The notes under the pieces: generated by a model | What the model saw: only the letters and a program-made list of their open reading frames with translations | Told to the model about the DNA's origin: nothing | Databases searched by the model: none | In this document: positions 1-37,304 of the stretch, in pieces | How positions within the stretch are numbered: position 1 is the first letter of the stretch | Layout of the letters: each line of letters begins with the position of its first letter | Program-made: the position numbers and the translations under genes | From: Muribaculaceae bacterium | GTDB taxonomy: Bacteria; Bacteroidota; Bacteroidia; Bacteroidales; Muribaculaceae | NCBI GenBank assembly: GCA_017620885.1 | Contig: JAGAUF010000030.1 | Span: forward strand, 1 to 37,304 | Direction: 5' to 3' | Length of the DNA: 37,304 bases

Positions 1-101
1 CGCTGCTGACCACAGTCTCCTGCCCCTCAACGGTCAGCGCCGCTCCCGGCCTCTACATCGCCGTCTCCGGCTCCTCCTCCCGCAAGATCTTAGTTAAGTG
101 A
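1..101 (+). CDS. C-terminal end of a secreted protein with T9SS type A-like sorting tail (partial)
   Basis: The reading frame that starts at base 3 runs open to TGA at 99-101 and gives about 32 residues. The last ones read GLYIAVSGSSSRKILVK. A G-[IL]-Y-x-[VA] strand, a short turn and a terminal basic/hydrophobic K-[IV]-[LV]-V-[KR] strand form the usual end of the type IX secretion type A C-terminal domain. The two giant proteins in this window end the same way (GIYIVRVGKDDYKVVVK and GIYVVKCGNKIAKVVVR). The protein is therefore probably exported across the outer membrane by T9SS; its body lies outside the window, so its function cannot be told. A strong terminator follows. Confidence 0.7.
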   Translation, partial: LLTTVSCPSTVSAAPGLYIAVSGSSSRKILVK

Positions 102-129
102 TTTTTCCATTACACACTCTCAAACAGCA

Positions 130-160
130 GGCACGCCCCACTCGGCGTGCCTCTTTTTCT
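130..160 (+). terminator. Rho-independent terminator after the partial secreted-protein gene
   Basis: A perfect 8-bp GC-rich stem (GGCACGCC at 130-137 with GGCGTGCC at 144-151) has a 6-nt loop and is followed by a T-rich tract at 152-160. It separates the left-edge gene from the rsh transcription unit. Confidence 0.85.
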
Positions 161-250
161 TAGAGCTGACTTGACAATGCTTTCTGAGTAAGATTGAAAT
201 TCACTACATTCCCAAATAGAATCGCAAATTGAATCGTAAATCGAAGAGGG

Positions 251-281
251 TTGGAAGATTGAGAAAGATTTATTAATTTTG
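251..281 (+). promoter_or_regulatory. Bacteroidetes-type promoter for rsh
   Basis: A -33 element TTGG (251-254) and a -7 element TAATTTTG (274-281) are separated by 19 bp, which fits the Bacteroidetes sigma-ABfr pattern TTTG-N19/21-TAnnTTTG. Transcription would start near 288 and leave a ~20-nt leader. This argues for the ATG at 307 over the in-frame TTG at 286. Confidence 0.65.
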
Positions 282-306
282 TATTTTGGAAAAGAAGCGA
301 TGCAAA

Positions 307-2592
307 ATGAATAATTCAGACAATAAGGAACAGCAGAATATGCCCGGTGTGCAGATGCCATACACCTTGCCGAAAGCGACGCGTCATCCGTACGTGGCCG
401 GGACGCCACAGGAGGAAGAGGCTATGGCCGACGCCGCCTATAAGGATATGCTTTCCATTTATCTGAACAGCAACCACCGAAGGAAGGTGGAGATAATCGA
501 GAGAGCGTATAAGTTCGCGAAGAAGGCTCATTCGGGAGTACGGCGCATCAGTGGCGAGCCATACATAATGCATCCGCTCGCTGTGGCGCGTATCGTGGTG
601 AAGGAACTGGGATTAGGGAGCACTTCGATATGCGCGGCTCTGCTGCACGACGTGGTGGAGGATACCGACTATACGGCGGAAGACATCGAAGCCAATTTCG
701 GGAAAAAGATTGCCGACATCGTGGAGGGCCTTACAAAAATATCCGGAGGGATTTTCGGTGACAAGGCATCTATCCAGGCGGAGAATTTCCGCAAATTGCT
801 TCTTTCGATGTCGACCGATGTCCGGGTTGTGCTCATCAAGATGGCCGACCGTCTGCACAATATGCGCACACTCGGCTCGCTGCGCCCGGAAAAACAGTTC
901 AAGATTGCGGGCGAGACGCTATACGTCTACGCTCCCCTCGCCCATCGCTTGGGTCTTTTCAAAATCAAACAGGAACTGGAGGATCTGGCGTTCCGCTATG
1001 AGCATCCGGCAAAGTATGCCGAAATAATGAGCAAACTGACGGAGAGCGAGGAACATCGCGCACAGATAACGGAACAATTTGTCGCTCCGGTGCGCAAAAA
1101 GCTCGACGAGGCGGGATTCAAATATACGATCAAGGCTCGCGTGAAAAGCGCTTATTCCATCTTTAAGAAGATGGAGAAGAAGAAAATCCCCTTTGAGGAA
1201 ATCTACGATATATATGCCATCAGGGTCATATTCGAGAACGATGATGATTCGCTCGAAAAACTGCGCTGCTGGCAGATTTACACATTCTTCACCGACGGCA
1301 ACAAACTCCACCCCGACCGTCTGCGCGACTGGACATCCACGCCGAAAGCCAACGGCTACCGGGCGCTGCACCTGACTGTAATGGGGCCGGAGGGGAGATG
1401 GATAGAGGTGCAGATACGCTCCCGCAAAATGGACGACATCGCCGAATTGGGCTATGCCGCCCATTGGAAATACAAGACCGGCGAGGAGGGTGAAGACACC
1501 GAGCTTGACAATTGGATGAACACTATCAAGGACATCCTCGCCAATCCGGAGCCGAACGCCATCGATTTCCTTGACACGATAAAGCTCAATCTTTTCTCTT
1601 CAGAAATATATGTGTTCACCCCGAAAGGGGATTTGAGAACCCTCCCTACCGGCTCAACTGTACTCGATCTGGCTTTCGACATCCACTCGGAACTGGGTAT
1701 GCACTGTATCGCCGGCAAGATAAGCCATCGTCTCGTGCCCCTCTCTCACGTTCTGGAAAGCGGAGACCAAGTGGAAATCATCACATCCGATTCGCAGACG
1801 CCACACCCGGAATGGCTGAATTTCTGCCACACGGCGAAGGCACAGAACCGTCTGCGCGGCATCCTGCGAAAAGACCGCAAAACACTGGCTAAACGCGGTG
1901 AAGCACTTTTCAACGAGTTGATGCATAAGGAGGGGCTCGAACCGAGCAACGAAGCCATCTCGAAGCTACTCGGAAGCTATCATCTGCAGACTCGCGAAGA
2001 TCTCTTCATAATGCTCGCCAACGATGAAATCGACTTCTCCGGCGAACAGCTGAAGGAGCTGAAGAAAAGCCGTGTGTCGGGGCTGATGAAATTTCTCAAA
2101 AAGCCCTTCTCATCGAAGAAAAACGAGGAGAAGAAGATGCCCGTCAATCGAAAGGAAATCTATGTGCTGCATCCCGAATCGCCCAACTACCGGCTCGACA
2201 CGTGCTGCTCCCCTATCCCGGGCGACGATGTGCTCGGATTCGTGGACGACGATGAAAATGTCGTGCTCCACAAGGTGAGTTGTCCCAACGCCATGCGCCT
2301 GAAAAGCTCATTCGGATCGCGGCTCGTGGCGACGAAATGGGGCGGGAAAGCCGACAACTTCTTCGTGCGTATAGCCATCGACGGCATCGACCGGCACGGA
2401 CTGCTCGAAGAGATTGCCTCGACGGTGAGCCAGAAGCTGAACATCAATATCCGCGGCCTCAATATCGAGGCAAGGCAGGAAGTGTTCCATTGCGAATTGA
2501 CAGTAAATGTCGATGACGCCGACCGCGTAGCCACTATATGCAAGGAACTGAAAAAAATTAAAGGAGTGAAATTCGCACGCCGCATCTCGTAG
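307..2592 (+). CDS. rsh: Bifunctional RelA/SpoT-family (p)ppGpp synthetase/hydrolase
   Basis: The 761-aa product is a full-length long RSH enzyme that makes and degrades the stringent-response alarmone (p)ppGpp in the cytosol. Domains in order: HD hydrolase at ~60-210 with H89, the H114-D115 pair in LLHDVVEDT and D181 in MADRLHN; synthetase at ~260-390 with SIFKKM, then TPKANGYRALH and VQIRS; TGS at ~433-495 (IYVFTPKGDLRTLPTGST); a Cys/His conserved region at ~630-660 (DTCCSPIPGDDVLGF); and a C-terminal ACT domain at ~686-761. RLRD (338-341) sits where bifunctional RSH enzymes carry RxKD, with Arg for Lys, and the hydrolase residues look intact, so both activities are expected. Start ATG 307 was chosen because the predicted promoter lies immediately upstream. 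The pgpH-like gene starts 31 bp downstream, so co-transcription is likely. Confidence 0.95.
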   Translation: MNNSDNKEQQNMPGVQMPYTLPKATRHPYVAGTPQEEEAMADAAYKDMLSIYLNSNHRRKVEIIERAYKFAKKAHSGVRRISGEPYIMHPLAVARIVVKELGLGSTSICAALLHDVVEDTDYTAEDIEANFGKKIADIVEGLTKISGGIFGDKASIQAENFRKLLLSMSTDVRVVLIKMADRLHNMRTLGSLRPEKQFKIAGETLYVYAPLAHRLGLFKIKQELEDLAFRYEHPAKYAEIMSKLTESEEHRAQITEQFVAPVRKKLDEAGFKYTIKARVKSAYSIFKKMEKKKIPFEEIYDIYAIRVIFENDDDSLEKLRCWQIYTFFTDGNKLHPDRLRDWTSTPKANGYRALHLTVMGPEGRWIEVQIRSRKMDDIAELGYAAHWKYKTGEEGEDTELDNWMNTIKDILANPEPNAIDFLDTIKLNLFSSEIYVFTPKGDLRTLPTGSTVLDLAFDIHSELGMHCIAGKISHRLVPLSHVLESGDQVEIITSDSQTPHPEWLNFCHTAKAQNRLRGILRKDRKTLAKRGEALFNELMHKEGLEPSNEAISKLLGSYHLQTREDLFIMLANDEIDFSGEQLKELKKSRVSGLMKFLKKPFSSKKNEEKKMPVNRKEIYVLHPESPNYRLDTCCSPIPGDDVLGFVDDDENVVLHKVSCPNAMRLKSSFGSRLVATKWGGKADNFFVRIAIDGIDRHGLLEEIASTVSQKLNINIRGLNIEARQEVFHCELTVNVDDADRVATICKELKKIKGVKFARRIS

Positions 2593-2623
2593 GGTGCATT
2601 TCGCCCCTCTAAATATACGAAGT

Positions 2624-4681
2624 ATGAAAAAGATATTCACCAAGCTAAATATGCTGCGGCTGGCACTTATAGCCGGTGCAACAATATCTATCCTCTTTAT
2701 GTTGCCTCGTGCCGACCACGAGAGCTTCAATTATGAGCTGAACCAGCCGTGGAAATATCCGCTTCTGACGGCCACTTTCGATATGCCCATCATGCGCGAC
2801 TCGGCGTCGCTGACCTCGCTGCGTGATTCCGTCGACAAGAATTTTATCCCTTTCGTGATGCGCAAACAGAGTATCAGTGAAATGAATCTGGCACGTTTCC
2901 GCAACAACGCCTCAGCCATTGTGCCGTCGGACGACGTAGCGCGTCTTACGAAAATACTTATGGAGGTCTACTCCCGAGGCATCATCTCGACCGACATAAA
3001 CAACGAACTCTCGAAAGGGCAAAAGACAAAGCTGCGTATGGCACAGGACACCATCGGCTCCGATCCGGAAACCGCCTTCGTGACAGTCGATGCGACGCGT
3101 ATGTTCTCGCAGGCGTCGGCTTACCGCTATATCGACTCAGTATATCACTCATCGGCATCGACGGCGTCAAAAGCCTTCTCGTCGGAATTAGGGCGCGCTG
3201 TCAGTGCTTGTCTGACGCCTAACGTCATCATTGACTCCGTGGCCGACAGAAAATTCCGTGAACAGGAATATCTCAACATCACGGGTGCTCAGGGCATTAT
3301 AAAGGCAGGTCAGCGCATTGTAGACCGCGGAGAAATCGTCACGCCGCAGATTTACACCAATCTGAACACATTCCTTGAAATGCGTGGGCAGCAGGACACA
3401 ACCGACCCGACTACATATTTCGTACTCGGCCAAGTACTCTACACGCTGATCATATTCGGACTCCTTTACATGTTCCTCGCCATCTATCGCCCACGCTTCT
3501 ACTCCTCGCTCCGCAAGATGACCTTCCTGATGATATTCATCACCCTCTTCACGGTCTTCACCGTAGTAATGTTCGAGACCATTCCCAACGGCCTCTACTA
3601 TGTACCATACGCAGCCGTGCCGGTCATCGTATTGGTATTCTTTGATTCGCGCACAGCCATCTTCTCGCTCATCACGACGATTATGCTCTCGGCGCTTGTC
3701 GCCACATTCCCCCACTCCTTCATCTTTATGGAGATGAGCGTCGGTTTGGCGGCAACATTCGCCACACGCCAGCTGTCGCGCCGCTCCGACCTCCTGCGCA
3801 CGGCCGTTATCGCCTTCATCATATATTGCCTCACTTATCTGACGTGCAGCTTCATCTTCGACGGCAATCTCTCTACCTTCTCATGGAAAATCATCGGCGC
3901 TTTTGCCATCAATTCCGTCATACTCTCCTTCGCCTACATCCTTATCCTCGTCATCGAGCGTATATTCGGATTCACATCGACGGTGACGCTCGTGGAGCTG
4001 TCGGACATCAATAACAAAGTATTGCGGAGTCTGGCCGAGGAAGCTCCCGGCACATTCCAACATTCCATGCAGGTATCGGCGCTTGCCTCTGAAGCCGCGC
4101 GTGCCATAGGTGCCAACACGCAGCTTGTCCGCACCGGCGCCCTCTATCACGACCTCGGCAAGATGAAAAGCCCGATTTTCTTCACTGAAAACCAACACGG
4201 TGTCAATCCCCATGCCGGCCTCGATCCTTCTACGAGCGCCCGAAAAATCATTTCGCACGTCACCGACGGACTGGCAATGGCGCAGAAAGAGAAACTTCCT
4301 CAGGTGATTCGCAATTTCATCGCAGAACACCATGGACGCGGCATAACGAAATATTTCTACAATACGGCGGTGAACGAAGCCGGCGACCAGCCGGTAGATC
4401 CCGCTCCCTTCACGTATCCCGGTCCCGATCCGCAGTCAAAAGAGACTGCAATCCTGATGATGGCTGATTCCATCGAGGCGGCCTCCCGTTCGCTTACAGA
4501 CTATTCGCAGGCAAGCATCGACAATCTCGTAGACCGTATAGTGGACTCACAGGTGGCCGACGGACGATTCAAGGAGGCTCCAATTTCCATGCGCGACATA
4601 GAGACGGTAAAGAATACATTCAAGAAACGACTCGCCACTATATATCATTCGCGCATCGCATATCCCGACATCAAAAAGTAG
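2624..4681 (+). CDS. pgpH: 7TM-HD family cyclic dinucleotide phosphodiesterase (PgpH-like)
   Basis: The 685-aa product has the PgpH/YqfF layout: an N-terminal signal anchor (~8-27), an extracytoplasmic 7TMR-HDED-type domain to ~255, about seven membrane spans between ~265 and ~450, and a cytosolic HDIG-type HD domain at ~470-640. Metal-binding motifs are visible: FQHSMQ (His ~480), YHDLGK (His-Asp ~509-510), NPHAG, ISH, EHHG (~568-571) and MADS (Asp ~614). Characterised members of this family hydrolyse c-di-AMP, which makes that the best guess for the substrate; specificity is not visible in the sequence. The ATG at 2624 is preferred over the GTG at 2594 because the signal anchor begins there. 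It probably shares the rsh transcript. Confidence 0.9.
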   Translation: MKKIFTKLNMLRLALIAGATISILFMLPRADHESFNYELNQPWKYPLLTATFDMPIMRDSASLTSLRDSVDKNFIPFVMRKQSISEMNLARFRNNASAIVPSDDVARLTKILMEVYSRGIISTDINNELSKGQKTKLRMAQDTIGSDPETAFVTVDATRMFSQASAYRYIDSVYHSSASTASKAFSSELGRAVSACLTPNVIIDSVADRKFREQEYLNITGAQGIIKAGQRIVDRGEIVTPQIYTNLNTFLEMRGQQDTTDPTTYFVLGQVLYTLIIFGLLYMFLAIYRPRFYSSLRKMTFLMIFITLFTVFTVVMFETIPNGLYYVPYAAVPVIVLVFFDSRTAIFSLITTIMLSALVATFPHSFIFMEMSVGLAATFATRQLSRRSDLLRTAVIAFIIYCLTYLTCSFIFDGNLSTFSWKIIGAFAINSVILSFAYILILVIERIFGFTSTVTLVELSDINNKVLRSLAEEAPGTFQHSMQVSALASEAARAIGANTQLVRTGALYHDLGKMKSPIFFTENQHGVNPHAGLDPSTSARKIISHVTDGLAMAQKEKLPQVIRNFIAEHHGRGITKYFYNTAVNEAGDQPVDPAPFTYPGPDPQSKETAILMMADSIEAASRSLTDYSQASIDNLVDRIVDSQVADGRFKEAPISMRDIETVKNTFKKRLATIYHSRIAYPDIKK

Positions 4682-4745
4682 TTTTTTAACAATAATTCCA
4701 CCCCCTTACACGTTATATATAAGAGAAGAGTAATTATTGGTTTAT

Positions 4746-5270
4746 ATGGCCACGGCATTGATTATATTGAGCATTATTATATGGGGAGCATCACTGGTGA
4801 TGCTCTTCCGTAAGATTATGCTCGCCCCCGTCCTCTCCTTCATCGCGCTCTTCGTGCTGAGCTTGGCGCAGGAGGATACTCTTCCGATACTTCCTGTCAA
4901 TAACGTCATTCTCATATCATGGCTCTCCATCACGGTCGTGGCCACGGTAGCGACAATGCTTCAGCCGGAACAGGTGCGTGAGACGAAATTCGGAATGGGA
5001 TATATGACCCTCGGCGCGTTGGCAGGAATGGCCGCCGGGCTGTTGGGCTTTACCATAACCGACGATATGCCTATGCGTTACAGCATTATGGCTGTAGCCA
5101 CAATAGCCGGCACCTTCTTCGGCTATCTCCTCTTCAACAATACTCCGCGAGGGCGCGAACGTCAATTCAGCTTCTTCAATTACCTGATGGCCAAGGGATT
5201 CCCCGTGGCTATCACAATGATGCAGATAGGCGTAGCGCTTGTGATCGCCATCGCGATTTACCAGATTTAA
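4746..5270 (+). CDS. Conserved hypothetical multi-spanning membrane protein
   Basis: The 174-aa product is almost entirely hydrophobic, with five or six likely membrane helices (about 2-21, 26-41, 52-72, 83-102, 111-131 and 151-173) and a short basic segment (TPRGRERQ, ~133-140) before the last helix. I recognise no catalytic motif and no named family. The ATG at 4746 was chosen over the TTG at 4737. It lies 64 bp after the PgpH-like gene and 52 bp before the DUF4919 gene, so it may belong to the same transcript; no terminator is visible in either gap. Confidence 0.75.
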   Translation: MATALIILSIIIWGASLVMLFRKIMLAPVLSFIALFVLSLAQEDTLPILPVNNVILISWLSITVVATVATMLQPEQVRETKFGMGYMTLGALAGMAAGLLGFTITDDMPMRYSIMAVATIAGTFFGYLLFNNTPRGRERQFSFFNYLMAKGFPVAITMMQIGVALVIAIAIYQI

Positions 5271-5322
5271 ACAGCGCGTCACAATTGAGACTGAACGCGA
5301 TTACAACCCAAAATGAACTGAA

Positions 5323-6180
5323 ATGAAAACAAAAATATTGAAATTCATATTCCCGGCAGTACTTCTGGCATTGACGACCGCCTACGCGACGTCGCAGAAC
5401 CGTGCCGTGCGCAGTGACAACAGCAAACACAAAATCACCGTATCGAAGCCGGATTTGGCAAAAATCGAAAACGAGACTCTCGATCCTTCATCAAAGTTCT
5501 ATTTTCCGAAGTTGCTTCAGAAATATAACCGCAACGACACGGTGATGACCCCGGAGGAATATCGTTATTTCTATCTCGGATATATGTTCCAAGAGGATTA
5601 CGACCCCTACCGCACGTCAAAGTATTCCACAATAACCGACGACCTTCGCCTCAAAGCCACGCACACGAAGGAGGAAATCGACACTATCAAGAAATATGCC
5701 GAGCTTTCTCTTGCCGATAACCCGTTCGACTTACGCCAGATGTCGTTTCTCGTTCACGTACTGAAGGAGAAGAACAAGGGGATGAGCGCAAAGATATGGG
5801 AATATCGTCTGGAAAACCTTTTAGGCGCCATCAAATCTACCGGCACCGGAGCCGACGAGGAGAACGCATGGTTTGTGATTTATCCTATGCACGAATACGA
5901 TATGGTGTCGCTGTTAGGCTATGAAGCTGTCGATGTGGAATATCCGTCGGAAGGTGTAGACCGTCTTCTCGTGACGCCTGACAGATCCTCGGGGCGGCAC
6001 GCATCGGCCAATCGAAAAGCCTTCTATTTCAATGTCGGCATGCCAAGCGAACAATATGTGCTGAAACATCCCGAGGACGTCAATGGCGTTGACGACGAAA
6101 ACGCCGACTTGCCGGAAGCCGGAGCTGCCGTTCAGTCGCCCGATGAACAGTCAGCCGACGAGGAAGAAGCTGAAGAATAA
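5323..6180 (+). CDS. DUF4919 domain-containing exported protein
   Basis: The 285-aa product begins with a signal peptide (MKTKILKFIFPAVLLALTTA; cleavage near ATSQ). The mature part resembles DUF4919: an FYFPKLLQKYNRNDT segment, then EEYRYFYLGYMFQEDYDPY (~80-98), helical segments rich in Tyr, and a late F-N-V-G-M-P strand. The last ~15 residues are strongly acidic (ending DEEEAEE). DUF4919 has no assigned biochemical role; it is common in Bacteroidales and probably periplasmic. The gene follows the small membrane protein closely and precedes the SlyD-like gene by 41 bp, suggesting a shared transcript. The family assignment is from memory of the motif, not from a search. Confidence 0.8.
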   Translation: MKTKILKFIFPAVLLALTTAYATSQNRAVRSDNSKHKITVSKPDLAKIENETLDPSSKFYFPKLLQKYNRNDTVMTPEEYRYFYLGYMFQEDYDPYRTSKYSTITDDLRLKATHTKEEIDTIKKYAELSLADNPFDLRQMSFLVHVLKEKNKGMSAKIWEYRLENLLGAIKSTGTGADEENAWFVIYPMHEYDMVSLLGYEAVDVEYPSEGVDRLLVTPDRSSGRHASANRKAFYFNVGMPSEQYVLKHPEDVNGVDDENADLPEAGAAVQSPDEQSADEEEAEE

Positions 6181-6221
6181 CATTCAACAAATAAAAATAA
6201 CTCAAGCAATAATTCTGAAAT

Positions 6222-6794
6222 ATGGGAACAGAAAAAATATCCAACGGAAAATTCATCAAATTCATATATAAAGTCACTGATGCCAAAACAGGCGACACAC
6301 TTTTTGAAGCTACCGCAGATAAGCCGGATTCGCTGATCTACGGCATCACTCCGGGCGTTATTCCGGGTCTTGTAGCCGCTCTCAATGGTCTTGGCGAAGG
6401 CGATAAATTCTCTTCTGAACTGCCGCCCGAAGCTGCTTTCGGACCGTATGACAAGGACAATATCATCAAACTGGACTATACAGTTTTCAATCCCGACGGC
6501 AACCTTCCTTCAGAGGTAAAAACAGGCGCCGCACTCCCTATGATGACGCAGGATGGCTATCAGGTGATAGGCACGGTGACCGCTGTTGAGCCCGACGGGG
6601 TGACGATGGATTTCAACCATCCCTTCGCCGGCAAGACGGTGAAGATCGAGGGGGAAGTGACTGAGGTGCGCGACGCTACTCCGGAAGAACTGTCTCCGCG
6701 TCACGGATGCGGTTGTGGCCATGACCACGGTTGTGGCGACGGCGAGTGCTGCGGCGACCATGGACATGGTTGCGGCGACGGCTGCTGCCATTAA
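6222..6794 (+). CDS. slyD: FKBP-type peptidyl-prolyl isomerase, SlyD-like, with Cys/His-rich metal-binding tail
   Basis: The 190-aa product matches SlyD in layout: an N-terminal FKBP strand, the YGITPGVIPGLVAALNGLGEGDK core (~40-62), an inserted chaperone (IF) domain at ~70-130 (FGPYDKDNI through MDFNHPFAGK) and the closing FKBP strand (VKIEGEVTEVRDAT). The final 30 residues (161-190) carry 8 Cys and 6 His among Gly and Asp, as in SlyD proteins that bind nickel and other divalent metals. Expected roles are proline isomerisation, chaperoning of unfolded proteins and possibly metal delivery; the tail strongly suggests metal binding but the metal cannot be told. It is cytosolic, with no signal peptide. 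Confidence 0.92.
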   Translation: MGTEKISNGKFIKFIYKVTDAKTGDTLFEATADKPDSLIYGITPGVIPGLVAALNGLGEGDKFSSELPPEAAFGPYDKDNIIKLDYTVFNPDGNLPSEVKTGAALPMMTQDGYQVIGTVTAVEPDGVTMDFNHPFAGKTVKIEGEVTEVRDATPEELSPRHGCGCGHDHGCGDGECCGDHGHGCGDGCCH

Positions 6795-6812
6795 TTATTA
6801 CATGACCGTAGA

Positions 6813-6877
6813 TAAGCTAATTTTGCTATTATAGCTGTCACACAGCTATAATAGCTATTTTAGCTATTATTAGCTTA
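6813..6877. repeat. Nested palindrome / TAGCTA repeat array upstream of the steroid-reductase operon
   Basis: Three layers of symmetry are visible. An inner perfect 14-bp inverted repeat (6825-6838 with 6842-6855) has only a 3-nt CAC centre. An outer inverted repeat pairs TAAGCTAA (6813-6820) with TTAGCTTA (6870-6877). The self-palindromic hexamer TAGCTA occurs at 6852 and 6861, with the variant TAGCTT at 6871, spaced 9-10 bp (about one helical turn). No T-tract follows, so it does not look like a terminator for the SlyD gene. The predicted transcription start of the next operon falls inside it, which suits an operator or a structured leader. Confidence 0.7.
6818..6825 (+). promoter_or_regulatory. 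-7 promoter element of the steroid/bile-acid operon
   Basis: An exact TAATTTTG -7 element lies 67 bp before the ATG at 6892. The -33 position holds only AT-rich sequence (around 6795-6800), so the promoter may be weak or activator-dependent. The element is embedded in the left side of the palindrome array; a protein bound there would be expected to block or alter transcription. Confidence 0.5.
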
Positions 6878-6891
6878 AATACATTAGCGCG

Positions 6892-7668
6892 ATGTTTATA
6901 TTTGACTATTCTTTCTTCCAAGTGCTGATGGCTGTCATGGCCGTACTCGCTGTGATTGTCTTTATCGCTCTGCAATATGTGGCGGCTCCTTACGGGATTA
7001 TGATTTCCGACAAATGGGGCGCGACAATAAATAATAAAACCGGGTGGATCATTATGGAGGCTCCGGCCTTTATAACGATGCTCCTGCTCTGGGTTATTTC
7101 GCCGCGCGCAGCTTGGATCGCACCGGCTGTGATGGCGTCGCTTTTCCTTCTCCACTATTTCCAGCGCTCTTTCATATTTCCCTTACTGCTCAAAGGACGC
7201 AACCGTATGCCTTGGGCTATCGTCCTAATGGGGTTGATTTTCAATATAATCAACGCTTATCTCCTCGGCGCATGGCTATTCTTCTTCTCGCCGGCTACCC
7301 TATACACCGCGCAATGGCTCTCTTCTCCCCTCTTTATCCTCGGCACAATCGTGTTCTTCATAGGTATGTGGATTAATCTGCGCAGCGACTACATCATCCG
7401 CCACCTGCGCAAGCCGGGCGATACCCGCCACTACATACCGCGCGGAGGTATGTTCCGCTACGTATCATGTGCCAATTACCTCGGCGAAATTACAGAGTGG
7501 ATAGGATTTGCCATTCTGACATGGTCGCTCCCCGGACTGCTTTTCGCTGTATGGACTTTTGCCAATCTTGGCCCCCGCGCGAGACGCGTACACAAACGCT
7601 ATCTCGATGAATTCGGTGAAGAATACTCCGCGCTGCACCGCAAGGCCATTATCCCTTTCCTCTACTGA
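6892..7668 (+). CDS. Steroid 5-alpha-reductase family protein (SRD5A-like; candidate bile-acid 5AR)
   Basis: The 258-aa membrane protein is close to mammalian steroid 5-alpha-reductases 1 and 2 in length and motifs. It reduces the delta-4 double bond of 3-oxo-delta-4 steroids with NADPH in that family. Visible landmarks: WIIMEAP (Glu56 aligns with the SRD5A2 catalytic Glu57), LHYFQRSF (Tyr89 aligns with Tyr91), the NADPH-site run GMWINLRSDYIIRHLRKPGD (~158-177), IPRGGMF and ANYLGEITEW (Asn195, Glu199), and the family ending KAIIPFLY. The Gln that precedes the catalytic Glu in the human enzymes is Met55 here. It is first in an operon with an OYE reductase (34-bp gap) and an SDR, the set reported for isoallo bile acid formation in gut Bacteroidetes. 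The substrate is inferred from family and context. Confidence 0.9.
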   Translation: MFIFDYSFFQVLMAVMAVLAVIVFIALQYVAAPYGIMISDKWGATINNKTGWIIMEAPAFITMLLLWVISPRAAWIAPAVMASLFLLHYFQRSFIFPLLLKGRNRMPWAIVLMGLIFNIINAYLLGAWLFFFSPATLYTAQWLSSPLFILGTIVFFIGMWINLRSDYIIRHLRKPGDTRHYIPRGGMFRYVSCANYLGEITEWIGFAILTWSLPGLLFAVWTFANLGPRARRVHKRYLDEFGEEYSALHRKAIIPFLY

Positions 7669-7702
7669 CAATCTATCTCCCGACTAATCTAACCTGACTG
7701 AC

Positions 7703-8938
7703 ATGAATAACGAAAAAGATACCTCCCTCCTCTTCACTCCGGCCAATATAGGTCCTGTAATGCTCCGCAACCGTACCATCCGCTCTGCGGCGTTTGAGGG
7801 AATGGGACGCAACAACAATCCTACTGACGAACTGCGCGACTATCATCTGAGTGTGGCGCGCGGTGGAGTCGGAATGACGACACTCGCCTACGCTGGCATC
7901 TGCGAGTCCGCGCTATCCTTCAAGACCCAGATATGGCTACGTCCCGAAATTGTGCCTCAGCTTCGTGAAATCACCGACGGAATACATGATGCAGGAGCAA
8001 AAGCCTCTATCCAGATAGGGCATTGCGGAAATATGACTCACCGCAGCACCGCCGGCTGTTTGCCCGTGGCGGCTTGCACGGGATTCAATCTATATTCCCC
8101 TACATTCTGCCGAGGTCTGCGCAAGTACGAACTGCAGACGCTGGCACGTCAATTTGGCGACGCCGTCAATACCGCGCGCGACGCCGGATTCGACTGCGTG
8201 GAGGTACATGCCGGCCATGGCTATCTGATCTCGCAATTCCTTTCCCCTTACACCAATCGCCGTCGCGATGAGTTCGGTGGCTCGCTCGACAATCGAATGA
8301 GATTTATGCGTATGTGTATGGAGGAGGTGATGAAGGCCGCCGGCAACGATATGGGCGTCCTTGTCAAAACGAATATGCGCGACGGATTCAAGGGTGGACT
8401 GGAGATCGACGACTGCATAACCGTGGCGAAGGAACTGGAACAGCTTGGCGCGCACGCCTTAGTCCTTTCGGGAGGCTTCGTAAGCAAAGCGCCCATGTAC
8501 GTGATGCGCGGTCAGATGCCTATCTACACGATGACCTACTATATGAAACAGTTGTGGCTGAAATACGGCGTGCGTATGGTGGGCAAATATATGATTCCGA
8601 CAGTACCTTTCAAGGAGCTGTATTTCCTCGATGACGCACTGCGATTCCGCGAAGCTCTGAAGGGCCAGCTCGTATACGTGGGAGGTGCCGTGAGTCGCGA
8701 GGGTATCGACAAGGTTCTCTCGTCGGGATTCGATTTCGTACAGATGGGACGCGCGCTGATTAATGAACCTGATTTCGTAAACCGTCTCCGCGAGGGAGAA
8801 GAACGTTGCGACTGCGACCATGTGAACTATTGTATAGGCCGCATGTACGGCGACAAGATGGTATGCCACAAGCATTGCACCGACATTCCCAAAGGAATTC
8901 AGAAGGAGATAGACAAAATCAAGGGGGATAAACGATGA
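7703..8938 (+). CDS. Old Yellow Enzyme family FMN reductase (candidate bile-acid 5-beta-reductase/dehydrogenase)
   Basis: The 411-aa product is a single OYE-type TIM barrel and lacks the C-terminal FAD/NAD domains of BaiCD or 2,4-dienoyl-CoA reductase. The typical HAGHGYLISQFLSPYTNRR stretch (~169-187) with FGGS and the late FVQMGRALINEPD (~345-357) identify the family. The C-terminus carries C369, C371, C377, C388 and C392. Compared with the usual Cx2CNxC iron-sulfur motif, the second Cys is Val374 while the following Asn is kept, so the cluster may be absent or differently ligated. In gut Bacteroidetes an OYE-like 5BR beside 5AR interconverts 3-oxo-5-beta and 3-oxo-delta-4 bile acids, the role inferred here. 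The stop overlaps the next start as ATGA (8935-8938), implying translational coupling. Confidence 0.85.
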   Translation: MNNEKDTSLLFTPANIGPVMLRNRTIRSAAFEGMGRNNNPTDELRDYHLSVARGGVGMTTLAYAGICESALSFKTQIWLRPEIVPQLREITDGIHDAGAKASIQIGHCGNMTHRSTAGCLPVAACTGFNLYSPTFCRGLRKYELQTLARQFGDAVNTARDAGFDCVEVHAGHGYLISQFLSPYTNRRRDEFGGSLDNRMRFMRMCMEEVMKAAGNDMGVLVKTNMRDGFKGGLEIDDCITVAKELEQLGAHALVLSGGFVSKAPMYVMRGQMPIYTMTYYMKQLWLKYGVRMVGKYMIPTVPFKELYFLDDALRFREALKGQLVYVGGAVSREGIDKVLSSGFDFVQMGRALINEPDFVNRLREGEERCDCDHVNYCIGRMYGDKMVCHKHCTDIPKGIQKEIDKIKGDKR

Positions 8939-9744
8939 ATCTTTCCAAAATAAAAGGGAAAACGGCAGTCGTCACAGGGGCCTCGTCGGGTATCGGGCTG
9001 CAGTTTTGTCGCCGCTTGGCCGAGCAGGGCGCCGACATCGTGATGATAAGCAATCAGAATAAGGAATTGACCGCCGCCGCACGCGAATTATCGGACAAAT
9101 ATGGCATAATCACCTACCCGCTGTGCGTGGATCTGACGGCTCCCGACGTCGTGACAGGCATAGAGACGTTTCTGCAGTCGCGCAAGCTGCAGCCGGAAAT
9201 CCTCATTAATAACGCCGGGATATTCTCATTCAATTATCTGACGGAAACACCCGACGGTAAAATTGAAGCGTTCATCGACCTGCACGTACGCGCCGTGACA
9301 CAGCTGAGCATCGCCTTTGCGCGTCGATTCAAGGCTCTTGGACGTGGATGGATACTTAATATGTCATCTATGTCATGCTGGATGCCGATGCCCGGTATAG
9401 CGCTTTATTCCTCCACAAAAGCGTATATACGTGTTCTCTCGCGCGCCCTGCATTATGAGATGCGCGATGACGGCGTCCGCGTATGCGTCGCCTGCCCGGG
9501 AGGAATAGCGACCGACCTTTTCGGACTTCCTCACAAGCTGCAACGCCTTGCCGTAAGAATCGGCGCCCTCCAGACTCCGGAGAAATTTTCTTACAACGCT
9601 CTGAAACGTCTTATGTCGGGCAAAGCTCAATATATCAACGGGCCGTTGAATCGGTTTGCGATATTCTTTATCGCCATTATGCCGCGCCGCGTGCGTATGC
9701 TCGTCAAACGCCTGATGCTCGACAAAGGTATCCGGAAGCCATAA
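8935..9744 (+). CDS. Short-chain dehydrogenase/reductase (candidate 3-beta-hydroxysteroid dehydrogenase)
   Basis: The 269-aa product is a classical SDR: the Rossmann motif TGASSGIG (14-21), NNAG (92-95), catalytic Ser144/145 in NMSSMS, and YSSTK with Tyr158 and Lys162. Asn39 after the second strand, with no Asp there, would suit NADP(H), but this is a weak cue. The C-terminal third is hydrophobic and basic (e.g. FAIFFIAIMPRR, ~239-250) and could touch the membrane, as in SDRs of the 17-beta-HSD12/ketoreductase group. It starts in a 4-bp overlap with the OYE gene and ends the operon, so it probably handles the 3-oxo/3-beta-hydroxy step on the product of the two double-bond reductases. The enzyme class is certain; the steroid substrate is inferred. 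Confidence 0.85.
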   Translation: MNLSKIKGKTAVVTGASSGIGLQFCRRLAEQGADIVMISNQNKELTAAARELSDKYGIITYPLCVDLTAPDVVTGIETFLQSRKLQPEILINNAGIFSFNYLTETPDGKIEAFIDLHVRAVTQLSIAFARRFKALGRGWILNMSSMSCWMPMPGIALYSSTKAYIRVLSRALHYEMRDDGVRVCVACPGGIATDLFGLPHKLQRLAVRIGALQTPEKFSYNALKRLMSGKAQYINGPLNRFAIFFIAIMPRRVRMLVKRLMLDKGIRKP

Positions 9745-9767
9745 GCAGATTCAATCGGCAAACACTC

Positions 9768-10235
9768 TCAGAGATTCAGCGGAAGCGTTGATGTGTGCTT
9801 CACCTCGGCCATCACGAAGGTCGAGGTCACCGATCCGATTGATTTGATATTTCCGAGCACCTCCATCACGAAATCACGATAATAATTCATATTCGGCGCA
9901 TATATCTTCAGAAGATAATCGTATGCGCCGGCCATATTGTAACATTCCAGCACCTCGGGGATGTCGCGCACAAGGTTCATAAAATCATGGGCGGCGGCGT
10001 TGCTGTGCGTCACGAGCTTGATATTGCAGAAGACAGTAAATCCGAGGTTAAGCATATCAGGGTTGAGGACAGCGACATAGCCACGTATTACACCATCGCG
10101 CTCCATTCGCTTGATACGCTCATAGACAGGGGTTGTGGAAAGATTCACTTCAGCGGCAATCTCCTTGGTGGTTTTTTGCGAATTGTTCTGAAGAATCTGA
10201 AGAATCTTCATATCAATAGTGTCAAGATGTACCAT
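9768..10235 (-). CDS. Lrp/AsnC family transcriptional regulator
   Basis: The 155-aa product has the standard Lrp size and order: an N-terminal helix-turn-helix (~1-50; LDTIDMKILQILQNNSQKT, then EIAAEVNLSTTPVYERIKRME) and a C-terminal RAM ligand-binding/oligomerisation domain (~65-140) with the diagnostic GAYDYLL (~103-109). It would bind DNA as a multimer and respond to an amino acid or another small molecule. The frame is open upstream to 10376, but the ATG at 10235 (MVHLDTID) fits the family start and the predicted promoter. It converges with the SDR gene across 23 bp, so a local regulatory link to that operon is plausible but not shown. Confidence 0.92.
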   Translation of the reverse strand: MVHLDTIDMKILQILQNNSQKTTKEIAAEVNLSTTPVYERIKRMERDGVIRGYVAVLNPDMLNLGFTVFCNIKLVTHSNAAAHDFMNLVRDIPEVLECYNMAGAYDYLLKIYAPNMNYYRDFVMEVLGNIKSIGSVTSTFVMAEVKHTSTLPLNL

Positions 10236-10300
10236 AGAAAATATTTCTAATTGAGGGTTATCGACAAAGTTTAAAAGTGCAAATATTCTAATTGCTGCCA

Positions 10301-10331
10301 CAAAATTAGTTAATTTCACCAAATTTTCAAA
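10301..10331 (-). promoter_or_regulatory. Bacteroidetes-type promoter of the Lrp/AsnC gene
   Basis: On the minus strand TTTG (10331-10328) and TAATTTTG (10308-10301) are separated by exactly 19 bp, a full consensus match. Transcription would start near 10294, leaving a ~60-nt leader before the ATG at 10235. Confidence 0.7.
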
Positions 10332-10359
10332 ATTATTAGGAAAGAGCTTCCAAATTTTG

Positions 10360-10367
10360 TAATTTTG
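10360..10367 (+). promoter_or_regulatory. Orphan -7 element on the plus strand
   Basis: An exact TAATTTTG lies on the plus strand, divergent from the Lrp promoter. The -33 position has only a TTAG-like match (10336-10339). No plus-strand gene follows; instead a hairpin with a T-tract lies ~165 bp downstream (see the ncRNA candidate). Confidence 0.35.
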
Positions 10368-10373
10368 TAGCGT

Positions 10374-10563
10374 CATAAGTCAGTCGAAGCCGTTCAGAAT
10401 GATATATCTGACGATTAGAGACTGATATTTGCGACCATTATTCCACCAACATATAGTCGCTTTCGACATTCCTCAAGAAGGAAAAAATTTTGAATGATGT
10501 TATCATAAAATTAATGAGTGTGAACCTACCGGAGACAGATCGTGAGATTAGTCTCCTTTTTTA
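10374..10563 (+). ncRNA. Candidate small RNA between the Lrp gene and a secreted-protein gene
   Basis: The 390 bp between 10236 and 10625 hold no convincing gene. On the plus strand an orphan TAATTTTG (10360-10367) is followed ~165 bp later by a terminator-like hairpin: GGAGAC (10531-10536) pairs with GTCTCC (10551-10556) and a six-T tract starts at 10557. A transcript between them would be ~190 nt. Short internal complementarities exist (e.g. GCGA near 10431 with TCGC near 10457). No known RNA family was recognised, and the 5' and 3' ends are not complementary in the way of 6S RNA. This is an inference from the promoter/terminator pairing only. Confidence 0.3.
10531..10563 (+). terminator. 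Terminator-like hairpin on the plus strand
   Basis: A 6-bp stem GGAGAC/GTCTCC (10531-10536 / 10551-10556) with a 14-nt loop is followed directly by TTTTTT. The stem is short but the T-tract is good. It does not suit the minus-strand gene at 10626, because no A-run precedes it on the plus strand. Confidence 0.45.
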
Positions 10564-10585
10564 TTCACTCAGATTTAATGAAACC

Positions 10586-10612
10586 TTCCCGGCACGATTC
10601 GCAAGCCGGGAA
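10586..10612 (-). terminator. Possible terminator of the secreted-protein gene
   Basis: An 8-bp inverted repeat (TTCCCGGC 10586-10593 with GCCGGGAA 10605-10612) lies 14 bp past the stop codon of the minus-strand gene. The T content after the hairpin in that direction is modest, so this is tentative. Confidence 0.4.
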
Positions 10613-10625
10613 CAAGAATACCATA

Positions 10626-11237
10626 TCAATAATACTCTATCGCGCGAGTCTCCACAAATTCCAGTTCCTCTTTTTTCTGATCCTCCCCAAAATCCATCAT
10701 TTTAACTTTACGTTTTACCCAGCTTCCCCACTCGTCACATTCGTAATCGGAATATACATATTCCAATCGTCCACGCTCCTTGCCCATCAGATAATTTACG
10801 ACTTTTCCTGTCAGCACACCATCCGTATATGTATATGTGAAATCGGCATCGAACCTCTGGAAAACATTCGTTTTAACGTGAATTGAAACCGGCAGGCAAC
10901 CAGTGTCATATTCCACCGAGCCCTCCTCTCTCATCTCCATCTTCCCGATTTTCCATCCTATATCAAAACTCCTCAAATACCCTAATGAATCATACTGCAA
11001 ACCCACCGCATCCATAAACATTCCTGTCCTGTCAAACTTCTCGCAATTGACACTCTTCAAGGGATCTTTTGACTTCAATTTTATCCGCTTCACCGGACCG
11101 TAGGCCTGATAAAGTATCGCTGTCTTATAGAAATATATTGTCTCACTCTTAATTGTATCACTCTTATGTTCTTTCGCAAGCACATTCATCCCGAAAGACA
11201 ACGCTAATATCAGACACAATACTTTTGTCATATTCAT
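10626..11237 (-). CDS. Secreted hypothetical protein with YD-repeat-like strands
   Basis: The 203-aa product starts MNMTKVLCLILALSFGMNVLA, a signal peptidase I-type leader without a lipobox. The open frame extends to 11276, but the Met at 11237 (or 11231) places the signal peptide at the N-terminus. The mature part consists of short beta-hairpin-like units such as YDSLGYLRSFD, FTYTYTDGVLTGK, LEYVYSDYECDEWGSWVKRKV. These resemble the YD/RHS-like units seen in many Bacteroidales exported proteins (compare the common DxxGNWxKR pattern). It lies 16 bp downstream of the decayed lipoprotein gene and probably shares its promoter. No enzymatic motif is visible; function unknown. Confidence 0.7.
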   Translation of the reverse strand: MNMTKVLCLILALSFGMNVLAKEHKSDTIKSETIYFYKTAILYQAYGPVKRIKLKSKDPLKSVNCEKFDRTGMFMDAVGLQYDSLGYLRSFDIGWKIGKMEMREEGSVEYDTGCLPVSIHVKTNVFQRFDADFTYTYTDGVLTGKVVNYLMGKERGRLEYVYSDYECDEWGSWVKRKVKMMDFGEDQKKEELEFVETRAIEYY

Positions 11238-11253
11238 ATTTCTATTTATTTCT

Positions 11254-12305
11254 TTATTTAAGCCAATATTCGCCACTTAATGGAGCTAAATACATAGTGC
11301 TTATTACAGACGACTTTACTTCATCATCCAAATTTAAATCCGGCTTGACTACTTTGATATATTCCACGCTGAGAGATCTGGTTTTTTTGCAAGAATTCCG
11401 TACCACTAAAAAACTGACAACTATTAATGCCATCCATATATGTATCAACAATGGCTGTGGCATAAGGACAAGGATCAATCGCACAATATCTATTGAATTG
11501 TACAGAGCCATTCAATATGTTAGGAATATCGGAATAATATTTAGTAGTATTTCTTGATCGCAGCAAATTGAGTTGCTGCTCACCATAAAAGCTATTCAAC
11601 ACATCATAAGGAACAATTATTCCTCTTCTTATATTAGACAACACCAAATTATGAAGAGATGCTATTTAAAATTCTTCTTCCGTATCATCAGTAATATAAT
11701 CCGGATAACTCTTCGAATATCTTTGCCATTCAGTTTTCATAGCATTTTCACTGTATACAAGAGCCAGTGTTCCATAATAATCACTAAATTGATACTGTTC
11801 GGCTGCAGTAGTATAATATTGTCCATACTCATTTGACAGAAATGGCATTGATAGAATAAAATTAGCCATTTAATAAGCCGCTCCGAAAGCTACACTACAT
11901 ACTGCAGCCATTGATAATTTTCCCCAAAAACCTCTCCCTTTACTAAGCCCGTATTTAAATCCATGTGCCATTCCTTTCACATCACTTAATATAAATCCAA
12001 CTTTTTGTACCGTTTCTCCAATTGAAGAGGCAGTGACGATTTCATCTTCGTTATATTTAACAGATGCAATACTATCATTAATTTGCTTCAGTCTATATAT
12101 GATGGATAATTCTGCATTCGAAAGCTGAGTACTTGAAGATTCATCTGAATTCATTTTTTCTTTTGCTTTATAATTTTGATAATTCAAATCTTGAAGTTCT
12201 ACAGACTCATCCTTTGTGCATCCATTAAATAAAACCACGCATACTATCACATACTATCAAGAGTATACTTTTTAATATTCCTCTTTTAATACTCATCTTT
12301 TTCAT
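11254..12305 (-). pseudogene. Decayed lipoprotein gene with one duplication, two stops and one frameshift
   Basis: Stitching reading frames gives one ancestral protein of ~346 aa. It starts at ATG 12305 (MKKMSIKRGILKSILLIV) and continues, after removing one copy of a 10-bp tandem duplication at 12239-12258, into a lipobox (LFNGC) and an acidic/Ser-rich linker. Two in-frame TAA codons interrupt it, at 11872-11870 (after SVAFGAAY) and 11668-11666 (between DDTEEEF and IASLHNLVLSN). A one-base slip in the A7 run (T7 on plus, 11382-11388) then separates GTEFLQK from TRSLSVEYIKVVKPD and the end SGEYWLK. With one A fewer, the frame is restored. The phase is the same across both stops, which argues for decay of one gene rather than several small genes. 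It resembles Bacteroidales lipoproteins of unknown function. Confidence 0.75.
12239..12258. repeat. 10-bp tandem duplication disrupting a signal peptide
   Basis: Two adjacent copies of GCATACTATC (12239-12248) and ACATACTATC (12249-12258) differ by one base. Ten is not a multiple of three, so the extra copy shifts the frame in the hydrophobic core of the lipoprotein signal peptide; removing one copy restores a canonical leader and lipobox. Confidence 0.8.
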
Positions 12306-12324
12306 TAGATCTTCTTATTATTTG

Positions 12325-12355
12325 CAAAATTACAAAAAGAACCTGACCTGTGCAA
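12325..12355 (-). promoter_or_regulatory. Promoter for the pseudogene and secreted-protein gene
   Basis: On the minus strand TAATTTTG (12332-12325) is preceded at 19 bp by TTGC (12355-12352). It lies ~20 bp before the ancestral ATG at 12305 and may still drive the intact downstream gene at 10626-11237. Confidence 0.55.
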
Positions 12356-12437
12356 TACATAATCTGAATCTTTGAATTCACACAGCCGCAGATCCAAAAC
12401 GACCTTCTCAATGATGCGTCAGAGCTTTTCCGCACAT

Positions 12438-12471
12438 AAAAAATCGGCCCGGAGAAAATCCCCGGGCCGAT
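12438..12471 (-). terminator. Rho-independent terminator of the 1577-aa secreted-protein gene
   Basis: A perfect 10-bp stem (12443-12452 with 12462-12471) with a 9-nt loop is followed, reading on the minus strand, by a run of Ts (12443-12438). It sits 20 bp past the stop codon. Confidence 0.88.
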
Positions 12472-12490
12472 CCAAGATTCGGATTAATTA

Positions 12491-15400
12491 TTATTTCACT
12501 ACAACCTTGTAGTCGTCCTTACCTACTCTTACGATGTAGATGCCGGACTCAAGATTATATGTTTCAGCATCGCTTCTGACTGTGGCTTCGCGCATAAGCT
12601 TGCCGTCGGTCGTAAAGATGCGCATCTCTTTTCCTGTATAGCCGCTGACGAGGACTCCACCCTTCACGCCGGCTACGTGAGCCGATACACCGTCGATTCC
12701 ATCAACACCCGAGCTAAATACGCGTGCTGCATTTGAACGGGGACCACCGATGATGATATTGCCTGACTTCGTGTATGTGATAACATAATACGTAGCGTTG
12801 TGATCGTCAGTGATGGTAGTATCGGTGAAGGTAGTGGCCTTCAGGTTGTCAGCCATGCATGACCATGTGCTCCAGTCGTCGTCGGTAAGACGCCATACGC
12901 TGTAATGATCGATGTCGTATACACTTTCCTGCTTAGCGGGAGTGAACTCGATGTCGTCGAGCATAGCGCCAAACGTGTCGAAGCTGCGGAATACAAGGGC
13001 GAAGTATTTAGCATCTTTCGGGAGCGTGAAGCTTACGTGTTCCCAAGCCTCTGTACCCTCCTTAGAGAATGTACGGATGTACTTGAAGCTGCCACACTTG
13101 CCATCCTTAGCGGAGCCACCTTCAGGAATGTTGATAGCGTCGCCGAGGGTATCGTCGGTGGATGAGTAGTATAGCTCTACATACTCGGTGTAGTCGCTTG
13201 AAATCGTGCCATACCAGAAGCTTACTTCAGATCCACCTACTACTTCGGGCGAGATCAGCCAGTCGGCTGCCTGCGTGGGCTCGCTGCTGGTGTCGCTATC
13301 GTCGAAATACGGGATACGGGCCATGACATACTTCGTACCGCTGTGAGCGCCCATACGAGCGTCGTCTTTCCACATTGGGAAGTCGTTAGTATCTACAACC
13401 ATCCATCCGGTGGGCTGATCGTCACCCTCCCAGCGCAGACCGTTGAAGGGGAAGACGGGCTTGCCGTCCATATCGACATTGCGGAACATTCCGAGCTGTT
13501 CGCCCTGTTCGAATCCTTCTACCATCTCGAAGGATTCAAGACCTTGGAATTTAGTGTCGGGCTCGCTCCAATTAAGCGTGATGCCGGTCTTACCGTCGTC
13601 CCACTTACCTTCGAGGTCACGAACTACGGGAGCCTGTGAATCGATAACCGTCACCTTAGTGGAGAGCGTGTTATTCCATTCTATCTCATCATTCTCGTAT
13701 TCTACCGTTACGTCGATGGTGAGGGGTGATTTGGCAGCATAATCCTCTTTTGCGGACAGATTGAAGGACGTGGTAACCTTCTGGAGGCTGAGGATACGGG
13801 GAAGCGGCTTGTCGTCGCGGACAAGGATGTTGCCATCTTTATCCTTGAGACGGATAATCATTGTGGCCTCGTTACGGTTGAGAGACTCTTTACCGGCATT
13901 TCCTATCGAGATCAGATATTCGCTGCGTTCGCCGCTGAAGATATGATCCTTACCTGCGATAGAAGCTACATTGAGGTCGTAATCTACATCCTGCGTTACA
14001 GAGTAACCGTCGATGAATCCGTATTCCTCGCGAGTGGACTTGAGTTCGAAGCGAATTACGCACTGAACCCATCCCTTATTGAGCATAGCTTCGGGGAGCT
14101 CGATTGAGCCGTCTCTCCATTCGCCGTTGGCGGGTTTGTCCATCGGGAAGTCATCTACCTTCACGTAATCGTTCTGACCGGGATAACGTGCCCAGAGCGA
14201 CAGTGAGGGTGCGTACTGATAATCAAGGTAGCGGAGCGTGAAAGCAGCCTGACCTACGCTGAGAGTTGAGAACTTAGGCAGGACGAGTTCGCCTTCGGTC
14301 GGACGGGAAAGTGTGCTGTAGCAGCAGATACCACCGCCGTCGCTAAGGTCCTCGTCAGCATTGTGATAGTAGATGTCGGCCATAATGGACGAAATCGACT
14401 GGAATGCTGATCCTTCAAACTGATCTGCGAGGTTATTGTAAGTCGGATTGTAATCGAAGGCCGAGCTACCGAAGTGCTCTACGATCGGCAGGAGGTTGGG
14501 ACGTCCGAGAACATCGCCGATGAAGCGGGAGTTGATCGATTCACCCATGCTGTTTCTGGCCGAAGGACCGAGTACGTAACGCTCCTGAGAATCAACCGTA
14601 GCATTGTAATCAAACTCAAGACCGCGCGTTGTACCTACCTGATAGTAAGTTGCGGCAGGCACATTGTAAATGACGTATTCAACGTCGTCGGGATTTACGT
14701 AACCGCCGTGTTCACCTACGTTGGAGGGTTTCTCCCAAGTGAGCTTCATACCCATGTTGTCGTCGTGGGGGATACCTACGATGTTCTGCGGGCACTGCGG
14801 AACGTCGAGACCTACGTAAGCACGGTAGGTACGCATCAGACCGCTACCCTTGGCATTGGAGGGCGTCACGTCGAAGAATGAGTAACCGCTTTGAGCTACA
14901 TCCACGCGAGCCGTTACAGTAGCACCGGGTTTGCCGGTTGCGGAACCTGTCTTGTCGCCACAAGCGATATTTACAGTCACATCCTCGCTTGCATTGAGCA
15001 CGTTGCCGATAGCATTTACAGTCGGGAGCGTCACAGTGACGTTAGCGTAAAGGTCGCCGTTATCGCCGGCAGAGATTTTTACATCTTTGGGATCGCCCGG
15101 AACGTCGGAAGACTGGTCGCGGAGCGAGTTTACTGCGAAGTCACGAACACGTACGCCGGAGCCTGCGCCGCCGGGAGTCGTGCAGTGGAATGCGATGTAG
15201 TAATCGCCTGCCTCGGGCACGCCGAAGTTGAGCGAGTAGTTGTGATCGTTGGGGAAGTCAATATTACGTCCGCGGAAGATGTTGATCATATCCTTGGTAT
15301 TGGTATTGAGCTTCTTAGTCAAATAGATGTCGAGGCTCTCGCTGCCGTCGTACTGCATGTTTGCATACGTGAAGGCGAGGTTGTACATGTGCTCAGGATC

Positions 15401-17224
15401 GGGGAATGACATAAGCGGCATGAACAGCCAGTCGTTTGCATGACCATAGTAGCCTACGCCGATGCAGAACTCGAAGTAGCCGCGGTCGTCGGTGAAGAAG
15501 AATCTGTCTTCATCGTTGTTTGCGTTGATGATCGAGAAGAGCTCGGAATCATTTACGTTGGGCTCCATAGTTACGGGGAGGTCGAGAGCCTTACCGATAA
15601 CCTGATCAGTTGAGCCGGCTTCAGACGTCAGGCCATTAGCCGTTGCACGTACTGAGATGCGGGAATATTCGAGAGTCTCCGGCATCGTGATAGTGTATTT
15701 CGTGTCGGTGACGGGCTCTGTGTTCTGCTTGGTCTGACCGATGTAGATGTCATACGTCAGAGCTTCCGTGTCTACAAATCCTTGGTTCACACCGACAGAT
15801 CCGGGAGCGGTCCAAGTAAGGAGGTCGCCGTCGAGATTGACGTTAGTCGGAGCTTTCGGGGTGTCGTTGCCGACATAGAATTTCACCTTTCTGACGGGGC
15901 TCTCAAGGCCACCTACAGTGCAGACCACCGTAAGCTCGTGGAGGCCCTGTTCGAGAGTTACATTTTCAGTGCGAGAAGCGCCGGGAGCAAGGTTGCCGTT
16001 GAAGACCTCCGTGCTGTCGTCGATCTTTACAACCGTAGCCACCTGCGTGGATGCGGGCATCGTCACACCGCTGTAGAATGCATCGGAAGCGGTAAAGGTT
16101 ACAGTACCGCTGAGGGCGTTTTTGTCAAACGTCACAACGGGAGCGGCAGGATATGCCGGAGCATCATTTTCAGCGTAGGGGTCGGTGCAAATCAGCGTGA
16201 TGAAATAAGGGGTGCGGATTCCGTTGCCGGAGAGAACAGCACCTTTCGTCACGCTCCAGTCGTCGGGGCTGAGATAAGCAAGGCTGATTTGATTAGCGCG
16301 CGCGTCGGGATAAACCATCACGAAGCACTCGTCGAGCGGGCTATACGTGATCTGTGTAGACACCTGCGTGCCGATGTAATCGCCGCCGTTCTCAATGCTA
16401 CCTGCCTGAACAGGACGCGGATTGCCTTCCTCTACGATGTATACAGCACCGTCGTCGCAGAAGCAGTAAACCGACTGATCTGCAGGATTGTAAGCCACAG
16501 CACCTGCAAATGCGCCGTTAACGTTGATTTGAGGGCTACTGATCACACGGAAGTTCTGGTTAGGATCGACAACGGAGAGGATGTTGGCCGACTTAGAAAC
16601 TTCGTCGATTGAGAGGCAGTAGAACAAATCTTCGGCCTCATTATACGTCATCGAGTAGGCGTATGCCGCATAATCTCCGGTACCGAAGGTGATAGGCGTC
16701 ATTACGTCGCCCGTCTCGATATCGATGCGATTCCAGAGAACCATCGTGCCGAGGTCGGTTTCACGAATTGCAGTAGTGTAATAGATTCCGTCGCGGATAG
16801 CGCCGCCCTGAAAATCATAGTCGTTGCCATTGATGAGGGCCGACGACGAGAACAGACGTTCTACATGTCCGGTTGCACCGTCGACAGTACCCAAGAATGC
16901 CTGACGAGCATCAGTCATACCATCATAGTCGCCAACGGCACCGATGAAGTGTCCGCGAGGAGCTTCAATAGAACGAGTTTTAGGCGATTCCGCCTGATGA
17001 CGAATTGTCATAAAGCCATCGCGCGCGCCGAACAGTCCGCTAAGCTGTTTTGTTCCGCGTTCTGCGCGTCTCTTTGCGAGATAACCGGTCTTATGGATAC
17101 GCGTCACGTTTTCTTTCGTGCCGGAATTTTGCTTCAGGCGCTTGAACTGGCCTGCTGCCACTCCGGTAATCGCGCTGCATCCGATAAGAGCGGCGAGGCT
17201 CAAAGTCAAGATGTTTCGTTTCAT
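12491..17224 (-). CDS. Giant secreted protein: propeller-like N-terminus, Fn3-like repeats, choice-of-anchor-J domain, T9SS-type tail
   Basis: The 1577-aa product has a signal peptide (~1-24). Residues ~95-350 form a repeated strand pattern, with a unit GAVAYNPADQSVYCFCDDG, suggesting a beta-propeller-like fold. Several Fn3-like modules follow (e.g. 455-545, 805-900), each with a WTAP or LTWEKP strand. A jelly-roll-like region with DWLFMPLMSF lies at ~550-700, a CARDB-like module at ~1080-1195 and a cleaved-adhesin/choice-of-anchor-J domain at ~1230-1430 (GFEQGEQLG, ADWLISPEVVGGS, KYFALVFRSFD). The tail (~1510-1577), ending GIYIVRVGKDDYKVVVK, matches T9SS type A sorting domains. This predicts export through T9SS and surface attachment or release. 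No catalytic motif was seen; adhesion or ligand binding is a guess. It is divergent from, and paralogous to, the 1589-aa protein. Confidence 0.88.
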   Translation of the reverse strand: MKRNILTLSLAALIGCSAITGVAAGQFKRLKQNSGTKENVTRIHKTGYLAKRRAERGTKQLSGLFGARDGFMTIRHQAESPKTRSIEAPRGHFIGAVGDYDGMTDARQAFLGTVDGATGHVERLFSSSALINGNDYDFQGGAIRDGIYYTTAIRETDLGTMVLWNRIDIETGDVMTPITFGTGDYAAYAYSMTYNEAEDLFYCLSIDEVSKSANILSVVDPNQNFRVISSPQINVNGAFAGAVAYNPADQSVYCFCDDGAVYIVEEGNPRPVQAGSIENGGDYIGTQVSTQITYSPLDECFVMVYPDARANQISLAYLSPDDWSVTKGAVLSGNGIRTPYFITLICTDPYAENDAPAYPAAPVVTFDKNALSGTVTFTASDAFYSGVTMPASTQVATVVKIDDSTEVFNGNLAPGASRTENVTLEQGLHELTVVCTVGGLESPVRKVKFYVGNDTPKAPTNVNLDGDLLTWTAPGSVGVNQGFVDTEALTYDIYIGQTKQNTEPVTDTKYTITMPETLEYSRISVRATANGLTSEAGSTDQVIGKALDLPVTMEPNVNDSELFSIINANNDEDRFFFTDDRGYFEFCIGVGYYGHANDWLFMPLMSFPDPEHMYNLAFTYANMQYDGSESLDIYLTKKLNTNTKDMINIFRGRNIDFPNDHNYSLNFGVPEAGDYYIAFHCTTPGGAGSGVRVRDFAVNSLRDQSSDVPGDPKDVKISAGDNGDLYANVTVTLPTVNAIGNVLNASEDVTVNIACGDKTGSATGKPGATVTARVDVAQSGYSFFDVTPSNAKGSGLMRTYRAYVGLDVPQCPQNIVGIPHDDNMGMKLTWEKPSNVGEHGGYVNPDDVEYVIYNVPAATYYQVGTTRGLEFDYNATVDSQERYVLGPSARNSMGESINSRFIGDVLGRPNLLPIVEHFGSSAFDYNPTYNNLADQFEGSAFQSISSIMADIYYHNADEDLSDGGGICCYSTLSRPTEGELVLPKFSTLSVGQAAFTLRYLDYQYAPSLSLWARYPGQNDYVKVDDFPMDKPANGEWRDGSIELPEAMLNKGWVQCVIRFELKSTREEYGFIDGYSVTQDVDYDLNVASIAGKDHIFSGERSEYLISIGNAGKESLNRNEATMIIRLKDKDGNILVRDDKPLPRILSLQKVTTSFNLSAKEDYAAKSPLTIDVTVEYENDEIEWNNTLSTKVTVIDSQAPVVRDLEGKWDDGKTGITLNWSEPDTKFQGLESFEMVEGFEQGEQLGMFRNVDMDGKPVFPFNGLRWEGDDQPTGWMVVDTNDFPMWKDDARMGAHSGTKYVMARIPYFDDSDTSSEPTQAADWLISPEVVGGSEVSFWYGTISSDYTEYVELYYSSTDDTLGDAINIPEGGSAKDGKCGSFKYIRTFSKEGTEAWEHVSFTLPKDAKYFALVFRSFDTFGAMLDDIEFTPAKQESVYDIDHYSVWRLTDDDWSTWSCMADNLKATTFTDTTITDDHNATYYVITYTKSGNIIIGGPRSNAARVFSSGVDGIDGVSAHVAGVKGGVLVSGYTGKEMRIFTTDGKLMREATVRSDAETYNLESGIYIVRVGKDDYKVVVK

Positions 17225-17933
17225 TAATCCGAAATTTATTTAATTTAAAAAATATAATTCAGCAATAACACAGATGCCGTTAAGACTCCATAAAGTCGGC
17301 GAATGACAATCATTTTCATCCGCCAATAACTCCGGAATCCATTCACTTGTTTTCAAGCATATCCGGTATCCATATAATGGTACATTTTTCTTTCTATTAG
17401 GCTGAACAAATATCGCATAAAATTTTACGATGCAAATTACAAAATATCTTTCGCAGATACAACAATTTAAAGCCCAAAAAATCAAAAAAATATTTAAGAG
17501 CCAATAGGAAGTATATTTTGACTCACGGCAGAATAATCGTATGTCGGACAGAGGCAATTATTTTATGATTTTCAATTAAAGAAGAAGAAAGCGGACACGG
17601 GGAAGCGATGTTAAGATTCATTTGCGGGTATGATTTGGGGATTAAAAAGGGCTTTATATAAAGGCGTTATTTGTTAATTTACGTTAAATAATTCGACAAC
17701 AGTCTATTTTTCAGGGTAGCATATTTGTATAGACGGGGAATAAATTGTAATTTTAAGCGCGATTTTTAAAATATGCACTAATACCAAAATACTGACTATC
17801 GAATGTCGGAAACTAATGTACGAAATTCGATAAATACTTTTTCAACCGACATAGAACTAACGCTAACAAACAGTGTTCATCTGGCAATTAAAAAGTAAAT
17901 AAATTACATAAAACTAAATAACAACACTAAACA
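17225..17933. other. 709-bp AT-rich spacer between divergent giant paralogues
   Basis: No convincing gene is seen; a 105-aa minus-strand frame at 17240-17557 has no homologous look and a composition typical of AT-rich spacer. No exact TAnnTTTG element was found on either side. Imperfect candidates are CATATTTG (17720-17727, plus strand) and TAATTTG (17439-17433, minus strand), neither with a good -33. The length suggests long leaders or regulatory sites for both genes. Confidence 0.5.
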
Positions 17934-20900
17934 ATGAAGCGAATTTATCTCAGATGGTCGGCAATGACATTAGCCGCCGCCATGATTCTTCCGCTTGCAG
18001 CCCAGACGACTTCACAGACGCATCGGCGCGTGAACGCTAACTCAGGCGTTCCGACAGCTACCGCGCAGAAGAAGATCAACGAGGCCAACAGGGAGAAGTT
18101 TGAGCAAATCAACAAGATTTTCGAGCGCAATCGAGCAGGCGCACCCGGCATCGGTTCGGGCGGCCCGCGTACGTTTGACGTAAAACCTCAGCCCAAGCAG
18201 GCTGCCAATTATCTCGCCACGCGCTCGGCATACGAGCCACGCGGCAAGGCATACGCCGTTGTTCCCAGCCATAGTCTTTCCGCCGGCTACAACAACGCGC
18301 TTTTCGGCTCAGTGGATTTTGCCACAGGTAAGTTTACGCAACTTTACAGAGGTTCGGAATACAGCCTTCGTGAGGACTATCAGGAGATGACCTCCTTCAT
18401 CAATGACGGCATCATCTATATCCCTGCATTCGTACAGGATATGGTGACGCTTGATATGAGTGTTTTCTGGCGCCGCATCGACCTTGCCACAGGACAGCGT
18501 CTCTCCGACATCAGCTTCGGTGACGATTTCGGCGGTTTTGCATACGCTTTGACATACAACCCCGACAACGGCAAATATTACGGTTTCGCCATCAACCTCG
18601 TTACAGGCACGTATGGTGAGTTCTACGAATACGATATTTCCGGCCATACGCCGACGGCCACGTATTTGGGAAGCCTCTACAATTCACAGTCGGGCATGCC
18701 GTGCTCCATCTGCTACAATCCCAAAGACCAGATGCTTTATACCGTAAAAGACAACGGTACAATGTATATGTTTGAGGGGACGACGAATCCTACTCTGATG
18801 GAGGTAGCACAGTTTGCCAACGGCGGTGGTACGGACGACCTTCTTGCCGTTCCTGACAAGGGTTACGCCACCACACTGTGCTATAGCCCGAAAGATGAAG
18901 CATTCGTTACCATCTACCGCGACGCCGCTTCCCAACTGATGCGTCTTGTCTTCATCGACGCCAACGATTATACAGTATACAGCGGCAACACCCTTTCAAT
19001 GACGGGATGGTATTCATCGCTCAACTGTATCGAGGCATACGCTGACAACGACGCGCCCGCACAGGCCGAGCTTAAAGAGGTAATACTCGATAAAGCAAGC
19101 TTGAACGGTAAGATCAGCTACGTCGCTCCGAAGGAAGATTTCGCCGGCAACGCCATCTCCGGACAGACGATGAAGATGTACAGCTACATCGACGGCAATC
19201 AGATTGATGTGCGCACAGTTACTCCCGGTGAGAGCTACACCGTAGATTTCGCCACCACTCAGGGCAACCATACCTTCTCTATCCGTCCAGCCTTCGAGGT
19301 AGGCACAGAGATGAAAGAGGGTCCCGAGTCGAAAATCGTCAAATGGGTAGGCAACGATAATCCCAAAGCCCCGGCCAACCTGAAATTCAAAGATCTCACC
19401 GTGACGTGGGATGCTGTGACTGAGGGTTATCATCTGGGTTACGTAGATGCCGAGGCAGTGACATACGATATTATGCTCGACGGTGAGAAGGTGAATACGG
19501 CTCCCCTCACAGAGACGACCTACACGTTTGATCTTCCGGAAAATCTCCTTCGCCGTAACATCACTGTAACGGCTACTGCCAACGATATGACATCCGAAAA
19601 GAGCACTCCTCTGAGTGCAGTATTCGGTAAGGCTCTTGAGTTGCCCCAGTCGTTCGCACCGACCAAACAGGAGGCCTCCCTCTTCAATGTAGACGATGCC
19701 AACCATGACGGCACCGTATGGCAGTTCTATGAGAAAAACAGTTCCCTCCCTGACCGTATGGGTATCGGAATGGTAAATTATACGGAATCTCCCGACGACT
19801 GGATGTTCCTTCCTCTGATGCACTTTGATTCCGCCGACCATCTGTATCAACTCGCATTCACCTATTGTAATTTCTACAATAGCAACGAGCGTATGAAATC
19901 CAATATCAAGGTATATATCGGCAATGGCGCCAGCGCAGCCAATATGACGACACTCATCTATGAGCGCGACGGCGACAATGTGCTTGTTCCTATCAATATC
20001 GAGGCTCTCTTCGGCGTGCCCGAGGCCGGCGACTATTATATCGGTATTTACACCGGTTTTGTCCAGACCAACAACTCGCGCGGAGCCGCAGTATGGGATA
20101 TTCATGTTTCATCGCTTGACGATGTATCTGCCGACCTTCCCGGCGCAGCTGAGGACGTAACGATTTCCGCAGCCCCCAACGGCGAATTGGCAGCCATCAT
20201 CGACGCTACTATTCCTACACACGCCATCGACGGCAGCGTTCTTCCTGAAACGACCGGCGACATCACTCTGACCGGTTCATACGAAGACAACTCTGCAAGT
20301 GCTACAGGCAAGCCCGGCGAAAAGGTATCAATCAAAGTGCCTATCAATGCCAACGGCTTCGCATACGTAGACCTCCAGACTTCATACAACGGTGTCAATA
20401 CTATCAAGCGCAACTACCGTACCTTCGTCGGAATCGACGTGCCGATGAAACCGGCCAATGTAAAGGGCGTTCCGTCAGTCGACAATATGACTCTCGCTCT
20501 TACATGGGATCACGTGGAGAAGGGTGTAAACGGTGGCTATGTAAATCCTGCGACACGCAAGTATGACATCTACCTGATGCACGGCTCAAACTCTCAGACG
20601 AAGGTAGCCGAGACGAAACTCAATGAATATATCTACAACCCCAACGATGCTAAGCAGCGCGCCTATTATGTAGGTCCTGCCTGCGTTACTGAGGAAGGTT
20701 CTTCGACACTCAACGACTTCATCTATGAATACCTCGGCACACCGTACGATCTGCCGATGAATGAGAACTTCCAGCAGACTTCATCGACTGGCTTCAGCAC
20801 GGGACCGTGGACCAACGGCAACGGCATTGAATGTCCCTGGAGCCACACGCAGTCAGTCGAGGGTCTTGGCTACGGCAACGCAATCCCTGACGGTGCAATC

Positions 20901-22703
20901 TTCATCTGTACGTCGCTGGGAGGCCTTACCGGTAAGTTGAATGCACCTAAAGTATGTACGACAGCCGTATACGACGCACGTATCGGACTCCGCTACTGGA
21001 ACTATCCCAACGCAGCCAACATCGAGGTATGGGGCCGTCGTCACGGTCATCTCGAAGACGAGCTGCTCTTCACAATCAACCCGAATCGTCCTGCCAACGT
21101 TATGTTGGCCGATTGGGTAGACTGGTCGGAACAGCTTCCCGAAGAGTATCAGAACTGCCCGTGGATTCAGATTTACCCGGTAGCCAAACTGCTCAACTCC
21201 ACTTCCACTGCCATCCTCGACAAATATGACGTTTATCAGGATGTAGAGCATGACTTCCGCGTGAAGGAGGTCACAGGGCCGAGCAGTGCATTCGTAGGAG
21301 AGAAACCCACCTTCTCCATAACGGCCTCCAACTCCGGACTTGAAGCCGGAGCGTCCAATCTCGTGATTCGCCTGAAAGACAAAAACGGCAAGGTTCTCCA
21401 GCGCGAAGACGTACGCCTGCGCCGTCTCCTTCCGGCCCGCAACTATACTCACGAGATTACTTTCGAGATGAAGCCCGAATACCTTGAAAGCGGCGAGCTG
21501 ACAGTAGTCGGCACGATTGAGGACGAGGACGACGAAATAGAACGCAACAATGAAATCTCGATGACTTTCACCCTGCGCAATACGGATCTTCCCGTGGCAC
21601 GCAATGTGGAAGGCAAATGGAATGATTCCCACAATACGGTCAGCCTGACGTGGGACGACGCCGAGAGCACGGAATACGGCAGCCACGAGAGCTTCGAATA
21701 TGACACTCCGTTCCAAATCACGGAGCAGCTCGGCCAATGGACCAACATCGATATGGACAAGCATGCTCCGTTTGCCATTGAGGGCGCTCGCTTCGATAAC
21801 GACAATATGCCGTCGGCATGGACTGTCATCAACGCCGAGACACTGAGTACGATGGAGGTAGACCGCCTCTGTCCTCACCACGGCAAGCAGTACATTATGG
21901 CCCGTTCATGCGATTATGACATGAACGCCGGGGAAGAGCCGGCACAGTCGGCAGACTGGCTGATTTCGCCCGAGGTAGTCGGCGGCTCGACAGTATCGTT
22001 CTGGTATAACACGATAGATTCTCAGTATACCGAGACGGTAGAGCTGTGGTACTCGACGACTGACACGACGCTCGGCGACGAGATTGTACAGAACGGCACA
22101 GAATGGACCTGCGGCAGCTGGAAGCGAATCCGTCCCTTCACAAAATCAGGGTCGGAGACGTGGGAACACTGTACGGCCACTCTGCCTGAGAATGCCAAGT
22201 ATTTCGCTCTTGTTTACCGTTCATGGGGTCAGTTTGGCGCGCTTCTCGACGAGATAGAGTTCACTCCTGCCAAGGCTCAGAACTGGGACATCGACGGCTA
22301 CGTAATCTTCCGCGAACTGCGCGACGAAAAGGTATATGAAGAAGCAGGCACATCCAAGACACGCTCGTTCCTCGACGAGACAGTCGGCGACAAGAATGTC
22401 AGCTACTTTATCAATACCCGTGTACGCCGTGCCGACGGCAATACGTTCCTTGCTCCGCGCAGCTCCGAGCTCCGTCTCTTCTCTCTCGGTCTGAACGATG
22501 TTGATGCTCTTACGAGCGTTACGGGCGGCAAGGGAGAAATCCTTGTCAGCGGTCTTGAAGGCAATGACATCGACATTTACGGTGCAGACGGCAAGATGCT
22601 CCGTCGCACGACGATTTCCGACGCCAAGCAGTCTATTAAGATTGACGGCGGCATCTATGTCGTGAAATGCGGCAATAAGATAGCCAAGGTTGTGGTAAGA
22701 TAA
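17934..22703 (+). CDS. Giant secreted protein, paralogue of the divergent 1577-aa protein, with T9SS-type tail
   Basis: The 1589-aa product has a signal peptide (~1-23), then a basic/Gln-rich linker with a short helical stretch (KKINEANREKFEQINKIFER). From ~100 onward it follows the divergent paralogue module by module. Shared landmarks include NDNPKAPANL, the VTWDA and GYVDAEAVTYDI strands, GKALELP, DDWMFLPLMHF, ATGKPGEKV, GGYVNP and a CARDB-like region (VRLKDKNGK-like, ~1130-1230). A choice-of-anchor-J domain lies at ~1248-1445 (SADWLISPEVVGGSTVSFWYNT, KYFALVYRSWGQFGALLDEIEF). The end (~1520-1589, GIYVVKCGNKIAKVVVR) is a T9SS type A-like tail. Secretion and surface display are expected; the ligand is unknown. 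Similarity is strongest in the anchor-J domain and lower in the N-terminal third, as in an old duplication. Confidence 0.88.
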   Translation: MKRIYLRWSAMTLAAAMILPLAAQTTSQTHRRVNANSGVPTATAQKKINEANREKFEQINKIFERNRAGAPGIGSGGPRTFDVKPQPKQAANYLATRSAYEPRGKAYAVVPSHSLSAGYNNALFGSVDFATGKFTQLYRGSEYSLREDYQEMTSFINDGIIYIPAFVQDMVTLDMSVFWRRIDLATGQRLSDISFGDDFGGFAYALTYNPDNGKYYGFAINLVTGTYGEFYEYDISGHTPTATYLGSLYNSQSGMPCSICYNPKDQMLYTVKDNGTMYMFEGTTNPTLMEVAQFANGGGTDDLLAVPDKGYATTLCYSPKDEAFVTIYRDAASQLMRLVFIDANDYTVYSGNTLSMTGWYSSLNCIEAYADNDAPAQAELKEVILDKASLNGKISYVAPKEDFAGNAISGQTMKMYSYIDGNQIDVRTVTPGESYTVDFATTQGNHTFSIRPAFEVGTEMKEGPESKIVKWVGNDNPKAPANLKFKDLTVTWDAVTEGYHLGYVDAEAVTYDIMLDGEKVNTAPLTETTYTFDLPENLLRRNITVTATANDMTSEKSTPLSAVFGKALELPQSFAPTKQEASLFNVDDANHDGTVWQFYEKNSSLPDRMGIGMVNYTESPDDWMFLPLMHFDSADHLYQLAFTYCNFYNSNERMKSNIKVYIGNGASAANMTTLIYERDGDNVLVPINIEALFGVPEAGDYYIGIYTGFVQTNNSRGAAVWDIHVSSLDDVSADLPGAAEDVTISAAPNGELAAIIDATIPTHAIDGSVLPETTGDITLTGSYEDNSASATGKPGEKVSIKVPINANGFAYVDLQTSYNGVNTIKRNYRTFVGIDVPMKPANVKGVPSVDNMTLALTWDHVEKGVNGGYVNPATRKYDIYLMHGSNSQTKVAETKLNEYIYNPNDAKQRAYYVGPACVTEEGSSTLNDFIYEYLGTPYDLPMNENFQQTSSTGFSTGPWTNGNGIECPWSHTQSVEGLGYGNAIPDGAIFICTSLGGLTGKLNAPKVCTTAVYDARIGLRYWNYPNAANIEVWGRRHGHLEDELLFTINPNRPANVMLADWVDWSEQLPEEYQNCPWIQIYPVAKLLNSTSTAILDKYDVYQDVEHDFRVKEVTGPSSAFVGEKPTFSITASNSGLEAGASNLVIRLKDKNGKVLQREDVRLRRLLPARNYTHEITFEMKPEYLESGELTVVGTIEDEDDEIERNNEISMTFTLRNTDLPVARNVEGKWNDSHNTVSLTWDDAESTEYGSHESFEYDTPFQITEQLGQWTNIDMDKHAPFAIEGARFDNDNMPSAWTVINAETLSTMEVDRLCPHHGKQYIMARSCDYDMNAGEEPAQSADWLISPEVVGGSTVSFWYNTIDSQYTETVELWYSTTDTTLGDEIVQNGTEWTCGSWKRIRPFTKSGSETWEHCTATLPENAKYFALVYRSWGQFGALLDEIEFTPAKAQNWDIDGYVIFRELRDEKVYEEAGTSKTRSFLDETVGDKNVSYFINTRVRRADGNTFLAPRSSELRLFSLGLNDVDALTSVTGGKGEILVSGLEGNDIDIYGADGKMLRRTTISDAKQSIKIDGGIYVVKCGNKIAKVVVR

Positions 22704-22729
22704 TCTTGACAATCCACAGACAATAGTGG

Positions 22730-22760
22730 GGAGGCGAGTCCGGACGGACCCGCCTCCTTT
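22730..22760 (+). terminator. Rho-independent terminator of the 1589-aa protein gene
   Basis: A 7-bp stem GGAGGCG/CGCCTCC (22730-22736 / 22751-22757) can extend through an inner GTCC/GGAC pairing after one mismatch. A short TTT follows. It begins 27 bp past the stop. Confidence 0.7.
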
Positions 22761-22784
22761 AATATAATGGAACGGTAATATAAC

Positions 22785-22820
22785 AGACAATAGCACGCCC
22801 CAAAGAGCGTGCTATTGTCT
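22785..22820. terminator. Long hairpin between convergent genes, possible bidirectional terminator
   Basis: A perfect 14-bp stem (22785-22798 with 22807-22820) with an 8-nt loop lies 19 bp past the stop of the minus-strand gene at 22840 and after the plus-strand terminator. T-tracts are poor on both sides, so it may act as a transcript-end stabiliser as much as a terminator. Confidence 0.6.
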
Positions 22821-22839
22821 TAGTTAAAACTATGAAGAA

Positions 22840-23412
22840 TCAATCGTTAAGTCTTTGTGTTATAACTCCGCTTGTTTTGCCGCACACATAGATGGACCGC
22901 AGCGTTTCGTGGTAAAGATACATCGGTTCTCCGTCTATTATGAGATGACAGGCGAAGCAGTCGCCGACTGCGAGTCTGGTTTTTTCAGCGTGAATGATTC
23001 TGAAACGCCCGCTCCCGAGGTATTTTACATCCATCACGCGCCCGGGCTGCCACAGAATTCTTACACAGTCGTTTTCCCTGAGGTCTTTATCAACCTCTAT
23101 ACGTCCCGTCATTACGGGATAGCTCTGTATCTGTTCATATGCACTCTGTACAGAAGTACAGTAATGGTCAAAATCTATATACCCCAGAAAACGGGCAAAT
23201 ACGCTCAGAGTAGATTTTCTGGGAATCACATCAGTACTGACATAACCCCATAGGCGTTTTATAGTCGACGCGCTTACGAGTACGTTTATCCGCTCGAACA
23301 CCTTCTGTCTGAGGAAATCAAAATCCGACGGGGAGCTCAGTCTGCATCCGAGCGATTTCTCCACATCCGAACATAGACACTTTATTGCATATTTAAAAGT
23401 TTCTGATTCCAC
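22840..23412 (-). CDS. Putative DNA-binding regulatory protein of a Bacteroidales-specific type
   Basis: The 190-aa product lacks a signal peptide. Its N-terminal half (~30-85) reads FDFLRQKVFERINVLVSAST, then IKRLWGYV, PRKSTLSVFARFLGYIDFDHYC. This arrangement recurs in many Bacteroidales proteins and looks helix-turn-helix-like, with ST-I-KRLWG as a possible recognition helix. The C-terminal half (~100-185) is beta-rich (VRILWQPGRVMDVKYLGSGRFRI) and may be a small barrel sensing or binding module. Its start lies inside the end of the upstream kinase gene (31-bp overlap), so the two are almost certainly co-expressed and probably act together. The DNA-binding role is inferred from pattern only; no named family is claimed. 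Confidence 0.7.
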   Translation of the reverse strand: MESETFKYAIKCLCSDVEKSLGCRLSSPSDFDFLRQKVFERINVLVSASTIKRLWGYVSTDVIPRKSTLSVFARFLGYIDFDHYCTSVQSAYEQIQSYPVMTGRIEVDKDLRENDCVRILWQPGRVMDVKYLGSGRFRIIHAEKTRLAVGDCFACHLIIDGEPMYLYHETLRSIYVCGKTSGVITQRLND

Positions 23413-24674
23413 TTTTGAATATTTTTACCGCTGTAAAGAAGCAGAATCTGCCTTATATTATCTTTTTCAACGGAGGTTAAATCATATTTTAAAGAGCCCA
23501 TATAAGCGTCAATCGCACCGTAATAATCTTTGTAATCTTCTGCGGAAACCGCATTTTTTTCATCGCAGTGCGCTATCACCGAGGCCCATTTGTCATCCAC
23601 AATTTTCTTCCCGTCTGCAACGATTCTTTCTATAGCAGCACTGTGATTTTCCTGACTCGCGCGAATTGAATCGAGAGTTGAGAAGCGCTGTCTTGAGGAT
23701 GAAAGCGACAAACTGAGGTTTGCGACGCTGTCGGTCAGCTGCCTGATTGTATCGCTCTGCAACTTTCTCACATTCACGGACGAGGAAAGACTGTTGCTCA
23801 GCGAGTCAATGGTTTTGGAATTTTCAGAAGTTATTTTTTCCAATCGCGCTACGGAGAAAATAGAAATAAAAGTCAGAACGAGAACTACGATTGCTGAAGA
23901 AACGGCAAGGTAAATTTTATTACGTTTTTCAAGGGCTTCAAGCCTGTCAGTCAATTCCGCTATCGAGCTGAACCGCCTGTCGGCCGGGAGCAGACACCGG
24001 CGTGCTATGCTGTTAAAATTACGGCCCGGATTGATGTCGCGCAAGACACATCCGAGGCTATAAATATCATTCCGGATGTCAGCTTCAGGATTGATTCTCT
24101 GTTCAGGCGAGATATACCCCGGTGTGCCGGCGGCTTGCTTGAGAATATCGTATGAATCCGAATCCGAAAGGCCGAAATCTATCAGCTTTACATTGTCGCC
24201 GTTGCGCGTTATCATGATATTCTCCGGCTTTAGGTCGCGGTGCAGAATACCGCAGAGATGCACATACCGGACAGCTTCTATAAGCTGCCTTGCCACGTAC
24301 TGCTTCCTTCCGAGGGTCACATCCTGCATCAGCCACTCTCTGAGGCTTACGCCGTCTATATATTCCATCACGATACATTCTCCTATTCCGGGGACGTATT
24401 CAAGGGATGAAGCAAGGGCGATATGAGAATCGTGCAGATGCATCATCAGGTCAAACTCCTTACGGAGCATCGTCCTGTAAATCGGTTCATTCCGAAATTT
24501 TTCCGCAAGACCTTTCAGAAGCCATAGTCTTCCATACCTTTTCGCACGACATACGAGATTATACCCGGAGCTGGACACAATCTCAATATCCGTGAAAGAG
24601 GAATCATAGTCGCCCAAAGGGTCTCCTATGATGCCGGAAGAAGGGGATTTTTCCAAATCAGTCAAGCCTTGCAC
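23382..24674 (-). CDS. Membrane-anchored Hanks-type Ser/Thr protein kinase
   Basis: The 430-aa product has a cytosolic kinase domain (~28-245): candidate ATP-binding Lys54 (WLLK), alpha-C Glu73, catalytic HRDLKPEN (145-152), IDFGLS (165-170), GTPGYISPEQ (183-192) and the structural D-IYSLG (~203-208). The glycine-rich loop is degenerate (SSSGYN instead of GxGxxG), but the catalytic residues are intact. One membrane helix (~254-276) follows, then an extracytoplasmic part of ~150 residues with Ser/Leu heptad-like repeats (likely coiled coil, ~277-360) and a helical end. It could relay an envelope signal to cytosolic targets. It overlaps the putative regulator gene by 31 bp and is divergent from a five-gene envelope operon, a plausible regulatory target. 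Confidence 0.92.
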   Translation of the reverse strand: MQGLTDLEKSPSSGIIGDPLGDYDSSFTDIEIVSSSGYNLVCRAKRYGRLWLLKGLAEKFRNEPIYRTMLRKEFDLMMHLHDSHIALASSLEYVPGIGECIVMEYIDGVSLREWLMQDVTLGRKQYVARQLIEAVRYVHLCGILHRDLKPENIMITRNGDNVKLIDFGLSDSDSYDILKQAAGTPGYISPEQRINPEADIRNDIYSLGCVLRDINPGRNFNSIARRCLLPADRRFSSIAELTDRLEALEKRNKIYLAVSSAIVVLVLTFISIFSVARLEKITSENSKTIDSLSNSLSSSVNVRKLQSDTIRQLTDSVANLSLSLSSSRQRFSTLDSIRASQENHSAAIERIVADGKKIVDDKWASVIAHCDEKNAVSAEDYKDYYGAIDAYMGSLKYDLTSVEKDNIRQILLLYSGKNIQKWNQKLLNMQ

Positions 24675-24732
24675 AATACGATAAACAACAGTTTTAAAAT
24701 AACAGCTTCGGTAAGGAGAGTACTATCAACTG

Positions 24733-24740
24733 CAAAATTA
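24733..24740 (-). promoter_or_regulatory. -7 element of the kinase/regulator operon
   Basis: An exact TAATTTTG on the minus strand lies ~59 bp before the kinase start; the -33 is only ATTG-like and off-spacing. The 228-bp spacer up to 24902 therefore holds back-to-back promoters for the kinase and the envelope operon. Confidence 0.5.
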
Positions 24741-24802
24741 GCTAAAATTTCACAATCAATAATTAAGCACTACAAAAAGAACCAAAATGAATTTGATAAA
24801 GA

Positions 24803-24834
24803 TTGGCGTTTACTTTGACAAATTACTAATTTTG
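24803..24834 (+). promoter_or_regulatory. Promoter of the five-gene envelope operon
   Basis: TTGG (24803-24806) and TAATTTTG (24827-24834) are separated by 20 bp. Transcription would start near 24841 and leave a ~62-nt leader before the ATG at 24903. Confidence 0.65.
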
Positions 24835-24902
24835 CGCTCCATAACATATTCTTAACATCAATTATATCATTAAAATTCTTTTAAACAACAATAATCCAAA
24901 TT

Positions 24903-25421
24903 ATGCGAACATTTAAGATAATAATGTTATGTATGCTGTCCGTCTTTATTTCACAGACGGCGGATGCCAAGAAGTACAAATGGAATTATGACCGCTCCGT
25001 CGAGGTGTACACTACCGGTCAAGGCGCCAACCGCACTCAGATAGTCAAATCTTGGGCAGTGGCCGGCAACGCTGACAAAGCCATAATTCAAGCAAAAATG
25101 GATGCTGTGAGCGCGGCTTTATTCAAGGGAATTCCTTTCGACGCAAGCACTCACGGGATGGGCGTCTCGAATCTGCATCCGTTGGTCAGCCCGGAACAAT
25201 ATAAGGAAAATGAGACATTTTTCAACGATTTTTTCAAAAAAGGGACGTTTCTGAATTATGTCCATGAAGTAAACTCAATGTATCCCACCGGGGAAAACAA
25301 TATGAAAGTCCCGGGAGGACGTCGCGTCGGAGTGAATCTCGTAGTGGACTACCCCGGTCTTCGTAATTTGCTCAAGGAACTTGGCATCGGGAAAGGTCTC
25401 GACGGTTATTTCAAAAATTGA
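24903..25421 (+). CDS. Exported LPP20-like hypothetical protein, first gene of envelope operon
   Basis: The 172-aa product has a signal peptide (MRTFKIIMLCMLSVFISQTADA). The mature part opens with a strand (VEVYTTGQGANRTQIVKSWAVAGNADKAIIQAKMDAV in outline), a strand followed by an Ala-rich helix beginning at the DKA-II-QAK-DAV pattern. This recalls LPP20/CsgG-associated lipoproteins, in which G-x-A-x5-A-k-x-dA is typical. It ends with a strand RRVGVNLVVDYPGL and a short Gly-rich helix. There is no lipobox, so it is probably periplasmic. The fold suggestion is inference, not an established assignment. The next gene begins 31 bp downstream. Confidence 0.7.
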   Translation: MRTFKIIMLCMLSVFISQTADAKKYKWNYDRSVEVYTTGQGANRTQIVKSWAVAGNADKAIIQAKMDAVSAALFKGIPFDASTHGMGVSNLHPLVSPEQYKENETFFNDFFKKGTFLNYVHEVNSMYPTGENNMKVPGGRRVGVNLVVDYPGLRNLLKELGIGKGLDGYFKN

Positions 25422-25452
25422 AACGAAAACGCCATTCACATAAAGAATCAAA

Positions 25453-26433
25453 ATGAACAAAACTACCGATATGAAAAAGATTCTATCATTGATTGTCCTT
25501 ATGGCTGTATTTGCCGGCACAATGGCAGGCGCGACGGCCAAGAAGCCCAAACTGATGGTATTTCCGAGCGACGACTGGTGCCGGGAGCGCGGATATATGC
25601 TTGACGCCAATACTCCGGACTACGAAAAAGCACTCTCCGATGTGGATATGGACGGTGCAGTGGCCGTTATGGGCGATATATTGGCAGAGATGGGGTATCC
25701 TATGTTCTCGCTCAAGCAGGAGCTGAAACAGCTGCATACAGAGGGAGCATACGGTATGGCGGTGACTTCCAAACAAGACGGCGCCGTAATGGAAAGCGAC
25801 CGGGACGCCGTGACGCGCAATGTGGGAGCGGACTTTATCGTCGAGCTGTCGCTGTCGGTCAAGCCTTTCGGAGTCAGACGTGCGATAGAATTCAAGGCTC
25901 AGACCATCGATGCGTCTTCAAGAAAAATCCTCCACGGCGACATTGGCTCTTCAGAAGCGTCAAGCGCCCCGATGCCCGTGCTGGTAAAACAGTCGGTAGG
26001 CGGCTTTATCGACAATTTCTGCCATAAAATCGACCTTGCCTTCGCAGACATAGAGAAAAACGGACGCGAAGGGAGCATCGTTTTCAAAATTGCCGATGAT
26101 TGTCCCCTTACATTCGAGAGCGAGGTAAGCGTGGACGGTGAAAGCGGCGAGCTTTCGGAATATATTACCTACTGGCTTGAGGAACGTGCCGTTGAAGGGG
26201 CGTGCTCGCTCAATCAGAAAAGCCGTGAAACGCTTCGCTACGACCAAGTGCGTTTCCCCCTCTTCTCTACTGTCGCCGCAGGCGGATTCGGTTCGAAAAA
26301 GGGGAAGGTAAAAGCGCAGACAATGGAATCGTTTGTGGCACCTATATCCCGCGACCTCAGTCAGTTTAATGTCAGTGTGACCACAGTGCCGATAGGACAG
26401 GGGCAAGTCTATGTAGTGCTCGGCCAGCGTTAA
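25453..26433 (+). CDS. DUF6175 family exported protein
   Basis: The 326-aa product has a signal peptide; the start could be 25453 or the ATG at 25471 (MKKILSLIVLMAVFAGTMA). The opening KPKLMVFPSDDWCRERGYM (~32-50) is the hallmark I associate with DUF6175: K-P-x-[LI]-M-V-[FV]-P-S-D-x-W-C-x-x-x-G-Y-M. It is followed by a segment like TolB-N/CsgG domains (VGADFIVELSLSV, then AQTIDASSRKILHGDIGSS, then a helix, ~138-200). The C-terminal part (~215-326) is a mixed alpha/beta region. The family has no assigned function; the CsgG-like fold is an inference from strand/helix order. It lies second in the operon, 39 bp before the next gene. Confidence 0.82.
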   Translation: MNKTTDMKKILSLIVLMAVFAGTMAGATAKKPKLMVFPSDDWCRERGYMLDANTPDYEKALSDVDMDGAVAVMGDILAEMGYPMFSLKQELKQLHTEGAYGMAVTSKQDGAVMESDRDAVTRNVGADFIVELSLSVKPFGVRRAIEFKAQTIDASSRKILHGDIGSSEASSAPMPVLVKQSVGGFIDNFCHKIDLAFADIEKNGREGSIVFKIADDCPLTFESEVSVDGESGELSEYITYWLEERAVEGACSLNQKSRETLRYDQVRFPLFSTVAAGGFGSKKGKVKAQTMESFVAPISRDLSQFNVSVTTVPIGQGQVYVVLGQR

Positions 26434-26472
26434 ACAGTATCATCCTCAATAAAACAAGAACTAATCAATCCC

Positions 26473-27417
26473 ATGAAAAGAATAATCAGTGCCGTCCTTC
26501 TGACGATATGCATCTTCGGAATGCACGCTCAATCGGCGCTTCCCCCAAAAATAGTGCTGACGCCCTATGTGGAACACGATGCGAACACCCCGACGGCAGA
26601 CAAGATACTTCTGGACAAACTGAACCGCATCATCACGCAACACGGCGTTTCATCCAGTTCGGGCATACAGACACCGTTTATCATCACAGGGCACGCCGTG
26701 GAGCTCAATAAGGAGACTACGGCGACAGTCCCTCCGCACACGGCTGTCGACATCTCGCTGACTCTCTACATCGGCAACGGCGAAGAGGGAGTTCTGTTTT
26801 CCACCTATACTATGAATCTCAGAGGTGTAGGCGACGGTGTGGACAAAGCATACGCAGCGGCATTCAAACGTCTGAACGTTAACGATGCGGGCATCAATGC
26901 TGCCATTATGGAAGCCCAGATGCGCATCAGCGACTACTATGAACAGCAAGGGCCATCGCTTATCAACAAAGCACGTCAACTTGCGGCCGCCGGCGACTTC
27001 GGAGAAGCTTTCGCAGTATTACTGCGTATCCCCGCGGTATGTCCTCAGTATAACGAGGCACAAGATCTTCTGCTTCAGCTCGTAAGGGATGAGGCGGATG
27101 TGAGAAACCGCGAGGTCATCGCAAGGGCACGGGCCGCATGGAGCGCGAATCCCACAGAAGCCGGCGCGGCTAACGCACGCGACATCCTTGCGGAAGTATC
27201 CAATCCAAGCCCTGCGATATGCAGCGAAATCAACGGTTTGACTTCCGAAATGTCAGGACGGCTTGAAAGTGTGGCCGATTCGGAACGCGCTATGGCCGCC
27301 GCAAGAGATGCCAACGCACATAAGGAGGAGATGGCACGTATCGAGGCCGAGAGAAAAGCTGCCGTGGCACGGGCGCAGAATCAACCGAAATATGTCTATC
27401 ACATTCACTGGTGGTAA
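26473..27417 (+). CDS. Exported hypothetical protein with CsgG/TolB-like N-terminal domain and helical C-terminus
   Basis: The 314-aa product starts MKRIISAVLLTICIFGMHAQS, a signal peptide. Residues ~24-145 suggest a CsgG/TolB-N-type layout: a strand KIVLTPYV, a helix with ADKILLDKLNRIITQ, strands around FIITGHAVEL, VDISLTLYIG and TYTMNLRGVG, then an Ala-rich helix. The remainder (~150-300) is helical with TPR-like content (KARQLAAAGDFGEAFAVLLRI) and ends in a charged segment rich in Ala, Glu and Arg, with a short aromatic tail (YVYHIHWW). No family is recognised with certainty. The arrangement (nucleotide-free CsgG-like domain plus helices) suits a periplasmic scaffold or assembly factor, an inference from pattern and neighbours. 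Confidence 0.65.
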   Translation: MKRIISAVLLTICIFGMHAQSALPPKIVLTPYVEHDANTPTADKILLDKLNRIITQHGVSSSSGIQTPFIITGHAVELNKETTATVPPHTAVDISLTLYIGNGEEGVLFSTYTMNLRGVGDGVDKAYAAAFKRLNVNDAGINAAIMEAQMRISDYYEQQGPSLINKARQLAAAGDFGEAFAVLLRIPAVCPQYNEAQDLLLQLVRDEADVRNREVIARARAAWSANPTEAGAANARDILAEVSNPSPAICSEINGLTSEMSGRLESVADSERAMAAARDANAHKEEMARIEAERKAAVARAQNQPKYVYHIHWW

Positions 27418-27462
27418 AATAATCATAATAAAAATTTACAATTATAAATTAAATCAAACAAT

Positions 27463-28983
27463 ATGAAGCATTTTTATAAAATTGCGGCGCTGGTGCTTAT
27501 ATTGATCATCGGCGTTTCAACCGCCGGCGCGAAGAAAAAGAAATCCGGACGCGTGTTTTATGACTCGAAGAGCTGGATTGTAAACGTATTCGGAAATACG
27601 GAAGAGTATATGTCTCAGACAATAAGACATAAAATCGAGTCTTTCCCTATGGCAATACCGATGTTTTCCGCGTCGTTTGACAAAGACGGGCTCCCTGACG
27701 AGAAAGCATGCGAAGATGAGGCACGCAGACTGACGGAGGAGGGATACGGAAAGAAGATTGTGGATATTCTCACACTTAACGGAGAATCAGAGAATACGCT
27801 CCGGCGTCTGGCGATAGCCAACGTGCAGAAAGGCGACATCGAGCTTGCCAATGAGAATATGCGCGTTTCCGAGGGAGACAACGCATCCAATCTCCTTGCA
27901 GAAGACTACCTCCCCATTCTTATGCACAATTACATCGTGGCCGAGGTCCCATACACTTATAAGGTTAAGGACAAGAACGACAATTATGTGGAAAAAACAG
28001 GATATTGGCCTGTACTGTTCAAGGTTGACATCGACAAAGAACAGGCTTTCGACATTATGTCGTGCCTCGGCGACAAGGAACGTTATGATAAACTTCATTT
28101 CAACGTAAGCCTTGCAAGCCGGCAAAAATACTATAACGACATTATCGAAGAGGTGCCCGATATGGCTGTGCGCGGCGTGCTGACACAACGTGCGCCGGCC
28201 AGAATAAACATCGGAAGCGACGCCGGCATCTCGAAAGGAGACTTGATTTCTTTCTTCGGACAGCGTGTCGACAAGGAGGGGAATATGTACTCCAAACGTA
28301 TAAGCCGTGCCCGTGTCAGTGCTGTATGGCCCGAATATTCTCAGGTGAATTTCGAGGCAAAGATGTCAGGAAACCGCAAAAACGGCGACGTGGCTGTCAA
28401 AACCCCTGATTCCAAATCATGGTTCGGACTGCTCGCCACATGGTCGCCCCACATCTGGGGAGGAAAGATTCTCTCTGACATATTCTCCGGATACACCCGC
28501 GCCGGAATCATCCATCATTTTCTGATGGATCTCGGATTCAGTATGAGCGACTGTCCGAACAACAAATTCCTGTATTATGCCCCTGACAAAGACGCCAACT
28601 GCCTCAAATCTCCTATGTTCTGGAATATAGGAATGGGATACGGCCTGAGCAAGACATTTGTCGGATTTTTCGACTTTATGCCATTTTTCATTGTGCAGTA
28701 TGAAGGAGGGTTTATGCCGGGCAATAAAAAACTCCTGAAGGAATATGAAGCTGCCGGAGAAGACTACGGCAAACAGGCCAAAACCATTTACGGCAATTTC
28801 CTGCGCGTGCCTGTCGGACTGCGTTTCAGCTTCAATATCGGCTATCCGACGCGCCTCGCCATTGAAGCGGGATGGGCCTTCAACGTCGCCTTCGACAACA
28901 ATGCCAAAGGCATCAAAGAAGCGATGAAGACATTCGGAGGCAAACGCGACGGCATATTCATCAACCTCGGTCTTACATTCTGA
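27463..28983 (+). CDS. Exported protein with probable C-terminal outer-membrane beta-barrel segment
   Basis: The 506-aa product has a signal peptide (MKHFYKIAALVLILIIGVSTAGA). The N-terminal part (~30-330) mixes helices and strands and includes INIGSDAGISKGDLISFFGQRVDKEG (in outline), resembling the small-barrel segment that follows CsgG-type domains (I-G-x-x-x-G-[IV]-x-x-G-D). The C-terminal ~180 residues have alternating aromatic/hydrophobic strands (FWNIGMGYGLSKTFVGFFDF, LRVPVGLRFSFNIGY, LAIEAGWAFNVAF) and end in GIFINLGLTF, with the terminal Phe typical of outer-membrane barrels. It is fourth in the operon and probably provides the outer-membrane component of whatever the operon builds. 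Function unknown. Confidence 0.7.
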   Translation: MKHFYKIAALVLILIIGVSTAGAKKKKSGRVFYDSKSWIVNVFGNTEEYMSQTIRHKIESFPMAIPMFSASFDKDGLPDEKACEDEARRLTEEGYGKKIVDILTLNGESENTLRRLAIANVQKGDIELANENMRVSEGDNASNLLAEDYLPILMHNYIVAEVPYTYKVKDKNDNYVEKTGYWPVLFKVDIDKEQAFDIMSCLGDKERYDKLHFNVSLASRQKYYNDIIEEVPDMAVRGVLTQRAPARINIGSDAGISKGDLISFFGQRVDKEGNMYSKRISRARVSAVWPEYSQVNFEAKMSGNRKNGDVAVKTPDSKSWFGLLATWSPHIWGGKILSDIFSGYTRAGIIHHFLMDLGFSMSDCPNNKFLYYAPDKDANCLKSPMFWNIGMGYGLSKTFVGFFDFMPFFIVQYEGGFMPGNKKLLKEYEAAGEDYGKQAKTIYGNFLRVPVGLRFSFNIGYPTRLAIEAGWAFNVAFDNNAKGIKEAMKTFGGKRDGIFINLGLTF

Positions 28984-29007
28984 CAACCTCTTTATCACGC
29001 AATCAAT

Positions 29008-29709
29008 ATGAACATTACAAGAATAATAAAAATATGCGCAACGATGCTCGCGCTCTTCTTTCCGGCATCGATTCTCCAAAGTTGTTCTTCCGACGAGGAC
29101 GTCCACGTCATAAGCGCCGGAATCGATTATAGATTCACCCTTAGAATCGGTGAGACACTTGACCTCAAGACGGTTCTCAAAGAATCTGATCTGAAAAGCA
29201 GATTCCGGAGCGAAAACGAAAAAGTGGCCGAATATAAATGGGATACAAAAACGGTATATGCCAATCAAGCCGGCGAGACGATTCTGCGTTCCGACGATTG
29301 CACAATCCTTATTACCGTGACAGCTTACGCCGGCCCGGAGCTTTTTCCGGTGCTTCCGCTGATTTCAGCCGGTGCTTCAATCCCGGAAGTAGAGACTCTG
29401 ATGGAAGGCTATAACCAGACAAGAGGATACAGCGTCACATTCAACGGGCGAAATTATGAAGCGGTGGAATACGCTCCCTTCGGGAATTCCAAATCAATCA
29501 CATTCTACTTCTTAGACGGCATCTGGTACAGATTCGATTTTGCAGTAATCGATACGGGCAGAGACGCCATCGACAACCGAGGTTTCCTCCTGAGAGATTT
29601 CGAAAACAACGGAAGTTATTTCACTCAGAAGAACGCCACATCCTATTACACATGGCAATTCTCCGCCTTTGACGGATCGTGGGATAAGATTCAGATGAAA
29701 CTTCCCTGA
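29008..29709 (+). CDS. Predicted lipoprotein, last gene of envelope operon
   Basis: The 233-aa product begins MNITRIIKICATMLALFFPA and has a lipobox SILQSC with the lipidated Cys at ~26, followed by SSDEDV; the acidic residues just after the Cys suit surface export signals of Bacteroidetes lipoproteins. The mature part looks beta-rich: an Ig-like or BACON-like first half (~35-115, ending CTILITVTAYAG) and a second half with YSVTFNGRNYEAVEYAPFG and SITFYFLDGIWYRFDFAVID. No enzyme motif is visible. It lies 24 bp after the barrel gene and before a strong terminator, closing the operon. Confidence 0.75.
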   Translation: MNITRIIKICATMLALFFPASILQSCSSDEDVHVISAGIDYRFTLRIGETLDLKTVLKESDLKSRFRSENEKVAEYKWDTKTVYANQAGETILRSDDCTILITVTAYAGPELFPVLPLISAGASIPEVETLMEGYNQTRGYSVTFNGRNYEAVEYAPFGNSKSITFYFLDGIWYRFDFAVIDTGRDAIDNRGFLLRDFENNGSYFTQKNATSYYTWQFSAFDGSWDKIQMKLP

Positions 29710-29742
29710 TTACTATTGTCTTACGATTGCCTCGCCACATTG

Positions 29743-29790
29743 AAAGCCCTGAGAGAAAATGTTTTGCATTTCTCTCAGGGCTTTATAATT
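29743..29790 (+). terminator. Strong terminator closing the envelope operon
   Basis: A perfect 16-bp stem (29743-29758 with 29769-29784) with a 10-nt loop is followed by T-rich sequence. It lies 33 bp past the lipoprotein stop codon. Confidence 0.9.
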
Positions 29791-29977
29791 CTCTTTCATC
29801 TGTCTGTCACAAATACCTGCCGAAGCTTATCCAGTATTTCCCGACAGGAGATAAGAGACTGTCCCGATGGTCGAAAACGGAGATTTCCGCCAATACATTT
29901 TTCGCTGTATCAGTCAAAAAGTTGGTCAGTTTTTCTTATATGATATTTTATTTGCACCTCGTTAAACTATTTTTTTC
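29791..29977. other. Gene-free stretch between envelope operon and efflux operon
   Basis: Between the terminator and the next promoter no frame looks coding and no clear repeat is seen. Overlapping short frames (75 and 103 aa) read through the terminator hairpin and lack any family resemblance. Confidence 0.5.
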
Positions 29978-29985
29978 TAATTTTG
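29978..29985 (+). promoter_or_regulatory. -7 element of the TolC/HlyD/ABC-2 operon
   Basis: An exact TAATTTTG; the nearest TTTG upstream (29951-29954) is 23 bp away, slightly longer than the usual 19-21, so the promoter may be weak or regulated. Predicted start near 29992. Confidence 0.5.
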
Positions 29986-30075
29986 TACTTAATTTTAGAG
30001 AGAGGCCAAACTTGTCTCCCGACTCCTCACTAAATTAACTGTCGATATATGAGAATTACTCTACGCATATTAACT

Positions 30076-31515
30076 ATGAAAAAGATAATACTCGGCATAT
30101 TCTGTATGTGCACGCTCCTTCCGTCGGCTGTAGCAGCCGGTCCGGTGTCGCTGGATTCGTGCCGCAATATGGCGATAAGGAACAATAAGACGCTGCGCAT
30201 AGCTGACGAGGCCATCGAAGGCGCAGGCTACGATCGCAATGCCGCACGTGCGGCGTATCTGCCGGGCATTGATTTCAATGGAGGCTACACCTACAATCAG
30301 CACAAGATTTCGCTTCTCGGTGAGGACGCGAAGCTCCCGACGATGATTTTCGACCCTCTGACACAGAAGTATAATTATGATGTTCTGATAGGTCTGGACG
30401 GCAAACCGGTGATAAATCCGGAGAACGGTCTCCCGATACCTCTGTCGGTAGCTGTCATACCGAAGGAGGCTATGGAATTTGACACGCACAATGTCGTGGC
30501 CGGGGCGTTCACGCTGACGCAGCCCGTCTTTATGGGCGGCCAGATAAAGGCGCTCAACGAGATAGCCCGTTACGCCGAGGATTTGACGAGGAGTGTTCGC
30601 AACAGCGCAGCTCAGGATGTGATATTTGCAGTAGACGGCGCCTATTGGCAGGTTGTTTCTCTCAAGGAGAAGAAACGGCTGGCAGAGAATTTCGTCATTC
30701 TTGTAGACTCGCTTCATTATAGCGTCGAAAAGATGCAGGAACAAGGTCTGGCCACCAAGAGCGACGTCCTGACTGTCTCTGTGCGCCTCAACGAAGCGAA
30801 TATCGCGCTGACGAAAGTAAACAACGGGCTGACGCTCTCACGAATGGCACTTGCCCAACTGTGCGGTCTGCCCGTCGATACGCAGATGGAATTGGAAGAC
30901 GAGGACTTGAAACGCACATCAAAGAGCGCGCCCCCCGTCAGCTACAATATGGATGACGTGTTCGCCCGCCGTCAAGATCTCTCTTCGCTTCGCACCGGCA
31001 TTTCGCTCTTCGAGCAGAAGGAGAAGCTCGCACTCTCCACAATGCTTCCGAAAATCGCCATAGTAGGCGCATATTCCTTCTCCAATCCCAACGTTATCAA
31101 CGGGTTTGAAAAGCGTTTCGGAGGAGGTTTCAGCATCGGGGCCACGCTTTCCATCCCCCTCTGGCACTGGGGCGGCAATTACAATCAGCTGAAATCGGCC
31201 CGGAGCGCCACCGCGCGCCAGCGTCTTATGCTTGAGGACGCCGAAGAGAAAGTGCGTCTGCAGGTCAGTCAGGCCAAATTCAGCTACGAAGAGGCCTACA
31301 AGACCTATCGTATGACTCTCTCCAATCTTGAGAAGGCCGATGAGAATCTGCGTCAGGCACGTCTCGCCTTCCGCGAAGGCATTATGACTACAGACGATGT
31401 ACTTGCCGCACAGACAGCATGGCTGCAGGCCCATAGCGAAAAAATCGACGCTGAAATCGGTATTCATCTCTGCTCCGTCTACCTCGAAAAAGTACTCGGC
31501 ACACTTGCTTATTAA
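30076..31515 (+). CDS. TolC family outer-membrane efflux protein
   Basis: The 479-aa product (ATG 30076; the ATG at 30049 would put nine residues before the signal peptide MKKIILGIFCMCTLLPSAVAAG) has two repeated outer-membrane-efflux halves. Each opens with helix-strand segments: SLDSCRNMAIRNNKTLRIADEA (in outline) near the N-terminus and the RRQDLSSLRTGISLFEQKEKLA region in the middle. Barrel strands carry TLTQPVFMGGQ and ATLSIPLWHWGG, typical of the family, followed by long helices with Q-A-R-LAFREGIMTTDDVLAAQ. It forms the trimeric outer-membrane channel of a tripartite exporter. HlyD-like and permease genes follow at once (20-bp gap), so it is dedicated to that system. Confidence 0.92.
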   Translation: MKKIILGIFCMCTLLPSAVAAGPVSLDSCRNMAIRNNKTLRIADEAIEGAGYDRNAARAAYLPGIDFNGGYTYNQHKISLLGEDAKLPTMIFDPLTQKYNYDVLIGLDGKPVINPENGLPIPLSVAVIPKEAMEFDTHNVVAGAFTLTQPVFMGGQIKALNEIARYAEDLTRSVRNSAAQDVIFAVDGAYWQVVSLKEKKRLAENFVILVDSLHYSVEKMQEQGLATKSDVLTVSVRLNEANIALTKVNNGLTLSRMALAQLCGLPVDTQMELEDEDLKRTSKSAPPVSYNMDDVFARRQDLSSLRTGISLFEQKEKLALSTMLPKIAIVGAYSFSNPNVINGFEKRFGGGFSIGATLSIPLWHWGGNYNQLKSARSATARQRLMLEDAEEKVRLQVSQAKFSYEEAYKTYRMTLSNLEKADENLRQARLAFREGIMTTDDVLAAQTAWLQAHSEKIDAEIGIHLCSVYLEKVLGTLAY

Positions 31516-31534
31516 ATTGTAAAAAATCAAAGCT

Positions 31535-32572
31535 ATGTCAACGGAAAAGCTTAACGAAATATCTAATGAGAACAGCGCCCCGACACCCGATAGTGTGTCG
31601 GCGAAAGACAAAACACTGGTAATCTCCATTATTTTCATCGCCGTGGTTCTGACCTGTATGGCCCTTGCCGGATTCCTTTTCATCAAACAGGGGCCGGACA
31701 CCATTCAGGGTCAGGGGGAAGCGACGGAAATCCGCATATCCGGCAAATTGCCGGGGCGCGTAGCCGACCTTTATGTAGAGGAAGGGCAACACGTCACGGC
31801 CGGCGATACGCTCTGCCGAATCCATTCGTCGTTAGCCGACGCCAAGATGGATCAGGCGCAGGCTATGGAGCAGGTTGCGTCCGCCGCCAACCGTAAGGTT
31901 GATGCCGGGACACGTATTCAGATTATCGAATCGGCAGCGGATATGGTGCAGCAGGCACAGGCAGCCGTCGACATCACTCGCAAGACGTACGAGCGACTCG
32001 ACAATCTCTTCCGCGAAGGCGTTGTTTCCGAACAGAAACGAGATGAGGCCAAAGCAGCATACGATGCCGCTGTCGCCGCCCACTCTGCAGCCAAGAGTCA
32101 GTATGAACTGGCCAAATCGGGAGCGCAGAAGGAAGATAAGGAAGCAGCCTCAGCTATGGTGCGCGCCTCGCGTGCCGGCATCAAAGAGGTGAATGCCGTG
32201 CTTGAGGATCAATACCTCATCGCGCCCTACGACGGTGTGATTACGGTAATTTATCCCAACGTAAGCGAGCTCGTCTCACTCGGATCGCCCATTATGACAC
32301 TGCAGCGCGATGACCATTGGGCAGTTTTCAATGTGCGCGAAACGAAGCTGAAGGACATCAAAAACGGCTCGACACTGAAGGTATATATCCCTGCTTTGGA
32401 TGTAAATACGGAGATGACCGTATTCTATATCAAAGACTTGGGCACATACGCCAACTGGCAGGCGACGAAATCGACAGGCGATTTCGACGCGCGTACATTC
32501 CAGATCAAAGCACGCCCGGCCAAACCAATCGAGAATTTCCGCCCGGGGATGTCGGTAATTCTCAAACAGTAA
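31535..32572 (+). CDS. HlyD/EmrA-type periplasmic adaptor (membrane fusion protein)
   Basis: The 345-aa product has one N-terminal membrane helix (~29-51), a biotinyl-lipoyl half-motif (EIRISGKLPGRVADLYVEEGQHVTAGDTL, ~65-93 in outline), a long helical hairpin (~100-215) rich in Ala, Gln and Lys, the returning lipoyl half (YLIAPYDGVITVIYPNVSELVSLGSPI in outline) and a beta-barrel domain ending FRPGMSVILKQ. It bridges the inner-membrane permeases and the TolC channel, as YbhG-type adaptors do for ABC-2 exporters. The 20-bp gaps on either side indicate one operon. Confidence 0.92.
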   Translation: MSTEKLNEISNENSAPTPDSVSAKDKTLVISIIFIAVVLTCMALAGFLFIKQGPDTIQGQGEATEIRISGKLPGRVADLYVEEGQHVTAGDTLCRIHSSLADAKMDQAQAMEQVASAANRKVDAGTRIQIIESAADMVQQAQAAVDITRKTYERLDNLFREGVVSEQKRDEAKAAYDAAVAAHSAAKSQYELAKSGAQKEDKEAASAMVRASRAGIKEVNAVLEDQYLIAPYDGVITVIYPNVSELVSLGSPIMTLQRDDHWAVFNVRETKLKDIKNGSTLKVYIPALDVNTEMTVFYIKDLGTYANWQATKSTGDFDARTFQIKARPAKPIENFRPGMSVILKQ

Positions 32573-32591
32573 AGCTGTCCGACAACAGCAA

Positions 32592-33812
32592 ATGCGCAAA
32601 ACCTTCGCAATCGAAATGTCTGACAATCAATCAAATAAAGAAGCCAAACGCAGCAACTCACTCTGGAGACTTATGAAGGAGTGCGTACTGGAGATGTTGC
32701 ATCGTCCCATTTACTGGGTCGGTTTCTTCGCGCTGCCGTTGTTTCTTTTCCTCTTCCTTGCGTCGCTGATGGAGTCGGGGCTGCCGGAAAAGATTCCGGC
32801 GGCAATCGTCGATAAGGACGGCACCGCGACGTCGCGCGAGATTACGCAGTCGCTCAACGGAATGCAGATGGTAAATCTGACAATGACGTGCAATTCCTAT
32901 ACGGAGGCGCGCCATGCCATGCAGGAGGGGAAAATCTACGGATTCTTCGTCATTCCGGAAAATTTCGAGAGCGAGCTTCTCTCGATGCGCAAGCCGGTCA
33001 TTACTTTCTATACCAATATGACGTATTACGTGCCCGCCGCACTCCTCTTCAAGACGTTTAAAACCACCGCTCTATATGCCAAAGCGGGTATCGCAGTCAA
33101 TGTCTTGGAATATGCGGGAGCCGGAAGCATGAACGTCGCTCCTCTTCTCAATCCTATCAACGTAGCGACGCGACCCATCGGCAATCCCGGACTCAATTAT
33201 GCCATTTATCTATGTAACTCGTTCATCCCTTGCGCATTGCAACTGATGATACTTCTTGTCACGGCCTTCACTTTGGGTGAGGAAGTGAAACGCGGACGCA
33301 GCCGTCGCCTGCTTGAGCGCACCGACGGTTCGATTCTCACGGCACTCTTCGCCAAACTGTTTCCGCAGACCATTATCTGGATAATTGTCGTGGTATTCAT
33401 GGAGTCGTGGCTATACAAATGGAACGGCTATCCAATGAACGGCAGCTGGGGATGGCTGACGCTCAGCGAGATAATGTTTGTGTTCGCATCACAGGCTTTC
33501 GGAGTCTTCCTGTACGGCTGTCTGCCGTCGCTGCGACTGAGCCTCTCGGCATGTGCCCTATTGGGTATTCTCTCCTTCTCACTTGCCGCTTTCTCCTTCC
33601 CCGAACAGAGTATGTATCCGGCGCTGAGCATCTTCAGCTGGGTTGTACCCATCAGATATAATTTCCTGATTTACAGCGATCAGGCACTCAATGGCCTTCA
33701 CATATATTATTCACGTATATGGTTTGCGGCCTATTGTGTGTTTATGCTTCTTCCGTTCACTATGCTATGGCGCATCAAACGCTCGTATAGCAACGGAATC
33801 TACGTTCCATAA
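32592..33812 (+). CDS. ABC-2 type transporter permease, first of two
   Basis: The 406-aa product (an ATG at 32616, MSDNQSNKEAKR, is an equally possible start) has one membrane helix near ~43-63, a large extracytoplasmic domain (~64-210) with the ABC2_membrane_3 pattern IPAAIVDKDGTATSREI and GKIYGFFVIPENFE, and five further helices (~215-395). The region GEEVKRGRSRRLLERTDGS is the usual cytosolic loop after the second helix. It is the YbhS/YhhJ-like half of a drug or lipid exporter. The second permease gene starts 43 bp downstream. No ATP-binding protein is encoded between or next to them. Confidence 0.88.
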   Translation: MRKTFAIEMSDNQSNKEAKRSNSLWRLMKECVLEMLHRPIYWVGFFALPLFLFLFLASLMESGLPEKIPAAIVDKDGTATSREITQSLNGMQMVNLTMTCNSYTEARHAMQEGKIYGFFVIPENFESELLSMRKPVITFYTNMTYYVPAALLFKTFKTTALYAKAGIAVNVLEYAGAGSMNVAPLLNPINVATRPIGNPGLNYAIYLCNSFIPCALQLMILLVTAFTLGEEVKRGRSRRLLERTDGSILTALFAKLFPQTIIWIIVVVFMESWLYKWNGYPMNGSWGWLTLSEIMFVFASQAFGVFLYGCLPSLRLSLSACALLGILSFSLAAFSFPEQSMYPALSIFSWVVPIRYNFLIYSDQALNGLHIYYSRIWFAAYCVFMLLPFTMLWRIKRSYSNGIYVP

Positions 33813-33855
33813 ATCAAACAGACAAAACCTGCCGGCAGACACCCGGCATCAAGAT

Positions 33856-35067
33856 ATGTACAAAGAGAGAAACAAGAAAATATCATGGCTGAGGCAAGTA
33901 TGTGAAACATACGTGCGCGAGCTGCGCAATATCTTCAAGGATGAAGGTATCATGATCTTTTTCTTTCTCCTTCCGCTGGCATATCCGATAGTTTACTCGT
34001 TGATATACAATCCGGAAGTGGTACGCGACGTGCCGATGGTGGTGATTGACAATGACCGCACGGCGCTGAGCCGCGAATTTGTGCGCCGTCTCGACGCCAC
34101 ACAAGACATCCGCATCAAAGGATATGCCGCCGAACTCGGCGAGGCTCGCCGCGCTATGGCAGGTCGCGACTGTTTTGGCATTATGGAGATTCCGGATGGA
34201 TTTCAGAAGCGTGCGGGACGTCTGGAGCAGAATAACGTGATTCTCTACACCGATATGACGCTGATGCTGCGCTATAAGGCATTCCTTATGGGCGCTACCG
34301 ACGTGTCGCAGGAGATGGGCGCAGAGATTCAGGCCAAAGCTCTCGACTCAGACCTCCCCGTCGATGTAAATTTAGACGGAGACCCGCTACCGATTCATAA
34401 TGTGGCGTTGGGCAATACAACGAGCGGTTTTGACTCCTTCGTTATGCCCGGTATCCTGATGCTCATTCTGCAGCAATGCATCATTTTGGCCGTAGGAATG
34501 GCCGGAGGCGCCATGCGCGAGCCTCGACGTCTCCTGCGCTATAATCCTATTAACGAGGCGCCCTCCGTAGTGCTTACGCTCATCAGTAAAACTCTTGTCT
34601 ATTGCACCATTATGGCGGTTCCCATACTTTATCTCTCGCATTACGTTCCGCTGATGTTCGCCTTTCCGATGGCCGGCGACTCTATCGAGATATTACTACT
34701 GCTCGTGCCGATGGTGCTCGCAAGCATCTTCTTGGGCTTCTGCATCCAGAGCGTCGTGACGGAGCGCGAGACGATTTTCGTCTTCTGGGTCATCACGTCG
34801 GTTATCTTCCTCTTCCTTTCCGGCCTGACGTGGCCACGCTATGCAATGCCGGACGTATGGAGATGGCTCGGCGACATATTCCCCGGCACATGGGGTGTAG
34901 AAGGGTTCATCCGGATGAATACCAACGGCGCCAGTCTGTCGCAGGTCAGCGCCTGCTACTATGCGCTGTGGATTCTGACAGGTGTCTATTTCACCCTTGC
35001 ATGCGTTCTTCATCGATTCGTAATCCGACCGCGCATCCGGCGCGAGCATGGCGAGTGCGCGATATGA
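33856..35067 (+). CDS. ABC-2 type transporter permease, second of two
   Basis: The 403-aa product starts at ATG 33856 (MYKERNKKISWLRQ); the frame is open back to 33691, but that would overlap the previous gene by 120 bp. The layout is the same as the first permease: a helix at ~32-50, an extracytoplasmic domain with VPMVVIDNDRTALSREF and DCFGIMEIPDGF, then five helices; MREPRRLLRYNPINEAPS is the cytosolic loop, and FLSGLTWPRYAMPDVWRWLGDIFPGTWGVEGF (in outline) is the late amphipathic region. The two permeases presumably form a heterodimer. The missing ATPase must come from elsewhere, or the pair works with an unusual partner. Confidence 0.88.
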   Translation: MYKERNKKISWLRQVCETYVRELRNIFKDEGIMIFFFLLPLAYPIVYSLIYNPEVVRDVPMVVIDNDRTALSREFVRRLDATQDIRIKGYAAELGEARRAMAGRDCFGIMEIPDGFQKRAGRLEQNNVILYTDMTLMLRYKAFLMGATDVSQEMGAEIQAKALDSDLPVDVNLDGDPLPIHNVALGNTTSGFDSFVMPGILMLILQQCIILAVGMAGGAMREPRRLLRYNPINEAPSVVLTLISKTLVYCTIMAVPILYLSHYVPLMFAFPMAGDSIEILLLLVPMVLASIFLGFCIQSVVTERETIFVFWVITSVIFLFLSGLTWPRYAMPDVWRWLGDIFPGTWGVEGFIRMNTNGASLSQVSACYYALWILTGVYFTLACVLHRFVIRPRIRREHGECAI

Positions 35068-35122
35068 CAATTTCAAAAATTCAATCATAGACCGTCAAAG
35101 AATCAATTTGTCGGCATTATAG

Positions 35123-35153
35123 TTGCTTTTGAAATGCAGTTTTACTAATTTTG
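35123..35153 (+). promoter_or_regulatory. Promoter of the PEGA-repeat protein gene
   Basis: TTGC (35123-35126) and TAATTTTG (35146-35153) are separated by 19 bp. The predicted transcription start, near 35160, leaves a ~20-nt leader and supports ATG 35181 over the non-ATG codon at 35151. Confidence 0.6.
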
Positions 35154-35180
35154 CATTTTGACAACTATTTTAACGCCACA

Positions 35181-37199
35181 ATGATTAATTCCATTCTCCA
35201 TAAAACGGTTGCTGTAATTCTCGTATGTATTGCAACCACCGTCTTAGAAGTCTCGGCCAAGGATTTTGAAATCGATCTTTTCGAAATAGATAATTTTGAC
35301 ACCACAGCCAACGCGCCGGGGACGACAGAGTATGATCCCAACGGCGACAAGTGCGCGCTTATCAAGGTACAGACAACGCTGAGAAACATCAGATTCGACG
35401 CAGGATACAACTACGTCAAGCCCGTTGCCCAGAACAGCGAACACCCTGCCGAAATATGGCTATACGTATCTCCCGGCACGCGACGCATATCGCTCCAGCA
35501 CGCAGAGGCCGGCAGCATCACTGATTACGACCTCGGCATGCGTCTTGAATCAGGAAGAACTTACCGTATGGGGCTGACCAATGTCGAGGTCAATATGGTT
35601 TCGGCCGACTATGACAATCCCGTAAATCTCACTATTCATACGATTCCGGGGGGCGCCACTGTCGCTATTAACGGCGTTCCTCTCGTCACGGACCGCAACG
35701 GCTTCGCAAATATGAAGATGGCCGGCGGCAGACACACATTCCGTGCCTCGGCGCCCATGCATCATACGCTCGACGGACGCATGGAACTCAATAATCCCGA
35801 AGAATCACTTTACATCGAACTGGCAAAGGCTTACGGATGGGTGGCCGTACCCCTGACAGACGACTATCTCAAGGGCGCCACAGTACTGATAGACAGCAAT
35901 GAAGTAGGAACTGTACCCCTCTCCGATTTTGCAGTCCCGTCGGGACGTCACACCGTCACCGTGCGTCAAAACCTCTATGAAGACTGGAAAACAAACATCG
36001 AGATGCGCGATACTCTCCCCCTTACTCTCACTCCGCACCTGACGCCTGATTTCGGTATGGTACTGCTGCATCTCCCTTCCGTTCCGGATCTTGTGCTGCA
36101 ACTGGACGGCAAGAAGGTGGATTTCGATTCAGGACGCAAAAAAACCGAGTTCAACCGTCCGGTCAATTCCGGCGACCACGTCTTTACTGTCTCACGCCCC
36201 AACCACTATCCTTACGAAATACATTTCTCATTGCCCCGTGACGGATCCGTCGAGCTGACAGCGCGCGAGCCGGAACCGATTACAGGAGCGATGCAATTGT
36301 TCACATCCCCTGCCGGAGCCGAAGTATGGATTGACGGTGAGAAGCAGCAAGGCGTCACGCCATTGTCAGTAAACGACATAATCATCGGCGACCACAAGGT
36401 GGAATACAAGCGGAAGGGATGCCGCCCGGAGACACTCACCGTCACCGTCACGGAGAACGGCAACACGCAGTCGAACACCTCCTTGCGCGACTATTTTACG
36501 ATAAACGTACTCACAAATCCGGCCGGCGCCACCCTTTATCTTAATGGAATGAGCAAAGGGATCACACCGGTGGAAATCAGCGGCGATGCAGGAAATTATG
36601 AACTGAAATTCATAAAAGACAAATACGTAACAAAGAAGAAAACCTACACACTCGACGGCAATTCGCCGGGAGTCATGGAGGTGAAATTGCAACGAAATCT
36701 CGTACCTTCGTGGGAGTTTTATTTCTTAGCCGATTATCGGTTCATCTCAACGAGTATGATGGACGTCGGACTCGGTTTCTACGCCGAAAATGTCAATTTT
36801 GAAATCTCCTATACACTCGGATTCCAGAAAGAAACGTTTTACGAAAACAGTTCCGAATCAAGTTCCTTCAATATGAAACCTCAGGGGCTCAACATCAAGG
36901 CGGGCTATGGCATCTCGATTCCGGGACGCTTCAGAATCACTCCACGACTCGGCTTCACTTATCTCAATTTCGCCGCCGACTCGGTGAGCTACGAGTATAT
37001 GGATTTCGATAAAGTGGACAGCTATTCCATTGAAGCGGGCGCCCATTTCGGATTCTCGCTCTGCCGTGGTGTACGTATATTCGCTGAACCTTATTATGCC
37101 TTCGCCGTGGGCAAAAACGACGCAATGAAGATGCTTTCCAACGCATCCGAGATAATTAAAAACTATTATTACTGTCCGCTAAACTTTTTTAGATTCTGA
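35181..37199 (+). CDS. PEGA-repeat protein with C-terminal outer-membrane beta-barrel
   Basis: The 672-aa product has a signal peptide (INSILHKTVAVILVCIATTVLEVSA in outline). An N-terminal domain (~27-145; DPNGDKCALIKVQTTL, AEIWLYVSPGTRRISL) is of the kind that precedes PEGA repeats in Bacteroidales. About five PEGA-like modules follow (~150-215, 217-290, 292-365, 370-435, 438-505); the clearest are FTSPAGAEVWIDGEKQQGVTP and LTNPAGATLYLNGMSKGITP. Residues ~510-672 are barrel-like strands (WEFYFLADYRF, VGLGFYAENVNFEISYTLGF, RIFAEPYYAFAVG) ending in Phe. PEGA repeats are thought to bind surface polysaccharide or protein partners; an anchor between the outer membrane and periplasmic partners is inferred. 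It stands alone, with its own promoter and terminator. Confidence 0.85.
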   Translation: MINSILHKTVAVILVCIATTVLEVSAKDFEIDLFEIDNFDTTANAPGTTEYDPNGDKCALIKVQTTLRNIRFDAGYNYVKPVAQNSEHPAEIWLYVSPGTRRISLQHAEAGSITDYDLGMRLESGRTYRMGLTNVEVNMVSADYDNPVNLTIHTIPGGATVAINGVPLVTDRNGFANMKMAGGRHTFRASAPMHHTLDGRMELNNPEESLYIELAKAYGWVAVPLTDDYLKGATVLIDSNEVGTVPLSDFAVPSGRHTVTVRQNLYEDWKTNIEMRDTLPLTLTPHLTPDFGMVLLHLPSVPDLVLQLDGKKVDFDSGRKKTEFNRPVNSGDHVFTVSRPNHYPYEIHFSLPRDGSVELTAREPEPITGAMQLFTSPAGAEVWIDGEKQQGVTPLSVNDIIIGDHKVEYKRKGCRPETLTVTVTENGNTQSNTSLRDYFTINVLTNPAGATLYLNGMSKGITPVEISGDAGNYELKFIKDKYVTKKKTYTLDGNSPGVMEVKLQRNLVPSWEFYFLADYRFISTSMMDVGLGFYAENVNFEISYTLGFQKETFYENSSESSSFNMKPQGLNIKAGYGISIPGRFRITPRLGFTYLNFAADSVSYEYMDFDKVDSYSIEAGAHFGFSLCRGVRIFAEPYYAFAVGKNDAMKMLSNASEIIKNYYYCPLNFFRF

Positions 37200-37206
37200 A
37201 AAATAA

Positions 37207-37245
37207 GGGCTGATTCCATTTGCAGGAGTCAGCCCAATTAGTTTA
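37207..37245 (+). terminator. Terminator after the PEGA-repeat protein gene
   Basis: An 11-bp stem with one G-U pair (37207-37217 with 37225-37235) has a 7-nt loop and is followed by AT-rich sequence with short T runs. It starts 8 bp past the stop codon. Confidence 0.7.
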
Positions 37246-37277
37246 GTTTGTGTTCGCCAAAACATAAAACTAAAACT

Positions 37278-37304
37278 ATGCCCAAAAGTAGTAATTTCTT
37301 CGGA
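37278..37304 (+). CDS. Possible start of a further gene cut by the window edge
   Basis: An ATG at 37278 opens nine codons (MPKSSNFFG) and remains open at the edge. Some Bacteroidales IS4-family (DUF4372) transposases begin in a similar way (M-x-K-[NS]-[ST]-x-F-x-G-Q-P), but nine residues are far too few to assign a family. No promoter is evident in the 32 bp after the terminator. Confidence 0.25.

Follow-up and report, generated by a model that had tools for sequence, protein, structure and literature searches.

The window, the whole analysed stretch of 37,304 nucleotides from a bacterium of the gut family Muribaculaceae, encodes a three-gene operon (Table 1) that, judging from its enzyme families, would very probably act on bile acids or steroids like them by flattening their A/B-ring junction. 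We consider it probable that this operon represents a gut-Bacteroidales four-gene operon for A/B-ring isomerisation, 5AR-OYE-SDR(C)-SDR(D), reduced to three genes. In the proposed route, with the substrate assigned by homology, the OYE (FMN, probably Fe–S, no intrinsic NAD(P)H module) would interconvert 3-oxo-5-beta steroids and 3-oxo-delta-4 enones, and the membrane-bound 5AR would use NADPH to turn the 3-oxo-delta-4 enone into a flat 3-oxo-5-alpha (allo) steroid. SDR C would interconvert a ring ketone and an alcohol, most likely at C3, and SDR D was probably lost in the window lineage.

Table 1. Genes of the operon with their predicted products.
Feature	Position	Strand	Length	Family
5AR, SRD5A-type membrane 3-oxo-steroid 5-alpha-reductase	6892..7668	+	258 aa	PF02544 Steroid_dh
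OYE, putative 3-oxo-steroid delta4/5-beta oxidoreductase (5BR)	7703..8938	+	411 aa	PF00724 Oxidored_FMN
SDR type C, short-chain dehydrogenase	8935..9744	+	269 aa	PF00106 adh_short

Open reading frame calls and profile matches confirmed the first-pass annotation, which had described an SRD5A-type reductase, an OYE, and an SDR in tight order; 34 bp separate 5AR from OYE, and OYE and SDR share a 4-bp ATGA overlap. The arrangement is not a product of chance, since the identical gene trio is contiguous in 31 of the 38 Muribaculaceae relatives with a 5AR. In 7 of the 38, 5AR does not adjoin OYE, which counts against our explanation. Furthermore, 5AR and OYE are coupled across the family: 39 of 119 Muribaculaceae genomes contain 5AR, and OYE was found in those same 39 and in one more (G001), where it starts at the contig edge. 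A Bacteroidales promoter pattern gave two matches in the window, none of them upstream of the operon.

The 5AR matched PF02544 with an E-value of 8.9e-46 (156 bits; gathering cut-off 22.6), and its PDB matches included 7c83 (2.1e-55) and human SRD5A2 (7bw1; 3.7e-46). It resembles these bacterial and human SRD5A proteins over nearly the full length and in the catalytic Glu/Tyr, and differs from them in lying in an operon with OYE and SDR. The catalytic residues that had been proposed at the outset, Glu56 and Tyr89, are indeed kept: in the alignment to 7bw1 they fall on its Glu and Tyr, presumably the pair numbered E57/Y91 in SRD5A2, and they are invariant across the 189 aligned 5AR relatives. 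Asn162, Asp166, Arg173, Arg229, and Tyr237 are also identical to 7bw1 in the alignment, and we take their counterparts in that structure to contact NADPH. The window 5AR is 57% identical to the 5AR of a Parabacteroides genome (G222).

The OYE matched PF00724 with an E-value of 1.9e-49. Against the BaiCD model NF041087 it reached 182 bits (equivalog cut-off 825), and the best stretch spans positions 4–261 of a model that is 642 positions long. An assignment as BaiCD equivalog was rejected because of this score and because the C-terminal half of the model, which we take to be the FAD/NAD(P) part, has no counterpart. What the window OYE shares with BaiCD and the related Bacillota 3-oxo-delta-4-steroid 5-beta-reductases is the OYE-type FMN barrel; in contrast to them, it is short (411 aa) and lacks an FAD/NAD domain. 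An AlphaFold2 model (mean pLDDT 91.7) gave trimethylamine dehydrogenase (TMADH) and 2-naphthoyl-CoA reductase (NCR) as top structural matches, with 2,4-dienoyl-CoA reductase at rank 7, and its FMN barrel runs on into the segment that holds the Fe–S cluster in the TMADH/NCR/2,4-dienoyl-CoA reductase class. In the Fe–S OYE class, the 4Fe–4S cluster is held by four cysteine ligands. H169, H172, Y174, C108, C371, C377, and C388 are kept in 139 of 139 aligned relatives, and two further positions, H373 and C369, are kept in 133 and 86 of the 139, respectively. The OYE is a flavoenzyme of the Fe–S type without the FAD/NAD module of BaiCD, and it probably contains the Fe–S cluster itself. For so short an enzyme, lacking an NAD(P)H module, one may ask which partner it exchanges electrons with. 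N166 and S171 of ci2350 are described as separating bile-acid from hormone 5BRs in a survey that left out homologues shorter than 500 aa (PMC12238238); this distinction did not carry over to the window OYE, as a simple ungapped transfer would place G173 and Q178 at these positions, matching neither type.

The SDR matched PF00106 with an E-value of 3.4e-38 and satisfies the classical SDR pattern (TGxxxGxG plus Ser and Tyr-xxx-Lys) with TGASSGIG and Ser145-Tyr158-Lys162, the latter three residues being identical in 40 of 40 aligned sequences. The first-pass annotation took it for the 3-beta-HSDH of the published isoallo cluster, which was not borne out: it belongs to a type, C, that differs from the SDR of that cluster, type D, and shares 24% identity with its best D. 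Median identity between C and D is 24% as well, and a tree of 119 C and 84 D sequences revealed a clean bipartition without exception (local support 0.85). By sequence, C and D thus form two distinct families of SDR, and the window SDR is a C and not an orthologue of D. The window genus separated less cleanly on the trees of the other two genes than on that of C; its closest bipartition missed by 12 of 41 for 5AR and by 2 of 33 for OYE.

The longest common operon form comprises four genes, 5AR-OYE-SDR(C)-SDR(D), of which the first three are homologous to and collinear with those of the window, whereas the window has no D. This form was found in Barnesiella, Coprobacter secundus, and Sanguibacteroides, and in 21 of 33 Muribaculaceae sampled outside the window genus; tandem pairs of C and D occur in 22 of the 38 Muribaculaceae relatives with 5AR. 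The window genus provided 56 relatives with 5AR, of which 45 were examined at the locus and 11 left out. Forty of these loci carry C without D (one near a contig end), four carry both, and one has C about 1 kb beyond OYE; no D lies beside the operon in 41 of the 45. Alistipes loci mostly carry C alone. In Parabacteroides, 20 of 38 genomes have a 5AR, and the 19 loci comprise 17 with 5AR-OYE-D, one with 5AR alone, and one cut by the contig end, with C in none. Among 80 named loci, all 19 labelled Parabacteroides, Bacteroides, or Phocaeicola carry D, and the single one that also carries C (L173) has a C grouping with Muribaculaceae. The Odoribacter-type family of G223 (39 genomes) has D in all nine genomes with 5AR. 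Searches beyond the loci returned no D from the window's own genome (best 29 bits), which is 87% complete, so that a D could be missed; within the part covered, a hidden D was rejected. Likewise, D was not found in 11 of 13 window-genus relatives searched genome-wide. A hidden D was also rejected for five Rikenellaceae/Millionella genomes of the C type (best 51 bits), as was a hidden C for all nine D-type Parabacteroides, Bacteroides, and Phocaeicola genomes searched (best 79 bits, 30%).

A Bacteroidota isoalloLCA cluster of 5AR, 5BR, and 3-beta-HSDH was reportedly described in 2021 by Sato and by Li for Parabacteroides merdae and others. It shares with the window a 5AR followed by a short OYE on one strand, in the same families and order; however, the Parabacteroides, Bacteroides, and Phocaeicola loci carry SDR D, whereas the third gene of the window is SDR C. 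The initial proposal of a remodelling of the A/B-ring junction of 3-oxo steroids is supported, and its assignment to the isoallo pathway is supported for the 5AR/OYE pair and not for the SDR, which is a C, with no D found in the 87% complete genome. As the window SDR is not the cluster SDR D, an isoalloLCA product does not follow; alloLCA or 3-oxo-alloLCA is as plausible, and the pathway may end in another isomer, since the third enzyme is not of the family found in the known isoallo makers. Isolates named as makers of isoalloLCA belong to P. merdae, O. laneus, and B. dorei, and the 5AR is said to share a gene cluster with a flavin oxidoreductase and a predicted 3-beta-HSDH (PMC10382948). Going by review wording and gene neighbourhoods, D is likely the 3-beta-HSDH, since it is the cluster SDR in Parabacteroides and Bacteroides/Phocaeicola, from which isoalloLCA has been reported. 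Production of isoalloLCA is reported from eleven genera, including Bacillus and Bifidobacterium (PMC10672800), so that other 3-beta-HSDHs exist, which counts against our explanation. The same applies to Alistipes, which one review counts as a presumed carrier of 5AR, 3bHSDH, and 5BR (PMC10218639), yet is mostly C-only here. Among the open-licence papers listed in literature searches, we saw none describing 5AR operons of Muribaculaceae or a division into two SDR types.

Regarding the role of SDR C, there is some chance, clearly short of even, that it is a 3-alpha-HSDH that converts LCA to 3-oxoLCA and 3-oxo-alloLCA to alloLCA. Operons with C and D would then lead from LCA to isoalloLCA alone, D-only operons would need 3-oxoLCA from outside, and C-only operons, like that of the window, would make alloLCA. 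This fits a consortium fed LCA, in which Eggerthella lenta makes 3-oxoLCA that is then converted by P. merdae, a member of a D-only genus (PMC10672800), and the description of Bacteroidetes strains expressing a 3-alpha-HSDH in the indirect pathway, with the gene unnamed in the passages concerned (PMC9645264). In split operons, C stays with OYE in five of five g21 relatives, as if serving the 5-beta side, and in two Bacteroides loci (L154 and L158) D follows 5AR with no OYE within the examined stretch, as if serving the 5-alpha side. However, D also stays with OYE in two of the five g21 loci, the displaced OYE of L068 and L069 has no adjoining C, no link of C to a known 3-alpha-HSDH has come to light, and SDR stereochemistry is not readable from sequence. 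Between 3-alpha and 3-beta, we regard the former as at least as likely.

It is rather unlikely that SDR C instead replaces D as a 3-beta-HSDH without being its orthologue, and that the operon makes isoalloLCA as first annotated. C does occupy the slot of D after OYE, lineages with C alone and with D alone both have 5AR and OYE, as would be the case if the two genes were interchangeable, and the grouping of Alistipes with the presumed carriers points the same way; yet redundancy leaves the C+D tandems unexplained, C and D share just 24% identity, and Alistipes is tied, as a hypothesis, to 3-oxoalloLCA, with isoalloLCA unnamed in the passage concerned (PMC13233536). We are equally doubtful that SDR C acts at C7, C12, C17, or C20, or that the whole operon serves hormones or other sterols. 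The 5AR closely resembles human SRD5A2, and among the best 60 of 682 PDB matches from a profile search with SDR C, acyl-CoA and other dehydrogenases lead, none is a molecule named hydroxysteroid dehydrogenase, and 5fyd and 5gt9, which we take to be 7-beta-HSDH, stand far down. A testosterone review also lists 5-alpha-reductase for P. merdae and Alistipes (PMC12789469), but the window's own genome carries a choloylglycine-hydrolase-family gene (PF02275, 131.5 bits), and the Bacteroidota 5AR work described in PMC10382948, PMC10672800, and PMC9645264 concerns bile acids. An action on a bacterial lipid or polyprenoid is very improbable: the 5AR family may serve other functions too, as in eight distant Bacteroidales loci (L129–L136) a 5AR-like gene stands without a nearby OYE or SDR of the present types, but these proteins are 42–45% identical to the window 5AR versus 48–67% for operon members, and disruption of 5AR in P. 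merdae is described to stop allo products (PMC10382948).

For the bile-acid A/B-ring isomerisation operons of gut Bacteroidales, a broader scheme can be put forward tentatively. Two unrelated SDRs would set three modular operon forms: D-only (isoallo makers), C+D (self-sufficient from LCA to isoalloLCA), and C-only. C would be the missing Bacteroidota 3-alpha-HSDH, and C-only lineages (among them the window genus and most Alistipes) would make alloLCA-type products and not the Treg-inducing isoalloLCA, so that surveys counting 5AR plus any SDR would overestimate isoallo capacity. IsoalloLCA is described to raise FoxP3 in naive T cells, which in that account was not found for isoLCA and alloLCA (PMC10672800). 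The active isomer from a 5AR-cluster bacterium should depend on which SDR is present, and what is predicted of the isoallo capacity of Muribaculaceae and Alistipes would be corrected by separating the two SDR types in metagenomes. The three operon forms also offer a cheap and direct way to tell which SDR does what.

The window, contig C64 of a 2.08 Mb genome (87% complete), was confirmed to carry the three-gene arrangement recognized in the first-pass annotation. A gene for an SRD5A-type steroid 5-alpha-reductase (5AR) is followed after 34 bp by one for an OYE-type flavoenzyme (OYE), which overlaps that of a short-chain dehydrogenase (SDR) by 4 bp. The 5AR matched human SRD5A2 and one bacterial SRD5A across nearly the whole length, and all 189 relatives in the alignment share its Glu56 and Tyr89.

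Features of the window and of its genome
Feature	Position	Strand	Remark
Inverted repeat	6825-6855		perfect, 14 bp, 3-nt loop; 80-nt fold, -28.4 kcal/mol; upstream of 5AR; possible terminator of preceding FKBP-type gene, or operator
SRD5A-type 5-alpha-reductase (5AR)	6892-7668		first of three collinear genes
OYE-type flavoenzyme	7703-8938		second collinear gene
SDR (type C)	8935-9744		third collinear gene
Lrp/AsnC-type regulator gene	9768-10376	-	convergent with operon
ORF, 1577 aa	12491-17224	-	divergent pair with next ORF, similar layout
ORF, 1589 aa	17934-22703	+
DUF6175 gene	25453-26433		near gene of 506-aa protein
506-aa protein	27463-28983		no Pfam match at E 0.001
Outer-membrane efflux protein, HlyD-type fusion protein, ABC-2 membrane protein	30049-33812		consecutive
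Next ORF after efflux-type row	33691-35067
Choloylglycine-hydrolase-family gene (L326)	G000 contig C56:4719-5579		own genome; PF02275, 131.5 bits; candidate bile salt hydrolase or other amidase

Neighbourhoods of 5AR also showed a four-gene form, 5AR-OYE-C-D, in which D is a second SDR. One branch parts C (119 sequences) from D (84) with no exceptions (local support 0.85), and the median identity of reported pairs was 46% inside the C family and 40% inside the D family, against 24% for C-D pairs. The operon had been read as the isoallo bile acid pathway of gut Bacteroidetes (5AR/5BR/3-beta-HSDH); this is partly supported, by the 5AR and OYE families but not by the third gene, as the window SDR is of type C and 24% identical to its best D. 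The tandem occurrence of C and D in many operons argues against redundancy of the two. Two operons (L126 and L195) carry two C-type SDRs in tandem.

Among 119 Muribaculaceae genomes, including our own, 5AR was found in 39 and OYE (E ≤ 1e-100) in 40, i.e., in all 39 with 5AR and in G001, whose OYE gene starts at a contig edge. The Fisher test for co-occurrence (1e-30) is overstated, the genomes being related. 5AR, OYE, and SDR C were contiguous in 31 of the 38 relatives with 5AR. In all five relatives of the Muribaculaceae genus g21, 5AR lies apart and OYE and SDR C are still together, accompanied by D in two. In two other relatives (L068 and L069), OYE lies ~4 kb past 5AR, without SDR C beside it.

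Architectures were assigned to genes on one strand with gaps of up to 450 bp. Of the 38 Muribaculaceae relatives, 22 had both SDRs (one of these close to a contig end), nine had C but lacked D (two of these close to a contig end), and seven had 5AR alone; after removal of the five members of the window's genus, D was present in 21 of 33. Within that genus, 56 relatives with 5AR were seen and 45 loci fetched, revealing C without D in 40 (one near a contig end), C and D in four, and C ~1 kb past OYE in one. Parabacteroides carried 5AR in 20 of 38 genomes, and the 19 loci examined all lacked C, with 5AR-OYE-D in 17, 5AR alone in one, and one cut by the contig end. Among the matches listed for named loci (80 of 576), D lay downstream in all 19 loci labelled Parabacteroides, Bacteroides, or Phocaeicola, 18 of them without C and the sole other (L173) with a C that groups with Muribaculaceae, and the 16 loci labelled Alistipes had C without D in 11, both in one, and a cut in four. 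In the Odoribacter-type family of G223, which includes contigs labelled Odoribacter and Sanguibacteroides, 5AR occurred in nine of 39 genomes, followed by D in nine and by C in seven. As to spacing within the 19 Parabacteroides, Bacteroides, and Phocaeicola loci, OYE and D lie 1.4 kb further on from 5AR at L167, and two Bacteroides loci (L154 and L158) have D directly after 5AR and no OYE within the fetched stretch. Genome-wide searches did not find D in our own genome (87% complete), in 11 of 13 window-genus relatives, or in any of five C-type genomes, nor C in any of nine D-type genomes.

The C tree unites Muribaculaceae in a single clade (support 0.997) that also takes in five other rows; three of these five (L183, L203, and L205) duplicate contigs already present in the Muribaculaceae sample. 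Sequences of the window genus make up a clade there together with one additional row (support 0.83), and the genus was less cleanly grouped on the 5AR and OYE trees. Judged from these C-tree clades, C is inherited along its lineage, and the lineage of the window has probably lost D.

Regarding function, enzyme families and Bacteroidota work described in reviews suggest that OYE would interconvert 3-oxo-5-beta steroids and the 3-oxo-delta-4 enone, which 5AR would convert with NADPH to the 3-oxo-5-alpha steroid. As a putative last step, the SDR may interconvert the latter and a hydroxy steroid, at C3 or elsewhere on the steroid and in either configuration. IsoalloLCA formation is reported for P. 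merdae, O. laneus, and B. dorei strains, and 5AR, whose disruption in P. merdae blocks alloLCA derivatives, is described as sharing a cluster with genes for a flavin oxidoreductase and a predicted 3-beta-HSDH (PMC10382948). Starting from LCA, E. lenta is described to form 3-oxoLCA and P. merdae then isoalloLCA, which raised FoxP3, an effect not found for isoLCA and alloLCA (PMC10672800). A modular reading, with C as candidate 3-alpha and D as candidate 3-beta enzyme, fits both the genera reported for isoalloLCA and the part that E. lenta plays for P. merdae. However, the eleven genera said to convert 3-oxoLCA to isoalloLCA (PMC10672800) count against a narrow reading, and the listing of Alistipes among presumed carriers of all three enzymes (PMC10218639) counts against the C/D reading. 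Promotion of 3-oxoalloLCA synthesis by Alistipes has been put forward as a hypothesis (PMC13233536). Other reports describe 5AR in all chicken Bacteroidetes isolates but two Odoribacter and P. distasonis (PMC6069880), expression of 3-alpha-HSDH, 5BR, 5AR, and 3-beta-HSDH by indirect-pathway Bacteroidetes (PMC9645264), and a Bacillota 5BR survey that left out homologues < 500 aa (PMC12238238).

A gene similar to the Lrp/AsnC-type regulator gene is also found downstream in two window-genus relatives (L061 and L062). Distant Bacteroidales 5AR-like genes (L130, L131, and L133-L136; 42-45% identity) occur without OYE or SDRs, and before each of them stands a shared gene resembling an extended SDR of the NAD-epimerase type.
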